Assembly: GCF_026410305.1 (NCBI RefSeq)
Contig: NZ_JAPMLQ010000002.1
Coordinates: 868,001-932,000, forward strand
DNA: 64,000 nucleotides
Direction of reading: 5' to 3'
Source: Sulfitobacter sp. F26204
Lineage (GTDB): Bacteria; Pseudomonadota; Alphaproteobacteria; Rhodobacterales; Rhodobacteraceae
A model generated the notes under the pieces. That model was given only the letters and a program-made list of their open reading frames with translations. It was not told the origin of the DNA and did no database searches. Below are positions 1-64,000 of the stretch, piece by piece (the stretch's first letter is position 1; each line of letters opens with the position of its first letter). The position numbers and the translations under genes were made by a program.

Positions 1-604
1 CCCAGAATGTCAGATCACGCAGTTGCGCATCATCGGCCAGGTAAACCAGTATACCGGACACCGCCCCGGCAAGGGCGCCCAGGGCAATCCCTGCCAGCAA
101 CATGGTTGCGACTGAGGTGCGTCCTGCCCGCGTTGAGACCCGGTACAGGATCATTGTCGATCCCCATCCTCCAAGAAAGGCGGCAAGCGGGACCAGCCAG
201 TAGCCAATAAATCCCATCACCCCCAAAGGCAGCAGCCCACCCAGAACAATGGCCAGGATCGCCCCAAGGCCTGCGCCCGCAGAGACTCCCACAAGTCCGG
301 GGTCGGCCAGTGGATTACGGAACAATCCCTGCATCACGGCGCCTGAAACTGCCAGGGATGCCCCGACCGCAATGCCGAGTATCAACCGGGGCAACCGGAT
401 GTCCCACAATACCACGCGTTCCATCTGGCTCAGGGGAGCACCTGTCACGAGTTTCTGCAAAGCCCCCCAAAGAGAGGTGCCCGATGCCCCTGTGGCAAGG
501 CTTGAGATGCTGACCGCCACCAGTACAACGACGAGCCAGACATGGGCCTGACGTGCGGTTCTGCGACGGTCAAAAGGCAGGGCGGACTCCGCTGTCAAGG
601 TCAT
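1..604 (-). CDS. hmuU: Heme ABC transporter permease HmuU (partial, C-terminus outside window)
   Basis: The first 201 residues of a FecCD/BtuC-type permease are present; the rest lies beyond the left edge. It starts at 604, four bases after the hmuT stop, so it is probably translated from the same mRNA. Hydrophobic segments begin near residue 23, and the family stretch with RLPRLILGIAVGASLAVSG followed by QGLFRNPLADPGLVGVSAG is clear; this is the hallmark N-terminal half of FecCD permeases. In this family a homodimer forms the inner-membrane channel that receives heme from HmuT, powered by HmuV, which is expected further left. Substrate is inferred from hmuS, hmuT and the TonB receptor beside it; siderophore or cobalamin permeases look similar on sequence alone. 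Confidence 0.9.
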   Translation of the reverse strand, partial: MTLTAESALPFDRRRTARQAHVWLVVVLVAVSISSLATGASGTSLWGALQKLVTGAPLSQMERVVLWDIRLPRLILGIAVGASLAVSGAVMQGLFRNPLADPGLVGVSAGAGLGAILAIVLGGLLPLGVMGFIGYWLVPLAAFLGGWGSTMILYRVSTRAGRTSVATMLLAGIALGALAGAVSGILVYLADDAQLRDLTFW

Positions 605-608
605 CCGC

Positions 609-1460
609 TCAACTACCGTATAAAGCGCGGTTCAGGTCGGACACGGCATCGGCTGTGCGCGGCCCGAAACCCAACAGATACAATCCGTCCATCCGGATCA
701 CTGCGCGGTTCTGCGCCGCAGGAGTTGAGGCAATGGCGGGCAATGACAACAGGCCGTCGATTGAGCCGTCATGATCTCCCGCGCGTTCCATCATCAGAAT
801 CGCATCTGGTGCGGCGGCGATAACGGCCTCATCGGTGAGGGGCTTGTATCCTTCAAAAACAGTCACCGCATTCCGGGCACCGGCCATTTCGATCATGGCC
901 GCAGCCGCTGTATTTGTGCCCGAGGCCATGATTCTCCCGCCCTGTGTACTGAGAACGAACAACACGCGCCTTTTTTCGCCGTCAACTTTTCCTTGGGACG
1001 TCTGCATCACAGTGTTCAATCGTCGGCGCAGATCAGCGGCCAATGCCTCGGCCTTTTCTTCTTCGTTGATGGCCTTGCCAATTGCCATGATTTTTGCGCT
1101 GACACCCTGCGCGGAAAATTCATCTGGGACCGTGACAAAGGGGATATGCGCCCCTTCCAGCACGCTGATTGTCTCCAATGGTCCCGCTCCGTCCTCGGCG
1201 ATGATCATTGTGGGATCGGTGGCCAGAACCCCTTCGGGAGACAGGGCGCGCATGTAACCGACATCGGGCAGGCTTTCTGCTTCGGGCGGGTAGCTTGAGG
1301 TGGTGTCGCGCGCCACCAAACGGTCAGCAGCCCCAAGGGCAAAGATGATTTCGGTCACCGATCCACCAATTGACACGATACCGCCCGGCTTGCTCTGCGC
1401 CAGGGCTGGCAGGGATGTTGAGATCAGGCAGAAGGCCGCGACGAGCGTAAGTGACCTCAT
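609..1460 (-). CDS. hmuT: Periplasmic heme-binding protein HmuT
   Basis: 283-residue substrate-binding protein with a Sec signal peptide (MRSLTLVAAFCLIS through LPALAQS). The mature part begins with IVSIGGSVTEIIFALGAADRLVARDTTSSYP, abbreviated here as the IGGSVTEI and RDTTS motifs typical of BtuF/FhuD-like heme binders. An open frame runs further upstream to 1523, but start 1460 gives the signal peptide at the N-terminus and an ATGA overlap with the hmuS stop. It would carry heme across the periplasm to HmuU. Confidence in the heme role comes from the hmuS and receptor context. Confidence 0.9.
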   Translation of the reverse strand: MRSLTLVAAFCLISTSLPALAQSKPGGIVSIGGSVTEIIFALGAADRLVARDTTSSYPPEAESLPDVGYMRALSPEGVLATDPTMIIAEDGAGPLETISVLEGAHIPFVTVPDEFSAQGVSAKIMAIGKAINEEEKAEALAADLRRRLNTVMQTSQGKVDGEKRRVLFVLSTQGGRIMASGTNTAAAAMIEMAGARNAVTVFEGYKPLTDEAVIAAAPDAILMMERAGDHDGSIDGLLSLPAIASTPAAQNRAVIRMDGLYLLGFGPRTADAVSDLNRALYGS

Positions 1461-2512
1461 GCCGACACCTGAGCGTTCAGACCTTCGAGGCCCGCCACCA
1501 GCTTGCCCCAGGCCGGGCGGCAATCGCGGCCGTCCTTGCCGACCCCGAAGACCTGAAAAATCAATCCACCCGTCGCATTGAAGGCCTCGATCGAAACCGC
1601 CGGGCCGCGCTGTGTGGGTTTGTCTACCGCCCAGACCTCTGCAATGTGGTCAAGGCGCAGATGCAGGTTGAAGCGCGGATCCATCACATTTTGCCAGGGA
1701 CCCATTGCCTTAAGGTTCTCGATGGGTCCGGAATGGATCTGGATGCAGCCACGGTTGCCGGTAAAGACCATGATCTCCAGTTCACTTGCCGCGACCTCCT
1801 GCAGCATCTGATCAACCGCGGCTGGTTCCAATGCGCGGGCAAGGGGTTCGCCCGCAATCCGGTAAGCCCCCAGCCGGTTCATTTTGAGCTTGGACGTCAG
1901 GCGCATGAACTGATGCGTGTCCGTCATCCGCGCCCATTCCTTCTGCAGGATATCGAGCTTTGAGATGTCCGCTTTTGGGGTCTCGTCCGGTTTGCGCGCC
2001 TCGACCTTCAGCGATTGGGATTGATCCTCAAGGCGCAATTCCGCCTTGGCGCGTTCAAATGCCGCAATGTCAGAGCCATCACGCAGGAAGATCTTGTGGA
2101 CCGCATCGCCCGCGGCATCAAAGACCTGCAGGCTGCGCCGCGTGCCAGCATCGGTTTCCTTTTCAACCATGTAGGCATGTTTCCAATGGCTTGGGAAAAT
2201 ACGCAGGTCAATGTCGTCTGTCAGGATCATCGAGGCATGTGCGCCGGATTGGTAGTTGTCGTAGGTTCCGACCTTTTCGTTGACGCAGGATGGATTGCGG
2301 GTCAGGGCCATGACTTCGCCCAGAGTTTGAGCCGCCGCCATGATCCCGTCTGGATGCGCCGCGACGCGCAAGGATCCCTCACCACAATGTGCCGCGATCA
2401 ACTGTGCCTCGCTGATGTTCAGCTTGTCGGCGAGGTCGCGTTCTCTCATTTGCGGGTTCTCGATTCGACATGCGCGGATGTGGTCCGGGGTTGGGGAATC
2501 TGTCTGGGTCAT
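1457..2512 (-). CDS. hmuS: Hemin-degrading/heme-trafficking factor HmuS
   Basis: 351 residues, the usual size for HmuS/HemS/ChuS, with the two structural repeats of that family (roughly residues 1-170 and 180-351). The first half has the GEVMALTRNPSCVNEKVG region and the second the matching LVFTGNRGCIQIHSG-like stretch (seen here as MVFTGNRGCIQIHSGPIENL). These proteins take heme in the cytoplasm and either degrade it or pass it on. It is the first gene of the leftward hmuSTU operon and overlaps hmuT by four bases. The promoter should lie in 2513-2735, where a dyad is visible. Confidence 0.92.
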   Translation of the reverse strand: MTQTDSPTPDHIRACRIENPQMRERDLADKLNISEAQLIAAHCGEGSLRVAAHPDGIMAAAQTLGEVMALTRNPSCVNEKVGTYDNYQSGAHASMILTDDIDLRIFPSHWKHAYMVEKETDAGTRRSLQVFDAAGDAVHKIFLRDGSDIAAFERAKAELRLEDQSQSLKVEARKPDETPKADISKLDILQKEWARMTDTHQFMRLTSKLKMNRLGAYRIAGEPLARALEPAAVDQMLQEVAASELEIMVFTGNRGCIQIHSGPIENLKAMGPWQNVMDPRFNLHLRLDHIAEVWAVDKPTQRGPAVSIEAFNATGGLIFQVFGVGKDGRDCRPAWGKLVAGLEGLNAQVSA

Positions 2513-2585
2513 GCAGCACCTCTTGGCCTAATCATTGGGGGGAGGGGGCTGGCGAGGCGCGGTCGCGCGCTGGCTGGCAAAGGTT

Positions 2586-2624
2586 TAGTAAAATACTCAG
2601 CCTTTATTCTTGACACTTTTACTA
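2586..2624. promoter_or_regulatory. Inverted repeat in the hmuS-hmuR divergent promoter region
   Basis: TAGTAAAA at 2586-2593 is the exact inverse of TTTTACTA at 2617-2624, with 23 bases between. The surrounding 223 bases (2513-2735) separate the divergent hmuS and receptor genes and are much richer in A and T than the rest of the window. A TTGACA-like box lies at 2610-2615. Position and symmetry suggest an operator for an iron or heme regulator, but the sequence is not a complete match to the Irr box I know, so the regulator is not assigned. Confidence 0.4.
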
Positions 2625-2735
2625 TGTCTTTTTAGAAGGCGCAAGAACGCCAGGACGATCGGCGTGAAAAATTTGCACTGCCGCCGCCAGCCCATCGCAA
2701 GCACTTGGCCCCACTAGATGTTTGCGAGGACTCCA

Positions 2736-4775
2736 ATGACGATTTTGACTGCCGGCACGCGTGCTGCCTTGTTGGGCACGACCAGCCTTATTTTCCTAGG
2801 AATCAGCGCACATACATTACGCGCTCAGGAGGCGGGTGACGGCTTTCTCGGCACGTTGGTTCTGGGCGAGAGCAAGCGGGATGTTCTGACCGATACCGCC
2901 GTTCCGGTAACGGAAGTGGACCAAGAGGAAATTGATGACAGACAGGCGGGAACCGTCGCCGAACTGATCGACTCCGTACCGGGTGTCAGCCTGGTCAACG
3001 GTTCCACACCACAGGGTTCCGGCATCAATATTCGCGGATTCGGAGCGAATGGCACCTTTGGTACAGATAGCAAGGTGGCGGTGCAGGTCGACGGGGCGAG
3101 CGTCGGTGCGGAAAAGCTGTACCGCATCGGCACGCAACTGTTCACCGATCCATTTCTTTATAAAAGCGTGAGCGTGATCCGTGGTACGGTCGGCAGCTTT
3201 GAATATGGCTCTGGCATCGTTGGTGGTGTGGTAAAGCTGGAAACAAAAGATGCATCGGATTTGATGCAGGGCGAGATCGGGTATGCCCTTGGCCAGACGT
3301 TGGAGTTCAGCAGTAACGGCACCGGGATCACATCCTCAAGTGTTTTGGCATGGCAGCCAACACAGGACATGGAATTTCTGCTGAACTACACATGGCGTGA
3401 TCAGGACAACCAGAAGGACGGGGGCGGTAACGCCATCGGCAACAGCGCCTTTTCCCTGCCATCAGGTCTGATCAAGGCGAAATATACCTTTGGCGAGAAT
3501 CGCGATCAGTCCGTGACGCTCAGTTTTGCCAAAACTACGGCCAGCGACCGTGACGTGCCTTTTGACAGCTTTACTACCACTGCGAATGCATTTGGCCATG
3601 TTGACCGTGATACGGATTCAACAACGGCTGTTTTGACCTACAATTTCAATCCGGCAGACAATGACCTGATCGATCTTGATGTCGTATTGTCCTACGCGGA
3701 CCAGCAGATTGATCAGCGGTATGTGCCGGGGACGTCACCACTGGAAAACACGCCAAGTGCGGCTGGGTTATTGGCCTTGGTCAATGCCGATCACCGCTAT
3801 CAAACAACCAAACTGGCCTTTAAAAACACCAGCCTTTTCAACACTGGTGCCGTCAGCCACGACTTGCGTACAGGGCTTGAGCTTATCCGTCGTGAAAGAC
3901 TTGACGCCAGTTCGGCGGCGGGTGGTGTTGACAATCGTTTAGCCCTGTTTGCTGTGGATGACATGCGGATTGGTGATGCGTGGACCGTAACACCTGCATT
4001 GCGGTATGAGTCGTCGAAAATTACAGGTTCGACCGCGCCCAATGATGGGACATTCAAAAGCGATGCAGTGATGGGCGGACTCTCGGTTCGCTACGCTTTT
4101 GGCAACGGTTTGGCGCTGTTCGGTAGCGCCGCATATACCGAAGGCTTGCCCATCATTGACGATCTGGATACCGCCTCGGCGATCACACAATCCGAAAAAT
4201 CACGCACCTTTGAAATAGGTGCATCGTTTGATCGTTCGGACCTGTTCCAAAGTGGTGATAATTTCTCGATCAAAGGCGTAGTTTATCAAACCAGCCTTTA
4301 CGACGTGACCAGCTATCTGGTGCCCGGCGTTCGCCCACCTGCACCGGCCCTGGACAAGATCGAAACCGAAGGTCTGGAAGTCGAAGTCTCTTACGCGATG
4401 GAAAGCGGCTTCTATCTGGACCTGAATGCAAACATGGTGAAAGGATCTGAATTTGGTCCCGGTTTGCCTGTAACAGACTGGCGCAATTCCCCTGCAGACA
4501 GCGTGAGGTTCACGCTTGGCAGGAAATTCGGGGATGAGTTGGATCTTAGCTGGGAAGTCGTGGCAAATACCTCGATTGACGGCGGGCGCGCTGCTACTTC
4601 GGGCTTTGGTGTCCACAATCTGCGCGCCACCTATATTCCGCAATCCGGGGTATTGAAGGATACGCAAATCCGTGTGGGGCTGGAGAACGTGTTTGACCGT
4701 GATTATACGCCCCATCTTTCCACGCGACCGGCACCGGGTCGCAATTTGAAACTCACCCTTTCCAAACTGTTCTGA
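2736..4775 (+). CDS. hmuR: TonB-dependent outer-membrane heme receptor
   Basis: About 679 residues. A signal peptide ends near HTLRAQ, a plug domain follows with RQAGTVAELIDSVPGVSLV, the INIRGFG motif and VSVIRGTVGSFEYGSG, then a 22-strand barrel ends in a terminal Phe (LTLSKLF), as outer-membrane proteins do. The TonB box is probably the stretch near TLVLGESKRD. Start 2736 is chosen because a GAGGA ribosome site precedes it; an in-frame ATG at 2718 would add six residues. It opens the rightward operon with exbB, two exbD genes and tonB, and is divergent from hmuSTU, which is why I call the ligand heme rather than a siderophore. Confidence 0.88.
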   Translation: MTILTAGTRAALLGTTSLIFLGISAHTLRAQEAGDGFLGTLVLGESKRDVLTDTAVPVTEVDQEEIDDRQAGTVAELIDSVPGVSLVNGSTPQGSGINIRGFGANGTFGTDSKVAVQVDGASVGAEKLYRIGTQLFTDPFLYKSVSVIRGTVGSFEYGSGIVGGVVKLETKDASDLMQGEIGYALGQTLEFSSNGTGITSSSVLAWQPTQDMEFLLNYTWRDQDNQKDGGGNAIGNSAFSLPSGLIKAKYTFGENRDQSVTLSFAKTTASDRDVPFDSFTTTANAFGHVDRDTDSTTAVLTYNFNPADNDLIDLDVVLSYADQQIDQRYVPGTSPLENTPSAAGLLALVNADHRYQTTKLAFKNTSLFNTGAVSHDLRTGLELIRRERLDASSAAGGVDNRLALFAVDDMRIGDAWTVTPALRYESSKITGSTAPNDGTFKSDAVMGGLSVRYAFGNGLALFGSAAYTEGLPIIDDLDTASAITQSEKSRTFEIGASFDRSDLFQSGDNFSIKGVVYQTSLYDVTSYLVPGVRPPAPALDKIETEGLEVEVSYAMESGFYLDLNANMVKGSEFGPGLPVTDWRNSPADSVRFTLGRKFGDELDLSWEVVANTSIDGGRAATSGFGVHNLRATYIPQSGVLKDTQIRVGLENVFDRDYTPHLSTRPAPGRNLKLTLSKLF

Positions 4776-4783
4776 GGATGATC

Positions 4784-5200
4784 ATGGGCAAGAATATCGT
4801 CTTTGCCGCTGCGCTATCGTTGGGTGCGGCGGCTGCCTTGGCGCAGGATGTCGACCAACAGTTGACGGTCGAGCTGAATTCCGTGGCAAGTGCCGAGTCA
4901 GGATGCCTTCTGACCTTCATGGTGACCAACAGTTTTACCGACGCGATCGACAGCGCGATATTCGAGACCGTGCTTTTCACCACTTCAGGACAGGTGGACC
5001 GACTGACCCTATTCGATTTCGGCAACCTTCCTTCAGGACGGCCACGGGTACGCCAGTTTCAGGTGGATGGATTGCGTTGTGATGATCTTGGTCAAGTTTT
5101 GATCAACGGGGCCAGTACATGCCAGGTGGATGGTGCAGAAAGTTCGCACTGCGCCGCGCCAACTCTTAAAACCCGCACCGAAACGGAGTTTCTGGGATGA
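4784..5200 (+). CDS. Small secreted protein of the heme-receptor/TonB operon, function unknown
   Basis: 138 residues with a clear Sec signal peptide ending in AAALAQ. The mature protein has four cysteines (in SGCLL, GLRCDD, STCQV and SHCAA), likely disulfide-bonded in the periplasm. I recognise no family. A GAGG ribosome site six bases upstream favours start 4784 over the ATG at 4778. Its stop overlaps the exbB start by four bases (ATGA), so it is translationally tied to the TonB energising complex. A role in receptor or ExbB/D function is inference from position only. Confidence 0.75.
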   Translation: MGKNIVFAAALSLGAAAALAQDVDQQLTVELNSVASAESGCLLTFMVTNSFTDAIDSAIFETVLFTTSGQVDRLTLFDFGNLPSGRPRVRQFQVDGLRCDDLGQVLINGASTCQVDGAESSHCAAPTLKTRTETEFLG

Positions 5201-5889
5201 ATTTTCTTCAGGCACTGCAAGATTTGATTGCCGAGGTGTTCAACCTTGGTGGTCCGGTAGTGGTATTGCTGATCGCCGTGTCGATCCTGACAACAGGCGT
5301 GGTTTTTTACAAAATCTGGCAATTCCGACAGGCCGGTGTCGGGCGTCACACGGCCTTGCAGGCTGCTATTGAATCCTGGGATCAAGGGGACCAGCCCAAG
5401 TCGTTCAGATTGTTGAACGACAGCACCAGCTACTTGGCCGCCGTGATCCGCATGGCAATGGAACATCACGTCGTTCCCGATATTGGTCAGCGGCTGGAGG
5501 CCGAGGCAGAGGCACGTTTTGCGGTGCTGGAGCGCGGATTCCGGCTGCTTGATTCTGTCGCGCAACTTGCGCCGCTGTTGGGTCTGTTCGGGACGGTTCT
5601 TGGCATGATCGAGGCTTTCCAGTCGCTCCAGGCTGCGGGAAGCCAGGTGGACCCGTCCTTGCTTGCGGGGGGGATCTGGGTGGCGCTGCTGACAACTGCT
5701 GTCGGCCTGGGAGTCGCGATGCCGACGTCCGTAATCTTGTCCTGGCTGGAAAGCCGTATGGCATCTGAACGCGTTTTGGCCGAACGGGCACTGGCGGCTA
5801 TTCTCACACCCACTGGTGAGATGGGACCAGAACAGCGCAGTCAGCAGAACGCCGCGCCCAGCAGCCGGCCTGTTCTTCATGGCGCTTAG
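5197..5889 (+). CDS. exbB: ExbB/TolQ/MotA-type proton channel protein
   Basis: 230 residues with the ExbB layout: an N-terminal membrane segment (near residues 18-42), a cytoplasmic stretch, then two membrane segments containing LAPLLGLFGTVLGMIEAFQ (about 127-146) and VALLTTAVGLGVAMPTSV (about 166-185). The Thr residues in the last two helices that line the channel in E. coli ExbB are present. With ExbD it forms the inner-membrane motor that energises TonB. It overlaps the gene before by four bases and the first exbD by eleven. Confidence 0.92.
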   Translation: MNFLQALQDLIAEVFNLGGPVVVLLIAVSILTTGVVFYKIWQFRQAGVGRHTALQAAIESWDQGDQPKSFRLLNDSTSYLAAVIRMAMEHHVVPDIGQRLEAEAEARFAVLERGFRLLDSVAQLAPLLGLFGTVLGMIEAFQSLQAAGSQVDPSLLAGGIWVALLTTAVGLGVAMPTSVILSWLESRMASERVLAERALAAILTPTGEMGPEQRSQQNAAPSSRPVLHGA

Positions 5890-6262
5890 AGCTACATATC
5901 GCCGCCGGCCTTTGTCCATGACATCCCTGATTGATGTCATTTTTCTGTTGCTGTTGTTCTTCATGCTGTCCTCGACCTTTTCCAAATTTGCCGAAGTCGA
6001 ACTGGCAGGCCCGGCGGGGCAGGGAGGCGGTGAAGCGGGCGACACATTGTTTGTGCAGGTCTCTGCGCAGGCGCTTCGTCTGAATACCGCATCCTTGCGC
6101 ATCGAAGAGTTGCCTGCGCGGCTGAGGGAGTCAGCCGAAGACGGTGCTGCGCATGTCCTGCTCAGCCTGTCGGATAATGTTACCGCCCAGCGTCTGACGG
6201 AAGTATTGGTAGTCCTGCGCAGGCTGCCAGCGCTGAAGCTCAGCATCCTGGCCCCGAGATGA
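5879..6262 (+). CDS. exbD: ExbD, first copy, with the catalytic Asp
   Basis: 127 residues. A short basic N-terminus (RATYRRR) leads into one membrane helix, MTSLIDVIFLLLLFFML, then a periplasmic domain with the QALRLNTASLRIEELPARL pattern of ExbD. Asp19 sits where E. coli ExbD has the essential protonatable Asp25. The ORF is open further upstream, but the start at 5879 gives the normal ExbD N-terminus. It overlaps exbB by 11 bases and the next exbD by 4. Confidence 0.92.
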   Translation: MALRATYRRRPLSMTSLIDVIFLLLLFFMLSSTFSKFAEVELAGPAGQGGGEAGDTLFVQVSAQALRLNTASLRIEELPARLRESAEDGAAHVLLSLSDNVTAQRLTEVLVVLRRLPALKLSILAPR

Positions 6263-6645
6263 GACCTTCCTTGTCCCGTCGCCCCAAAGAGCCGACGATC
6301 GCACTGATCAACATCGTGTTCCTGATGCTGATCTTCTTTATGGTGGCAGGCACATTATCACCTTCAATGGACGATGATATAACGCTGGTCGATACGCAGG
6401 CACTGGAAGGGGCCGAGCCTCCAGATGCCCTGGTCATCGACAAGACCGGCCAATTGCGCCATCGTGGTATCGTGCTGACATCCGCAGCAGCCTATCTGGA
6501 CCGGCCCGACAGCCGCCCCCGTGATGTCGTGCGTCTATTGCCGGATCGTGATCTGTCTGCCACTCAATTGTTGGCAATATCTGCCGAACTGCGTGCGGCG
6601 GGTGCCGGGCGGATCATTCTCGTGACCGAAAGGGCCTTGCAATGA
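6259..6645 (+). CDS. exbD: ExbD, second copy, with Asn in place of the essential Asp
   Basis: 128 residues, clearly ExbD-like: basic N-terminus, a single membrane helix (ALINIVFLMLIFFMVAG) and a periplasmic domain ending in RIILVTERAL. The residue corresponding to E. coli Asp25 is Asn18, codon AAC. In E. coli that Asp is required for function, so this copy probably cannot carry protons itself. It may pair with the Asp-bearing copy encoded directly before it. It overlaps its neighbours on both sides by four bases. Confidence 0.9.
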   Translation: MRPSLSRRPKEPTIALINIVFLMLIFFMVAGTLSPSMDDDITLVDTQALEGAEPPDALVIDKTGQLRHRGIVLTSAAAYLDRPDSRPRDVVRLLPDRDLSATQLLAISAELRAAGAGRIILVTERALQ

Positions 6646-7547
6646 TTGTGCGGTCCCGTCTGGCTTTTGCGATCGTTCTTGGTGTTTCATCTGCCTTGCA
6701 TCTTGGGGCGATGACATTGCTTTGGACCGCGCCTTCCCCCGAAATCGAAGGCGGGACGTTGATGGCGGAGACATCATTCGGATCAAGCTTTTCAGACCTT
6801 GCGGAAGGGGTACAGCAAGCGACCGAGACACTGAAGCAAGTCACCCCGAACACCGCGCCTGCCATTACGCGAGCCGTACAACCAGAACAGTTAACGGCCA
6901 GGTCGGTCGCTGTGCAGGCCACTCCTGCGGCTGCGCAGGCCAGCACACCGATCAGGGCGTTGAAAAGCTCAGAACATGCCAAATCACAACCCGTTCCTGG
7001 CGTGGTGCAACAACCAGCGCCAGTTTCTGCAAAAAAAGCGCAACCCGTGCAGCCCGAACTGACCGTTTCAGCTTTGCCTGAACCCGCCGCAACACCGGTT
7101 TCGGTCAGATCACGCATGCCTGCCAAACGCCCCGAGCCTTCAAATGTCAAACCGGTACGAAGTCGTTCCAAGCAGAAAGGAAATGCAAGCCGCAACGCCA
7201 AGGCAGGACAGCAGACTGGTCATGCAGCAAAACCTTCGCAGGCGCGCCAGGCAGGAAAAGCGGTTACGAAAAAGGCGCAGGGCGGTGCCGCTGCATCAAA
7301 TTATCCTGGATTGGTCATGCAGCGTATCTCACGGGTTCCAAGGCCGCGAACATCCGCGCGTGGCGTCGCGGTGATCCGCTTCTCTATTGCTGCGAATGGG
7401 CGGCTGGCCTCGGCCAGCGTTGCCGGGTCTTCCGGGTCAGGGGCGCTTGATCAGGCGGCTTTGGCGGTGGTGCGCAAGGCACAGCCGTTTCCGCCGCCGC
7501 CCAACGGCGCACGCCGCAGCTATTCAATCAAGATCAAGGGCCGTTAG
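6642..7547 (+). CDS. tonB: TonB-family energy transducer
   Basis: 301 residues. One N-terminal membrane helix (LAFAIVLGVSSALHLGAMTLL) is followed by a long Pro/Ala/Gln/Lys-rich spacer (about 60-225) that should span the periplasm. The TonB C-terminal domain has YPGLVMQRISRVPRP, GVAVIRFSIAANGRLASASV and DQAALAVVRKAQPFPPPP. It is the last gene of the receptor operon and overlaps the second exbD by four bases. It is probably dedicated to the heme receptor upstream, though TonB proteins often serve several receptors. Confidence 0.92.
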   Translation: MIVRSRLAFAIVLGVSSALHLGAMTLLWTAPSPEIEGGTLMAETSFGSSFSDLAEGVQQATETLKQVTPNTAPAITRAVQPEQLTARSVAVQATPAAAQASTPIRALKSSEHAKSQPVPGVVQQPAPVSAKKAQPVQPELTVSALPEPAATPVSVRSRMPAKRPEPSNVKPVRSRSKQKGNASRNAKAGQQTGHAAKPSQARQAGKAVTKKAQGGAAASNYPGLVMQRISRVPRPRTSARGVAVIRFSIAANGRLASASVAGSSGSGALDQAALAVVRKAQPFPPPPNGARRSYSIKIKGR

Positions 7548-7582
7548 GGTCATCGCAGGTGCGCAGGACTGCCCCCGTCCGG

Positions 7583-7927
7583 CTAGTCAACAACGCAGTT
7601 CTGCATGCTGTCCGCCTTCAACGTGTTTTCCAGCGTCGCGCCTTGTCCCTTGGTCCACCAGACATCGCTACCAGATACATATTTTGCGCCTGACGCCGCT
7701 ACCACATTTACGAAAATCCGGTCTGCGCCATCAAGGGGCAGGATTGCGAGGGAATTTGCTCCCGAATTGACATATTGTACCGTGAGGGCTGCGCCTTCTC
7801 CACAGGAATAGCTTTGCGATTGCACGCTATCCGAAGTGTCGGCGGCGAGCGGGATGGACAGGCTGACCTGCGCGGTTGCCGCGCTGGCGGTCGCCATAAG
7901 GGCAAGCGCCAATGATGTGATACGCAT
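7583..7927 (-). CDS. MliC-family lysozyme inhibitor-like secreted protein
   Basis: 114 residues with a signal peptide ending ASAATAQ. The mature part matches the MliC (C-type lysozyme inhibitor) pattern: SYSCGEGAALTVQYVN, then ASGAKYVSGSDVWWTKG and a C-terminal Cys. There is no lipobox, so it should be a soluble periplasmic form (PliC-like). A GGAG ribosome site precedes the ATG. It converges with tonB and is separated from the esterase gene by 78 bases. Confidence 0.8.
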   Translation of the reverse strand: MRITSLALALMATASAATAQVSLSIPLAADTSDSVQSQSYSCGEGAALTVQYVNSGANSLAILPLDGADRIFVNVVAASGAKYVSGSDVWWTKGQGATLENTLKADSMQNCVVD

Positions 7928-8005
7928 TCTGTAATCTCCTGCATGTGGCCAGTGCTGGCATGTGAGTGTACGGGTCTGGCGAAGGCTTCAAGTCATCGCC
8001 AAGGA

Positions 8006-8680
8006 TCATGTATTGAGGATGCTGCGCAAGGCCTTGATTTCTTCCTCGACGATACCATGACCCTCGCCGGGATAGATTTGTGTGGTGACATCAGCACCCA
8101 TATCGCTGAACGATTTCTGTGTTGTTTTCACACGAGCAAGCGGGATGTGCGGATCCCTCTCGTGACATCCCAGAAGCACGGGAGTTCCGTCCATTCGACC
8201 ATCGTAAACGAACTCTTTTTCTACATGATTATAGAGCGCTTGCTGTCGCGTGCCGGTGCCGTCCTTAGTCCCGACAAGACCACCCGAAAGCCCGGCAACA
8301 CCCGCAAAGCGCGTGCCTGCCCGCGCGGCATATTCCAGCGCAAGGCAGGCACCCTGGCTGAAGCCGAGAACGACAGTACGATCCGGCGAGATGCCTTCTT
8401 TGCCCAATTGCTGCGCGATATTTTCAATTACAGCCAAGGCCGACGACAACCCCGGCTCGTTGTTGGGCAAGGGGGCCAGAAAACTATCGGGCCACCATGA
8501 GTTGCCAGCGGCCTCGGGCGCGCGCACGGCGATGTCCGGCAGCCCCAGATGTTTGGCAAGGCGCAACATATCTTCTGGTGCGCCGCCCCGTCCATGCAAC
8601 ATGATCATGGCCAATCGCGCACGGGAAAGGGGGGCACCATCCGAGAGGAGGCGTCCTTGGCCATGTGGGTCATTGGTCAT
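8006..8680 (-). CDS. Alpha/beta-hydrolase, phospholipase/carboxylesterase family (MhqD-like)
   Basis: 224 residues. An oxyanion motif MLHGRGG lies near residue 28, the nucleophile motif GFSQGACLALEYAAR near 105, then the catalytic Asp (CHERDPHIP) and His (GEGHGI). Length and motifs fit the carboxylesterase/YpfH group. The start overlaps the stop of the upstream VOC dioxygenase gene by four bases. Pairing with an MhqO-like dioxygenase mirrors the Bacillus mhqNOD electrophile-resistance genes, where MhqD is the esterase; that functional link is inference. Confidence 0.88.
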   Translation of the reverse strand: MTNDPHGQGRLLSDGAPLSRARLAMIMLHGRGGAPEDMLRLAKHLGLPDIAVRAPEAAGNSWWPDSFLAPLPNNEPGLSSALAVIENIAQQLGKEGISPDRTVVLGFSQGACLALEYAARAGTRFAGVAGLSGGLVGTKDGTGTRQQALYNHVEKEFVYDGRMDGTPVLLGCHERDPHIPLARVKTTQKSFSDMGADVTTQIYPGEGHGIVEEEIKALRSILNT

Positions 8681-9633
8681 GTGGTTGTCCTTTTCGGGTT
8701 GGAGATCGAAGGCAGGATGCGTTCGATTCTGTCGCGCTGGGTTTCGTATTGGGCCGGGAGTTTTAGCGCTTGTCCCAGCGTTTCCATAGGTTCATCCGTG
8801 GTAAAACCGGGCGGATCGGTGGCAATTTCGAACAGGACACCACCGGGTTCGCGGAAATAGATTGCGTTGAAATACTGCCGGTCGATTTGCGGTGTCACAT
8901 CAAAACCCTGGCTGCGCAGGATCTCTTGCCAAGTCTTTTGGACATCGTCGTTTTCCGCCCGAAAGGCAACGTGATGAATGGTTCCGGCTCCCTGCCTGCC
9001 AATGGAGGCGGCATTTGATGTGATCAAATCAATGGCCGAACCGCGCCCGTGCCCCTTGGCCTGAAACCGATGACGTTTCACGCCGCCGTCGGTTTCTTCA
9101 CCGGCGCTGCTATAGCCGAAAACATCCGTTAACAGACGTGCAGTTCGGTCCGGCGCATCCAGCCATAGGGTGACGGAATGAAATCCGCCATCAACGGGTG
9201 TATCGTCGCCAGCCGCAAGGTCACCGGTTCCGCGATCCGTTTCAATCAGTTCGATCCGTAACCCGTCAGGATCGGTCAAAGCGATCATTTGTTCGCCAAA
9301 CCTCTCAGTCGGTCCGTCGAAATCAATTGCTGCCTCGGCAAAGGCCATCATCCAGGAATTCAGGCCACCTATTGGCACCGCATAGGCGACCGCGCTGGCC
9401 ATACCCGGTCCGGCGCGGCCAGGTCCGGCATCGACAAAGGGAAAGAACGTCAGGATGCTGCCCGGCTCGGCCTGTTTGTTGCCGTAATAAAGATGATAGG
9501 TGCCGGGATCGTCGAAATTCACGGTCTTTTTGACAAGCCGTTGCAGCATGGTACCGACATAGAAGTCGACGTTGCCCTGCGGTGGTCCGGAAATTGCAGT
9601 GACATGGTGAAGGCCCGGGATCGTCTGTGTCAT
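8677..9633 (-). CDS. Ring-cleaving dioxygenase of the VOC superfamily (MhqO-like), first copy
   Basis: 318 residues with two glyoxalase/VOC halves. The first opens with GLHHVTAISG and has YHLYYGN; the second has GGFHSVTLWL, TIHHVAFRAEND and FREPGGVLFEIATDPPGF. The His and Glu residues of these motifs are the metal ligands of type I extradiol dioxygenases. The MhqO/LinE group opens hydroquinone-type rings, and the real substrate here is unknown. It is coupled to the esterase gene downstream by a four-base overlap. A paralogue lies at 12031-12963. Confidence 0.88.
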   Translation of the reverse strand: MTQTIPGLHHVTAISGPPQGNVDFYVGTMLQRLVKKTVNFDDPGTYHLYYGNKQAEPGSILTFFPFVDAGPGRAGPGMASAVAYAVPIGGLNSWMMAFAEAAIDFDGPTERFGEQMIALTDPDGLRIELIETDRGTGDLAAGDDTPVDGGFHSVTLWLDAPDRTARLLTDVFGYSSAGEETDGGVKRHRFQAKGHGRGSAIDLITSNAASIGRQGAGTIHHVAFRAENDDVQKTWQEILRSQGFDVTPQIDRQYFNAIYFREPGGVLFEIATDPPGFTTDEPMETLGQALKLPAQYETQRDRIERILPSISNPKRTTT

Positions 9634-9661
9634 GACTGCACCCTTTCATATGGTTTGGTTT

Positions 9662-10624
9662 TCAAGGGAAATGAACACCGCCCTCAGCGCGGCGCGGCTT
9701 ACCGATATTGTCAGGTAACGGAATGAAATCCGCCTCATCCCCCGGCACAGTATCAAAGCGTCCTTTGGCCCATTCTTCCTTTGCGGCCTCGATCCTCTCT
9801 GGGCGTGAGGATACGAAGTTCCACCAGATATAGCGCGGACCTTCCATCGGTGCGCCGCCAAAGATCATGAACCGTGATGTTGTATGGGCGCGCACTGTGA
9901 TTGCATCACCAGGGCGCAACACCAGAAGCTGGCCTTTTTCAAAACGGTCTCCTGCAATCTCGATCTCGCCCGAAATCGTGTAAAGGGCGCGTTCCTCATA
10001 GTCGGCGTCGATGGGCATGTTGTGTCCTGCCTGCAATTCGACATCGCCGTAGAGGGTTTCTGATGCGGTTTGCAGGTTTGACGATTTGCCAAAGGCTTGG
10101 CCGGCGATAATACGGGCTTTTATGCCGTCGCTGTCGAACATCGGCAGTTCATCAGATCCATAGTGAATGAACTCCGGTGCGGATTCCTCCTGTGCTTCGG
10201 GCAGGGCCATCCAGGTCTGCAATCCGAACAGTTTTTGGCCGTGTTTTTTCCTTTCGTCAGACGTACGCTCGGAATGTACGATGCCTTTGCCCGCCCGCAT
10301 CCAGTTGACCGCACCTGGTTTGATGGTCTGTTCGGTTCCAAGTGAATCCCGGTGCAGGATTTCGCCCTCGAACAGATAGGTCAGCGTGGCAAGGTTGATA
10401 TGCGGGTGAGGACGCACGTCGATGCCCTGATCTGTCAGAAACTCGGCAGGGCCCATCTGATCGAAAAAGATGAATGGGCCAACCATCTGTCGCTTGGTTG
10501 AGGGCAGGGCGCGACGGACTTCCATTTCGCCCAGATCAACCGCACGGGGCACGATCAGGGTTTCGATTGCGTTGACGCCATCTCTGTCTCCGAGAACAGG
10601 GTCGGGGCAAGGGGAATAACTCAT
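9662..10624 (-). CDS. Pirin family protein
   Basis: 320 residues, bicupin pirin fold. The N-terminal cupin has FIFFDQMGPAEF and the metal-binding RPHPHINLATLTYLFEG motif with its conserved His pair, then HSER further on. The C-terminal part ends with the pirin_C hallmark MIFGGAPMEGPRYIWWNFVSS. Bacterial pirins are iron or quercetin-dioxygenase-like proteins; some destroy or sense quinones and flavonoids. Its place inside a quinone-reductase and ring-dioxygenase cluster fits that. An AAGGAGC ribosome site precedes the start. Confidence 0.92.
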   Translation of the reverse strand: MSYSPCPDPVLGDRDGVNAIETLIVPRAVDLGEMEVRRALPSTKRQMVGPFIFFDQMGPAEFLTDQGIDVRPHPHINLATLTYLFEGEILHRDSLGTEQTIKPGAVNWMRAGKGIVHSERTSDERKKHGQKLFGLQTWMALPEAQEESAPEFIHYGSDELPMFDSDGIKARIIAGQAFGKSSNLQTASETLYGDVELQAGHNMPIDADYEERALYTISGEIEIAGDRFEKGQLLVLRPGDAITVRAHTTSRFMIFGGAPMEGPRYIWWNFVSSRPERIEAAKEEWAKGRFDTVPGDEADFIPLPDNIGKPRRAEGGVHFP

Positions 10625-10875
10625 CTCATGCAGCTCCTTGTTTGTTTTTCTGAATTCCTAGCAGTAGCATATGTTGCCGCGCCCGTATCGACGCGGCAAC
10701 ACAAATGTAAACCGCCCGCCAATGGTCTGAGTGTAGCGACCTGTGGTCAAAACTTCGAGGCGTCCGCGCGCAGGGTCGTGTGGTTGACCCCTGCCGCCCG
10801 CAGCCATGGGCTGCGTGCGGGTATCGTACCTGTCGGTCACCGGTTTTGTGCCGACAGGGATTTGCGGGCTTCCCT
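10625..10875. other. Structured intergenic region between pirin and wrbA genes (several stem-loops)
   Basis: No gene seen in these 251 bases. Three clean inverted repeats stand out: GTTGCCGCG at 10673-10681 with CGCGGCAAC at 10692-10700, GGGTC at 10773-10777 with GACCC at 10786-10790, and CCTGTCGG at 10829-10836 with CCGACAGG at 10851-10858. A further GC-rich imperfect repeat lies at 10798-10820. None is followed by a run of T on either strand, so they are not ordinary rho-independent terminators. Confidence 0.5.
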
Positions 10876-11466
10876 TTAGGCCAGTTTGGCGGCCACTTCG
10901 ACAAGGCGGCGTGCCTGGTGACCGATGGCGGCTTTTGCGTCGTCAGAGAAAGCAGCACCCTGGGTATGGCTATAGCCATAGGGGTTGCCGCCAGTCTTGA
11001 AGATCACTTCATCCGTGTAACCGGGTGCCACGATGAATCCGCCCCAATGCATTGCTGTAATGTAAAAGGAACTCAGCGTGGTTTCCTGGCCGCCGTGATC
11101 GTTCTGCGCCGATGTCATTGCCGAAATCGGCTTGTTGGCCAGGCCACCCTTGCTCCAGACACCACCAAGCGTGTCGATGAAGGCGCGCATCTGGCTGGCC
11201 ATCACGCCAAAGCGTGTTCCGGCAGAGATGAGATAGGCATTGGCCCATTCCATATCTTCGGCAGTGGCGTGGGGGATGTCAGCGGTGGCTTCGGCATGGG
11301 CCTTCCACGCGTCCTGACTGTTCACCGCTGCGGCAGGGGCGGTTTCAGGTGCCTTGAGAAGACGCACCTCAGCGCCCGCGACCTTTGCCGCCTCGGCAGC
11401 AATGGTCGCCATCTGATGATTGGTACCGTAGCTTGAATAATAGATGATTGCGAGCTTAACAGTCAT
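10876..11466 (-). CDS. wrbA: NAD(P)H:quinone oxidoreductase, WrbA type IV
   Basis: 196 residues, the usual WrbA length. The flavodoxin-like N-terminus has [14 protein letters not shown] (FMN phosphate loop), then [22 protein letters not shown] and the C-terminal PYGYSHTQG motif specific to WrbA. It reduces quinones by two electrons and so avoids semiquinones. The ORF stays open to 11604, but ATG 11466 has a GGAG ribosome site and gives the family N-terminus. Part of the leftward quinone-defence group with DoxX upstream and pirin downstream. Confidence 0.93.
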
Positions 11467-11564
11467 GGGATTTCTCCTGTTTTTGGTGGATGGGTTGAGG
11501 TTGTGTGAAGTATAGGCTGACCACTGGATGCCGACCCGATTGCGGGTTTCGTTGTTTGTGCCCT

Positions 11565-11963
11565 TCAGTTTGAACGCCGGTTGCGAATGGCGTCGAGACT
11601 CCATGGGCCAGGGCCGGCAAAGACAATGTAAAGAAAGACAAAGCAGAACAGGATCGCGGCAGCGCCGTTATTGATGGAAGGAAAGAAGCTTTGCGGCGCA
11701 TGTGCGATGAAATAGGCCACAGCCATCAAGCCCGAACAAACAAAAGCGGCTTGGCGGGTAAACAGGCCAACAAGCAGCAAGCCACCGCCGACCAGTTCGA
11801 TCACACCAGCGATCCACGACAATGTAAACGCATCGGGAGCCCGATTTTGCGGAAAACCCAGGATCTTGTCCGTGCCGTATGAAAACAGGACGAGGGCCGC
11901 AATGATGCGCAACAGGCTCAGCATGCGTGGCGTCCAGACGGTTTCGAGGTTGTGGGCATTCAT
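11565..11963 (-). CDS. DoxX family inner-membrane protein
   Basis: 132 residues with four predicted membrane helices. DoxX features are visible: [20 protein letters not shown] in the first helix, then [21 protein letters not shown] and [19 protein letters not shown], ending in the [10 protein letters not shown] motif. An AAGGA ribosome site precedes the start. DoxX proteins are linked with redox and quinone stress in several bacteria; here the neighbours (WrbA and VOC dioxygenases) agree. The exact function is not known. Confidence 0.9.
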
Positions 11964-12030
11964 GTCGGGTTCCTTTCATTTTTCCGAAAACGGACCGGCG
12001 CTGCGCGCGTGGCAACACCGTTCCAAAGCA

Positions 12031-12963
12031 TCAGTCCGTGATGACCGACAGTGTTTTCTCCAACTGCGGGCGCAGGTGGGCGTGTTGGTCGGGAAGCTTT
12101 AGAGCTTGGCCCAGATGGGCCAGGTCCTCGTCCCGATCAAAGCCGGGTTCGTTTGTTGCAATTTCAAAGAGAACTCCGCCGGGCGTGCGAAAGTAGATCG
12201 CCCAAAAGTAGTCCCGGTCAATGACAGGAGTGACATGGGCCCCTGCTGCGAGCAGTGCCTTGCGTACTTCTGCCTGTACTTCGCGATTCTCTACCGCAAA
12301 GGCGACGTGGTGAACAGAGCCTGCTCCCTCGCGGGCCGGTGCGGCACCAGGAAGCACCTCAATATCTATAATGTCGGCTCCATTGCCGTTCTCAAGACCC
12401 ATGCGGATCAGCGCACCTTCCCGATCAATTTCTTGATACCCCATGAAGGTCAGAAGCCTGGCCGTGGCCGCGCCATCACGCAGCCGCATGGTGACACCGC
12501 GAAAGCCATGGACACCCTTGTCGGTCGGAACGGGACCGTCGGCATAGGGCGGACGTGCATCTCCTGATACTTCGACAAGTGCAAAGCCATCGCCGTCAGG
12601 ACCCGCAAACCGAAGCCGCTTCTCCCCGAACTGTATCACCTCTTCGAGGCCATCAACCCCCGCGAGGGCAAGTCGATCACGCCAATAGGGGAGCGCGTTT
12701 TCAGGCACTGCAAAGGCCGTTTCGCTGACTTCGCCTGTGCCGCGGCGGCCCTTCACGATATGTGGGAAAGGAAAATAGGTCATTACAGATCCCGGGGTAC
12801 CGGTCGCGTCGCCGTAATATAGGTGATAGACATCCGGTGCATCAAAGTTGACTGTTTTCTTGACCCGGCGCATGCCGAGCAGCTTGGTAAAGAAATCGTT
12901 ATTTTCCTGTGCATCCGCGGCCATTGATGTGACGTGGTGCAGGCCTTTGATCTGGGTGAGCAT
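12031..12963 (-). CDS. Ring-cleaving dioxygenase of the VOC superfamily (MhqO-like), second copy
   Basis: 310 residues, same architecture as the protein at 8677-9633: GLHHVTSMA at the N-terminus, VKKTVNFDAPDVYHLYYGD, a second half with GFRGVTMRL, SVHHVAFAVEN and FRTPGGVLFEIATNEPGF. The two paralogues share the long family motifs but differ widely elsewhere, so this is not a recent duplication. It is the first gene of the leftward cluster, divergent from the LysR gene by about 110 bases, and is the most likely direct target of that regulator. Confidence 0.88.
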   Translation of the reverse strand: MLTQIKGLHHVTSMAADAQENNDFFTKLLGMRRVKKTVNFDAPDVYHLYYGDATGTPGSVMTYFPFPHIVKGRRGTGEVSETAFAVPENALPYWRDRLALAGVDGLEEVIQFGEKRLRFAGPDGDGFALVEVSGDARPPYADGPVPTDKGVHGFRGVTMRLRDGAATARLLTFMGYQEIDREGALIRMGLENGNGADIIDIEVLPGAAPAREGAGSVHHVAFAVENREVQAEVRKALLAAGAHVTPVIDRDYFWAIYFRTPGGVLFEIATNEPGFDRDEDLAHLGQALKLPDQHAHLRPQLEKTLSVITD

Positions 12964-13031
12964 GACGGGCTCCTTCCTGGCTTATGTTGCTTGCTCAAGA
13001 CATAGGGCATCCAATCATTTAGCAGAATAGG

Positions 13032-13067
13032 TATAATATTGCATTGACTGTTGCAGTATGCGTAATA
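13032..13067. promoter_or_regulatory. Dyad in the VOC dioxygenase-lysR divergent region
   Basis: GCAT at 13041-13044 and ATGC at 13058-13061 form an inverted repeat around 13 bases, with flanking TT and TAA extending the symmetry imperfectly. This resembles the spaced dyads bound by LysR-type regulators in divergent promoters. A TATAAT sequence lies at 13032-13037, but I find no good -35 partner on the plus strand. Assignment is by position and symmetry only. Confidence 0.35.
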
Positions 13068-13075
13068 ATGAGATC

Positions 13076-13975
13076 ATGGGTGAACTGGAATCTATTCGCG
13101 TCTTTCTCGCTGTGGCTGAACTGGAAAGTTTTGCCGGTGCGGCACGCCAGCTTGGCATGACGCCTGCCTCTGTCACGCGCACGGTTGCGGCGCTTGAGGA
13201 CAGGTTGAACCTGCAATTGCTGGTGCGCACGACACGGCGGGTTTCGTTGACATCTGCAGGGGCGCTTTATGCTGCACGGGTGACGCCACTGGCAAAGGGT
13301 CTGGCATCTGCCGTCGAAGAGACACGCGAGGCGCAGGGCATGACAGCGGGTCGTATCCGGATCAGTGCGCCCATTTCACTAGGGCTCGAGGTGCTGCCCA
13401 CTGTCCTGACGCAATTCGCAACACTGCACCCCAAGACCCATGTCGCAGTAAGCCTGTCTGACAGGTTCGTTGATATAGTCGAAGAAGATTTCGATCTGGC
13501 CATCCGGGTTTCAGGACCGCCGAATGACAAATCAACCATCTGGCGCAAGATTTGCAAGGTCCCGCGCGTCCTTGTCGCCTCGGCTGATTATGGCGCTGTA
13601 AAGGGGCTGCCAGATTCGCCCGATGATCTGCACCGGTTTGACTGTCTCAGCTATGATGCTGAAACACGGGAAGAGACCTGGGAACTGTCCAAAGGCGGAT
13701 CCCATCGCAGTCACAAAGTTGACGGGACTTTCAGTGTCAATAACGGCGATCTGTTGGCGAAACTTGCGTTGAACGGAGAAGGTATTGCCCTGTTGCCGCG
13801 TTTTATTGTCGCCGCAGATCTGGACGCGGGCCGGCTGATTGAGGTTTTGCCTGACTGGTCGATTTCCGAAATCTGGCTAACGCTTTATTATCCGCCCTAT
13901 AATCGGTTGCCTCTGCGGGTGGCGACGTTCTCCGACTTCTTTGAAACCCATGTGAAAGAGACCTGCAAACTGTGA
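13076..13975 (+). CDS. LysR-family transcriptional regulator
   Basis: 299 residues. The N-terminal winged helix-turn-helix reads ESIRVFLAVAELESFAGAARQL then MTPASVTRTVAALEDRL. A substrate-binding domain follows, with GRIRISAPISLGLEVLPTVL and the later DFDLAIRVSGPPNDKSTIWR. Start 13076 gives the normal LysR N-terminus; an in-frame ATG at 13058 would add six residues and neither has a strong ribosome site. It is divergent from the dioxygenase-DoxX-WrbA-pirin genes, so I infer that it controls them in response to a quinone-like ligand. Confidence 0.9.
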   Translation: MGELESIRVFLAVAELESFAGAARQLGMTPASVTRTVAALEDRLNLQLLVRTTRRVSLTSAGALYAARVTPLAKGLASAVEETREAQGMTAGRIRISAPISLGLEVLPTVLTQFATLHPKTHVAVSLSDRFVDIVEEDFDLAIRVSGPPNDKSTIWRKICKVPRVLVASADYGAVKGLPDSPDDLHRFDCLSYDAETREETWELSKGGSHRSHKVDGTFSVNNGDLLAKLALNGEGIALLPRFIVAADLDAGRLIEVLPDWSISEIWLTLYYPPYNRLPLRVATFSDFFETHVKETCKL

Positions 13976-13985
13976 AAAGGATATG

Positions 13986-14021
13986 CCGCTTCTCACTGCC
14001 ATGAGGGGCAGCCAAGAGCGG
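13986..14021 (+). terminator. Possible terminator hairpin after lysR
   Basis: CCGCT at 13986-13990 pairs with AGCGG at 14017-14021, and CTGCC pairs with GGCAG inside. It lies 11 bases after the lysR stop and before the convergent xthA gene. There is no real T run, so efficiency is doubtful. Confidence 0.35.
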
Positions 14022-14059
14022 TATTCATGCCAATCTGTGCCCTCTAATGACAGGGTCGT

Positions 14060-14842
14060 CTAGAAATCCAGTTCGATCCAGACTGGTACATGGTCCGAAG
14101 GTTTTTCCAAGGCCCGAATCTCTTTGTCGATCTGACAGTCGCGCAGCCAATCTGCCACGGCTGGACTAAGCAGGAAATGGTCGATGCGGATGCCGTTGTT
14201 GCGATTCCAGGCACCAGCCTGATAGTCCCAGAAACTATAGTGTCCTGGCCCCTGTGTGCGGGCGCGGAATGCATCGGTCAGACCGAGGTTCACCAATTTG
14301 CGCCAGGCAGCGCGTGATTGCGGGCGAAACAGCGCATCCTCACGCCAACTGTCGGGCTTTGCTGCATCTTCAGCCTGGGGAATGATGTTATAGTCGCCTG
14401 CCATCAAGAATGGAGTTTCGGCCTTCAAGAGTGTCTTGGCCCGATCCTGCAGGCGTTCCATCCAGGCCAGCTTGTAGTCGTATTTCGGACCAGGAGCTGG
14501 GTTGCCGTTGGGCAGGTACAGCCCGCAGATCCGCAGGGCATCCCTTTCGCCGATCACGGTGGCCTCGATCCAGCGCGCCTGCACGTCGCTGTCATCACCC
14601 GGCAGACCTCTTGTGACATCTTCGAGGGGATATTTGGACAGGATCGCAACACCGTTGAATGATTTCTGACCATGGGTGTGCACGTTATAGCCGCGCTCTT
14701 CGAAGATGTCGGACGGAAATGTCTCATCAACCGATTTTATTTCCTGCAACAGGACCACATCCGGTTGGGCAGAGTCCAGCCAGGCGGGCAGGGCGTCAAT
14801 GCGGGCTTTGATCCCGTTGATGTTGAAGGTTGCGATCTTCAT
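14060..14842 (-). CDS. xthA: Exodeoxyribonuclease III (AP endonuclease)
   Basis: 260 residues of the exonuclease III fold. Motifs visible: MKIATFNINGIKARI at the start, QPDVVLLQEIKS with the metal-binding Glu, the GDYNIIPQ motif, and the C-terminal IRIDHFLLS and KPSDHVPVW, which hold the catalytic Asp-His pair. It repairs abasic sites and 3' blocks in DNA. The first ATG in frame is at 14857, but the family N-terminus begins at 14842. It converges with the LysR gene. Confidence 0.95.
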   Translation of the reverse strand: MKIATFNINGIKARIDALPAWLDSAQPDVVLLQEIKSVDETFPSDIFEERGYNVHTHGQKSFNGVAILSKYPLEDVTRGLPGDDSDVQARWIEATVIGERDALRICGLYLPNGNPAPGPKYDYKLAWMERLQDRAKTLLKAETPFLMAGDYNIIPQAEDAAKPDSWREDALFRPQSRAAWRKLVNLGLTDAFRARTQGPGHYSFWDYQAGAWNRNNGIRIDHFLLSPAVADWLRDCQIDKEIRALEKPSDHVPVWIELDF

Positions 14843-15181
14843 CTTCGTCTCCGCCAAATCCCGTTACGCGTCAGATCCCGCTAGTAGCCCGCTTCACCTT
14901 AGGGTGATTCTCATCGGGCTAAATCAACTTTTGGTTGCACATGTCCACCAGTTTGTAGGGAAACAGTCGCGGTCACTTACTGTGTGTAACTCTTTTGTTT
15001 ACTGTGGAAAACCCTCATTTATCGTCCAGGGTCGCGCTACTGTGGCCGGAGGTCAATGTGTGTGATCTTGTGGACAAAAGAAAGTCGAAAAAATTCCATT
15101 TGGCAGAACGATTTTGACGGGCAACGCTGAGTTTGCTGCAACTTATGATTGCGGTTTTTCACATCCAAAAGGAGTATAACC
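14843..15181. other. 339-base intergenic region between xthA and the repeat-peptide gene
   Basis: No coding sequence is supported here. A hairpin is visible: TAGCCCG at 14885-14891 pairs with CGGGCTA at 14915-14921, with CACC and GGTG pairing inside the loop. The right half (about 14990-15180) is AT-rich and must hold the promoter of the gene at 15182. I could not find a -35/-10 pair with correct spacing. An AAGGAG ribosome site sits just before 15182. Confidence 0.5.
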
Positions 15182-15466
15182 ATGACAGCACTTGCACGTT
15201 CTTCCGTATTTGCCGCCTCACGAACAGCCGATGCCCATAGCATTGACTCTGGTGCAGGGGTGGAGATGTTCAGTTCCGGATCGCTCGCTTCTACTGCTGA
15301 TATGATGGCGGGGGACGGTCTTGAGATGTTCACCTGCAGCGTCCTGGGCGCAGGGGCTGACGTGATGGACGGTGACAAGGTGGAAATGTTCACTTGTAGC
15401 GTACTTAACATGCGATCCGCAGTTATGGATGGTGACCAGACAGGGCTGTATACCTGCAGCGTCTGA
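15182..15466 (+). CDS. 94-residue tandem-repeat protein with TCSV motifs, possible peptide precursor
   Basis: A strong AAGGAG ribosome site fixes the start. After about 25 residues the protein is built of 20-residue repeats at 26-45, 46-65, 66-85 and a final part unit 86-94. Aligned motifs are VEMFSSGSL, LEMFTCSVL, VEMFTCSVL and GLYTCSV, each full unit ending in an acidic M-x-G-D linker (MAGD, MDGD, MDGD). Cysteines fall at 52, 72 and 92; the first unit has Ser32 there. No signal peptide or membrane segment. I believe this matches a small Rhodobacterales family of unknown function (perhaps DUF6749), unverified. Repeated Cys/Ser/Thr cores and acidic spacers resemble multi-core RiPP precursors, but no known maturase is adjacent, so this is a hypothesis. 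Confidence 0.85.
   Translation: MTALARSSVFAASRTADAHSIDSGAGVEMFSSGSLASTADMMAGDGLEMFTCSVLGAGADVMDGDKVEMFTCSVLNMRSAVMDGDQTGLYTCSV
15256..15466 (+). repeat. Coding tandem repeat, 60-base period
   Basis: The 3' three quarters of the gene consists of 60-base units at about 15257-15316, 15317-15376 and 15377-15436, with a half unit to the stop. Protein repeats are better conserved than the DNA: the two TTCAC(C/T)TG(C/T)AGCGT segments differ mostly at third positions. That suggests selection on the peptide and not a recent DNA duplication. Confidence 0.8.
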
Positions 15467-15539
15467 TCATCTTGTCACGTTCCAACGGGTCCAGTGAATT
15501 GATGCTGGACCTGTTCAATCCCCCGAAATCAGGCTTGCC

Positions 15540-16637
15540 ATGACCAATATCATTACCTTCCCGCCCGTTGACTGCCTGCCAGTCGGGCACGGATGTCGGG
15601 ATATGAACCTGCAGATACTCGTAAATGCTGTGGCAACAGAGCGGCGCCTACCTGACGACGTCTTCTGGCTCAAGGAAAACGCGGAACTGCTGGGCGTACT
15701 GGCGTCCACCCAAGCGCATCGCGCACCGCTTGATCTGACCCCCTATGCCGAGTTTTACGAGCGGATCGACCAACAGCTCCGGTTCTTTCCGCAATATTAC
15801 CGGTTTTATCTTTCGCTTTGTCTGGACCTGGAAGATCTCGGCTTTGACGGCAACAAGGGGGAGGCCTTGTGTCATTGGGTTGCCCGAAAAGAACTGGCTC
15901 AAGCGGAACTGTCAGATTTGCAGCGCGGCGAAGCCTGTCGATTGCTGGCACGACGTGGCGCAGGTGATGTCCTGACGCGAACCAAGGTGGCACAGCGGCT
16001 GCGCAGCTTTTCCGAACGGGTGGAAACCTTTGCCTTGCCTAACAAAAAAGCGGCCTATGAACTGACCCATATCGTGTTCTACCTGTCAGATTACGGCAAG
16101 ACCGACCCGGCGCTGAGCGCGGCGACCTTGACCAGCCTTGAATTTGCCGGGGTTCTGGCCTTTCTGGACCAAAATCATGATTTGCTTGCCGAAGTCTGTA
16201 TTGCGCTGACATTTGCCGGGACCACTCCCAACAGGGCATGGATCCGCACGATTGAAAAGACCCATGGGCAAATCCTGCCGACGGCGGGAAGGGCCGAGGA
16301 AACAAAGCAAGATGCCTATCATGCCTATTTGATGACAGGTTGGGCGCAGGCCGTGTCGGGAGAAACCGGTTTTGACGCACCGGTACCGAATGGTCCCTTG
16401 TATTTTCGTGCAACATCCAGGCCCGTCAGCGCGCTGCGGCCATTGTCAGAATGTCTGTATGAGTTGGGCGCACGACGCAGCGGCGATTGGGCATCCATGC
16501 GTGGTCGTATCATGCCGCTGCTTGCACGACAAAGTCGTGACATATTGCAGGCTACAGAGGCGTCGACTGGTAAGTTTGATGTGTTTTTCGAAGCTTTTGC
16601 ACGGGCTGGCAATCGCTGGGCGGTCGGGGCGGGCTAA
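15540..16637 (+). CDS. 365-residue helical protein of unknown function, partner of the repeat peptide
   Basis: Starts 73 bases after the repeat-protein gene on the same strand, probably co-transcribed. No signal peptide or membrane helix; the sequence is almost all predicted helix. A noticeable motif is YELTHIVFYLSDYG at 173-186, with other conserved-looking blocks at FFPQYYRFYLSLCLDLEDLGF (about 82-102) and AYHAYLMTGWAQAV. I recall a Rhodobacterales family like this (possibly DUF6902) but cannot confirm. No enzyme motif that I know is present. Candidate roles are a modification or transport helper for the repeat peptide, or an unrelated neighbour. It converges with erpA, stop codons two bases apart. 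Confidence 0.8.
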   Translation: MTNIITFPPVDCLPVGHGCRDMNLQILVNAVATERRLPDDVFWLKENAELLGVLASTQAHRAPLDLTPYAEFYERIDQQLRFFPQYYRFYLSLCLDLEDLGFDGNKGEALCHWVARKELAQAELSDLQRGEACRLLARRGAGDVLTRTKVAQRLRSFSERVETFALPNKKAAYELTHIVFYLSDYGKTDPALSAATLTSLEFAGVLAFLDQNHDLLAEVCIALTFAGTTPNRAWIRTIEKTHGQILPTAGRAEETKQDAYHAYLMTGWAQAVSGETGFDAPVPNGPLYFRATSRPVSALRPLSECLYELGARRSGDWASMRGRIMPLLARQSRDILQATEASTGKFDVFFEAFARAGNRWAVGAG

Positions 16638-16639
16638 TG

Positions 16640-16963
16640 CTACATCGAAAATGAAGTACCACAGCCACAAGCCGAAGTCGCATTTGGATTTTCAATGACA
16701 AAACGGGCACCGATCAATTCTTCCGAAAAATCAATCACGGCATTTGCGAGGAAAGGCAGGGAGATACTGTCAACCACAACTTTCTGGCCTGATCCTTCCA
16801 GCACCAGATCATCCGCTTTGGGGTCGTCCAGTTCAATTTCGTATTGAAATCCCGAACATCCACCACCTTCCACTGCGACACGCAGGGCTTTGCCCTGTTC
16901 GGACGCGCCGATCTCTGCAAGACGTTCGAAAGCACGTGGTGTCACTTTGGGCGGCAGGTTCAT
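16640..16963 (-). CDS. erpA: A-type iron-sulfur cluster carrier (ErpA/IscA family)
   Basis: 107 residues, the standard size. The three cluster-binding cysteines are visible: GGGCSGFQYE (Cys36) and the C-terminal ACGCGTSF pair. The family line IDSISLPFLANAVIDF is present as VVDSISLPFLANAVIDF. It carries or inserts Fe-S clusters into target proteins. Distinguishing ErpA from IscA is uncertain from sequence alone; it stands alone and not in an isc/suf operon, which favours ErpA. Divergent from dgt by 75 bases. Confidence 0.9.
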   Translation of the reverse strand: MNLPPKVTPRAFERLAEIGASEQGKALRVAVEGGGCSGFQYEIELDDPKADDLVLEGSGQKVVVDSISLPFLANAVIDFSEELIGARFVIENPNATSACGCGTSFSM

Positions 16964-17038
16964 TTTAAGCTCTCGGTTTTAATCGCTCGGTTCCTACAAT
17001 ATAGAAGTGCAAGGGACAGGCCACAAGGACCAGCCGCG

Positions 17039-18187
17039 ATGCGCGCACTTTTTGCCTCTGATCCTGCACAGGCCATGGGACGGCGCGTGCCGGAGGAGGA
17101 AAGCACCTTTCGTTCTTGCTATCAGCGGGACCGGGACAGAATTATTCATGCCAGCGCCTTTCGACGGCTCAAGCATAAGACGCAGGTTTTCGTTGAGCAC
17201 GAAGGCGATTATTACCGCACGCGCCTGACCCATTCGATTGAAGTGGCACAGGTGGCCCGCACAATTTCAGGAGCCCTGGGCTTGAACAGTGAACTGACCG
17301 AGGCTGTCGCCCTGGCGCATGATCTGGGGCATACGCCGTTTGGACATACGGGTGAAGATGCTTTGCACCTGCTTATGTCTCCTTACGGTGGATTTGATCA
17401 CAACGCGCAGGCGATCAAGATTGTGACCTCGCTTGAACGTCATTATGCTGAATTCGATGGACTTAACCTGACATGGGACACCTTGGAAGGGATTGCCAAG
17501 CACAACGGGCCGGTTGTTGGCGATTTGCCATATGCGCTTGCCGAATATAATGCGGTGCATGATCTTGAATTACACACCCATGCGAGTGCTGAGGCACAGG
17601 TTGCGGCCCTGTCCGACGATATTGCCTATAACAATCATGACCTGCACGATGGCTTGCGCGCGCAGTTGTTCAGCGAAGAAGAAATTGCGCAGCTCCCCTT
17701 GATCGGCGCCGCCTATGCCGAGGTCGATACGAGGTATCCTGATACCGATCCTTACCGCCGCCGCCACGAGGCATTGCGACGCGTGTTTGGTATGATGGTC
17801 GCGGATGTCATTGAAACCTCAAGGCAATTACTGGCCGAAGCGGATGCCGGATCTGCGGCCGGGATCCGTCGCCTCGGGTACCCCGTCATTCGTTTTTCAC
17901 CTCAGATGTGGCAGGATATTCGCGCAATTCGTAATTTTCTGTTTGCCCGTATGTATCGGGCACCGTCAGTTATGGAAAAACGCGCCGAGGTGACGGTTGT
18001 GGTTGAGGAACTCTTCCCTTTGTTTTTGGAGAATCCCGACCTGTTGCCGCGACATTGGGCCCGCGAGATCGAAGCCGCCGCTCAGGACCGGACGACCCTG
18101 GCGCGCATGGTCAGCGACTATATCGCGGGCATGACCGACCGTTTTGCATATGCAGAACATGCGCGACTGGTCGGTGGGAAGGCCTGA
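17039..18187 (+). CDS. dgt: dGTP triphosphohydrolase-like HD protein
   Basis: 382 residues. HD-domain metal ligands are present: RLTHSIEVAQVAR (His), ALAHDLGHTPFGHTGE (His-Asp) and the later ALSDDIAYNNHDL (Asp). The N-terminal FRSCYQRDRDRIIHASAFRRL is typical of the bacterial dGTPase-like type 2 group, which hydrolyses dNTPs to deoxynucleosides and triphosphate. The frame is open upstream to 16844, but that part runs antisense to erpA; ATG 17039 has an AAGGA site. First of a run with argS, SPOR, nagZ, scpA and scpB. Confidence 0.92.
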   Translation: MRALFASDPAQAMGRRVPEEESTFRSCYQRDRDRIIHASAFRRLKHKTQVFVEHEGDYYRTRLTHSIEVAQVARTISGALGLNSELTEAVALAHDLGHTPFGHTGEDALHLLMSPYGGFDHNAQAIKIVTSLERHYAEFDGLNLTWDTLEGIAKHNGPVVGDLPYALAEYNAVHDLELHTHASAEAQVAALSDDIAYNNHDLHDGLRAQLFSEEEIAQLPLIGAAYAEVDTRYPDTDPYRRRHEALRRVFGMMVADVIETSRQLLAEADAGSAAGIRRLGYPVIRFSPQMWQDIRAIRNFLFARMYRAPSVMEKRAEVTVVVEELFPLFLENPDLLPRHWAREIEAAAQDRTTLARMVSDYIAGMTDRFAYAEHARLVGGKA

Positions 18188-18244
18188 TAGGGGTTGAGTG
18201 CGGTTCTTGAGGTGATAGATGAGGCGTGAATAAGGAAATGACCC

Positions 18245-19987
18245 ATGAATATCTTTGCTGAAATCCGCACGTTGATCCTGAACACACTAGAGGACATGGT
18301 CCAGGCCGGGACCTTGCCTGAAGGGTTGAACCTTGACCCGATCACGGCAGAGCCACCACGCGATGCGTCACATGGGGATATGGCAACCAATGCGGCGATG
18401 GTCTTGGCAAAACCAGCCAAGATGAAACCACGTGATATTGCCGACGCTCTGGCGGTGAAGCTGGCCGAAGATTCCCGTATCACCTCTGCGGAAGTGGCCG
18501 GGCCCGGTTTCTTGAACCTGCGGCTGGCCTCGAAAGTTTGGCAAGCTGTTGCCACGACCGTGCTGACCGAAGGTACGACCTTTGGACGTGGTTCGCTGGG
18601 GCAGGGTAAAAAGGTTAACGTCGAATATGTCTCGGCCAATCCGACGGGACCGCTGCATGTGGGTCACACACGCGGCGCGGTATTTGGTGATGCTTTGGCG
18701 TCCTTGCTGAAATTTGCCGGTTATGATGTCACGCGTGAATACTACATCAATGATGGCGGCGGGCAGGTCGATACGCTGGCCCGGTCTGTTTATCTGCGTT
18801 ACCTCGAAGCACATGGTCAGAAAGTCGCCTTTCCCGAAGGAACCTATCCCGGGGATTATCTGATTGCGACAGGTGAGGCGCTCAAGGGCAAGGTGGGTGA
18901 TGCCTATGTGGGGAAGGATGAATCCTTCTGGTTGCAGGATGTCAGAAGTTTCTCAACGGATGCCATGATGGATATGGTCCGTGAGGATCTCAAGGCGCTG
19001 GGCGTCGAGATGGATGTCTTCTTTTCGGAGAAATCACTTTACGGCACCGGCCGGATCGAAGCGGCAATCGAGGACCTGAACGCCAAGGGCCTGATCTATG
19101 AAGGCACATTGCCGCCCCCGAAAGGCAAGCCCAGCGACGATTGGGTGCCGCGCATTCAGACCTTGTTCAAATCCACTGAACACGGTGATGACGAAGACCG
19201 GCCGGTTAAGAAATCCGACGGCAGTTGGGCATATTTCGCACCTGACATCGCCTATCATTACGATAAGGTCCAACGTGGTTTCGACCAATTGATCGATGTC
19301 TTTGGCGCGGATCACGGTGGTTATGTCAAACGTATGAAAGCCGCGGTGTCAGCCTTGTCCGAGGGCAAGGTGCCGCTGGACATCAAGCTGACGCAACTGG
19401 TGAAGCTGTTCAAAAACGGTGAGGAATTCAAAATGTCCAAACGGGCAGGGACCTTTATTACCCTGCGCGATCTGATCGACGAGGTTGGTCCGGATGTTAC
19501 ACGGTTTGTTATGTTGACCCGCAAAAACGACGCGATGTTGGATTTTGATTTTGATAAAGTGCTGGAACAATCCCGCGAGAACCCGGTGTTTTATGTGCAA
19601 TATGCACATGCACGGGTCGCGTCGGTCTTGCGCAAGTCCATCGAGGCCGGGATCGCTGTAGACGATGCAACCCTGGCCGGTTCCGATCTTGGCCTGCTCG
19701 ATCACGAGAGCGAGCTCACGGTGCTGCGTAAACTCGCAGAATGGCCCCGGCTGGTTGAAACGGCTGCACGCAGCAATGAACCACATCGGGTGGCCTTTTA
19801 CCTGTATGAACTTGCGGGGGATCTGCATGGCTTGTGGAACAAGGGCAATGAACTCCCTTCTTTGCGCTTCATTCAGGATGATGTGGCCACATCGCAAGCA
19901 AAAATTGCCCTTGCTCGGTCCACGGCGATTGTAATTGCTGCCGGTCTTGGTATTCTTGGTGTCAATCCGGCGGACGAGATGCGGTAA
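18245..19987 (+). CDS. argS: Arginyl-tRNA synthetase
   Basis: 580 residues, class I synthetase. The N-terminal additional domain is followed by the HIGH-type motif in [20 protein letters not shown] and by the KMSK motif in [12 protein letters not shown]. The C-terminal helical anticodon-binding domain ends in [12 protein letters not shown], a typical ArgS end. AAGGAA precedes the start. It charges tRNA-Arg. Gene order dgt-argS-SPOR-nagZ-scpAB is common in Rhodobacterales. Confidence 0.97.
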
Positions 19988-20064
19988 CGCACAAAAGCGC
20001 CGAATACAGGCAACCCCAAGACCAGACCTTTCGGACAATGTATCCGCAGGGCAATGAGGCAAAG

Positions 20065-21078
20065 ATGGCAGATTTCACGTCTTCCCCCATGGCGGGGGAA
20101 TACTATGACGACCAACATTCGGATTACACCGTAAAAGGGTCTTCCAACAGGCTGGTAACACTCACAAATATCGCAGGTGCCGCGCTATCTTTGGTGCTGA
20201 TCGTCGGTATTGGTATCTGGGGATATAAATTGCTGGTGCGCGATGTCAGCGGTATCCCCGTTGTGCGTGCTGCCAGCGGCGAAATGCGCATCAAACCTGA
20301 TGATCCGGGGGGTGAAACGGCCAGTCATCAAGGTTTGTCCGTGAATGCGGTGGCCGCACTCGGCACAGCGGCAGCGCCTGCGGATCGCTTGATCCTGGCA
20401 CCCAAACCTATCGATCTTTTGGATGAAGATCAGGTCATGCCCGCCGCGATGGTGGCACCGGTGCAACAGGAAGAGAGTGTCCAAGCCCTGTCCGAAGCGC
20501 CAATATTGGATGCGGAAGAGGTGATCGCAGCGCTGGAAAGCGGCAATGTCGATGATATTGTGGCGCAAATGACGGCAGGCGTCGCCCCGCTGAGCGATGT
20601 CGGTGAGGACAGCGAAACGGTTGTAGCCTCTGTAAACAAAGCCGTGCTGGCCGAGGTGACCGAAGCCGAACGTCAGGTTGCCTCGGTGATAGAAGCCCCG
20701 GGTGTGCGTCGCTCCAAACGCCCGAAAAAACGGCCGGCAACGCGCGCGGTGATCACCCCGGCAGCGCTCAGCACTGCAAGCGCGCCGGCGGCAAAAACAG
20801 CCGAGGCAAATGCTGCAAGCTTGCCCGCCGGCACGCGGTTGGCCCAGTTGGGGGCCTTTGACAGTCCCGAAGTGGCACGCGAGCAATGGGATCAATTGAC
20901 TGTGCGGTTTGATGCCTATCTTTCGGACAAAACGCGTATCGTACAGAAAGCGACCAGCGGGGGCCGCGTGTTCTATCGTCTGCGGGCCATGGGGTTCGAG
21001 GACATTGCGGACGCGCGTCGGTTTTGTTCGGCCCTTGTTGCTCAAAACGCCGATTGTATTCCGGTTGTGACACGCTGA
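20065..21078 (+). CDS. SPOR-domain inner-membrane protein
   Basis: 337 residues. A cytoplasmic N-terminus precedes one membrane helix (AGAALSLVLIVGIGIWGYKLL, near 42-62), then a long Ala/acidic-rich periplasmic linker with a basic patch (RRSKRPKKRPATRAV). The C-terminal SPOR domain has GTRLAQLGAFDSPEVAREQWDQL and RVFYRLRAMGFEDIADARRFC. SPOR domains bind denuded glycan at the division septum. The ATG at 20065 is preferred over 20038, which adds nine residues. Its stop overlaps the nagZ start by one base (TGATG), linking it to peptidoglycan recycling. Confidence 0.88.
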   Translation: MADFTSSPMAGEYYDDQHSDYTVKGSSNRLVTLTNIAGAALSLVLIVGIGIWGYKLLVRDVSGIPVVRAASGEMRIKPDDPGGETASHQGLSVNAVAALGTAAAPADRLILAPKPIDLLDEDQVMPAAMVAPVQQEESVQALSEAPILDAEEVIAALESGNVDDIVAQMTAGVAPLSDVGEDSETVVASVNKAVLAEVTEAERQVASVIEAPGVRRSKRPKKRPATRAVITPAALSTASAPAAKTAEANAASLPAGTRLAQLGAFDSPEVAREQWDQLTVRFDAYLSDKTRIVQKATSGGRVFYRLRAMGFEDIADARRFCSALVAQNADCIPVVTR

Positions 21079-22082
21079 TGAATTATGGGGCAACGATCAT
21101 CGACGCTGATGGTCTGCGCTTGACCGCCGCGGAAAAAGCCCTGTTCCGTGAGGCCGATCCTTTCGGATTTATCCTTTTTGCGCGCAACATCGATACGCCG
21201 GAACAGGTGCGTGCACTATGTGCGGAAATGCGCGAGGCCGTGGGCCGCAATGCTGTAATTACCATCGATCAGGAAGGTGGGCGCGTCCAGCGGATGCGCA
21301 GTCCGCATTGGCGCGATTGGTTGCCCCCGCTGGAACTGGTGGCGCTGTCAGGTGAAACCGCACCGCGTGCCCTGTATCTGATGTATCGCATCATTGCTGA
21401 TGAGTTGCACAAGGTCGGGATCGACAGCAATTGCGCGCCAATGGTCGATGTTGCGGGTGTGGCAACCCATCAATTCCTGCGCAACCGCTGTTACAGTAGC
21501 GATCCTGTCCGTGTGGCAGCCCTGGGCCGTGCCGCAGGCGCTGGCCTGTTGGATGGCGGTGTACTGCCGGTTGTGAAACATATCCCCGGCCACGGTCGGG
21601 CGACGATGGACAGCCACTTCGACTTGCCATTGGTTTCGGCACCGCTCAGTGACCTGCAGGATTCTGATTTCCTACCATTCCAAGCGCTGAACCATTTCCC
21701 AATGGGGATGACCGCGCATCTGGTTTATGAAGCGATCGACGTCATGCCAGCGACGCTGTCGCCCAAAGTGATGAAATTGATCCGCGAGGAAATCGGTTTC
21801 GACAACCTGATCATGACCGATGATATTTCGATGCAGGCCTTGTCAGGTGCACCGGCGGAAAATGCCGTCAATGCCATCGCGTCTGGTTGTGATCTTGTGC
21901 TTTATTGCAATGCTTCCCTCGAAGACCGTCGCGCCGTCACCCAAGCTGCGGGGCGTATGACCCCTCAGGCGCAGATCCGCGCTGAGCGGGCCCTGTCGAT
22001 GCGCAAGGCCCCCGATGACGTTGACATTCCAGCCCTTGAGCGCGAGTTTGAAGCGCTTTTGGGCGGGGCAGAGCATGGCTGA
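21078..22082 (+). CDS. nagZ: Beta-N-acetylhexosaminidase NagZ
   Basis: 334 residues, GH3 family. Signature features: FILFARNIDTPEQVRAL, VITIDQEGGRVQRM, the KHIPGHGRATMDSH motif with the catalytic His, and the nucleophile Asp in LIMTDDISMQAL. NagZ removes GlcNAc from anhydro-muropeptides in the cytoplasm. It overlaps the SPOR gene by one base and scpA by eight. Confidence 0.95.
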   Translation: MNYGATIIDADGLRLTAAEKALFREADPFGFILFARNIDTPEQVRALCAEMREAVGRNAVITIDQEGGRVQRMRSPHWRDWLPPLELVALSGETAPRALYLMYRIIADELHKVGIDSNCAPMVDVAGVATHQFLRNRCYSSDPVRVAALGRAAGAGLLDGGVLPVVKHIPGHGRATMDSHFDLPLVSAPLSDLQDSDFLPFQALNHFPMGMTAHLVYEAIDVMPATLSPKVMKLIREEIGFDNLIMTDDISMQALSGAPAENAVNAIASGCDLVLYCNASLEDRRAVTQAAGRMTPQAQIRAERALSMRKAPDDVDIPALEREFEALLGGAEHG

Positions 22083-22869
22083 AACTCTATTCGAAGAAGA
22101 CAAGACATCGGTTGCCGAAAGGATAGCCGCCGAAGCGTTGATCGTAGATGTCGACGGCTTTGAAGGGCCGTTGGACCTGTTATTGACCCTCAGTCGCACG
22201 CAAAAGGTTGATCTGCGCAAGATTTCGGTCCTGCAACTGGCGCGGCAATACCTTGCCTTTGTGGAAAAGGCCAAGGCATTGCGGCTTGAACTGGCTGCGG
22301 ATTATCTGGTGATGGCGGCCTGGTTGGCCTTCCTGAAATCGCGACTGCTTTTGCCTCCTGATCCAACCGAGGACGGTCCCTCCGGAGAAGAACTTGCTGC
22401 ACATCTGGCGTTCCAGCTTGAGCGTTTGCAAGCGATGCGCGATGCAGCCGCACGGTTGATGGCACGGGATCAACTAGGGCGTGATTTTTTTGCGCGGGGG
22501 CACACGAACGAGGTCGAGCGGGTTCGCAAGATCACCTATACGGCAACTCTCCTGGAACTCATGCAGGGTTATGCGCGGATCAAGACCAAGGATGATTTTC
22601 GCCCCTTTGTCCTTGATCGCGATGCGGTTTTCACGATGGAACAGGCGCTGGACCGGATGCGTGGTCTGATCGGCTATGCCGGCGATTGGGGTGATCTGCT
22701 TAGTTATTTGCCCGAAGGCTGGGAAAGCGATCCGGTCAAGCGTCGTTCGGCCACGGCGGCGACATTTGCAGCCTCCCTTGAACTGGTTAAAGAAGGGCAT
22801 CTGGAAATTCGGCAAAGCGATACCTTCGCGCCAATCCAGTTACGTAAGAGGGAAGAGCCGCGTGACTGA
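22075..22869 (+). CDS. scpA: Segregation and condensation protein A
   Basis: 264 residues of kleisin type: DGFEGPLDLLLTLSRTQKVDLRKISVLQLARQYLAF near the start is cut here to its FEGPLDLLL hallmark, followed by AADYLVMAAWLAFLKSRLLLP. With ScpB and Smc it forms the condensin that compacts and segregates the chromosome. The start at 22075 lies inside the end of nagZ (eight-base overlap); longer versions of the frame are antisense-like extensions through nagZ. Confidence 0.95.
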   Translation: MAETLFEEDKTSVAERIAAEALIVDVDGFEGPLDLLLTLSRTQKVDLRKISVLQLARQYLAFVEKAKALRLELAADYLVMAAWLAFLKSRLLLPPDPTEDGPSGEELAAHLAFQLERLQAMRDAAARLMARDQLGRDFFARGHTNEVERVRKITYTATLLELMQGYARIKTKDDFRPFVLDRDAVFTMEQALDRMRGLIGYAGDWGDLLSYLPEGWESDPVKRRSATAATFAASLELVKEGHLEIRQSDTFAPIQLRKREEPRD

Positions 22870-23518
22870 ACATACTGAAGAAAAAGAAGAAAGCCTATTC
22901 GAGGCTCCGCCGATGGCCGAACAGGAACGCATGATCGAGGCGGTTCTTTTTGCGACATCAGAGCCGATCACGATCAAAGAACTTGAAGCGCGAATGCCGC
23001 ATGGATGTGATGCTGCCGAAGCTATGGTGCATCTGCGCAAACGCTATGAAGGGCGCGGTGTACAGCTTGCCCGTGTCGGGGACGGTTATGCCATGCGGAC
23101 GGCGGCAGATCTGGGTTTTTTGATGCAAAAGGAAACCGTCGAAGTCCGCAAGCTGAGTCGTGCAGCCATCGAAACCCTGGCGATCATCGCCTACCATCAG
23201 CCGGTGACCCGTGCAGAGATCGAAGAAATACGAGGTGTTTCCGTGTCGCGTGGTACTGTGGATCAATTGCTGGAGATGGAGTGGATCCGCTTTGGCCGAC
23301 GCAAGATGACTCCGGGACGTCCGGTTACCTTTGTGGTGACGCAGGAATTCCTTGATCACTTTGGTCTGGAAAACGCACGCGACCTGCCGGGGTTGAAAGA
23401 GCTGCGGTCGGCGGGGTTACTGGAAAACCGCCCGCCATTTGGGGCCGGGCCGGTGTTGGGCGATGGCGAGGTCGAAGAAGAGACAAGCGAAGGTCAATCC
23501 GAACTTTTCGAGGATTGA
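22862..23518 (+). CDS. scpB: Segregation and condensation protein B
   Basis: 218 residues from a GTG start that overlaps scpA by eight bases and has GAGGGAAGAG just upstream. ScpB winged-helix features: MIEAVLFATSEPITIKELEARM, LSRAAIETLAIIAYHQPVTR, AEIEEIRGVSVSRGTVDQLLE and GRRKMTPGRPVTFVVTQEFL. The C-terminus is an acidic tail (EVEEETSEGQSELFED). An ATG start at 22914 is possible but would remove part of the usual N-terminus. Confidence 0.95.
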   Translation: MTEHTEEKEESLFEAPPMAEQERMIEAVLFATSEPITIKELEARMPHGCDAAEAMVHLRKRYEGRGVQLARVGDGYAMRTAADLGFLMQKETVEVRKLSRAAIETLAIIAYHQPVTRAEIEEIRGVSVSRGTVDQLLEMEWIRFGRRKMTPGRPVTFVVTQEFLDHFGLENARDLPGLKELRSAGLLENRPPFGAGPVLGDGEVEEETSEGQSELFED

Positions 23519-23588
23519 CCGCTCAGGGGCCTGAAAATCGCCTCAATCCGCGCTATATTACACATTGAGGCAATTCGAGGACCAAGAG

Positions 23589-23846
23589 ATGAACCAGATT
23601 ATCAATATGATCATCCGTCAAGTGATGAACCAATTGGTGCGTCGCGGTATCAACGCGGGCATTGATAAAGCCGGCCAGATGGGTCAGCGCCGCAAAGCGC
23701 AGCAATTGCCACCTGATGCTCTGGACGACTATGGCAATCCGTTGAGGCCCGAAGTGACGCGGCAGGACCGTAACCACCAGCAGCGATCCCGGCAGCAGGC
23801 CCGTCAGCAGCGGCAACAGATGAAACTGATACGCCGCCTCAAATAA
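23589..23846 (+). CDS. Small basic protein of unknown function downstream of scpB
   Basis: 85 residues. A GAGGACCAAGAG ribosome site precedes ATG 23589. The N-terminal half is an amphipathic helix (MNQIINMIIRQVMNQLVRRG); the C-terminal half is rich in Arg and Gln (RQDRNHQQRSRQQARQQRQQ), suggesting binding to nucleic acid or membrane surface. I do not recognise a family. In many relatives tatABC follows scpB; those genes are not here. Confidence 0.7.
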   Translation: MNQIINMIIRQVMNQLVRRGINAGIDKAGQMGQRRKAQQLPPDALDDYGNPLRPEVTRQDRNHQQRSRQQARQQRQQMKLIRRLK

Positions 23847-23980
23847 GCTGGGGCGTCGCAACGTTTCTTCAATATCGTCGCAGTAAGACGTTTTTTGTCT
23901 CGGTCACAATTGGCCGGATCATTTCATGTTCTTGTATCGCGGGGGATTTGAAAGTCATTTCAGGTGCTTACGAGGCAACC

Positions 23981-25054
23981 CTAAACCTTGAAATGCTTGG
24001 ACAGTTTCAATCCTTGCCCTTGATAGTTCGATGCAAGTGCCGCTCCGTACAATTGTGTCGGGGCTTCGCACATGCGTTCATAGACAAGTCGGCCAACAAC
24101 CTGACCATGTTCCAGGACAAAGGGTGCTTCGTGGCAGCGGACTTCCAAAACGCCGCGAGAACCCGCACCCCCCGCAGAAGCAAAGCCGAAACCAGGATCG
24201 AAGAAACCAGCGTAATGCACACGGAACTCTCCCACCATCGCGAGGTAGGGCGCCATTTCTGCGGCAAAGTTCGGCGGGATTGTCACCGCTTCGCGACTGA
24301 CAAGGATATAGAATGCACCAGGGTCCAGGATGATCTGGCCGTTGGTGGTGTGAACTTCTTCCCAATAGTCCGCAGGTGCATAATGGCCAATTAGATCCAG
24401 GTCGATCACACCGGTATGTGGCTTGGCACGGTAACCGACCAGCGTTGTATCCGGTAATTTCAAATCAACGGAAAAGCCCAGGCCGTCGTCAATCACGGCG
24501 TCACCGTCGACCAATGGTACTTCGCTGTGCAGCGCTTGCAATGCAGTGTCATCCAGTACCGCATCGCCACGTCCAAAGCGGATCTGGTTCAGACGCATGC
24601 CGGGGCGGACAAGTACGGAAAAAGAACGCGGACAAATTTCAGCGTAAAGCGGGCCGGAATAGCCACAGGCAATGCGATCGAATTCCGTACCGCCGTCGGT
24701 AATTGCGCGGGTCAACAGATCAAGTCTGCCGGTCGAGCTTTTGGCGTTAGCAACGGCTGACACATCGGCGGGCAGGTCTAGGCGCTCCATCAAGGGCACA
24801 ACGTAAACACAGCCTTTTTCAAGTACTGCACCGTTGTTCAGGTCGACGCGGTGCATTTCGAATTCGGCAAGGCGGTCCGAGACATTGGCACCATGTCCAG
24901 CAAGAAAAGAGGCCCTGACGCGATAGGCCACATCGCCAAGGCGCAGATCAAGGCTGGCGGGTTGGATCTGGGCCGGCTGTACAGCAGGACGCGCTGTAAT
25001 CTCGCCTTTCTCAATCATCCTGGCGATCAATTGATTGGGGATCACACCCTGCAT
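23981..25054 (-). CDS. dcd: 2'-deoxycytidine 5'-triphosphate deaminase, two-domain form
   Basis: 357 residues, about twice the length of E. coli Dcd. It has two dUTPase/Dcd-like halves, each starting with a strand-rich block: AQIQPASLDLRLGDVAYRV in the first and GVIDLDLIGHYAPADYW in the second. The nucleotide-binding ANAKSSTGRLDLLTRAI motif lies in the first half, and a Gly-rich FASAGGAGSRGVLEVRC block in the second. This long form is the normal alphaproteobacterial type. It makes dUTP for dTMP synthesis. The gene follows tRNA-Pro on the same strand. Confidence 0.92.
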   Translation of the reverse strand: MQGVIPNQLIARMIEKGEITARPAVQPAQIQPASLDLRLGDVAYRVRASFLAGHGANVSDRLAEFEMHRVDLNNGAVLEKGCVYVVPLMERLDLPADVSAVANAKSSTGRLDLLTRAITDGGTEFDRIACGYSGPLYAEICPRSFSVLVRPGMRLNQIRFGRGDAVLDDTALQALHSEVPLVDGDAVIDDGLGFSVDLKLPDTTLVGYRAKPHTGVIDLDLIGHYAPADYWEEVHTTNGQIILDPGAFYILVSREAVTIPPNFAAEMAPYLAMVGEFRVHYAGFFDPGFGFASAGGAGSRGVLEVRCHEAPFVLEHGQVVGRLVYERMCEAPTQLYGAALASNYQGQGLKLSKHFKV

Positions 25055-25080
25055 GTTTCGCCTCTTTGTTCAAATTCAAA

Positions 25081-25108
25081 CGCCCGCGCACCCAAGGTGC
25101 AGCGGGCG
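25081..25108 (-). terminator. Rho-independent terminator after tRNA-Pro
   Basis: CGCCCGC at 25081-25087 pairs with GCGGGCG at 25102-25108, and GCACC pairs with GGTGC inside, leaving a three-base loop and one bulge. Read on the minus strand it follows the tRNA and is followed by TTTGAATTT. It lies between the tRNA and dcd. Confidence 0.6.
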
Positions 25109-25124
25109 TGTGAAATATGTCGGT

Positions 25125-25201
25125 TGGTCGGGCTAGCAGGACTCGAACCTGCGACCTTCCGTCCCCCAGACGGACGCGCTACCAGACTGCGCCATAGCCC
25201 G
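25125..25201 (-). tRNA. tRNA-Pro (anticodon GGG), CCA encoded
   Basis: Reading the minus strand, the acceptor stem CGGGCTA pairs with TAGCCCG before discriminator A and an encoded CCA (25127-25125). The D arm GCGC-AGTCTGGTA-GCGC, anticodon stem TCCGT/ACGGA around loop CTGGGGG, and T arm GCAGG-TTCGAAT-CCTGC are all complete. Anticodon GGG reads CCC and CCU codons. The molecule is 77 bases including CCA. Confidence 0.97.
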
Positions 25202-25267
25202 ACATGGGGGCGTTCATACCTGATCTTCACAGCCGTGCAAGAGCGAACTAAGCCTGCAGGCATTGGA

Positions 25268-26623
25268 TTACCCGTTTGATCCTGATTTGGTTGCGCCGCT
25301 GCGGGTGGTCGCCATGGAATCACGCAATACTTCCAGCTTGGCGAGCAGGGGCGCAATCTGGCGAGCCTGCCGGGTAGAGAGATGCTTGCAACGGCAGGCG
25401 GTCGACAGAATCGCGGGATGGGCCACGATGTCGTGTTCGGGCGTAAAATCGGGCATGTCGATCATGCGTGGTTTTGGTGACGGCGGTTCGACGGGTTCGG
25501 GGGCTTCTGTCTCTTTTGTTTCTGCCATGTCCACCGGGGGATTGTCCGAGGGCGCGGGTTGATCCGCCATCGGTCGACGCAAGAACGCGGGCAGGGTCGC
25601 AGTTTCCGGCAGTGAGGAATCTTCGCCCTTTGGTGTATCCGCCGTTGCGGTTGTTTCGGGATCCTGCCCAGCGGCAGCAAGGTTTTCAGGGGGCAGGGCA
25701 GAAGGTTCTGGCGGAGTTGTGGCGGCCTGCGCTTCAACGGGAGCAGGCGTTTCTGTGGCGGGGGTTTGCTTGCCAGGTGTTTCTGTAGCGACAGGGGCTG
25801 TTTCAACCTGTACCTCAGGTTCCGGTGCAGAAGCGGGCGCTGCGGTCTCATCGGGTGCTTCTGATTCCGGTTCTGAGGTCTTTGCGTTGGATTGGAGCGG
25901 CGGTTCAACGGCTTCGGGCGTAGCGGTTTCAGGCTCGGGCGCTTCAGGTGCCGGCACATCTGATTTGCTGTCGTCAGAGTCGACTGTGGGTTGATCCGTT
26001 TCTGAAGCTGCGGGTTCAGCCGCAGGGGCAGAAGTTTCGGGTTCGCCCATTACAGGTATCGGCGCGTCAGAAGTGCTATCGTCTGGGGTGGCGGAAACTG
26101 CATCGGTTGTGATCTCTGGTTTCTCCACATCGTCTGCCAAAGCCTCGCGCTGTTCGTCGACAGGATCTTCGCTCTTTACCTGTGAAATAGCCGCTGGCGC
26201 AGCGGCTTCTGGTTCCAAAACTGTGTCTTCGACCTTGGCCGGCGATTGTTCGAAATTCAGTACAATGCCCTTGTCTTCCAGGTGTGGTTTCGGTGGTTCC
26301 GCAACCGAGGCCTGTGAGGCGTCCTGCACCTGTGAGTGGGTCAATTCATCCAGTGGTGGCGACATGGCAGCGACATGGCCCATGCCTTCTTCGCGCAGGA
26401 TCTTTTGCACCCCTTTGATGGTCAAACCATCCTCGTGCAGCAATTGCTTGATCCCGCCCAACAGCAACATATCGTTTGGGCGGTAATACCGTCGTCCACC
26501 CGCGCGTTTGACAGGTCGCACCTGCGTAAATTTGCTTTCCCAAAAGCGCAGCACATGGGCCTGAATGCCCAACCAGTCTGCAACTTCGGAAATGGTACGG
26601 AACGCGTCTGCCGATTTGGCCAT
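25268..26623 (-). CDS. MerR-family regulator with a very long acidic Pro/Ala/Glu tail
   Basis: 451 residues. The N-terminal MerR helix-turn-helix is clear: [23 protein letters not shown], then [23 protein letters not shown] and [13 protein letters not shown] (about 8-85). From about residue 100 to 390 the chain is low-complexity, rich in Pro, Ala, Glu, Thr and Ser (repeated [15 protein letters not shown] types). A short ordered C-terminus has [27 protein letters not shown]-like content (seen as [20 protein letters not shown]). No metal-binding Cys pattern is present. ATG 26623 lies four bases after the ihfA stop. Rhodobacterales usually have a MerR gene directly after ihfA. Confidence 0.9.
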
Positions 26624-26627
26624 CAGA

Positions 26628-26930
26628 TCAGGACTTGTTGCCGTCCGCGACACGGTCTTTCATCAGGTGTGAAGGACGGAAGGTCAGCACGCGCCGGGGA
26701 TTGATGGGCACTTCTTCTCCGGTCTTGGGGTTGCGGCCGACTCGCGCAGTCTTGTCACGCACGCTGAATGTACCAAAAGAGGAGATTTTGACCTGATCCC
26801 CGCTGACCAATGCATCAGACATATGGTCGAGTACGGATTCAACCAATTGTGCGCTTTCGTTGCGTGACAGACCCACTTCGCGGAAGACCGCCTCGCTCAG
26901 GTCCATACGCGTCAAGGTTTTATTCGGCAT
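26628..26930 (-). CDS. ihfA: Integration host factor subunit alpha
   Basis: 100 residues, HU/IHF family. Dimer helices at the N-terminus ([19 protein letters not shown]) precede the [13 protein letters not shown] strand and the DNA-bending arm with [19 protein letters not shown]. The Pro between the Ile-Asn and Arg-Arg intercalates in DNA. It works with IhfB as a heterodimer. Last but one gene of the DUF177-rpmF-plsX-fabH-ihfA-merR group. Confidence 0.96.
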
Positions 26931-27039
26931 CTTTGTCCCCCGGTATTTTCATTACCTTAGCCGCGGGCAATTTTCAGAGTCAATATCAATGGCTTGCATA
27001 GCCGTCTTTGAGCGAAAACAAGTCTGTAAAAAGCGCAAC

Positions 27040-28011
27040 TTACCAGCGCAGGACAACGGCACCCCAGGCCAGGCCGCCGCCGATGGCCTCGGTCACGATC
27101 ATGTCACCCGCTTTGATCTGACCACGGTCGCGCCCTACAGACAAGGCCAGCGGGATTGACGCCGCAGAGGTGTTGCCATGGTCCTGAACCGTGACCACGA
27201 CCCTGTCCATCGGCAGATTCAATTTTTTGGCGGTGCCCTGAATGATACGGATATTGGCCTGGTGCGGTACAATCCAATCCACTTCTTCGGCGGTGATGCC
27301 TGCGCGCTCCATCGCTGTCGTGGCCGTTGCGGCAAGTTTCGCTACTGCATGGCGAAACACCTGATTGCCCTGCATGCGCAGATAGCCAGTGGTTCCGGTG
27401 CTCACGCCGCCATCAACATAAAGCAGGTCGCGGTGACGCCCGTCGGAATTGAGATCGGTAGACAGCACACCACGGTCCGCCGACGCGCCATCCCCTTCTT
27501 GTGCTTCAAGCAGAAGTGCCCCAGCACCGTCGCCGAACAACACACAGGTACTGCGATCGGTCCAGTCCATGATGTTGCTGAAAGTTTCGGCTCCGATCAC
27601 CATTACACGTTTGGCCTGACCCGAGACTATCAATGCGTTCGCATTACTCAGGGCAAAGATGAATCCAGCACAAACAGCTTGAATATCAAAGGCATAACCG
27701 CGGTTCATGCCCAATTGGGCCTGTACCATTGTGGCCGCGGAAGGAAAGGTCAGGTCCGCCGTGGAGGTTGCCAGGATGATCGCATCTACGTCGTCGGCTG
27801 CGAGACCGGCATCATCCAGAGCGGCCTGGGCTGCGGCTGTGGCCATGGTCGAAGTCGTTTCGCCCTCGGCAGCAAAGTGACGCCGTTCAATGCCGGAACG
27901 GGTCCGGATCCATTCGTCATTGGTGTCGAGCGTTGCCTCGAATTCGGCATTTTCTACCACGCGGGAAGGCAGGAAGTGTCCACATCCAATCACTACAGCG
28001 CGGGTCGTCAT
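27040..28011 (-). CDS. fabH: Beta-ketoacyl-ACP synthase III
   Basis: 323 residues, thiolase fold. The catalytic triad is visible: Cys in FDIQAVCAGFIFALSNAN, His in WIVPHQANIRI and Asn in DHGNTSAASIPLAL. FabH condenses acetyl-CoA with malonyl-ACP to start fatty-acid synthesis. The start overlaps the plsX stop by four bases (ATGA). Downstream, 109 bases separate it from ihfA. Confidence 0.97.
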   Translation of the reverse strand: MTTRAVVIGCGHFLPSRVVENAEFEATLDTNDEWIRTRSGIERRHFAAEGETTSTMATAAAQAALDDAGLAADDVDAIILATSTADLTFPSAATMVQAQLGMNRGYAFDIQAVCAGFIFALSNANALIVSGQAKRVMVIGAETFSNIMDWTDRSTCVLFGDGAGALLLEAQEGDGASADRGVLSTDLNSDGRHRDLLYVDGGVSTGTTGYLRMQGNQVFRHAVAKLAATATTAMERAGITAEEVDWIVPHQANIRIIQGTAKKLNLPMDRVVVTVQDHGNTSAASIPLALSVGRDRGQIKAGDMIVTEAIGGGLAWGAVVLRW

Positions 28012-29114
28012 TCCGGGGTCTCCTCCGCGGGAAGTGTGGCTGCGATTCGCGCAGCCAGTTTGTCGTTGAACTGGTTCTGAGCCAGTTGTGCCGCCAATTT
28101 GATGGCTGCCGATACACCCGTCGCATCTGCTGATCCGTGGGATTTCACAACTGTACCATTCAATCCCAGGAAGACACCACCGTTGACGCGCCGGGGGTCG
28201 ATTTTGGCCTTCAGACGGACAAGTGATGTATAAGCCAGCAGCGAGGCGAGGCGCGAAAGGATCGAATAGCCAAAGGCTTCGCGCAGGCGGTTGCCAATCA
28301 GGCTGGCGGTGCCTTCGCCGGTCTTGATCGCGATATTGCCTGTAAAGCCGTCGGTAACAATGACATCTGCCACATCACCGGAAATATCCCCTCCCTCGAC
28401 GAATCCGACAAAATCAAACCCGACATTCACCTCCTGACCGCGAATCAGGTCATAGGCTTCCTTGAGTTCTGAACGCCCCTTGTGTTCTTCGGTGCCGACA
28501 TTCAACAAGCCAACGCGGGGCCGCTGCAGGTCCATGCCGTTGCGGGCATAGGAGGCCCCCATCAGCGCAAAGCGCAGCAGGTCTTCTGCATCGGCGCGGA
28601 TGTCCGCGCCAACATCCAACATCACGTTAAAACCTTGCTTGTTCGAGGACGGGTAGAGCACGGCAATTGCCGGACGGTTCACACCGGGCAATCTGCGCAG
28701 GCGGATCATCGAGATGGCCATCAAGGCACCTGTATTGCCACAGGAAACGGCGACCGCTGCCTCGCCGGAGCGAACGGATTCGATGGCCGCCCACATCGAG
28801 GTTTCCTTGCCGGTGCGCACAACCTGACTGGGCTTGTCTTCCATCGACACCACGTCGCTGGCATGTCGTATATGACACCGGTTCTTCAACCCGGCATATT
28901 TGGCAACCAATGGTGCAAGCTGGCTCTCATCGCCGTGCAAAATATAGGCAATATCGGGATTGATCTCTGCAGACAAAGAACACCCGGCAACAACGGCTGC
29001 CGGGCCTTCATCCCCCCCCATGGCATCCACGGAAATAAGGGTGCGTCCGTTCGACCGGATATGGTCCGAACGGGCATCAGGCTTCGCGTCGGTATGATCG
29101 GTCGGTACCGTCAT
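28008..29114 (-). CDS. plsX: Phosphate acyltransferase PlsX
   Basis: 368 residues from the preferred ATG at 29114; the frame opens at 29177 within the end of rpmF. Family motifs: ISVDAMGGDEGPAAVV, AVSCGNTGALMA, VLLNVGTEEHKG (seen as VGLLNVGTEEHKG) and IVTDGFTGNIAIKTGEG. It makes acyl-phosphate from acyl-ACP for phospholipid synthesis. It lies between rpmF and fabH, the usual order. Confidence 0.95.
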   Translation of the reverse strand: MTVPTDHTDAKPDARSDHIRSNGRTLISVDAMGGDEGPAAVVAGCSLSAEINPDIAYILHGDESQLAPLVAKYAGLKNRCHIRHASDVVSMEDKPSQVVRTGKETSMWAAIESVRSGEAAVAVSCGNTGALMAISMIRLRRLPGVNRPAIAVLYPSSNKQGFNVMLDVGADIRADAEDLLRFALMGASYARNGMDLQRPRVGLLNVGTEEHKGRSELKEAYDLIRGQEVNVGFDFVGFVEGGDISGDVADVIVTDGFTGNIAIKTGEGTASLIGNRLREAFGYSILSRLASLLAYTSLVRLKAKIDPRRVNGGVFLGLNGTVVKSHGSADATGVSAAIKLAAQLAQNQFNDKLAARIAATLPAEETPE

Positions 29115-29160
29115 GGATGCGAATGCCCTTTTATGATCTGCAAAAACCGATTGCCTAAGG

Positions 29161-29367
29161 TTAGGCCGCGTCTTCATCCAGTTCGATTTCTTCCGTCAGT
29201 GCGACAATTTCCTTGTCGTCGTAGTGACCGCAAGATGCGCAGATGTGATGAGGGCGCTTCAGTTCACCGCAGTTGGAACATTCGTTCGGGTTTGCGGCGG
29301 TAAGAGAATCGTGCGCACGACGGTTGTTGCGACGCGATTTGGAAACTTTATTCTGCTGGACAGCCAT
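29161..29367 (-). CDS. rpmF: 50S ribosomal protein L32
   Basis: 68 residues: [20 protein letters not shown] at the N-terminus is typical of L32. It is the zinc-binding form, with two CxxC pairs in [21 protein letters not shown]. An acidic tail ([11 protein letters not shown]) follows, normal in Rhodobacterales. Confidence 0.98.
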
Positions 29368-29585
29368 GACTGGTGCCTTTGTTTTTCGGGGGGCTCCTGC
29401 ACACTTGCAAAACCCCGTGTTTCATTTGACCCCGGTTGGGTGTGTCGCCGCTTTAGGCAAAGCAGGCCGCGATGTCCAACCTTAATTCGGGTGAGGGCGG
29501 CAAAATACCGCGAAAAACCGCGGGCGCAAGTGATAATGCCGCCAGTCGCGACCCTGCGCGAAAAATGCCCTTTCGATCACAGGTT

Positions 29586-30137
29586 TCAATTGCCACCCTT
29601 CTCCAGTTTGTTTTTCAGATCAGCCAGTCCGGCGAAGGGGCGGGCGTCCTCGTCTGTCATCGGGGATTCACCGGGCTTGGTATAGACCATCTGTCCGAGG
29701 GTTGCATCATTCTTGCGCGGATAGTCGGGTGCCGCCAGCGCCAGGGATTCGCGCATGACCTGTCCGGGATCGATCCAGTTGCCCAGTGGTTCGGTACTAT
29801 CGTCCTCGGGCATTTCTGCCTCAGGCTCCTCTGGGTCGGTATAGCCGCTGAGGTATTGTCGCCTGACGGCGACATCAATCCGGGTTGTGACAGGTTCGAG
29901 CGTGACGACGCAGGGCTGTACAATGGTGGCGCCCAACTGACCTTCGAGCGCCCAATCGCTGTTTCCGATTGGCGTGATTTGACCATCAAAGCTGAGTTTG
30001 CGCAGGGTGAGAAAGCCAAGTTCACTGCAAATCGTCTTTAACTCTTCCGCATCCGGACGCAGGGCAAAGGCGTTGTCGGTGCTCTGGGACAGGTCGGAGA
30101 CGCGGATCGCCGTGTCGCTGGAATTTGGATGCGCCAT
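29586..30137 (-). CDS. DUF177 (YceD-like) protein, large-subunit rRNA accumulation factor
   Basis: 183 residues. DUF177 features: IQPCVVTLEPV-type centre (seen as TIVQPCVVTLEPVTTRID), an acidic segment (DPEEPEAEMPEDD) and the conserved WIDPGQVMRESLALAAPDYPR. The C-terminal AGLADLKNKLEKG is typical of YceD. In E. coli and plants the family is needed for 23S rRNA maturation. ATG 30137 is chosen; the upstream open frame to 30323 is antisense to bamE. It precedes rpmF by 218 bases with no gene between. Confidence 0.88.
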   Translation of the reverse strand: MAHPNSSDTAIRVSDLSQSTDNAFALRPDAEELKTICSELGFLTLRKLSFDGQITPIGNSDWALEGQLGATIVQPCVVTLEPVTTRIDVAVRRQYLSGYTDPEEPEAEMPEDDSTEPLGNWIDPGQVMRESLALAAPDYPRKNDATLGQMVYTKPGESPMTDEDARPFAGLADLKNKLEKGGN

Positions 30138-30228
30138 ATCTGGTCTACTTTCGTTTCTTGAACACAAGGTGCTGCATGGTGTATGCGGGATAAAAGCCAG
30201 ACGTTCCAAGGGCAAGAGGGCAGACATC

Positions 30229-30693
30229 ATGCGCACCATTCGCCAATCGGGCCTTCGGGCCATTCGGGCCACCGCCTTGGCGTTGGTCTTTGGTGTCGCA
30301 GGTTGTGCGCCACAGTTCAACAACTACGGTTATGTGCCGCCTGCCGAAGACCTTGAACTGATCGCAGTCGGCAGCGACACGCGGGAGACGGTCGCGGACA
30401 AGATTGGCGTACCTGCTTCTTCCGGTGTTCTGAATTCCTCAGGGTATTATTACGTGCGGATGCGCACCAAGACAATCGGACCCCTGGCCCCTCAGGAAAT
30501 CGACCGTCAGGTTGTCGCAATCAGCTTTAGCGAAGCCGGTGTTGTTCAGAATGTGGAACGCTTTGGCCTTGAGCGGGGCCGCGTTGTACCCTTGTCGCGG
30601 CGCGTGACTTCGTCGCCGGTCAGTGACAACAACTTTCTGCGCCAACTTCTGGGTAACATCGGACGCTTCAATCCCACAGCCTTTGGAGGCTAG
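30229..30693 (+). CDS. bamE: Outer-membrane assembly lipoprotein BamE (SmpA/OmlA)
   Basis: 154 residues. A lipoprotein signal peptide ends at VAGC, giving Cys26 for lipidation. The BamE fold follows: VPPAEDLELIAVGSDTRETVADKIGVPASSG, cut here to its VGSDTRETVADKIG core, then YYYVRMRTKTIGP. It is part of the BAM complex that inserts barrel proteins. GAGGG precedes the ATG. Divergent from DUF177 by 91 bases. Confidence 0.9.
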   Translation: MRTIRQSGLRAIRATALALVFGVAGCAPQFNNYGYVPPAEDLELIAVGSDTRETVADKIGVPASSGVLNSSGYYYVRMRTKTIGPLAPQEIDRQVVAISFSEAGVVQNVERFGLERGRVVPLSRRVTSSPVSDNNFLRQLLGNIGRFNPTAFGG

Positions 30694-30752
30694 GACTGCA
30701 TGAGCTGCCTGCCTGTGATGCGCGCCTTCGCGTTGCAATCAGGAACCGGCAC

Positions 30753-31481
30753 GTGATTGCCCCACTTTACAAAGGGCGTTTCTGTGCAAGGGCGGCAGCA
30801 GGCGCAGCGGATCTGGCTGCCGCGCAGAGCCTGCGGGCAAGAAGTTTTCTTTTGGGATCGCCGCGTGACCGGGATCCGTTTGACGACATCAGCACACATA
30901 TCCTGATCGAAGACCTTACCGACGGCACGCTGGTATGCTGTTATCGTCTGCTGGAGCTGGATGGTGCCAGTCTGTGCAGAAGTTATGCCGCGCAATATTA
31001 TGATCTGGAGGCATTGGCGCGCTTTCAGGGGCGGATGCTTGAACTGGGCCGTTTCTGTATCGCGCCGGAACGCAAGGATCCAGACATCCTGCGCATCGCC
31101 TGGGCAGTGATGACCGATCTTGTGGACCGCCAGCGGATCACCTTTCTGTTTGGATGCTCCTCTTTTGCCGGCATCAATCCGGAGGTCTATCTGGATGCTT
31201 TTGCCTTGTTGCATGACCGGCATCTGGCCCCGGAGCGGTGGTTACCATGCGTCAAGGCACCGGATGTCTTTCGGTTTGCTACCCGGATGGGGAGGGTGTC
31301 GGACCTTCGCAAGGCTTTGCTTGAGATGCCGCCGCTCTTGCGTAGTTATCTGTTGATGGGCGGCCGGGTGAGCGATCATGCGGTTGTGGATCACCAGATG
31401 AACACGTTGCATGTGTTTACCGGCGTTGAAACCGGGGCGATCCCCGAGAGCCGAAAGCGCTTGTTGCGGGCTTTGGTTTAG
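30753..31481 (+). CDS. olsB: L-ornithine N-alpha-acyltransferase OlsB
   Basis: 242 residues from a GTG start with AGGAA upstream. The sequence fits the GNAT-like hemolysin/autoinducer-synthase fold of OlsB: ARSFLLGSPRDRDPFDDIS, LVCCYRLLEL, LELGRFCIAPERKDPDILR and FLFGCSSFAGINPEVYLDAF. OlsB transfers a 3-hydroxyacyl group from ACP to ornithine, the first step to ornithine lipids. The usual partner olsA does not follow here; an ABC-F gene does. A copy of the repeated intergenic motif overlaps the stop codon. Confidence 0.88.
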   Translation: MIAPLYKGRFCARAAAGAADLAAAQSLRARSFLLGSPRDRDPFDDISTHILIEDLTDGTLVCCYRLLELDGASLCRSYAAQYYDLEALARFQGRMLELGRFCIAPERKDPDILRIAWAVMTDLVDRQRITFLFGCSSFAGINPEVYLDAFALLHDRHLAPERWLPCVKAPDVFRFATRMGRVSDLRKALLEMPPLLRSYLLMGGRVSDHAVVDHQMNTLHVFTGVETGAIPESRKRLLRALV

Positions 31482-31504
31482 AGTTTATTTGGCAAGATGA
31501 AGCC
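31481..31504 (+). repeat. Intergenic motif copy A (GAGTTTATTTGGCAAGATGA...)
   Basis: GAGTTTATTTGGCAAGATGA begins on the last base of the olsB stop codon. It matches copies at 35929 and 50356 with one extra T. Same strand as the gene before it. Confidence 0.7.
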
Positions 31505-31547
31505 AGGGCGCGTTGACCTTCGCGAAGGTGGCGTTTAGCTGCGGGTC

Positions 31548-33359
31548 ATGGCACGTGCACCTCTTTTACAACTCAATGATATTTCACTTACCTTTGGCGG
31601 TGATCCGGTATTCAAAGATCTGTCCCTGGTGGTTCAGCCGGGGGACCGTGTGGCCCTGGTCGGGCGCAACGGATCGGGGAAATCCACCTTGATGAAGGTC
31701 ATGGCCGGACTGGTCGAAGCCGACAGGGGCGGCGTGATTGCGGGACCGGGCGTTTCGGTAGGCTATATGGAACAGGACCCGGATCTGTGTGGCTATGAGA
31801 CCCTGGGTGATTTCGCGTCGGCCAAGCTTGAGATGTCGGAGATGTACAAGGTTGAACGGGCTGGCGAAGGGTTGAAATTTCATCCTGACAGGCCCGTGGC
31901 AACGGCAAGTGGCGGCGAGCGGCGTCGCGCAGCATTGGCACGGCTGATGGCGGAAGAGCCGGAATTGATGTTGTTGGACGAACCGACCAACCATTTGGAT
32001 ATCGAAGCGATCCGCTGGCTGGAAGAAGAACTGAAAGCGACCCGCACCGCCTTTGTGATTATCAGCCATGATCGCGCGTTTTTGCGTGAGCTTACCCGCG
32101 CAACCCTTTGGATCGACAGGGGTAACGTGAAACGACAGGAAAAAGGGTTTGGCGCTTTCGAAGCCTGGCGGGATCAGGTTTGGGAAGAGGAGGACACCCA
32201 GCGTCACAAGCTTAACCGCAAGATCAGATCCGAGGCCCGTTGGGCTGTCGAGGGTATTTCTGCGCGGCGCAAACGCAATCAGGGCCGGGTACGGGCCTTG
32301 CAGGAGCTGCGTGCTCAACGATCGTCCCAGATCAACCGACAGGGTGCTGCCGCCATGGTACTTGAAGCCGGGCCGAAATCAGGGCGCAAGGTGATCGAGG
32401 CGGTCAATATAACCAAACGGTTTGGTGACAAGACCATTGTGCGGGATTTTTCGCTGAAGGTGCAACGCGGCGATAGAATTGCGCTGGTCGGTCCGAACGG
32501 GGTTGGCAAAACGACGCTGCTGAACATGCTGATTGGCAAGGACTCTCCTGATGAGGGTGCGGTGACGCTGGGCACCAATTTGGCGCTGGCCTTGTTTGAT
32601 CAGGCGCGTGCGCAACTGGATGGCGACATGACCCTGTGGGATTCATTGACCGGGGATCCCGAAATGCGGGTGTCAGGCAAGGCCGATCAGGTATTGGTGC
32701 GCGGCAACCCCAAGCATGTTGTCGGCTATCTCAAGGAATTCCTGTTCGACGAAGCGCAGGCGCGGGCACCTGTGCGGTCCTTGTCGGGTGGTGAAAAGGC
32801 GCGTTTGTTGTTGGCCAAGATCATGGCGCGTGAAAGCAATCTGCTGGTGCTGGATGAACCGACAAACGATCTGGATGTAGAAACGCTGGACCTGTTGCAG
32901 GAATTGCTGGGTCAATATGATGGCACGGTGATTCTGGTCAGCCACGACCGTGATTTTCTGGACCGTGTGGCCGCGACGACCATTGCGATGGAAGGTGACG
33001 GGCGGGCGACGGTCTATGCCGGGGGATGGTCAGATTACCTGATGCAACGCGGGCAGGACGATTTTGCCAGCAGTGTAACCGAGACCAAAAAGCCTGCGGT
33101 GGCCAAGGATGGACCCAGGAAGGCCGGCAAAAAGGGCCTGAGTTTCACCGAAAAGCACCGGCTTGAGGCTTTACCAGCCGACATTGAGCGGCTTGAAGCC
33201 GAAATTGCCAAGGTCGAAGGTCTTCTGGCCGATCCGGAACTGTTCATCCGTGAACCGGTCAAGTTCAAGAAAGCGACGCAAGCCCTTATTGAACGTCAGG
33301 AAAAGCTGGCATCCCTTGAGGAAGAATGGCTGATGTTGGAGGAGCGCGCAGCCGAGTAA
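31548..33359 (+). CDS. ABC-F family ATPase (Uup-like)
   Basis: 603 residues with two ATPase domains in one chain and no membrane part. First domain: Walker A VGRNGSGKSTLM, signature TASGGERRRAAL, Walker B LMLLDEPTNHLD. Second domain: GPNGVGKTTLL, SLSGGEKARLLL and LLVLDEPTNDLD. A linker rich in Arg and Lys lies between, and a C-terminal coiled coil (EALPADIERLEAEIAKVEGLL) is the Uup-type DNA or ribosome-binding tail. ABC-F proteins act on the translating ribosome; Uup also affects transposon excision. Which one applies here is not settled. Confidence 0.92.
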   Translation: MARAPLLQLNDISLTFGGDPVFKDLSLVVQPGDRVALVGRNGSGKSTLMKVMAGLVEADRGGVIAGPGVSVGYMEQDPDLCGYETLGDFASAKLEMSEMYKVERAGEGLKFHPDRPVATASGGERRRAALARLMAEEPELMLLDEPTNHLDIEAIRWLEEELKATRTAFVIISHDRAFLRELTRATLWIDRGNVKRQEKGFGAFEAWRDQVWEEEDTQRHKLNRKIRSEARWAVEGISARRKRNQGRVRALQELRAQRSSQINRQGAAAMVLEAGPKSGRKVIEAVNITKRFGDKTIVRDFSLKVQRGDRIALVGPNGVGKTTLLNMLIGKDSPDEGAVTLGTNLALALFDQARAQLDGDMTLWDSLTGDPEMRVSGKADQVLVRGNPKHVVGYLKEFLFDEAQARAPVRSLSGGEKARLLLAKIMARESNLLVLDEPTNDLDVETLDLLQELLGQYDGTVILVSHDRDFLDRVAATTIAMEGDGRATVYAGGWSDYLMQRGQDDFASSVTETKKPAVAKDGPRKAGKKGLSFTEKHRLEALPADIERLEAEIAKVEGLLADPELFIREPVKFKKATQALIERQEKLASLEEEWLMLEERAAE

Positions 33360-33414
33360 TGCGGCGCGAAACGGTTGGCCTTCGCCTGCGGTCCCCTCAG
33401 GCCTTGTCACGGGG

Positions 33415-34665
33415 TCAGCCGATCTGCACCAGGGCGTGACGCTTTTTGCCGGCACTCAGTTTCATCGGGGTAACAAGGGCGGTGGCATCTACCATCATGC
33501 CCGCATCGGTCAGCGGTGAGTCATTGATCTTGGCCCCGTTTTCGGAAATCAGACGTTTGGCTTCCTTGCCCGATCCGGCAAGACCGGATTTGACCAGCAG
33601 TTGCACAATGGAAATTCCGTCACCAACATCTGCCGGGCTGAGCGTCAGGGTGGGTAGATCGTCGCCGACACCGCCTTTTTCAAAGACTTCACGCGCTGTG
33701 GATTCCGCAGCTGCCGCAGCATCTGCACCATGCAGCAACTTGGTGACCTCATTGGCAAGGATGATCTTGGCTGCATTGATCTCGGAGCCTTCCAGCGCAC
33801 CCAGACGCTCGCATTCGGCCACCGGAATTTCCGTGAACAACTTCAGGAACTTACCCGTATCAGCATCGGTTGTATTGCGCCAGAACTGCCAGAATTCATA
33901 GGGTGACAACATATCCCCGTTCAGCCAGATGGCACCGCCTTGCGATTTGCCCATCTTGCGCCCATCCGAGGTGGTGAGCAGCGGTGTAGTCAGCCCGTAA
34001 ATCTCATTGTCGAGCACCCGGCGCGTGAGGTCGATACCATTGACGATATTGCCCCATTGGTCGGACCCGCCCATCTGCAACAGGCAGCCGTAGCGCCGAT
34101 TGAGTTCCAGAAAATCATAGGCCTGAAGGATCATGTAGTTGAATTCGAGGAAGGACAGCGATTGTTCACGATCCAGACGCGACTTCACGCTTTCAAAGCT
34201 GAGCATGCGGTTGACACTGAAATGCCGCCCGATGTCGCGTAGGAAATCAAGGTAGTTCAACCCGTCCAGCCATTCGGCATTGTTCAACATCAAGGCGTCG
34301 GTCGCACCTTCTCCATATTGCAGATATTTTGCAAACACCTGCTGCATACCTGTGATGTTCGCCGCGATCTGTTCGGGGCCAAGCAAGGGGCGTTCATCGC
34401 TGCGGAAAGACGGATCCCCCACCTTGGTGGTGCCACCGCCCATAAGGGTGATCGGCTTGTGACCGCATTTCTGCAACCAGCGCAGCACCATGATGTTCAT
34501 CAAATGCCCCACATGCAGGGATTGGGCCGTGGCGTCATAGCCGATATAGGCGGGCACAACACCCGCGGCAAAGGCCTCGTCCAGACCTTGATAGTCGGTA
34601 CAATCGGCGAGGAAACCACGCGACATCATCACGGTGATGAATTCCGATTTGGGATGATAGGTCAT
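33415..34665 (-). CDS. tyrS: Tyrosyl-tRNA synthetase
   Basis: 416 residues, class I. The HIGH-type motif is [11 protein letters not shown] after [10 protein letters not shown], and the KMSKS-type motif is [13 protein letters not shown]. The tyrosine pocket motif [13 protein letters not shown] is present, and the C-terminal S4-like domain ends LVQIG. Start 34665 (MTYHPKSEF) is favoured over 34698. Divergent from anmK by 85 bases. Confidence 0.97.
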
Positions 34666-34750
34666 GGTGTCTTGCCTCACGCTTGCTTTGCGGGGCATCT
34701 ATAGGCGCATGGGCCGACAAGGGAAAGGCCCGAGGTTTGAGGCAGGTCAT

Positions 34751-35854
34751 ATGAACAGGGCGATCAGCAAGGAGGGGCCGGTGCGGGCCTTGGGGGCGAT
34801 GTCGGGGACATCTCTGGACGGGGTCGATGCAGCGGTGCTGGTCACGGACGGCCATGATATTCTGGCGTTTGGGCCTACAGCCTATCGCAGTTACACACCC
34901 CAGGAACGTGCGGTTATTGCCGCGGGGTTTGGGCTGTGGCATGGGGCCGCGGTCGAGGCAGCCGCAGAAGTGGTGGAACAGGCGCATGTCGCCTTGTTGG
35001 ACCCAATGGAACGCGTTGATCTTATTGGGTTTCATGGGCAGACCTTGGCGCATGCGCCACGCCTGCAGGGCACTTTGCAGGTGGGTGATGGCGCGGCCCT
35101 TGCGCGGCGTTTGGGCTGTCCTGTGGTCTGGGATTTTCGCAGTGCGGATGTCGAGCTGGGCGGTGAAGGCGCGCCATTGGCACCGTTTTTCCATCATGCC
35201 TGTGCACGTTTTGCAGGTTTGCAGGCACCTGTGGCCTTTTTGAACCTTGGCGGCGTGGGCAATCTCACCTGGGTTGATCCACTGGTTACGCGGCCCCAGG
35301 ATGCAGGCGCATTGCTGGCTTTCGACACAGGTCCTGCCAATGCGCCAATGAACGATCTGATGCAGAACCGTTTGGGAAAGCCATTTGATGACGGGGGAAA
35401 ACTGGCCGCGCGGGGGGCGGTTGAACAGGGGGCGCTGGAGCTGTTTCTGGCAGAGCCCTATTTCGCGCGTATGCCGCCCAAGTCGTTGGACCGCAACGAT
35501 TTTGCAGAAATGGTGGCGTTGGTAGGGGAACTGTCTGATGCTGATGCTGCTGCGACGCTGACCGCCATGTGCGCGGCGGGGGTGGCCGAAGCCATGCAGC
35601 ATTGTCCCGCCCTGCCGTCGAAGGTTCTGGTGACAGGCGGCGGGCGCAACAATCCTGTTCTGATGCAAATGCTGCGCGTCAGCCTTGATTGCCCGGTAGA
35701 GCCGGTTGAAACCATCGGGCTGGACGGTGATATGCTCGAGGCGCAGGCCTTTGCCTATCTTGCAGTGCGGGTGGCACGGGGATTGCCGACCTCTTGCGAG
35801 ACAACAACGGGTGTGCGGGCGGCCGTTGGTGGCGGCGTGGTAAGCCTGCCGTGA
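34751..35854 (+). CDS. anmK: Anhydro-N-acetylmuramic acid kinase
   Basis: 367 residues. Family opening [18 protein letters not shown], then [39 protein letters not shown], and [22 protein letters not shown] precedes ATG 34751. The enzyme phosphorylates 1,6-anhydroMurNAc in cell-wall recycling, which fits with nagZ elsewhere in the window. Confidence 0.96.
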
Positions 35855-35928
35855 TTTCGGTTGCTGGAGTGGGAAGCAGCGCCATGGGGCAAATCCTGAC
35901 GCGTTCTTTGTCGGTGATGTGGCTATTT

Positions 35929-35950
35929 GAGTTTATTGGCAAAGTGATTG
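35929..35950 (+). repeat. Intergenic motif copy B (GAGTTTATTGGCAAAGTGAT...)
   Basis: GAGTTTATTGGCAAAGTGAT lies 74 bases after the anmK stop, on the same strand. The first 14 bases match copy C exactly; the rest has drifted. Confidence 0.55.
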
Positions 35951-36007
35951 GGGGGCAGGGGATTTACGACTCAGGCGGTGTCTTGGATCAAGGGGTCGAC
36001 CGGGTTG

Positions 36008-36433
36008 CTATCGCGGAATTTCCATTCCGGGCGGGGCCAGCGTGAAGCCGTCAAATTCAAAACCGGGGGAGACCGTGCAGCTGACAAGCGTGAAATCCCC
36101 CGTCGTACGGGCAGATTGCCAGTGGTTTTCGGGCACAATGCACTGAGGCTCGCCCTGGCTCAGATCGGGTGTCAGCAGGTGGTCCTGGCAGGGGCCGGAA
36201 TCGGTTTCGGCCAAAGACAGAACCAGGGGCGCACCGGCATGATAGAGCCAGATTTCAGTGGCATCCACGCGGTGCCAATGGCTGCGTTCGTTGTTCTTTA
36301 GCAGGAAATAGATGCAGGTGCCTGTCGCGCGACCGCTGTTTTGAGCCTGCCAGGTCTGGCGGTAATAGCCACCTTCGGGATGGGGAGCGAGGCCAAGGCG
36401 GCTGATGATCTGTTCGGCGGTCATTTGTGTCAT
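36008..36433 (-). CDS. Cupin-fold DUF985 protein
   Basis: 141 residues. DUF985 signature: LGLAPHPEGGYYRQTW, then IYFLLKNNERSHWHRVDATEIWLYHAG, seen in the short form SHWHRVDATEIW, and VPENHWQSARTTGDFTLVSCTVSPGFEFDGF. The His residues match the cupin metal or ligand pocket. Yeast YML079W is a structural relative; function is not known. It overlaps the upstream GNAT gene by four bases (ATGA). Confidence 0.88.
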   Translation of the reverse strand: MTQMTAEQIISRLGLAPHPEGGYYRQTWQAQNSGRATGTCIYFLLKNNERSHWHRVDATEIWLYHAGAPLVLSLAETDSGPCQDHLLTPDLSQGEPQCIVPENHWQSARTTGDFTLVSCTVSPGFEFDGFTLAPPGMEIPR

Positions 36434-36945
36434 AATCGGCGCTCGTAGAACAGAAGTTCGGGCACGACCTCTGGGGGAAGCGGTTGATAGGGTGTGCGTT
36501 GTGAGAAGCCAAGCCTCTGATACAGGCCCTGTGCCGCATGCAGGCCTTTGGAGGTGTCCAGAACGATGCGTTCAAAGCCGTCCGCCCTGGCCTGTGCGAT
36601 CAAGGTTTCACAGATCAGGGCCGCGACACCCTGTCCACGCGCCTGGTCAGTGACAAAGACCCGTTTGATTTCGGATGTCCGCGGATCGAGCGCATGAGTC
36701 ATCCCGCAACCAACCGCAGTGCCATCGGCGGTCCGCGCCAGCAAAATCATCCCCCGTGGACGTTCATGGATCTGTGCCAGATTGTCCATCAGGGCCTGAT
36801 ATTTTGGCACCGGGTAGAAGGTTTCGGTTATGTCCCTGTCGATGCTGGAATGCGTCATCAGGAAATCGCGAAAGGCCCAACACAGGCTGCGCACCGCGTC
36901 CAGATCGGCGGCGGAGGTTGCTTCGGTCACGGTGGTCGGTGGCAT
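36430..36945 (-). CDS. GNAT-family N-acetyltransferase
   Basis: 171 residues. The acetyl-CoA site is in KRVFVTDQARGQGVAALICETL (about 100-120), followed by FERIVLDTSKGLHAAQGLYQRLGF, the GNAT C-terminal pattern. The substrate cannot be told. Its start is 40 bases after the eno stop, just beyond a terminator hairpin, and its end overlaps the cupin gene. Confidence 0.88.
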   Translation of the reverse strand: MPPTTVTEATSAADLDAVRSLCWAFRDFLMTHSSIDRDITETFYPVPKYQALMDNLAQIHERPRGMILLARTADGTAVGCGMTHALDPRTSEIKRVFVTDQARGQGVAALICETLIAQARADGFERIVLDTSKGLHAAQGLYQRLGFSQRTPYQPLPPEVVPELLFYERRL

Positions 36946-36947
36946 TG

Positions 36948-36973
36948 AAAAACCGGGTGCAGCGTGGCTGCAC
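36948..36973 (-). terminator. Rho-independent terminator after eno
   Basis: GTGCAG at 36957-36962 and CTGCAC at 36968-36973 form a six-base stem with a five-base loop. On the minus strand it is followed by CCGGTTTTTC. It lies between the eno stop and the GNAT start, so the downstream genes are read by leak-through or their own promoter. Confidence 0.6.
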
Positions 36974-36985
36974 GCGCTCCTTTGT

Positions 36986-39186
<2,201 letters not shown>

Positions 39187-39272
39187 GAGTTGAGATCCTT
39201 GTCCGTTTCACAGTTCAAATGACCTGTTTGACGGGCAGGGGCAAGGGGCGGCGACGTGACAGCCCGGCTGCT

Positions 39273-39692
39273 TTAGCCTTTCGGTTTTTTGATTGGCACG
39301 CCATAAAGTTCCAGGCGGTGACCGCGCAGTTCGTAACCCAACTTTTGCGCAATCTTTTCCTGGAGGGCCTCGATCTCTGCATCGACAAATTCGATGACAG
39401 CACCAGAGTTCAGATCGATCAAATGGTCATGATGATCGCGCTCTGCATCTTCATAACGGGCGCGGCCGTCACCGAATTCCAGTTTGTCGAGGATACCGGC
39501 CTCTTCAAACAATTTCACCGTCCGGTAAACCGTTGCAATGGATATGCCCGCATCACGGTTGGACGCGCGGGTGTAGAGTTCTTCAACATCGGGATGGTCA
39601 TCGCTGTCTTCGATCACCTGCGCAATGATACGCCGCTGGCCGGTCATGCGCAGACCCATAGTCTCGCATCTGTTGATGATGGATTTAGGCAT
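39273..39692 (-). CDS. Fur-family metal regulator (Fur/Mur type)
   Basis: 139 residues. N-terminal winged helix: RMTGQRRIIAQVIEDSDDHPDVEELY and ISIATVYRTVKLFEEAGIL (DNA recognition). The dimer and metal domain has ERDHHDHLIDLNSGAVIEF and ends with HRLELYGVPIK. The CxxC structural zinc site of E. coli Fur is absent. This form is typical of alphaproteobacterial Fur, which often acts as the manganese regulator Mur. It lacks the heme-binding features of Irr. Confidence 0.9.
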   Translation of the reverse strand: MPKSIINRCETMGLRMTGQRRIIAQVIEDSDDHPDVEELYTRASNRDAGISIATVYRTVKLFEEAGILDKLEFGDGRARYEDAERDHHDHLIDLNSGAVIEFVDAEIEALQEKIAQKLGYELRGHRLELYGVPIKKPKG

Positions 39693-40026
39693 TCCTGGCC
39701 TCCGCGCGGTGATTGCGCACCATGTAGCGTTCTTTTTCCCGCAGGGCTACCGACGTTTTTCCTGTAGTGGTTGACTTATCCTCTCATCTGCCTCATTTGC
39801 CAAAGCAAGCGATGCCTTCTGCCGCGTGAGCAGTGCCCGACCCGAATTTTGAGGTCCGGCTAAAAAGGCCCGCCGATGTTCCCAAAATCACGCGTGGGGC
39901 CAAGCGCAACAGACAGGTGTCTGGCAGTTGGCCATACACTTGCGATCTGCTTTGCGTGACCCTACTGGCGCAATCTGTGCCTATGAATGATGGCGTGTGG
40001 GATACCTTGCGCGCAGAAAGAATGAT
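39693..40026. other. 334-base intergenic region between fur/mur and the DEAD-box helicase gene
   Basis: The two genes are divergent, so both promoters lie here. A 65-codon open frame at 39833-40030 ends with an ATGA overlap on the helicase start, but it has no visible ribosome site and no recognisable sequence, so I leave it uncalled. The helicase may have a long leader, as cold-shock helicase mRNAs often do. No terminator or clear promoter pair was found. Confidence 0.5.
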
Positions 40027-41340
40027 ATGAGCGATTTTGACATGATGGACCTGCCGCCGAAGCTGGTGGCACGATTGCATGAGATGGGTTTGAAAGACCC
40101 GACACCGATCCAGAAACAAGCCATTCCACACGCTCTGAACGGGCGCGACGTGATGGGGCTGGCCCAAACCGGGACTGGAAAAACGGCGGCCTTTGGTGTG
40201 CCGCTGATCGCGCAGATGATGCGCGAGCCCAAACGCCCCTCGCCAAAATCCGTGCGTGCGCTGGTGCTGGCACCGACACGCGAACTGGCGCAACAAATCA
40301 TGCAGAATCTCAAGGGGTTTTGCGACGGCACACCGATCAAGGCCCAGATGGTCGTGGGCGGCCAGTCGATCAATCCACAGATCAACCGGCTTGACCGCGG
40401 CGTCGACATTCTGGTGGCGACACCGGGTCGGTTGCTTGATCTGATGGACCGGCGCGCCGTGAAGCTGAACGAGGCAACCTTTCTGGTGCTGGACGAGGCG
40501 GATCAGATGCTCGACATGGGCTTTATCCACGATCTGCGTAAAATTTCAGCCGTGATGCCCAAAGAACGTCAGACGATGTTGTTCTCAGCGACAATGCCCA
40601 AATTGATGAACGAGATCGCAAGCACCTATTTGCGCAGTCCGATCCGTATTGAAGTTTCGCCTCCGGGCAAGGCGGCGGATAAAGTCACCCAAGAGGTTCA
40701 TTTCATCGCCAAGGCCGAGAAAACATCGTTGTTGCAAGAATTGCTGGCGAAACACAAAGAGGAGCGTGCCCTGGTCTTTGGACGGACAAAACACGGGTGC
40801 GAAAAATTGATGAAGACCCTGGTAAAAGCCGGTTTTAATGCGGCTTCCATCCACGGGAACAAATCGCAAGGCCAGCGCGATCGCGCTATTGCCGGATTCA
40901 AGTCCGGACAAGTCACGGTATTGGTGGCAACGGATGTTGCGGCGCGCGGATTGGATATTCCAGATGTAAAGCACGTATATAACTATGAACTGCCTAATGT
41001 TCCTGACAATTATGTCCACCGGATCGGCCGTACTGCACGAGCGGGCAAGGATGGAGCGGCGATTGCCTTTTGTGCGCCGGATGAAATGGGCGAACTGATT
41101 GCTATTCAGAAAGTGATGAAAATACGCATTCCCGTGGCCTCGGGCCGTCCCTGGGAAGGTGCCGAGATCGAAGAGAAACCGAAGCAGCAGCGCGGTCGTG
41201 GCCGCGGCCGGTCTGGTGGCGGCGGTGGTGGTGGTCGCCCGTCGGGTGGCGGCGGACAGGGCGCTGGCAAGCCGGGTGGCGGTCGCAACCGTCGGCGCGG
41301 TGGCGGTGGTGGAAAGCCGGGTGGCCAACAGGCCGCTTGA
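40027..41340 (+). CDS. DEAD-box RNA helicase (RhlE-like) with RGG-type tail
   Basis: 437 residues. Q motif DPTPIQKQAI, motif I AQTGTGKTAA, Ia APTRELAQQI, motif II VLDEADQMLDMGF, motif III FSATMP, motif V VATDVAARGLDIPDV and motif VI HRIGRTARAGKDG. From about residue 380 the tail is almost all Gly, Arg and Lys (RGRGRGRSGGGGGGGRPSGG), expected to bind RNA loosely. Such helicases act in ribosome assembly and cold adaptation. ATG 40027 gives the family N-terminus. Confidence 0.95.
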   Translation: MSDFDMMDLPPKLVARLHEMGLKDPTPIQKQAIPHALNGRDVMGLAQTGTGKTAAFGVPLIAQMMREPKRPSPKSVRALVLAPTRELAQQIMQNLKGFCDGTPIKAQMVVGGQSINPQINRLDRGVDILVATPGRLLDLMDRRAVKLNEATFLVLDEADQMLDMGFIHDLRKISAVMPKERQTMLFSATMPKLMNEIASTYLRSPIRIEVSPPGKAADKVTQEVHFIAKAEKTSLLQELLAKHKEERALVFGRTKHGCEKLMKTLVKAGFNAASIHGNKSQGQRDRAIAGFKSGQVTVLVATDVAARGLDIPDVKHVYNYELPNVPDNYVHRIGRTARAGKDGAAIAFCAPDEMGELIAIQKVMKIRIPVASGRPWEGAEIEEKPKQQRGRGRGRSGGGGGGGRPSGGGGQGAGKPGGGRNRRRGGGGGKPGGQQAA

Positions 41341-41624
41341 TCCGCTGATCGGCTCTCAATGCGTTGAACGAACGGTGGCATTGCTGATGGCGGTGCCGCC
41401 GTTTTTGCATTTGCCCGGCGGTTTATGCAAAAATCCATGGATGTTTCGCGCCGTGGCGTGATGGCGCATGATTGATTTTTCCCTGGCCCGGCTGGCCCCG
41501 AGGAGTCGCTTGTTACCGTTGCGCCCATGCTCATCTGAGTGATCGGAAAGCTGCACAAATCTGGGTAAAACTGCCTGCGCTCCAAATAAACTTCGGGGCG
41601 CAAGCGATTGATATTTTGTTGTTT
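41341..41624. other. 284-base convergent intergenic region
   Basis: It lies between the helicase gene and the convergent DUF533 gene. No gene is supported. CCGCC and GGCGG around 41397-41425 could pair across a long loop before a short T stretch, which is too weak to call a terminator. Confidence 0.4.
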
Positions 41625-42476
41625 TCAGGTGTAAAGAGACGGTACGCCCATCTGTGCATGAATGTCGTTCACTTCGGCGGGCTTCATGCCGTAACCCTGG
41701 GCCAACTGATGCAGATATTGTGCCTCTTTCTGGGTGTCCAGATCGATCCCCAGCAGGGACATTGCATAGATCTGACTTTGCATGCCTTCAGGCGTTTCGC
41801 GCACCAACATGTCGACATCTACCGGTGCTTGCAGCTGTGCCTGGACAAAGGCGGCTTCTTCGGCGTCGACGTCGCCCAATTGATCCAGTAGCTTGGCTTT
41901 TTCAGCTTCGTCAAAGGTGCCATCCGATTTTGCCGCCTGGATCATAGCGGCGAGCATCAAACCTGCTGCGGCTTCCTGATCCTGTGACGGCTCGATCTCG
42001 GGCTCGGGGGTGGAATCGAATTGCGAGTTCAAGACCGCCCCAAAATCATGATCGTTCGTTTTCGGACGCTTTTGCACGGCTGCGCCAGCCCCGGCCAATA
42101 GCCCGCCGGCACCGGCCAGACCGCCCAGCAAACCGCCAAGCCCACCCTTCGAACTGCCACCGCTGCCAAGCAGATCGCCCAGCCCGCCGGTCGAGGTCCT
42201 GCCGCCGCCACCGCCCAGTTGGTTGAGCAAACCGCCCAGGCCTCCGGACATGCCCGGGGCATTTGCACCGCCTGCACCGCCCAGAAGGCCACCAAGCATA
42301 TCCTGTAGTCCGCCGCCCGCAGTTGCCGTGCCGCCACCGGTCAAACCACCCAGCAAACCACCCAGGCCGCCTGCACCCGCTGTATTTGCGTTATTGCCCT
42401 TTTTCATCATCGCGCTGGCACCCTTTGCCACCGCTACGCCAACGGCCACTTTGGCCAAGGTTTTCATCAAGCTCAT
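41625..42476 (-). CDS. DUF533/TerB-like protein with Gly-rich N-terminal half
   Basis: 283 residues. Residues 1-25 form a hydrophobic helix (LAKVAVGVAVAKGASAMMKK); about 35-135 is built from Gly-Leu repeats (GGLGGLLGGL types). The C-terminal part (about 165-283) is DUF533/YebE-like: AAAGLMLAAMIQAAKSDGTFDEAEKAKLLDQLGDVD, cut here to its AAKSDGTFDEAEK core, and LDTQKEAQYLHQLAQGYGM. The TerB-like fold carries acidic residues that may bind metal. Function is unknown. Confidence 0.85.
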   Translation of the reverse strand: MSLMKTLAKVAVGVAVAKGASAMMKKGNNANTAGAGGLGGLLGGLTGGGTATAGGGLQDMLGGLLGGAGGANAPGMSGGLGGLLNQLGGGGGRTSTGGLGDLLGSGGSSKGGLGGLLGGLAGAGGLLAGAGAAVQKRPKTNDHDFGAVLNSQFDSTPEPEIEPSQDQEAAAGLMLAAMIQAAKSDGTFDEAEKAKLLDQLGDVDAEEAAFVQAQLQAPVDVDMLVRETPEGMQSQIYAMSLLGIDLDTQKEAQYLHQLAQGYGMKPAEVNDIHAQMGVPSLYT

Positions 42477-42628
42477 CTGGTAAACCCCCTATTTGAGTCG
42501 CCGCAGTTTGACATGTTTTGCGACAGCCACGAGGGGAAAATACAAGGATTTACCTCAGTCGCGGGTATTTTCACATTGACTGGCTGGCTGTCAGCCGCGC
42601 TAGTGGTGCGATGGAACGCAAGGATCAT

Positions 42629-43498
42629 ATGGACCTTTTCGGTGCGGCTGCTCTCATCGCCTTTGCGTTGCATCTGGCGTTCAATCAGGTCGTGATCAAA
42701 GTGACCGGCGGTGGTTTCGGGCCGGTCTTTCAGGCGGGCCTACGCTCTGCCGGTGCGGTGTTGGTGCTCTACCTTTGGATGCACATGCGCGGAGTCAGCT
42801 TCTCTGTTCCGCGCAATGCATGGTTGGGTGGTATCGCATCGGGTCTGTTCTTTACGTTTGAATTCCTTTGCCTTTTCTCGGCATTGGACATCACAACGGT
42901 CAGTCGGGCCTCGGTGATCTTTTATTCCATGCCGGTCTGGCTTTCCCTGATCGCCCATGTGTTTTTCCCGGGAGAACGCCTTACACCGCTCAAGATCACA
43001 GGTTTGTTGCTGGCAATGACCGGCGTTGCGGTTGCGCTGGCGGATCGGTCGGGGGGGGACGTCAGCTGGGCAGGAGACTTGTTGGCGCTTACTTCGGCGT
43101 TTTGCTGGGCGGCAATCGTGATTTGCGTGCGCATCACGCCGCTGTCCGAGGTGCCGCCTGCGCAACAGCTGATGTTTCAGGTTTTGATATCTGCACCGAT
43201 CCTGTTGCTGCTCGCACCCTTTCTTGGTCCATTGCTGCGCGATGTTGCCCCGATCCATATCGTCGGCTTGTTGTTTCAGATCGTCGCCATCGCCAGCCTT
43301 GGATTTCTGGCGTGGTTCTGGTTGATGACGATTTATCCCGCCTCTTCGGTTGCATCTTTCAGCTTTCTGTCCCCGGTGTTTTCGGTGATCTTGGGCTGGC
43401 TATTGCTCTCCGAAGACGTCGCGCCCTCCGTTTGGGGTGCCTTGGTTCTGGTCGCCAGCGGGATTTACCTGATCAACCGAAAGCCGCGCAAAACCTAG
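42629..43498 (+). CDS. EamA/DMT-family inner-membrane transporter
   Basis: 289 residues with about ten hydrophobic segments. EamA patterns: LFSALDITTVSRASVIFYSMPVWLSLIAHVFF, shortened here to its TVSRASVIFYSMPVW core, and the second-half match YPASSVASFSFLSPVFSVILGWLLL. Start 42629 (MDLFGAAAL) has AAGGATC upstream; ATG 42611 is an alternative. The stop overlaps the convergent selO stop by four bases. The substrate is unknown. Confidence 0.88.
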   Translation: MDLFGAAALIAFALHLAFNQVVIKVTGGGFGPVFQAGLRSAGAVLVLYLWMHMRGVSFSVPRNAWLGGIASGLFFTFEFLCLFSALDITTVSRASVIFYSMPVWLSLIAHVFFPGERLTPLKITGLLLAMTGVAVALADRSGGDVSWAGDLLALTSAFCWAAIVICVRITPLSEVPPAQQLMFQVLISAPILLLLAPFLGPLLRDVAPIHIVGLLFQIVAIASLGFLAWFWLMTIYPASSVASFSFLSPVFSVILGWLLLSEDVAPSVWGALVLVASGIYLINRKPRKT

Positions 43499-44904
43499 GT
43501 GCCACAAAAGGTAGCTGGAACGATCTCTTGCCGGGAAGGCGGGCGGGCAAGAGCGGCATCGGTTTCGACAAATGGCGTTGCGAGGGCCTTCATCAACCGT
43601 TCGAAAGGGGCCATGTCACCGGCAACCGCGGCCTCAATCATCTGTTCAATCCGGTGATTTCGGGGAATGATGACGGGATTGGCGCTTTGCATAACCGTTT
43701 GAGATTCTGCCTCGGTGGTCAGGCGGTTTTTCCATTTTTCCGACCATTGATCGAAGGCTTCAAGGTCTGTGAATTGATCCCGCGCCTTGCCTTCGTTAAG
43801 TGCCTGAAAAGTGTTGGTAAAGTCGGCTTCATCGGTTTGCATAAGCGCCAAAAGCTCTTCAATCAGGCCTTGGTCATCAGCCTGTGGCGTGCTGATGCCA
43901 ATCTTGGCACAAAACCGGTTTAGCCATGCTTTCTCCAACAGATCTGGCATCGCATGAACAATTTCTGTTGCTTCTTCGAGGGCGGCATCGCGGTCTTTGA
44001 AGAGTTGGATCAAACAGGTTGCCAATTGAGCCATGTTCCAGACGGCAATGCCAGGTTGCGTACCAAAGGCATACCTGCCTTGGGTATCGATGGAACTGAA
44101 AACGCGGTTTTGATGAAACCCATCCATAAAGGCACAGGGGCCATAGTCGATGGTTTCTCCAGCGATGCTGCAATTATCCGTGTTCATCACGCCATGGATG
44201 AAACCGACAGACATCCAGCGCGTGACCAGATCGGCCTGCGCCGCGCAGACCGCCCGCAGCAGGTCCATCGGGCCCTGGGCCTCGGGATAGTGACGTTGAA
44301 TTGTGTATTCCGTGAGGGTCCGGAGATGCTCAAGCTCACCACGATGGGCAAAAACCTGAAACGTACCGACGCGCAAATGGCTGGTGGCCACGCGGGTCAG
44401 TACCGCGCCGGGCAGCGCGCCTTGCTCGCGCCAGATCTGTTCGCCTGTTGCAACAGCAGCCAAAGCGCGGGTGGTGGGAATGCCAAGGGCTTGCATTGCC
44501 TCCGAGATCACATATTCGCGCAACACAGGGCCAAGCCAGGCACGGCCGTCGCCCATGCGAGAATAAGGTGTCGGACCGGACCCCTTGAGCTGGATGTCAC
44601 GGCGGATCCCGTCGCTGCCAATGACCTCGCCCAACAGGATCGCGCGGCCATCACCAAGTTGCGGATTAAAACTGCCAAACTGGTGACCGGCATAAAGCTG
44701 GGCAATCGGAGCCGCGTTTTGGGGTATTGAATTACCGCTAAATACGCTGGCCGCCTCGGCAAAGTCATCGAGCTCAATACCCAAGGTCAATGCCAGTTCA
44801 TTGTTGAAAGCCAATAGCTTGGGGTCTGAAACTGAAGTTGGTTTCTGTTTTGAAAAGAAACCTTCGGGCAAAAGGGCATAGCTGTTGTCAAATGGGATGA
44901 ACAT
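43495..44904 (-). CDS. selO: Protein adenylyltransferase SelO (YdiU/UPF0061)
   Basis: 469 residues, pseudokinase fold. Visible family lines: AQLYAGHQFGSFNPQLGDGRAILLGE, cut here to GHQFGSFNPQLGDGRA, then LKGSGPTPYSRMGDGRAWLG, MSVGFIHGVMNTDNCSIAGETIDYGPCAFMD, seen in GVMNTDNCSIAGETIDYGP. SelO transfers AMP to proteins under redox stress. It ends in a Cys-Gly-Thr sequence (FCGT); the family usually has Sec or Cys near the C-terminus. Start 44904 is just after the upstream GNAT stop. Confidence 0.94.
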   Translation of the reverse strand: MFIPFDNSYALLPEGFFSKQKPTSVSDPKLLAFNNELALTLGIELDDFAEAASVFSGNSIPQNAAPIAQLYAGHQFGSFNPQLGDGRAILLGEVIGSDGIRRDIQLKGSGPTPYSRMGDGRAWLGPVLREYVISEAMQALGIPTTRALAAVATGEQIWREQGALPGAVLTRVATSHLRVGTFQVFAHRGELEHLRTLTEYTIQRHYPEAQGPMDLLRAVCAAQADLVTRWMSVGFIHGVMNTDNCSIAGETIDYGPCAFMDGFHQNRVFSSIDTQGRYAFGTQPGIAVWNMAQLATCLIQLFKDRDAALEEATEIVHAMPDLLEKAWLNRFCAKIGISTPQADDQGLIEELLALMQTDEADFTNTFQALNEGKARDQFTDLEAFDQWSEKWKNRLTTEAESQTVMQSANPVIIPRNHRIEQMIEAAVAGDMAPFERLMKALATPFVETDAALARPPSRQEIVPATFCGT

Positions 44905-44908
44905 CTGA

Positions 44909-45358
44909 TCAAAGAACTCGGGACATGAACATGTATTTTTCTCGCGGTTTGAAACCGGCCCTTGCATAGAGTTTGAGCGCGGCAGCATTTTCTCGGTCAA
45001 CCTCGAGGTGAACAGCCCTGAGGCCACCTTCGGCGAGGGCCCGGGGCAAAGCGATCAGGCTTTCTGTTGCAATGCCACGTCCGCGCACGCCGGGGCGAAT
45101 GTAAAGTTCGTCCAGAATTGCGTCCAAACCGCCAAATTCGATGGACCAGCCGAAACATAGTACCATGTAGCCGATGGCCGCACGCGGGGGGCCAATCAGA
45201 TAAATCGCACCATATGGGGATCCTTCAAGCAATGGCGCAAGCGCTGCCCGGCGTATTTCGTCGGATTGCGAAATCCCTGTTTCGGCGTGAAAATTGGCAC
45301 AAAGGGTCGCGACCTTGTCCAGATGCTCCGGTTTGGCGAGGGTGAGGGCCGCACTCAC
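44909..45358 (-). CDS. GNAT-family N-acetyltransferase
   Basis: 149 residues. LDELYIRPGVRGRGIATESLIALP contains the Arg-Gly acetyl-CoA loop (about 90-105), then VHLEVDRENAAALKLYARAGF, the GNAT closing pattern. The acceptor is unknown. It overlaps the nucleoside hydrolase gene upstream by four bases and is followed four bases later by selO, so the three are probably one transcript. Confidence 0.9.
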   Translation of the reverse strand: MSAALTLAKPEHLDKVATLCANFHAETGISQSDEIRRAALAPLLEGSPYGAIYLIGPPRAAIGYMVLCFGWSIEFGGLDAILDELYIRPGVRGRGIATESLIALPRALAEGGLRAVHLEVDRENAAALKLYARAGFKPREKYMFMSRVL

Positions 45359-46296
45359 AATCTGGCCAAGCGGTCGGTTAGAAGGTCAAAGAAACCGTCA
45401 GCGTCTATATCCCCCATAAAGGTTGCATTGGGGGCGCGGTCCGTAACGCCCCACCAATCCGCGACGGTCATGCCCATGGTGAGTTCCGACTGCGTTTCGA
45501 TTTCAACATTGATGTGTCGGCCGGTGAAAAGATCCGGATTGATCAGATAGGCCGTCACACAGGGGTCATGTAACGGGGCCCCTTCGGACCCGTACTTTTC
45601 CTTGTCGAACCGTTCAAAGAAATCGGTCATTTCAGCCACAGCGATGCCGACAGAGGTCTGCAAGGCTCGAAAGGCATCATTGCGGGATTTGGTGACAAGG
45701 GCCTTATGGGTGACATCAAGCGGCATCACGACAATCGGAACGCCGGATTTGAACACAATATCAGCGGCATGCGGATCAACGTAGATGTTGAATTCCGCGG
45801 TTGGCGTAATGTTGCCACCTTCGAAGTATCCGCCGCCCATCAAGACGATCTTGGCGACACGCTTTTTGATGTCCGGCGCTTTTTCAAAGGCCGTCGCAAT
45901 GTTGGTCAACGGTCCGAGGGGACATAGAGTGACTGTGCCCGGGGCAAATTCGCGCAATTGCTCGATGATGAAATCAACCGCATCACCTTGGGCCAGGGGC
46001 ATCACCGGATCAGGCAGGTTGGGCCCGTCCAGACCTGTCTTGCCATGCACATGCTCTGCCGTGACCAGGTCTCGGCCCATCGGGCGATCGCAACCGGCGA
46101 AAACCTTTACATTCGTTTTTCCCGCTAACTCACAGACGATGCGTGCATTTTTTGATGTCAGGTCGAGGGGTACGTTCCCCGCGACACAGGTTATGCCAAG
46201 AAGGTCGATCTCTTCCGGGCTGGCCAAGGCAAGAAGAATAGCGACCGCATCGTCCTGGCCGGGGTCCGTGTCGATGATGATTTTGTGTGGCGGCAT
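45355..46296 (-). CDS. Inosine/uridine-preferring nucleoside hydrolase
   Basis: 313 residues. The N-terminal calcium-binding motif IIDTDPGQDDAVAILLA is the family hallmark. Others are ITCVAGNVPLDLTSKNAR, IVLMGGGYFEGGNITPTAEFNIYVDPHAADIV, shortened to its GGNITPTAEFNIYVDPHAA core, and HDPCVTAYL. It cleaves the N-glycosidic bond of ribonucleosides for salvage. First gene of a three-gene set with GNAT and selO. Confidence 0.93.
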   Translation of the reverse strand: MPPHKIIIDTDPGQDDAVAILLALASPEEIDLLGITCVAGNVPLDLTSKNARIVCELAGKTNVKVFAGCDRPMGRDLVTAEHVHGKTGLDGPNLPDPVMPLAQGDAVDFIIEQLREFAPGTVTLCPLGPLTNIATAFEKAPDIKKRVAKIVLMGGGYFEGGNITPTAEFNIYVDPHAADIVFKSGVPIVVMPLDVTHKALVTKSRNDAFRALQTSVGIAVAEMTDFFERFDKEKYGSEGAPLHDPCVTAYLINPDLFTGRHINVEIETQSELTMGMTVADWWGVTDRAPNATFMGDIDADGFFDLLTDRLARL

Positions 46297-46353
46297 GGGG
46301 CTTCCTCTTTGTCTCAGGAATAGGGGAAATACAGGGTGAACAAAAGGGGCGGT

Positions 46354-47196
46354 TCAGCCTTTGCTGTCGCTTTGGCGTTCTTCCGCTTTGACGGCGTTCC
46401 AAAGAGCGTCCATTTCGTCCAGATCGCTGGCGGAGGGCGTTTTACCCATCGCCGCGAGCCGCGTCTCGATTGCACGAAAGCGGCGTTCAACCTTTGCGTT
46501 CGTGCGCCGCACCGCAGCTTCCGGGTCAACATCAAGATGCCGAGCCAGGTTGGCAATGACAAACAGCAAATCGCCAAATTCATCCTCTATGGAATCGGGA
46601 TCCTGGGTATCGCGTGCTTCGACCAGTTCCGCCGCTTCCTCAATGATCTTGTCCAATACGCTGTCCGTGTTGGCCCAGTCAAAGCCGACCCGTGCGAGCC
46701 GCTTTTGCAGTTTGACCGCACGTGTCATGCCGGGCAGACCAAGAGCAACGCCGTCAAGCGTGCCTTGCTGTTTCTTGCCGGCCCGTTCGGCAGCCTTGAT
46801 TTTTTCCCAATCGATCGTTTGCTGTTCGGCGGATTTGTTACGATTCTCATCGCCGAAGACATGCGGGTGTCGGGCGACCATCTTGTCCGAAATGTTGTTT
46901 ACCACAGTTGCAAAGGTGAAATGCCCGGCTTCTTCACCCATGGCGGTATGATAAACTGTTTGTAATAGCAGATCTCCCAATTCGCCCTCAAGCTCGGACC
47001 AGTCCTGGCGCTGAATGGCATCTGCAACTTCGTAAGCTTCTTCAATGGTATAGGGGGCGATGCTGCCGAAATCCTGCTCTATGTCCCATGGGCATCCTGT
47101 TTCCGGATCCCGCAGACGGCGCATGATTTCAAGCAAGCGTTCGATCCCGGCATCGGAAGCGTGGATCAGGGCGTCATCTTTTGCTGGGTCTGGCAT
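46354..47196 (-). CDS. mazG: Nucleoside triphosphate pyrophosphohydrolase MazG
   Basis: 280 residues with two MazG domains. First: LRDPETGCPWDIEQDFGS, then YTIEEAYEVADAIQRQDW and LEGELGDLLLQTVYH with the EExxE/ExxD magnesium ligands. Second: IIEEAAELVEARD and IEDEFGDLLFVIANLARHL. It hydrolyses (d)NTPs, cleaning aberrant nucleotides. ATG 47196 gives the normal N-terminus; the frame extends further but into the divergent gene. Confidence 0.94.
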   Translation of the reverse strand: MPDPAKDDALIHASDAGIERLLEIMRRLRDPETGCPWDIEQDFGSIAPYTIEEAYEVADAIQRQDWSELEGELGDLLLQTVYHTAMGEEAGHFTFATVVNNISDKMVARHPHVFGDENRNKSAEQQTIDWEKIKAAERAGKKQQGTLDGVALGLPGMTRAVKLQKRLARVGFDWANTDSVLDKIIEEAAELVEARDTQDPDSIEDEFGDLLFVIANLARHLDVDPEAAVRRTNAKVERRFRAIETRLAAMGKTPSASDLDEMDALWNAVKAEERQSDSKG

Positions 47197-47262
47197 TGCG
47201 GCTGGGTCCTGTCTGGTGTCAGATGGCACCAGATCATTGTCTTGCCCAAGGAGTCCAGCCCC

Positions 47263-48432
47263 ATGCCCGTTGTCAACCGTATTGCCGATTTTGCCTCCGA
47301 CATGACGGCCTGGCGTCAACATCTGCATACCATCCCCGAGTTGGGGCTGGAGTGTTACCAGACGGCTGCCTTTGTCGCTGAACGGCTACGTGAATTCGGG
47401 GTGGACGAGTTGCATGAAGGCGTTGCCAAAACCGGAATCGTGGCGATCATCAACGGACAGGGTGCCGGCCCCACCTTTGGCCTGCGCGCCGATATGGATG
47501 GCTTGCCGATTCACGAGGAAACCGGCGTGCCCTATGCCAGCACACATGAGGGCAAGATGCACGCCTGCGGCCATGACGGGCACACCACAATGTTGCTGGG
47601 TGCAGCGAAATACCTGGCGGAAACCCGAAACTTCTCGGGTCGCGTGGCACTGTTATTCCAACCGGCAGAAGAGGATGGAGCCGGCGGCAAGGTGATGGTG
47701 TGTGAAGGGGTGATGGACCGGTTCAATATCGAACAGGTCTATGCGCTGCACAATGCGCCGGGTTTGGAGTTCGGTCGTTTTCACACGACGCCGGGACCGA
47801 TCATGGCCGCGGCGGACCGCTTTACCATCAACCTGACGGGCAAGGGCGGCCATGCAGCGCGACCTCATGAAAGCATTGATCCAGTTGTGGCTGCCTGTGC
47901 GATTGTTCAATCGTTACAAACGATTGTAAGTCGAAACACCGATCCCAAGGCACAATTGGTGATTTCTACGACGCAGATACACACCGGGACAACAGATAAC
48001 GTGATTCCTGAAGATGTCTTTATCAACGGCACTGTACGCACCTTTGACAAAGAGGTTCAGGCGATGGTGGTGCGGCGTATGCAGACCATCGTGGACGGCC
48101 ATGCGGCAAGTTACGAATTGACAGCTGATCTGGAGTTTCAGTTCGGCTATCCGCCCACGGTCAATGACGCCGCCAAGGCGAAATTCGCAGCAATCGTCGC
48201 GCAGGAGGTGGCTGGTGAAGCGGGGGTTGATGAGGCCTTTCCGCCTGTTATGGGGGCCGAGGATTTTTCTTATATGCTGGAAGCGCGCCCGGGTGCCTAT
48301 CTGATGCTGGGACAGGGCGAGGGTGCGGGGCTGCATCACCCTAAATACAATTTCAATGATGAGATCGCTCCTGTGGGTGCGTCCTTTTTTGCGCGTCTGG
48401 TCGAACAGGCGCAGCCAGTGGCGGTATCCTGA
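47263..48432 (+). CDS. M20-family amidohydrolase (hippurate hydrolase-like)
   Basis: 389 residues. AAGGAG precedes ATG 47263. M20D features: WRQHLHTIPELGLECYQT, GLRADMDGLPI, MHACGHDGHTTMLLGAA, LLFQPAEEDGAGGKVM, HNAPGLEFGRF and the C-terminal FPPVMGAEDFSYMLEARPGAY. Metal ligands (Cys and His in ACGHDGH, the Glu pair, and His near LHHPKYNFNDE) are in place. It cleaves N-acyl amino acids or similar amides. Two ureohydrolase genes follow at one base and a four-base overlap, so it probably acts in the same pathway. Confidence 0.92.
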   Translation: MPVVNRIADFASDMTAWRQHLHTIPELGLECYQTAAFVAERLREFGVDELHEGVAKTGIVAIINGQGAGPTFGLRADMDGLPIHEETGVPYASTHEGKMHACGHDGHTTMLLGAAKYLAETRNFSGRVALLFQPAEEDGAGGKVMVCEGVMDRFNIEQVYALHNAPGLEFGRFHTTPGPIMAAADRFTINLTGKGGHAARPHESIDPVVAACAIVQSLQTIVSRNTDPKAQLVISTTQIHTGTTDNVIPEDVFINGTVRTFDKEVQAMVVRRMQTIVDGHAASYELTADLEFQFGYPPTVNDAAKAKFAAIVAQEVAGEAGVDEAFPPVMGAEDFSYMLEARPGAYLMLGQGEGAGLHHPKYNFNDEIAPVGASFFARLVEQAQPVAVS

Positions 48433-48433
48433 A

Positions 48434-49399
48434 ATGGCCCTGGAAGATGCTGCATCACAGGTCGATCAGGCAATCACGCGAACTGATCTGAAGGGGCCGA
48501 GTTTTGAAAATGCCTTTGGTGGCGTGACATCATTTCTACGACGCAAGTATACCAAGGATCTGACCGGCGTCGATATTGCGGTGACCGGTGTGCCGTTCGA
48601 TCAGGCGGTGACCAACCGGCCGGGTACCCGCCTGGGTCCAAGGGCAATCCGCGAGGCCTCGAGCCTGCAGCCCTATGACCCGCCCTATGGTTGGGATTTC
48701 GATGTACTGAGCGAATGCGCCATCACGGACTACGGCGATCTGGCCTTTGACTATGGTCATACCTCGAAATTCCCCGCAGCGCTGACAGCCCATATCAAAG
48801 GGATACTCGACGCCGGCGCGGCCAGTCTCACGCTGGGCGGGGATCACTACATCAGCTTTCCCATTCTCAAGGCTTATGCAGAGAAATACGGCCCCGTCAG
48901 CTTGCTGCAATTCGATGCCCATTCGGATACCTGGCCCGATGACGATATGGAGCGGATCGATCATGGCACGATGTTTTACAAGGCAGTGCAATCGGGTGTC
49001 GTCGATCCAGCGACTTCGGTGCAAGTGGGGATCAGAACAACCAATCCGGACACACTGGGCGTGGCGACGATCGACGCCCGTGAGGTTCATGAACGCGGGG
49101 CACAGGCAGCGGTGATGCGCATCAAGCAGATTTTGGGCGATCGTCCCTGTTATCTGACGTTCGACATTGATGCGCTGGATCCGGCATTTGCGCCGGGCAC
49201 GGGGACGCCGGTCTGGGGCGGGCTGACTTCGGCGCAGGCGGCCATCATGCTGCGAGATCTGGCGGGAATCAACATTGTCGGCGGAGATGTGGTTGAGGTT
49301 TCACCACCCTTTGATCCCACCGGTGCCACCGCCATCGCAGGTGCGCATGTTGCGACCGAAATTCTATGTCTATTGGGACATCGGATGCGCAACTCATGA
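48434..49399 (+). CDS. speB: Agmatinase-like ureohydrolase, first copy
   Basis: 321 residues. Binuclear manganese motifs: LGGDHYISFPIL, LQFDAHSDTW and YLTFDIDALDPAFAPGTGTP. The agmatinase-type segments GVPFDQAVTNRPGTRLGPRAIREAS and DHGTMFYKAV are present. GGDHY replaces the commoner GGDHS. It most likely hydrolyses agmatine to putrescine and urea. ATG 48434 is one base after the M20 stop. Symbol by similarity; another guanidino substrate is possible. Confidence 0.85.
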   Translation: MALEDAASQVDQAITRTDLKGPSFENAFGGVTSFLRRKYTKDLTGVDIAVTGVPFDQAVTNRPGTRLGPRAIREASSLQPYDPPYGWDFDVLSECAITDYGDLAFDYGHTSKFPAALTAHIKGILDAGAASLTLGGDHYISFPILKAYAEKYGPVSLLQFDAHSDTWPDDDMERIDHGTMFYKAVQSGVVDPATSVQVGIRTTNPDTLGVATIDAREVHERGAQAAVMRIKQILGDRPCYLTFDIDALDPAFAPGTGTPVWGGLTSAQAAIMLRDLAGINIVGGDVVEVSPPFDPTGATAIAGAHVATEILCLLGHRMRNS

Positions 49400-50343
49400 C
49401 CAGCAGAAACCAACCGATCAGCGGCAACGATCTGGCGCGGTTTTCGGGACCGAACACTTTCATGCGCCTGCCCGAGGCCAAGGATTCCGAAGGACTGGAT
49501 GTCGCGATTCTGGGTATTCCGCTGGATATTGGCACCTCATGGCGGTCCGGCACGCGTTTGGGCCCAAAGGAAGTGCGCACTCAAAGCGCGATGTTGCGGC
49601 CATACAACCTGGGCACGGGGGCAGCACCCTTTGACAGTTTACAGGTGGCTGACATCGGAGACCTGCCCATCAACACCTTTTCCCTGAGTGACAGTTTGCG
49701 TATTATCGCAAAGTGTTACGACGCAATTCTCACGACCTCTGCAATCCCGCTGGGGATCGGTGGTGATCATTCGATCACCTTGCCAATCCTGCGGGCGATG
49801 GCCAGACGCCACGGGCCTGTGGCATTGATCCATGTGGATGCCCATGCCGATGTGAATGACGAAATGTTTGGTGTGCGCGAATGTCACGGCACGGTATTTC
49901 GCCGTGCCTATGAGGAAGGGCTGATTCAACCGGCCAAGACATATCAGATCGGTTTGCGCGGCACCGGGTATTCTGCCGAAGATTTCACCGAGGCGCGCGG
50001 ATGGGGCTTTCAGCAATTTTTAGCCCAGGATCTCTGGGGACGTAGCCTTGTCAATCTGGGGGCGGAGATCCGGCGCGACATCGGTGATGCGCCTGTCTAT
50101 CTGACCTATGACATCGACAGTCTTGATCCCGCCTATGCACCTGGCACCGGTACACCGGAAATTGGCGGGTTGACGACACCGCAGGCGATGCAGTTGATCC
50201 GTGCCCTGCAGGGCCTGAACTTTGTCGGAGGGGATCTTGTTGAAGTGTCGCCACCTTACGATTCCACAGGCAATACCGCGCTGACGGGGGCAAACTTGCT
50301 GTATGAGATGTTATGTGTTCTTCCTGGCGTTGTCTGTCGTTGA
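49396..50343 (+). CDS. Ureohydrolase, second copy (guanidinobutyrase/guanidinopropionase-like)
   Basis: 315 residues. Motifs: LGIGGDHSITLPIL, IHVDAHADVNDEMFG, CHGTVFRRAYEEGLI, QIGLRGTGYSAEDF and YLTYDIDSLDPAYAPGTGTPE. The RGTGYS and EMFG lines resemble GbuA/GpuA, which cleave guanidino acids, more than agmatinase. It overlaps the first copy by four bases. The two copies differ over most of their length, so they probably have different substrates. Confidence 0.85.
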   Translation: MTSRNQPISGNDLARFSGPNTFMRLPEAKDSEGLDVAILGIPLDIGTSWRSGTRLGPKEVRTQSAMLRPYNLGTGAAPFDSLQVADIGDLPINTFSLSDSLRIIAKCYDAILTTSAIPLGIGGDHSITLPILRAMARRHGPVALIHVDAHADVNDEMFGVRECHGTVFRRAYEEGLIQPAKTYQIGLRGTGYSAEDFTEARGWGFQQFLAQDLWGRSLVNLGAEIRRDIGDAPVYLTYDIDSLDPAYAPGTGTPEIGGLTTPQAMQLIRALQGLNFVGGDLVEVSPPYDSTGNTALTGANLLYEMLCVLPGVVCR

Positions 50344-50355
50344 GAAGGCGGAATT

Positions 50356-50379
50356 GAGTTTATTGGCAAGATGAAGCGC
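50356..50379 (+). repeat. Intergenic motif copy C (GAGTTTATTGGCAAGATGAAG)
   Basis: GAGTTTATTGGCAAGATGAA starts 13 bases after the second ureohydrolase stop, on the same strand. It includes the ATG annotated as the start of the DUF1499 gene at 50371. Matches copy A apart from one T. Confidence 0.7.
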
Positions 50380-50832
50380 GGGCCAGCGGCAATGATGATT
50401 TGGGCAGGGATAGGAGCAGGTGTTGCGGTGCTGGGTTATGTGCGGTTCGCACCTTTTGACCCTGACCGCTGGCACCGTCGGGCTGGTCACTCCGGTATGG
50501 GGGAGTTGCAGGGGAGACAGAGTTATGTCTGGCGCGCACCGGTCGAGAACACCGGTGCCGGACTGCTGAAGGCAATGGCAAATGTCATGGAAGCAACACC
50601 TCGCACCCAGGCAGTAGCGGGGTCACTGAAGGCCGGACAGATGACATTTGTGTCACGTTCACTGGTATTTGGCCTGCCAGATTACACGACAATAGGTGTG
50701 TACAGGGGATCGGTCGAAGAAGGCGGGCAAAGCTATTTCGAGATCTTCGGGCGCGCGCGTTTTGGCCGGTCAGATTTTGGGATAAATGCCAAACGTATCA
50801 AGGGATGGCGCGCTGTTGTCCAGGGCGGATGA
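50371..50832 (+). CDS. DUF1499 family protein
   Basis: Up to 153 residues. One N-terminal membrane helix (MIWAGIGAGVAVLGYVRF) precedes a soluble domain with DPDRWHRR near 32, VTFVSRSLVFGLPDYTTIGVY (seen as MTFVSRSLVFGLPDYTTIGV) and IFGRARFGRSDFGINAKRI, the DUF1499 pattern. Function is unknown. The ATG at 50371 is part of the repeated intergenic motif and has no ribosome site, so the real start may be 50392 or 50395. Its 3' end overlaps the opposite-strand gene by 63 bases. Confidence 0.82.
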   Translation: MKRGPAAMMIWAGIGAGVAVLGYVRFAPFDPDRWHRRAGHSGMGELQGRQSYVWRAPVENTGAGLLKAMANVMEATPRTQAVAGSLKAGQMTFVSRSLVFGLPDYTTIGVYRGSVEEGGQSYFEIFGRARFGRSDFGINAKRIKGWRAVVQGG

Positions 50833-51057
50833 AAGGCAACCTTCCTGGATTTCGCGCCACATCGGTACGTTCAGCGACATCTGGCATTGGGCCATGAACA
50901 TGCGGCCATCAACCTGCAGGCAAATCGTTTCGCCCAGTTCGATCCGGTTGTGGTTGCGGTCGGTACAATAGCATTCGACCGTTTTGCCGCTTGGCGATGT
51001 GACATCGGCGGTTGCTGGCAGCGCAGCGAGGCTGGCAAGGATCATGATGTGTTTCAT
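50770..51057 (-). CDS. Small secreted Cys-containing protein, function unknown
   Basis: 95 residues. A short signal peptide (MKHIMILASLAALPATA) is followed by a mature domain with four cysteines: ECYCTDRNHNRIELGETICL and AQCQMSLNVPMWREIQEGCL. The even spread of Cys and no membrane segment suggest a disulfide-bonded periplasmic protein. The open frame continues far upstream to 51891, but that region is antisense to prfA. Its last 63 bases overlap the DUF1499 gene tail to tail. Confidence 0.72.
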   Translation of the reverse strand: MKHIMILASLAALPATADVTSPSGKTVECYCTDRNHNRIELGETICLQVDGRMFMAQCQMSLNVPMWREIQEGCLSSALDNSAPSLDTFGIYPKI

Positions 51058-51120
51058 GGGATGATAATAGCATGATGCAGCCCTTGACCAAAGCCTTTCC
51101 ATCGGCGACATGGTTTGACG

Positions 51121-52176
51121 ATGATAGCACGCGACCGTCTTGAGCAGATTACGCAGCGATTCCAGTTTCTGGAGGCGTCGATGTCTTCTGGCTCGGACCA
51201 GGCTGATTTTGCAGCTTTGGCCAAGGAATATGCGGATTTGCGCCCGGTGGTCGTGCAGATCGAAAGCTATATGCAGCTGTTGCGTGATCTGGATGAGGCG
51301 CAAGCGATGCTGGCGGACCCTGAGATGGCGGAACTGGCGCAGGAAGAACTGCCCGCCTTGAAAGCAGCGGTTCCCGAAGCCGAAGCGGCATTGCAAATTG
51401 CGCTGCTGCCACGGGATGCGGCGGACGCCAAACCTGCGATGCTGGAGATCAGGCCGGGCACCGGGGGGGATGAAGCGGCTTTGTTCGCGGCCGACCTGTT
51501 GCGCATGTATCAACGATATTGCGAGGCTCAGGGCTGGGGGGTCGAGTTGATCGAGGAACAGATGACGGAGTTGGGCGGGGTCAAGGAAGTTGTTGCGCAT
51601 ATCACCGGTCAGAATGTTTTTGCGCGTCTGAAATATGAAAGTGGCGTGCACCGGGTCCAGCGGGTACCGACCACGGAATCCGGTGGCCGGATCCATACCT
51701 CTGCTGCGACGGTTGCCGTGCTGCCGGAGGCAGAAGACGTGGATATCGAAATCAACCAGAACGATTTGCGCATTGATACCATGCGATCGTCCGGTGCCGG
51801 CGGGCAGCATGTGAACACCACTGATTCTGCGGTCCGCATCACCCATCTGCCAACGGGGCTGGTGGTGACCTCGTCTGAAAAATCCCAGCATCGCAATCGT
51901 GACAAGGCGATGCAGGTCCTCAAGGCCCGGTTGTACGACATGGAGCGGTCACGCATTGACAATGCGCGTTCGGCGGATCGTGCGTCGCAGGTAGGTTCTG
52001 GTGACCGGTCGGAGCGTATCAGGACCTATAACTTTCCCCAGGGACGGATGACGGACCACCGGATCAATCTGACATTGTATCGGCTCGATGCCATCATGCA
52101 GGGGGATCTGGATGAGATCATCGACGCCCTGACGGCGGATGCGCAGGCGCGGCAGATGGCAGAGATGAATCGATGA
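51121..52176 (+). CDS. prfA: Peptide chain release factor 1
   Basis: 351 residues. The catalytic GGQ motif is in [18 protein letters not shown], the stop-codon reading region includes [16 protein letters not shown], and domain 1 begins [19 protein letters not shown]. It releases peptides at UAA and UAG. The ATG at 51121 is chosen over TTG 51115. Coupled to prmC by a four-base overlap. Confidence 0.97.
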
Positions 52177-53009
52177 GCACAGCGGCCCAGGCGATGGCCG
52201 CTGCGGCCTCGCGGCTCAGAGCAGCGGGTGTGCCAGATCCGGCACGGGATGCGAGATTGCTTTTGGCCCATGCCGCCTCGGTCGATGCGGCGCGGATAAC
52301 ATTGATTGCCCCTGAAGAAATCGCACCTGAAATTGCAGAACGCTATGACAACCTGATTGCATTGCGTGCTATCAGGGTCCCGGTTTCCCAACTTGTCGGT
52401 GCCCGCGCATTCTACGGTCGTGACTTTAAGATCAGCCGAGAAGTACTTGATCCCAGACCAGAAACCGAAACGCTCGTTGACCTGGCGCTGAGCGCGCCCT
52501 TTGACAGGGTGCTGGACCTTGGAACTGGTTCAGGCTGTATTCTTGTGACGTTGCTGGCCGAGCGCGGGGACGCCCTTGGTGTCGGCGTTGATCTTTCCGA
52601 GGCGGCCTGTCTGCAAGCCAGCGCAAATGCGATTCTGCATGGTGTGGCGGATCGGGCCAGGATCCTCCAGTCGGATTGGTTTGATGCGGTGGAAGGCCGT
52701 TTTGACTTGATTGTTGCGAACCCGCCTTATCTTGCCCCTGGCGAACTGGCAGATGTCGCACCGGAGCTGCGCGATCACGAACCGCGGATGGCACTTACGG
52801 ACGGTCTGGATGGTCTGTCGGTTTATCGTGAAATCGCGGCACAGGCGCAGTCCTATCTGACCGCACAGGGGCGCGTGATGGTGGAAATTGGCTGGCAACA
52901 GGGCGATTCTGTTCGCGAAATTTTCAAAGGTGCAGGCTGGGCCGGTGTAGATGTCGCACAGGACCTGGACGGGCGCGCACGTGTGGTCTGTGCGGCGCAA
53001 CCGGCGTAA
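52173..53009 (+). CDS. prmC: Release factor glutamine methyltransferase
   Basis: 278 residues. SAM-binding [16 protein letters not shown] and the catalytic NPPY motif in [14 protein letters not shown]. The N-terminal recognition domain has [14 protein letters not shown] and [18 protein letters not shown]. It methylates Gln of the GGQ motif in RF1 and RF2. It directly follows prfA (ATGA overlap), as usual. Confidence 0.96.
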
Positions 53010-53206
53010 TAATGCACTTTCGCGAAAATTTTGTGACTTTTCACTTGCCGCGCCGATGCTCTCATGTTTATTCAGGGGTGTTGCAGCGGTGGATGCCTAT
53101 GGCGGTCCCGTGCGGTTTTTAACCCAACATTTTCTTACCGATGCTGTCCGCGCTTTGCGCAATCGGTTCATCTTCGCGAAACAGCACCAAAGGCTGATAC
53201 TTTTCA

Positions 53207-53809
53207 ATGAAATCTACCAGATCACGCGGTCGGTCCAAGAATAACCGTAACCGTAACAACAACAATCAAGGCGGCGGTAACGTCGTTAACCGTGTTTTTG
53301 ACAGTTCCGGTCCGGAAGGCAAGGTACGTGGAACGCCAAGTCAGGTGATTGAAAAATACAATCAACTTGCCCGCGACGCGCAGTTGTCAAATGACCGCGT
53401 GGCGGCGGAGAACTTTCAGCAGCATGCAGAGCATTATCTGCGTATGTTGTCCGAGGCGCAGCGTGAGATTGACCAACGCCGTGAGGAACAGGAACGCCAG
53501 AATCGCGAACGCCAGGCCGAGCGGGACCGTGAGCGTGCGGAGCGTCAGGAACGTGAAGCCAATCAACAAGGCAACAACCAGAACGACGCTGGCGCGCAGC
53601 AAGGCGGTGATCAATCCAGTGGCGAGCCGGCGGCTGATGTTGTCCAGCCCGAAGGTGTTGTCGAGCCTGAGTCAGACGGTGACAGCGGGTTGGTCGAAAC
53701 ACCTGAGAGCAAACCGAAACCGAAACGCGCCCCGCGACGCAAGCCGAAACCCAAAACTGAAGTCGCCTCAGATGGTGACAGCAGTGACGCGCCAAAGGCT
53801 GCAGAATAA
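53207..53809 (+). CDS. DUF4167 domain protein
   Basis: 200 residues. The N-terminal DUF4167 region has an Asn/Arg-rich start (RSKNNRNRNNNNQGGGNVVN), VFDSSGPEGKVRGTPSQV and YNQLARDAQLSNDRVAAENFQQHAEHYLRML, shortened to its DRVAAENFQQHAEHYLR core. A charged helix follows (ERQAERDRERAERQERE), then an acidic and Pro/Lys-rich tail (PKPKRAPRRKPKPKTE). The composition suggests RNA or ribosome binding; function is unknown. A terminator follows. Confidence 0.88.
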   Translation: MKSTRSRGRSKNNRNRNNNNQGGGNVVNRVFDSSGPEGKVRGTPSQVIEKYNQLARDAQLSNDRVAAENFQQHAEHYLRMLSEAQREIDQRREEQERQNRERQAERDRERAERQEREANQQGNNQNDAGAQQGGDQSSGEPAADVVQPEGVVEPESDGDSGLVETPESKPKPKRAPRRKPKPKTEVASDGDSSDAPKAAE

Positions 53810-53813
53810 ACAG

Positions 53814-53839
53814 AAAACCCCGCATTGAGCGGGGTTTTT
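53814..53839. terminator. Bidirectional rho-independent terminator
   Basis: CCCCGC at 53818-53823 and GCGGGG at 53829-53834 form a stem with loop ATTGA, flanked by AAAA and TTTTT. It works for the DUF4167 gene on the plus strand and the lipoprotein gene, last of the lpt run, on the minus strand. Confidence 0.9.
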
Positions 53840-53847
53840 GTAGAGTT

Positions 53848-54432
53848 TCATTCGGCGGGCGGTGCTGCCAGAGATCCTTTGGTCCGGTGGACGTAATGGA
53901 TCCGTCCCTTGTCGCGCAGCACCTGCGCGCGGGGGAGCCAATCATAGCGCCTGTCCTCTGTCACGGGTGACCAGAACAAGGTACCGCCCTTGCGCCAAGG
54001 ATCAATAACCACGCCGTCTTCCATCTTTGCGCCTTTTGGTGTCAGGACTGCGGTGGAATGTTCAATCAAGAACAAGGCATCGGAATTGGCAATGGCACGG
54101 GTGACGTCGAGCGTATGAAAACCCTCTGCCTCGAGGCGTGCCTGCATGTCCTCAGCCCAATGGTAGCAGAGGCCGCGTGGCCGTGTACCGGCGTTGACCT
54201 TTGCATTGTGAATCAGGGGGCTGTCGGTGATGTGATAGGCGCGCGCCAGTTCCCGACTGGTCGCATAGGACAAACGCGCTGCGATCGTCGCCTCTGTGGG
54301 GTCAACGTCGGGTGACATCTGGCGCAAGGCCAGGGCGAGCGCGGTAATCTGCCTGGGCGTGGCAGGTGCAGGTGGTTTCGGAGCGCAGGCCGCCAGTAAA
54401 AGCAGCGCCAGAAGCAATGCTATTCGGGTCAT
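53848..54432 (-). CDS. Lipoprotein with a possible Cys-His-Asp catalytic triad
   Basis: 194 residues. Lipoprotein signal peptide with lipobox LAAC (Cys16). No named family recognised. Cys89 in [13 protein letters not shown], His125 in [12 protein letters not shown] and Asp144 in [11 protein letters not shown] have the order and spacing seen in transglutaminase-like or papain-like enzymes. The region after the lipobox is Pro-rich. The start overlaps the rsmA stop by four bases. It is the last gene of the seven-gene run and ends at the terminator. Confidence 0.8.
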
Positions 54433-55271
54433 GAGCGCGCCACCTCCCGAGCCAGGGCACAGAACCCCTCTAGCGGAATTTGTTCTGCACGGTCCGTAGG
54501 TTTGATACCAGCGGCACGCAGACGGTCTTCGATGTCTGGGGCGATCCCCTTGAGCGACGCCCGCAGCATCTTGCGTCTTTGGTTGAATCCGGCTGCAACA
54601 ACGCGGTTGAGGATTGCAGGATCGGCAGGGAAACGCGGCGCGCTGAGGGCGCTGAGATGAACCACGGCCGAGGATACCTTGGGCGGCGGCGTGAAGGCCT
54701 CTGGCGGCAAGGTTAACACAATGCGCGCGTCAGTCCGCCACTGGGCAAGGATCGCGAGGCGGCCATAGGTTTTTGAGCCAGGAGTTGCGACGATCCTTTC
54801 CGCCACCTCGCGCTGAAACATCAGTGTCAGGCTTTGCCAGAAGGGCGGCCAGAGGGGCGGCGTGAGCCAACGCACCAGCAACTCGGTGCCAACGTTGTAA
54901 GGCAAATTCGCGGCGACGCGGATCGGTGCCGTAAGATGGGCCAATGGATCGATCTCAAGTGCATCTCCCTGTATCACCGTCAATCGGTCAGGATAGGCTT
55001 TGCCGATTTCGGCCAATGCCGGGAGGCAGCGGGGGTCCTTTTCAATGGCAAGGACGTGACGGGCACCTTCGGACAGCAACCCGCGTGTCAGTCCCCCGGG
55101 CCCTGGGCCGATTTCAAGCACATCAAAGCCTGTAAGGTCACCGGCCTGGCGGGCAATCTTGGCCGTCAAGTTCAGATCCAGCAAGAAGTTCTGCCCCAGC
55201 GACTTGCGGGCAGATAATTCATGTGTCGCGATGACCTCGCGCAGCGGCGGAAGGGAGTCGATCGCGCTCAT
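54429..55271 (-). CDS. rsmA: 16S rRNA (adenine1518-N6/adenine1519-N6) dimethyltransferase
   Basis: 280 residues. [18 protein letters not shown], the SAM motif [27 protein letters not shown] and the catalytic [11 protein letters not shown] are all visible. The C-terminal domain has [13 protein letters not shown]. It dimethylates two adenines near the 3' end of 16S rRNA. It overlaps pdxA upstream and the lipoprotein gene downstream by four bases each. Confidence 0.97.
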
Positions 55272-56242
55272 CTTGAGGCGGCCATCTTGTGGGCCAGACG
55301 GATGGCTTCAATCATGCTGGAAGGGTTAGCAAGGCCGCGTCCTGCGATGTCAAATGCGGTGCCATGATCGGGTGAGGTGCGGATAAACGGCAAACCCAAT
55401 GTCACGTTTACGCCCTTGTCAAAATCCAAGGTCTTGATCGGAATAAGGGCCTGGTCATGATACATTGCAATTGCCGCGTCATATCTGGTGCGGGCAGCGG
55501 CGTGAAACATCGTATCGGCAGGCAGGGGACCGGCAAGGGCAAAACCCTCGCCCCGCATTTTTTCAACCAGATCGTTGATCCAATCACATTCCTGCATGCC
55601 CATCGTGCCGCCTTCGCCTGCGTGCGGGTTCAGTCCTGCGATTGCGAGGCGCGGCGCGGCAATGCCAAACTGTTCACGCAAGCCCTTGTCGGTTGTTTCA
55701 ATCACATGCCTGAGCAAAATTGGCGTCAGTTGCTGCGGCACCTGATCCAGCGCAATGTGGATGGTTGCCGGGACCACCCGCAATTGTTCGGATGCCAGCA
55801 TCATCACAGCGTCCTGAACACCTGCAAGGGCGGCAAGGTATTCGGTATGGCCGGGGTAGGCGAAACCGGTTCCGTCCTTGAGCGCCTTTTTGTTGATCGG
55901 TGCGGTACACAGGGCTGAGGCCAGGCCGCTTTGGACAAGGTCGACACCCTTTGCGATCATTTCGACGACATGGGGCGCATGCCCCGGCATGGCTGTCCCG
56001 GCAACACTGGCTGATCCAAAATCATGCGCAAGTACGGGTAATGCTTCGGCGTTGGGCAAGGTCGCCTCTGCCGGTGTTGCCACCACCTTGTAAGGTGTGC
56101 CCGCAGGCAGGTGGCGGGGGTCACCGAGCCAGAGCATAGGTATTTCCTGCGCCAGCGCAGCCCAAGCTGCCGCCGCCACTTCGGGACCAATGCCAGCGGG
56201 TTCTCCACAGGAGATCACAACCGGCAGCATACGTCCTGTCAT
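55268..56242 (-). CDS. pdxA: 4-hydroxythreonine-4-phosphate dehydrogenase
   Basis: 324 residues. Family lines: [47 protein letters not shown] with the metal-binding His, and [13 protein letters not shown]. Later [21 protein letters not shown] is present. It oxidises 4-phosphohydroxy-L-threonine in pyridoxal phosphate synthesis. ATG 56242 overlaps the surA stop by four bases; the longer frame is antisense-free but lacks a family N-terminus. Confidence 0.96.
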
Positions 56243-57462
56243 TGCATCAAGATACGCGCATCGGCACGTAACTGTTCCATGTAATTGTTGGCAAATCCTT
56301 GCAATTTGCGCTGTCTCAGGGTGCTGATGACGTCCTCGCGGCTGACTTCGGCATTGGCTTGGGCAGTGCGTTTGCACAGCATCAGGAATACCAGCGTTTC
56401 GCCGTTGGAGCGGGTCAACGCCGTTGATACTTCACCGGGATCAAGTTTTGCCAATTCGATCGCAATGTCTTGTGGAAGTTCAGCAGGAGCTTTGGTGCCA
56501 CGGTCCAGAACTTCTTCTGGCTGGTCTTTGGCAATCCCGTACAGATCGTCACAGGTATCAACCTGGGTGCGCAGACGGGCGGCCTGCGCCAGCGTCGCTT
56601 CGGAGCGGCCACCGGCCATGTAATAGGCAGCGTATTCGATTTCGGAATAGATTTTGGCAGGTGCGCCGGTTTCTTCTATTCCACGCAATTGGAACAGGGC
56701 GATGGCATTAGGGATCGGTAGCGGTGCGGTCACCTCGCCGGGACCAAGCGCCAGCAATATCGGATGCAGCGCAGGAGGAAGTTTTTCCAGAGGTGTCCAC
56801 GGCATCCGCCCGCCACGGCCGCGTGACGCAGTCGCGGAGTATTGACCGGCAAAACGCGAAAATTCGCTTTCGGATTTCGATTGTGCGATGCGTTCCGCCA
56901 AGGCGGCAACCTGCGTTGCACGCTGGGGTGGCGCGGGAATGATGATCTCGGACAATAGAACCCGAATCCCGGATCCTGTTGATCGGGTGTTGCCGAGTGC
57001 GCGATTGATTTCGTCTTCGGAAACCGAGGACTGGCGTGCATAACGCGCGCGGATCAATTCGCGCCATGCCAGGGAATTGGACACAAAGTCGCGCAGTGTT
57101 TCACGAGATACGCCGGATTGTTCAAGCGCCTGGGTGAATTCTTCGAGCGTTAGATTGGCGCGGGAGGCGAATTCTGCCAATCCCTCCTGCAACCCTTCCT
57201 CGGTCAGTGCTATGCCGCTGTCTGTTACCGCCTGCGCCCGCAGACGGTCATCAATCAGGCCTTGCACAGCGCTGTCGCGATCCGATCCCGGCGCATTCAG
57301 AACCTGCAAGAAACGCTGGCGCTGCTGAACTTCGAATTCAGTGACAACCATGTCGTTGACACGCGCAACAGGCGCAAACAGGTTCTGCGCCTGCGCCATC
57401 TGTGCCCCGAGGGTCATCGCACCCAAAAGGGCAAGCCGACGAAGTGTGGCGGATATTTTCAT
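56239..57462 (-). CDS. surA: SurA-like periplasmic chaperone/peptidyl-prolyl isomerase
   Basis: 407 residues. Signal peptide MKISATLRRLALLGAM through MAQAQ. N-terminal SurA domain has VARVNDMVVTEFEVQQRQRFLQVL, cut here to VNDMVVTEFEVQQR, and QGLIDDRLRAQAV. One parvulin-type domain is visible (RVLLSEIIIPAP, FAGQYSATASRGRGGRMPW). ATG 57462 has AAAGGTG upstream; ATG 57480 overlaps lptD and lacks a site. It escorts barrel proteins such as LptD, which is encoded directly before it. Confidence 0.92.
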   Translation of the reverse strand: MKISATLRRLALLGAMTLGAQMAQAQNLFAPVARVNDMVVTEFEVQQRQRFLQVLNAPGSDRDSAVQGLIDDRLRAQAVTDSGIALTEEGLQEGLAEFASRANLTLEEFTQALEQSGVSRETLRDFVSNSLAWRELIRARYARQSSVSEDEINRALGNTRSTGSGIRVLLSEIIIPAPPQRATQVAALAERIAQSKSESEFSRFAGQYSATASRGRGGRMPWTPLEKLPPALHPILLALGPGEVTAPLPIPNAIALFQLRGIEETGAPAKIYSEIEYAAYYMAGGRSEATLAQAARLRTQVDTCDDLYGIAKDQPEEVLDRGTKAPAELPQDIAIELAKLDPGEVSTALTRSNGETLVFLMLCKRTAQANAEVSREDVISTLRQRKLQGFANNYMEQLRADARILMQ

Positions 57463-57467
57463 CTGGA

Positions 57468-59621
57468 TCACCTTTGACATGAGCGACTATAATTTTTACT
57501 GCCCGACGAGGCTGCGAAACCTCTTAGGCCGACGTTAAACCCGAAATTGGTAGTAGGCTCAACCGCCGTGGAAGAAGAATAACTGCGGGCAACGGACAGA
57601 TCGATCTTTACACATTCGTTGTTGTAACTCAGGCCGATACCAGCGGTTGCGGCGCGGTCGTCTGCGACGTTGAATCGCCAGTCGGCACTGACCTCCCAGT
57701 GGTTGCTGATCTCATAGCGTCCCGCCAGAAGGATTTCCGAAACCGCTTCGTCACGTTCTTCTGCCGCGTCTTCGTCCAGCCAGACATAGCTGCCTGCAAG
57801 CGATCCACGTGAAAAGCCCCAGTTGCCGCGCAACTCCGCTTTGGCAAAACGGAATTCGCGGTCAAACAGGCTGCGGCCCGAGATGGACAATCCGTTGGGC
57901 GTAATCAACTGTGCCGCCAGCAAGATGTTTGAGGACACGCCGTTCAAACCCGTGGAAGTCGAAAAATCGGCATCGGCATCGCTTCGAAAGACCTGACCGA
58001 CCGAGATATGGCTGTCCCAGCCCTGCGGGTTGATCCGAGACCAGTTCAGCCCCACGGCACCGACGGTACTGCGTTCGCGACGGTCCGGGCGCGGAAAGCG
58101 TGACAAGGACAAAAGATTGCCTTCGTCAAATTCTACACGCGTGCTTTCGTCGTTCGGCACGTCAAGACGGCGACCACCGGTCCAGCCGATCTGGGCAACT
58201 GGTTGCAGGATTTGTGTGATGCCGCCGCTGTCGCGCCGCACCATTGGATAGCTGAATGTCAGAGCCGCATTGGGCACGATTTCCGAATGGTTCTGCGCGA
58301 AGGAGGCATCTTGAGTGATGTCAAAAAAGTTAAAGCTGACCCCGCCCTGTAGATCTGCGACCAATCCGCTTTTCCAGGTAAAGCGGCGTCGCCAATCCGC
58401 TTCGCCGTGCAGTCGCGCGACGTCGCGCCCGTCCGTTACCAGATCGGCATCGGGGCCGTCCACATCGCTGTCCGAATTGCGTCGATGGGCATGGGCCTTG
58501 ATGCCGAGACGCAGTTCGCCGCCCAGAGCTTTCGGAAAGAAACGCCGTTCGAATTCGCCGTCCAGCACGACTGTCGGCAAATTGTCGTTGATGTCATCAG
58601 CGCGCAGACTTTCAAAATTATACAGGCTGGCGCGAACAAATTCGTCGCGACGGGCACGATCGACCGTGATCTGGCTTTCCAGCCGGTCCTGCAGGAAATA
58701 ACCGTATTCATTCAGATAGGCGCGATCCGTGGTGGCCTCGATGTCAAAATCCAATTCATAGTCGCGCGCGAGATCGAACTGGCCTTCACCAAAAACATAG
58801 CCTCGATTTGATCCGGGTTGCTGATCATCGCGGGTGAATGCGCCGTTAAATGTGATGCGTCCCTTGCGGTAGGCCTGACGATAACGGAATTCCAAAGTGC
58901 GGGTGACGCTGGAAAGATAGGGCGTCAAGGTCAGATCGCGGTGTTCGCCCAATTTGATGAAATAGGGCACCTTGAGCCCTGTCCCCAATTGCGAAGTAGT
59001 GCGGATCGACGGCACCAGAAAGCCGGTGGCCCGTTCGAGTTCGGGGCCGGGCAGGCGCAGCCGTGGCAGATACAGGACCGGCACGTTCAGAATGCGAAAC
59101 TGGGCCTCGTCAAAGTAAAGCTGTTCTTCCAACTGGTCATGGATCACGCGTTTTGCGCGGATTTGCCAAAGCGGCGGGCTGCCGTCTTCACAGACTTTGC
59201 AGGAGGTGACCGAGGCTTTGGACAATTGGGAATAGCGCCCTGCGACACGGTCCAGTTGCACAGCGGCAATCTGCAATTGCCGGTTGAGGATCAGCCGAGC
59301 GCCGGACAGAATTCCGTTGCGCATATCCGCGTCCAGTTCGGCTGCATCCGCAAAGATCAGTGTTTCGCTGCCTTCCGTCAGGGTGATCGGCCCTTCGATC
59401 GTGAGACTGCCGTTGGTTTGGTCGTATCGGATGGATTTTGCCTGCAGACGGGCTGTACCTTGAAAGGCTTCAACATTGCCGCGGGCGACCAGCTTGCGGT
59501 CTTTGGTGATAAAAACCTCGTCCGCGATCAATACGGCGGGTTGTTGATGTGAGGTGGTTTCCTGCGCATGACTGAGGCGGGGCATCAACAGGGCAGCAAC
59601 CAGCAGAAGCAGACGCACCAT
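57468..59621 (-). CDS. lptD: LPS-assembly protein LptD
   Basis: 717 residues. Signal peptide ends RLSHAQ. The N-terminal LptA-like domain has VLIADEVFITKDRKLVARGNVEAF (seen in part as DRKLVARGNVEAF) and the following beta-jellyroll. CKVCEDGSPPLWQIRAKRV is a typical LptD motif. The rest is an outer-membrane barrel, with repeated aromatic strands to the end. With LptE it inserts LPS in the outer membrane. The start overlaps the lptG stop by one base (TAATG). Confidence 0.94.
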   Translation of the reverse strand: MVRLLLLVAALLMPRLSHAQETTSHQQPAVLIADEVFITKDRKLVARGNVEAFQGTARLQAKSIRYDQTNGSLTIEGPITLTEGSETLIFADAAELDADMRNGILSGARLILNRQLQIAAVQLDRVAGRYSQLSKASVTSCKVCEDGSPPLWQIRAKRVIHDQLEEQLYFDEAQFRILNVPVLYLPRLRLPGPELERATGFLVPSIRTTSQLGTGLKVPYFIKLGEHRDLTLTPYLSSVTRTLEFRYRQAYRKGRITFNGAFTRDDQQPGSNRGYVFGEGQFDLARDYELDFDIEATTDRAYLNEYGYFLQDRLESQITVDRARRDEFVRASLYNFESLRADDINDNLPTVVLDGEFERRFFPKALGGELRLGIKAHAHRRNSDSDVDGPDADLVTDGRDVARLHGEADWRRRFTWKSGLVADLQGGVSFNFFDITQDASFAQNHSEIVPNAALTFSYPMVRRDSGGITQILQPVAQIGWTGGRRLDVPNDESTRVEFDEGNLLSLSRFPRPDRRERSTVGAVGLNWSRINPQGWDSHISVGQVFRSDADADFSTSTGLNGVSSNILLAAQLITPNGLSISGRSLFDREFRFAKAELRGNWGFSRGSLAGSYVWLDEDAAEERDEAVSEILLAGRYEISNHWEVSADWRFNVADDRAATAGIGLSYNNECVKIDLSVARSYSSSTAVEPTTNFGFNVGLRGFAASSGSKNYSRSCQR

Positions 59622-60718
59622 TAGCCGTCCTCCACATGCAGCAAGAGACCAATAGCCAGCAGAACAGCGGCAACAGGGGGTGCCCAAGCGGCAAGCAGTA
59701 CGGGAATCTGTCCGTTCTCGCCCAAAATCTGGGCGAAACTGCGAATGAAATACAGTCCAAAGCCCAACAGCACGGCCGTCAACACCGCCACTCCGGTTCC
59801 GCCAAAGCGCGTGTGGCGCATGGTAAAGGCACTGGCAACCAATACCATCGCCATCAGGAACAAAGGCCGCGCAAACTCAGTTTGCAACCAGACCTGATGA
59901 CGCCGTGCCGAGAATCCGGATTGCTCCAATTGCCGGATAAAAGTGGGCAAATCGTAAATCGAAACAGCTGCAGGTTTGCCAATGCTTTCGCGAATCCGCT
60001 CCAGTGTCAGCGAAGAAGGAATAATGAGGGTCTCGAATTTTTCGGCCTTTGCCTCGGAATTCACACCGGGAGAAAGCGGCCATGATTTCGCATTGCGCAA
60101 TGACCATGCGCCCTCTTGAAGCGCGGCGCTGCCTGCCTCGATCCGGCGCACCGGTCCGTTTTCGGAATCATAGGAGATGAAAGTCACGTCAAAGAGCACC
60201 GATGCATCTGAATTTGAGCGCCAGGCCCGGATCACGGTTTGGCCCTGCGCCGTGCCCTGACGCAACCACAGACCTTCGTCGCTGATCGACAGGGCAGAGG
60301 CCCCACCGGCGCGATAGCTTTCGGAAAGTTGCAAATACCGGTTGCCGGTGGCTGCAACAATCGGGTTCAGCATGCCGACGGCCATGATGCCGATCAGCAA
60401 GGCGACGACCACAGGCGCAATCAGTGCCCGCATCGCAGACCGTCCGGCAGCACGGGTGACCACCAGTTCCGAAGATCGCGCCAGAGAGATGAAGAGGGTG
60501 ATTGTCGCCAGGATTACAATCAGGGGTAGGATCAGGTTGATGGTCTGGGGCGCATTCAGAAAGGTGAGCTGCAGGATCCGGGGCCAACCCAGATCCAGTC
60601 CGCCAAATCTGCGCGCCTGATCAACCCCATCGATCAACATGACCAAAGCGAACAAAACAGCCATGATCATCAGGAAAGTCATGGCAAAACGACGTGCGAA
60701 ATACAGGTGCAGGATCAT
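59621..60718 (-). CDS. lptG: LPS export ABC transporter permease LptG
   Basis: 365 residues, six membrane helices with a large periplasmic domain in between. N-terminus MILHLYFARRFAMTFLMIMA and the following VMLIDGVDQARRF line fit LptG. SSELVVTRAAGRSAMRALIAPVV is the coupling-helix region, and the last part is ALLLGFGLYFIRSFAQILGENGQIPV-like (seen as FGLYFIRSFAQILGENGQIP). Pairs with LptF over LptB. It overlaps lptF by one base and lptD by one. Confidence 0.94.
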   Translation of the reverse strand: MILHLYFARRFAMTFLMIMAVLFALVMLIDGVDQARRFGGLDLGWPRILQLTFLNAPQTINLILPLIVILATITLFISLARSSELVVTRAAGRSAMRALIAPVVVALLIGIMAVGMLNPIVAATGNRYLQLSESYRAGGASALSISDEGLWLRQGTAQGQTVIRAWRSNSDASVLFDVTFISYDSENGPVRRIEAGSAALQEGAWSLRNAKSWPLSPGVNSEAKAEKFETLIIPSSLTLERIRESIGKPAAVSIYDLPTFIRQLEQSGFSARRHQVWLQTEFARPLFLMAMVLVASAFTMRHTRFGGTGVAVLTAVLLGFGLYFIRSFAQILGENGQIPVLLAAWAPPVAAVLLAIGLLLHVEDG

Positions 60719-61845
60719 TACGCGATCTTTCGTCGGCGTAGGCGGACCAACCAGCCGGGGTTGGCCACATGCCACAACATTGCAATGACCAGCACTCCAC
60801 CGACCAGCGATGGCACATACAACAAGGGCCAGTTGGTTGCGTCATTTCTGACGCTGTCCACCAACGATCCCCGGATGCCGTCGATCGCAATCAGCAAGGC
60901 AAAGGCAATGGCAATCTCTCGCCAGACCCCGAACCGTGAGAACCCGCCAAGCAGCAATGTGGCATAGCCGACCAGGGCAGCCACGATGCAAAACAATGGC
61001 TGGGCAAACCGCGCATGAAGTTCTTCGGCAATCACGCCTTGGCTGTCGCCGGTGCGCGCAGCAACGTCCTCCCAGTCCCGCAGCAGATAGGTTGAGATCA
61101 GATTGTTGGTTGACAGCGTGCTATTGCTGCTTTGGTTCACCAATCCGGAAATATCAAAGGAGAAATCGCGAAATTTGGCCGTGGCAAGCCGCGTGTCGGC
61201 TTTGTTCAGCCGCTGTGCCAGACCATCCACCATGATCAAAGTTGTTCCTGAGCCATTGCGGACAAGATAGGCTTCGGCAGCGGTATAGATTACGCCTTCG
61301 GCCGGATCACGCCGGTCCGATAGAAAAACATCGCGTAGCACACCATCCGTATCGATGGCGCGGGTGTAGAAGGTGACATTCTGTGTCGGATGCAGGAATC
61401 GCCCCTCGCGCAGCAGGCTGGCGGTAATGTTCTGGGAAATTTCGTTTTCGCGTTGGGTCAGTTGGGATTGCGCCATAGGGACAAGAAAATGGGTGAGTAT
61501 ACTCATCATGACGGCAACACATAGCCCGAAGACCAAGACGGGGCGCGCCAGTCGCCAAGGGCTGGAACCTGTGGATTGCAGCACGGTAAGTTCTGATTCA
61601 GAAGACATACGATTGGTGACATATACTGCTCCTGCAAAGGTAGCGATGGGCAGGACAGTCGTGATGAGTTTGGGCAGGCCGAGGGCGGTGAATTCCAGAA
61701 AGACCAGGGCAGATTGCCCGTCACCAATCAGCCGGTCAAACAGGATGACGGCCCGGTTGATCCAGAACAGCGCCACCAGAACAAGCGCAAAGAAGCCAAA
61801 CAGCAGCAAAAGCTGTGACAGCATATAGCGGTCTAATCGTGCCAC
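60718..61845 (-). CDS. lptF: LPS export ABC transporter permease LptF
   Basis: 375 residues, six membrane helices. N-terminus RLDRYMLSQLLLLFGFFALV; then FAGAVYVTNRMSSESELTVLQSTG, cut here to NRMSSESELTVLQSTG, the cytoplasmic coupling region, and a large periplasmic beta-jellyroll with FYTRAIDTDGVLRDVFLSDRR. It forms the LptB2FG exporter with LptG. First gene of the leftward run. Divergent from pepA by 137 bases, where its promoter should lie. Confidence 0.94.
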   Translation of the reverse strand: MARLDRYMLSQLLLLFGFFALVLVALFWINRAVILFDRLIGDGQSALVFLEFTALGLPKLITTVLPIATFAGAVYVTNRMSSESELTVLQSTGSSPWRLARPVLVFGLCVAVMMSILTHFLVPMAQSQLTQRENEISQNITASLLREGRFLHPTQNVTFYTRAIDTDGVLRDVFLSDRRDPAEGVIYTAAEAYLVRNGSGTTLIMVDGLAQRLNKADTRLATAKFRDFSFDISGLVNQSSNSTLSTNNLISTYLLRDWEDVAARTGDSQGVIAEELHARFAQPLFCIVAALVGYATLLLGGFSRFGVWREIAIAFALLIAIDGIRGSLVDSVRNDATNWPLLYVPSLVGGVLVIAMLWHVANPGWLVRLRRRKIA

Positions 61846-61982
61846 TCATGTCCCCCAAGGTGCCTGTTCGGGCTATTTTACAGCAATGTCTAAAGCAAAA
61901 TATGGCCGGGGAAAACTGCTAACTGGCCAAGGAAGTCCCAAGGCGCTAGATCTTGTGGAATTTCAGCACAAAGGCACACAAC

Positions 61983-63455
61983 ATGACCGCTCTGACTCCT
62001 ATCACCTTCGCCGCCACTGACATTGAAAAAATCGCCGCACAAGAAGGGCGTGTCGCTATTTTTCTGGCTCCTGACGGACCTTTGGATGCAGGTGCGCGCC
62101 GGGTTAACAAGCTGACGAAAGGGGCGGTGCAGCGGTTGCTGGCTGGGCAGAAATTCGCCAAATCGAAACCCGGTGACGTCGCCACACTGACCTTTCCTGT
62201 GGGCATGGTGGCAGAGGCCGTAGACATTGTTCACCTGCCGCGCCGCACTGATGCCCTTGCGGCGCGCAAGGCGGGCGCCGGTCTGGCAAAACTTCGCGGC
62301 CAGTCGGATCTGTTGTTGCTGGCGGCAAATATGAAGTATGTCGCCGAGGTCTGCTTCGGTCTGGCAATGCGTGACTACGGATTTGATGATCACAAGACCG
62401 ATGCCAATGAGCGCAAGGGCGCTGTCGTCACGATGTGCAAAAAACCTGATGAGGCCGAGGCCGCCGCAGCCCCGTTGATGGCAATCGCCGAAGGGGCATT
62501 CATGACCCGCGATCTCACAAATGCACCGGCGAATGTGCTGACGACCACGGCATTTGCGGATCAGCTCTCGGCGATGCAGGATCTGGGCCTGAAAGTTGAA
62601 GTGTTAGATGAGGATCAGCTTGTAAAGTTAGGCATGAGAACGCTTTTATGCGTTGGTCAGGGATCAGAAAGCCCGTCCAAGGTGGTAGTCATGGAATGGA
62701 ATGGTGGCGCAAAGGACGAGGCCCCGTTGGCGTTGGTTGGTAAGGGTGTGGTTTTTGATACCGGTGGTATCAGTCTCAAGCCCGGCGCAGGCATGGAAGA
62801 TATGACGATGGACATGGGCGGTGCCGGTGTTGTGGCCGGGGTGATGCGCAGTCTGGCGTTGCGTGCCGCCAAGGCCAATGTCGTCGGGCTTGTCGGGCTT
62901 GTTGAAAACATGCCTTCGGGGAATGCTGTGCGGCCCGGAGATGTTGTCACCTCGATGAAGGGCGACACAGTCGAGGTGATCAATACGGATGCTGAGGGGC
63001 GTTTGGTGCTCTGTGACGTGATGTGGTATGCACAGGAAAGGTTCAAGCCTGCGGCCATGATTGACCTGGCAACCCTGACAGGTGCGATTGTCGTCGGGCT
63101 GGGCCATGAGAACGCCGGTGTTTTTTCCAACGATGATGCCCTGTGTAATGCCTTTCTCAAGGCGGCGCAGGCAGAGGGGGAAGGTGCATGGCGAATGCCG
63201 ATGGGACGAGGGTATGATACCCTGCTCAAAAGCCGGATTGCGGATATGAAGAACATCGGCGGTCGTGCGGCCGGGTCAGTGACCGCAGCGCAGTTCCTGA
63301 AGCGTTTTGTCAAAGAGGAAACGCCCTGGATTCATCTGGATATTGCAGGGGTTGCATCGGTCAAATCCGAAACGACACTGGCACCCGCAGGGGCTACGGG
63401 ATGGGGTGTCGCTGCCTTGAACCGTCTGGTGCGTGAGCGGTTCGAGAAAGGATAG
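61983..63455 (+). CDS. pepA: Leucyl aminopeptidase (M17)
   Basis: 490 residues. M17 features: LVGKGVVFDTGGISLKPG, MDMGGAGVVAG and the NTDAEGRLVLCDVMWYA motif with the metal-binding Asp and Glu. The catalytic Lys lies in VGKGVVFD. The N-terminal macro-like domain has LVLLLAANMKYVAEVCFG (seen as DLLLLAANMKYVAEVCFG). It trims N-terminal residues from peptides. ATG 61983 is preferred to 61953. Confidence 0.95.
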   Translation: MTALTPITFAATDIEKIAAQEGRVAIFLAPDGPLDAGARRVNKLTKGAVQRLLAGQKFAKSKPGDVATLTFPVGMVAEAVDIVHLPRRTDALAARKAGAGLAKLRGQSDLLLLAANMKYVAEVCFGLAMRDYGFDDHKTDANERKGAVVTMCKKPDEAEAAAAPLMAIAEGAFMTRDLTNAPANVLTTTAFADQLSAMQDLGLKVEVLDEDQLVKLGMRTLLCVGQGSESPSKVVVMEWNGGAKDEAPLALVGKGVVFDTGGISLKPGAGMEDMTMDMGGAGVVAGVMRSLALRAAKANVVGLVGLVENMPSGNAVRPGDVVTSMKGDTVEVINTDAEGRLVLCDVMWYAQERFKPAAMIDLATLTGAIVVGLGHENAGVFSNDDALCNAFLKAAQAEGEGAWRMPMGRGYDTLLKSRIADMKNIGGRAAGSVTAAQFLKRFVKEETPWIHLDIAGVASVKSETTLAPAGATGWGVAALNRLVRERFEKG

Positions 63456-63460
63456 GCCTG

Positions 63461-63919
63461 ATGGGCGCGGTCTTTTTCTATCACCTGACACAGCGCTCGC
63501 TGGCTGAAACCCTGCGAATGTTGCTTGAGAAATCTCTGGCCAACGACTGGCGTGTTGTGGTGCGAGGGACCGAAGAGTCAGGGCTCAGGGCGTTGGACAA
63601 TGCCCTGTGGCTCGGACCGGAAGACGCATTTCTGCCACACGCCATGGCGGGGGGCGACCATGACAGTGACCAGCCGGTTTTGCTGACCACGGATTTGGCC
63701 CTCACGAAAGAGGCGCATTGCGTGATGTCGGTTGCCGGTGCTGAGGTCACGGCGACGGAGGTTGAAGCGATGGAGCGCGTATGCATCATCTTTGACGGCA
63801 ATGATGATCGTGCTTTGAACCGGGCAAGGGGACAATGGAAGTCACTGAAAGATGCGGGTGTCCGGGCGCAGTATTGGTCCGAAAACTCTGGACGATGGGA
63901 GAAAAAGGCAGAGACCTGA
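63461..63919 (+). CDS. holC: DNA polymerase III subunit chi
   Basis: 152 residues. HolC pattern: VFFYHLTQRSLAETLRMLLEKSL near the start, DWRVVVRGTEESGLRALDNALW, then AFLPHAMAGGDHDSDQPVLL and VCIIFDGNDDRALNRARGQWKSL. It links the clamp loader to single-strand binding protein. AAAGGA precedes the start, six bases after the pepA stop. Confidence 0.94.
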   Translation: MGAVFFYHLTQRSLAETLRMLLEKSLANDWRVVVRGTEESGLRALDNALWLGPEDAFLPHAMAGGDHDSDQPVLLTTDLALTKEAHCVMSVAGAEVTATEVEAMERVCIIFDGNDDRALNRARGQWKSLKDAGVRAQYWSENSGRWEKKAET

Positions 63920-63933
63920 GACACGGACCATGA

Positions 63934-64000
63934 TCAACGGGTCAGGATCAACTCGCCACCAGCGATCTCGATTCGGCCCCAACGCTGCAGGTAACCCATA
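63934..64000 (-). CDS. C-terminal end of an unidentified gene (partial)
   Basis: An open frame on the minus strand enters from the right edge and stops at 63934-63936. The last residues read YLQRWGRIEIAGGELILTR. The pattern of Trp, a Gly, an Ile-Glu-Ile strand and a short hydrophobic end looks like the wing of a Crp/Fnr-type regulator, but 21 residues are too few to assign a family. Confidence 0.45.
   Translation of the reverse strand, partial: MGYLQRWGRIEIAGGELILTR

Follow-up and report, generated by a model that had tools for sequence, protein, structure and literature searches.

A tandem-core array gene paired with DUF6902 in Rhodobacteraceae, a candidate two-gene RiPP system

Multi-core RiPP precursors are familiar from, for example, graspetides such as plesiocin, dikaritins and orbitides. 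Roseobacters, in which we describe a candidate of this kind, are abundant marine bacteria. RiPP clusters with DUF692, P450 and S9 peptidase genes have been reported from Sulfitobacter, in passages from which DUF6902 is absent (PMC11278168). The DUF6895 family includes a lasso-peptide epimerase (Shi et al., ACS Catal. 2026, 16, 1757; cited in PMC13352647), a function that is taken here from the title of that one paper, and MslH, the epimerase of the lasso peptide MS-271, is described as a calcineurin-like protein with Ca(II) and His/Asp pairs (PMC10406935).

The locus analysed here lies in a 64,000-nucleotide stretch of Sulfitobacter sp. F26204 DNA (hereafter the window, to which all coordinates refer) and consists of a short gene of tandem repeats followed by a gene of the DUF6902 family.

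The repeat gene and its surroundings

The repeat gene, P0002 (positions 15182–15466, forward strand), encodes 94 amino acids, and its translation contains four units with a period of 20 residues. When the protein is compared with itself at an offset of 20, 31 of 74 positions are identical, whereas the best of 20,000 residue shuffles reached only 20 across all offsets between 5 and 47, which shows that the 20-residue repeat on which the original prediction was built is real. The repeat test and the comparison with its family lead us to describe P0002 as a multi-core precursor-like gene. A Shine-Dalgarno-like AAAAGGAG (15167–15174, forward strand) was identified by eye upstream of its start, and alignments with relatives delimit a leader-like N-terminus of residues 1–23 (MTALA..., 15182–15250, forward strand).

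As defined by translation and self-comparison, the units are G24–S34 with the core SSGS (15251–15283), followed by G44–V54 (15311–15343), G64–V74 (15371–15403) and G84–V94 (15431–15463), each with the core TCSV and all on the forward strand. The anchor residues are F30, F50, F70 and Y90. The cysteines at 52, 72 and 92 and the serine at 32 are positioned as predicted, and the core of unit 4 does form the extreme C-terminus as a bare TCSV. The proposed unit sequence V/L-E-M-F-T-C-S-V-L describes units 2 and 3 but neither unit 1, with its SSGS core, nor unit 4, which reads TGLYTCSV. Of the proposed acidic linker, a short M-[AD]-G-D element stands, but the remainder of the linker is variable across the family. 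The codons of EMFTCSV in units 2 and 3 differ by four synonymous and no non-synonymous changes, which, together with the family-wide pN/pS of 0.11 for F plus core, bears out the suggestion that third-base changes reflect selection on the peptide.

Within the window's genome, the core-region pattern occurs in this ORF only (two matches), and a search with P0002 at E≤1e-3 returned P0002 itself and nothing else. P0002 matched no Pfam or NCBIfam family at E≤1, three of its relatives gave nothing over the cut-off in Pfam, and a close-relative search of viral contigs with P0002 found no relative.

Two conserved flanking genes, both on the reverse strand and both placed outside the proposed mechanism, are an exonuclease III-like gene (14060–14857, Exo_endo_phos) and an IscA/ErpA-like gene (16640–16963, Fe-S_biosyn). 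An N-terminal motif of the former (xthA) was found at 125 of 129 loci, a C-terminal motif of the latter (erpA) at 96 of 130 and a dgt motif at 113 of 130, and this conserved setting argues for a settled, inherited function. The seven neighbours scanned comprise a glyoxalase, a LysR regulator, the exonuclease III-like and iron-sulphur assembly genes, an HD-domain (dgt-like) gene, argS and a gene for a SPOR protein. None of the seven is a protease gene, an exporter gene or another gene of RiPP biosynthesis, so that leader removal and export are left unaccounted for in a two-gene RiPP reading.

A stem scan of the gap between P0002 and the DUF6902 gene found a hairpin of 13 pairs, with G-T allowed and with no T run (15484–15515, forward strand). 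Among the 130 of 134 loci that were scanned in this way, 38 have an unusually long gap stem (p≤0.02, 50 shuffles each), and we therefore do not claim the gap hairpin as general. Such stems might set expression of the precursor above that of the enzyme. At many of the listed Sulfitobacter loci, the same gap holds hairpins of differing sequence. A consensus promoter and terminator scan of the locus yielded neither, nor any terminator-like site, and Rfam had no match at 14800–16900.

Distribution and unit architecture of the array family

A search with P0002 of 198 genomes from the same family (Rhodobacteraceae) gave matches at E≤1e-3 in 29, with matches of E 0.001–1 left uncounted. DUF6902 is present in 55 of the 198, which include all 29 array-positive genomes. 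The first locus set (n=55) was made up of 54 of these 55 DUF6902 loci, a gene fragment at a contig end in G139 being left out, and of genome G219. At 54 of its 55 loci, all but that of G039, DUF6902 is preceded by a repeat-core ORF on the same strand; some of these arrays are cut by the contig end and that of G190 is broken by Ns. In a collection of named genomes, 356 stretches encode a DUF6902 relative (the genes may be fewer), and the best 80 of the 356 all have an array upstream of DUF6902, one of them cut by the contig end. These 80 are titled Sulfitobacter, Roseovarius, Ruegeria, Phaeobacter, Tateyamaria, Shimia and others, with some bins titled only Rhodobacteraceae, Paracoccaceae, Rhodobacterales or Alphaproteobacteria; the nearest named relatives of the window locus are Sulfitobacter.

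When both sets are pooled, 134 of 135 loci have an array that precedes DUF6902 in the same orientation. The gap between the two genes has a median of 63 bases and a range of 36–342 (75 of the 80 named loci). Since the locus sets overlap in species, the 134 arrays were reduced to 127 unique ones on the basis of their last 80 residues. They constitute a family without a name, in Rhodobacteraceae, with 2–20 units per array. The check put forward with the original prediction, namely that homologues should vary in repeat number and accompany the family of the gene at 15540, thus came out in its favour. Common as it is among the sampled genomes and named stretches, no description of DUF6902 was found in the open-access literature searched. 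A search on the broader topic gave nothing on the array and DUF6902 pair among the matches listed, and, when core strings and both Pfam accessions were searched for, only one string was matched, in three papers that are unrelated by their titles.

The units of the 127 unique arrays follow the formula G-[D/E]-x-x-x-x-F-core tetrapeptide-linker, and 18 named arrays were aligned with that of the window. At least two units are recognised in 126 arrays, with a maximum of 20, and G190 gives none; 23 of the 127 have only two or three recognised units. The spacing between units is 20 or 21 residues in 577 of 650 cases and falls outside 19–21 in 46. An acidic residue, D or E, frequently follows the G (647 of 776 units), and F precedes the core in 733 of 776, at a position where the search pattern itself requires F, Y, M, V or L. 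We counted 53 core tetrapeptides, the rarest of which are probably spurious and the commonest of which are SSGS, TSGS, TSSL, TSWS and TTSC. Ser, Thr and Cys predominate at core positions 1 and 2, and some cores begin with V, I, P, A or M; Gly occupies position 3 in 404 of 776 units, and no counted tetrapeptide has Gly at position 2 or 4. The array ends exactly on a core in 99 of the 126 arrays with recognised units. The expectation of a conserved TCSV core was borne out insofar as the core is uniform within an array, but TCSV is one of the 53 tetrapeptides, and Cys is therefore not family-defining.

Mean pairwise core identity is 0.88 inside arrays versus 0.07 across arrays. Between adjacent units (650 pairs, 126 arrays), pN/pS is 0.113 for F plus core versus 0.551 for the linker, the latter being taken only at equal spacing. 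The F and the core tetrapeptide are under purifying selection. Cores also switch in concert: G108 and L136 have enzymes that are 94.8% identical, and their cores are TSGS in 7 of 7 units and SSGS in 6 of 6 units, respectively. If the product is a peptide made in many copies, its core is expected to be uniform, specific to the lineage and maintained by purifying selection, as these cores are.

Several arrays depart from the simple pattern. At L162 (2579–2968), L096, L165, L193 and L197, extra copies of the core stand about eight residues apart between full units (for example TALFTSGS and VQMFTSGL), and copies at this spacing of eight were excluded from the unit counts. The arrays of L148, L159 and L173 mix two cores, with STSC flanked by SSGS or with TSGS and TTSA together; in such arrays, one precursor may give two products.

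DUF6902, DUF6895 and their upstream ORFs

The DUF6902 gene, P0001 (15540–16637, forward strand, 365 amino acids), starts 73 bp downstream of P0002, and we propose its product as the core-modifying enzyme on the basis of its domain matches and conserved residues. P0001 matches PF21843 (DUF6902) with an E value of 3.3e-134 (447.7 bits, cut-off 27) and also PF21836 (DUF6895) with an E value of 7.1e-19 (68.7 bits, cut-off 23.8); no further Pfam domain was found in it at E≤1. The statement that no known maturase is adjacent was thus mistaken, as the gene at 15540 belongs to a family that is related to one with a reported epimerase. P0001 found no match among plasmids.

Seven residues of P0001 (Y173, H177, G186, D214, E218, Y260 and H261) are identical in all 14 DUF6895-type proteins aligned. 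Of these, H177, D214, E218, Y260 and H261 each occur in 51 of the 52 DUF6902 sequences aligned, three with missing or shifted starts having been excluded. Most residues that are conserved in DUF6902 are absent from DUF6895. As judged from both cut-offs and the shared residues, P0001 belongs to a superfamily that unites DUF6902 and DUF6895. The sequence that breaks the pattern is in each case the divergent DUF6902 of G039, which has no array at its locus and lacks six of the seven shared residues. The array profile found no match in the G039 genome, although the same profile misses the two most divergent known arrays. Since the G039 protein is only about 25% identical to P0001, the missing residues may mark another subfamily and not a loss that followed the disappearance of a substrate.

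An AlphaFold2 (AF2) model of DUF6902, computed from an alignment covering 62 of the 80 named loci, is confident (pLDDT 92.4) and all-alpha, and structure comparison describes it as helical and toroid-like, a match that may reflect only a common helical arrangement. Foldseek found nothing for the model at E≤0.001, and the best PDB match of a DUF6902 sequence profile had an E value of 0.49. Structural (VIA) matches were set aside as a guide to function.

Small ORFs also stand before DUF6895 genes elsewhere. In Proteobacteria, they were found at L201 (two peptides) and at L202 and L204 (one peptide of two units each). Nine upstream peptides or parts of peptides can be aligned by an 'SGI'-type segment, in an alignment in which one Gly and one Trp are invariant; this leader-like segment and the Trp are seen at L201 (754–1347), L202, L204, L213, L214, L216 and L218, and the peptide ends are GPWYVY-like or YVLAWDKYVLVV-like. 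By their sequences, these ORFs look like a second, wider precursor family, with a leader and core that differ from those of the arrays. Among eight plasmid DUF6895 records, a small ORF lies directly upstream in Kitasatospora, two Streptomyces and Pseudalkalibacillus, and a 62-residue ORF lies one gene away from DUF6895 on the S. fungicidicus plasmid; Cupriavidus and S. chartreusis stand outside the precursor count. The Sinorhizobium plasmid has no clear precursor upstream of its DUF6895 gene: when nine ORFs upstream of DUF6895 were compared with Pfam, the only match over the cut-off was PUD1_2, in Sinorhizobium, and that ORF is unlike a precursor in appearance. At the six annotated plasmid loci, the genes annotated beside DUF6895 include none of the lasso type, and the published lasso link was therefore not reproduced.

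Other arrangements were observed near such genes. At L034 (G200, Proteobacteria), a small ORF with the end DDSEPAGSAGSAGSVG precedes a DUF6902 relative that scores below the threshold, and nearby ORFs were likened by eye to a TauD-type dioxygenase and an aldo-keto reductase. On two Streptomyces plasmids (L215, 1833–5688, and L217), paired tandem DUF6895-type genes follow an uncharacterised gene; at L215, a 62-residue ORF and a cytochrome P450 gene lie upstream of the pair and a serine hydrolase-domain gene lies downstream.

A candidate two-gene peptide system

Considering (i) the leader-like N-terminus, (ii) the tandem cores under purifying selection, and (iii) the variable unit number and the nearly invariant pairing with DUF6902, the array is well supported as a multi-core peptide precursor, short of its chemistry. 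It would probably be modified by DUF6902, for which a putative role as modifying enzyme is suggested by its adjacency to the precursor and by its relation to DUF6895. In the mechanism that we propose, one gene would encode the leader and the tandem units, and the all-helical, toroid-like DUF6902 protein would act on each core by means of its His/Asp/Glu/Tyr/His set, so that one polypeptide would give many copies of a single product. By analogy to the DUF6895 epimerase, the likeliest reaction would be L-to-D epimerisation of one residue per core, and, provided that DUF6902 acts on the array, we consider this reaction more likely than not. Epimerisation at the same position of every core would exclude position 3 because of its frequent Gly, which leaves positions 1, 2 or 4. 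The chances that the product is released as short peptides are about even. Taken as a whole, a RiPP multi-core precursor with cores modified by DUF6902, most likely via epimerisation, is the interpretation that we favour on balance.

The same precursor and enzyme might instead perform other chemistry, such as modification of the core Ser, Thr or Cys side chains or cleavage. The predominance of these residues at core positions 1 and 2 is consistent with this idea, as is a toroid-like helical model that is compatible with several enzyme types; however, the sole activity found named for DUF6895 relatives, in one title, is epimerisation, no additional Pfam domain was found in DUF6902 at E≤1, and cores that start with V, I, P, A or M occur, which together make other chemistry the less likely option in our view. 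We find it more doubtful still that the array carries no modification and serves as a row of short linear motifs on which DUF6902 docks, as a binding or regulatory protein with no chemistry at the core. Such a multivalent ligand would account for the strict pairing, the near-constant F and the lack of a processing gene among the seven neighbours scanned, but a docking motif should hold as long as its partner is constant, whereas all cores of G108 and L136 have switched between nearly identical enzymes; furthermore, the His/Asp/Glu/His set is common to a family in which, by title, an epimerase is reported.

A repeat scaffold had been named as an alternative in the original prediction. A small beta-solenoid, folded and used intact with DUF6902 as its chaperone or partner, would agree with the predominant spacing of 20 or 21 residues and with the AF2 model of an 11-unit relative, which has about one strand per unit at mid-confidence (pLDDT 66.9, pTM 0.63). 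AF2 is, however, reported to give confident yet unrealistic beta-solenoids for repeat proteins (PMC11795689), and because of this tendency, the arrays of two or three units and the irregular spacings, the scaffold is ranked lower and is very improbable; the faster evolution of the linker compared to that of the core also speaks against it.

If the array and DUF6902 do form a RiPP system, it would be among the simplest conceivable, with one precursor, one enzyme and no recognised cofactor domain. A core that is uniform per genome and different per lineage suggests that each lineage makes a product of its own, so that recognition or competition could be tested directly as its role, and the wider arrangement of a small ORF before DUF6895, seen in several phyla, might serve as a route to D-residue peptides. 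More tentatively, and with somewhat less confidence than in the core proposal, we suggest that DUF6902 and DUF6895 may together be a single superfamily of peptide epimerases, all-alpha and toroid-like, whose active site would be the His/Asp/Glu/Tyr/His set; in Proteobacteria, Actinomycetota and Bacillota, each enzyme would be paired with a short ribosomal precursor of its own. The roseobacter branch of the superfamily would be chromosomal and inherited and would place a D-residue about every 20 residues, giving either many copies of a peptide that contains a D-residue and is specific to the lineage or an intact polymer studded with D-residues; its role would be in signalling or cell physiology and not that of a mobile antibiotic cluster.

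The array resembles known multi-core RiPP precursors in its repeated cores and spacers behind a single leader; it differs from them in its DUF6902 partner, and none of their modifying or protease genes is among the seven neighbours. We rejected its identity as a lasso peptide: the lasso B-type leader peptidase (Transglut_core3, PF13471), which was found in 2 of 14 control genomes, has no match in the window's genome, and no lasso cyclase (Asn-synthetase-like) is among the seven neighbours. With drimenol synthase (9m7f), a class II terpene cyclase of the alpha/alpha-toroid kind, DUF6902 has 10% identity, and a structural likeness between the two may reflect only a common helical arrangement. 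MslH acts on the C-terminal residue of its precursor, akin to the ending of most DUF6902-linked arrays on a core; it is calcineurin-like with Ca(II) (PMC10406935), and its fold is therefore not that of the all-alpha DUF6902 model. Unlike many antibiotic clusters, the array–DUF6902 locus sits between housekeeping-type genes. The closest likeness is to the DUF6895 family with its title-reported lasso-peptide epimerase, whose PF21836 cut-off P0001 passes and with which it has seven residues in common, although DUF6902 is a separate Pfam family that is paired with tandem short cores.
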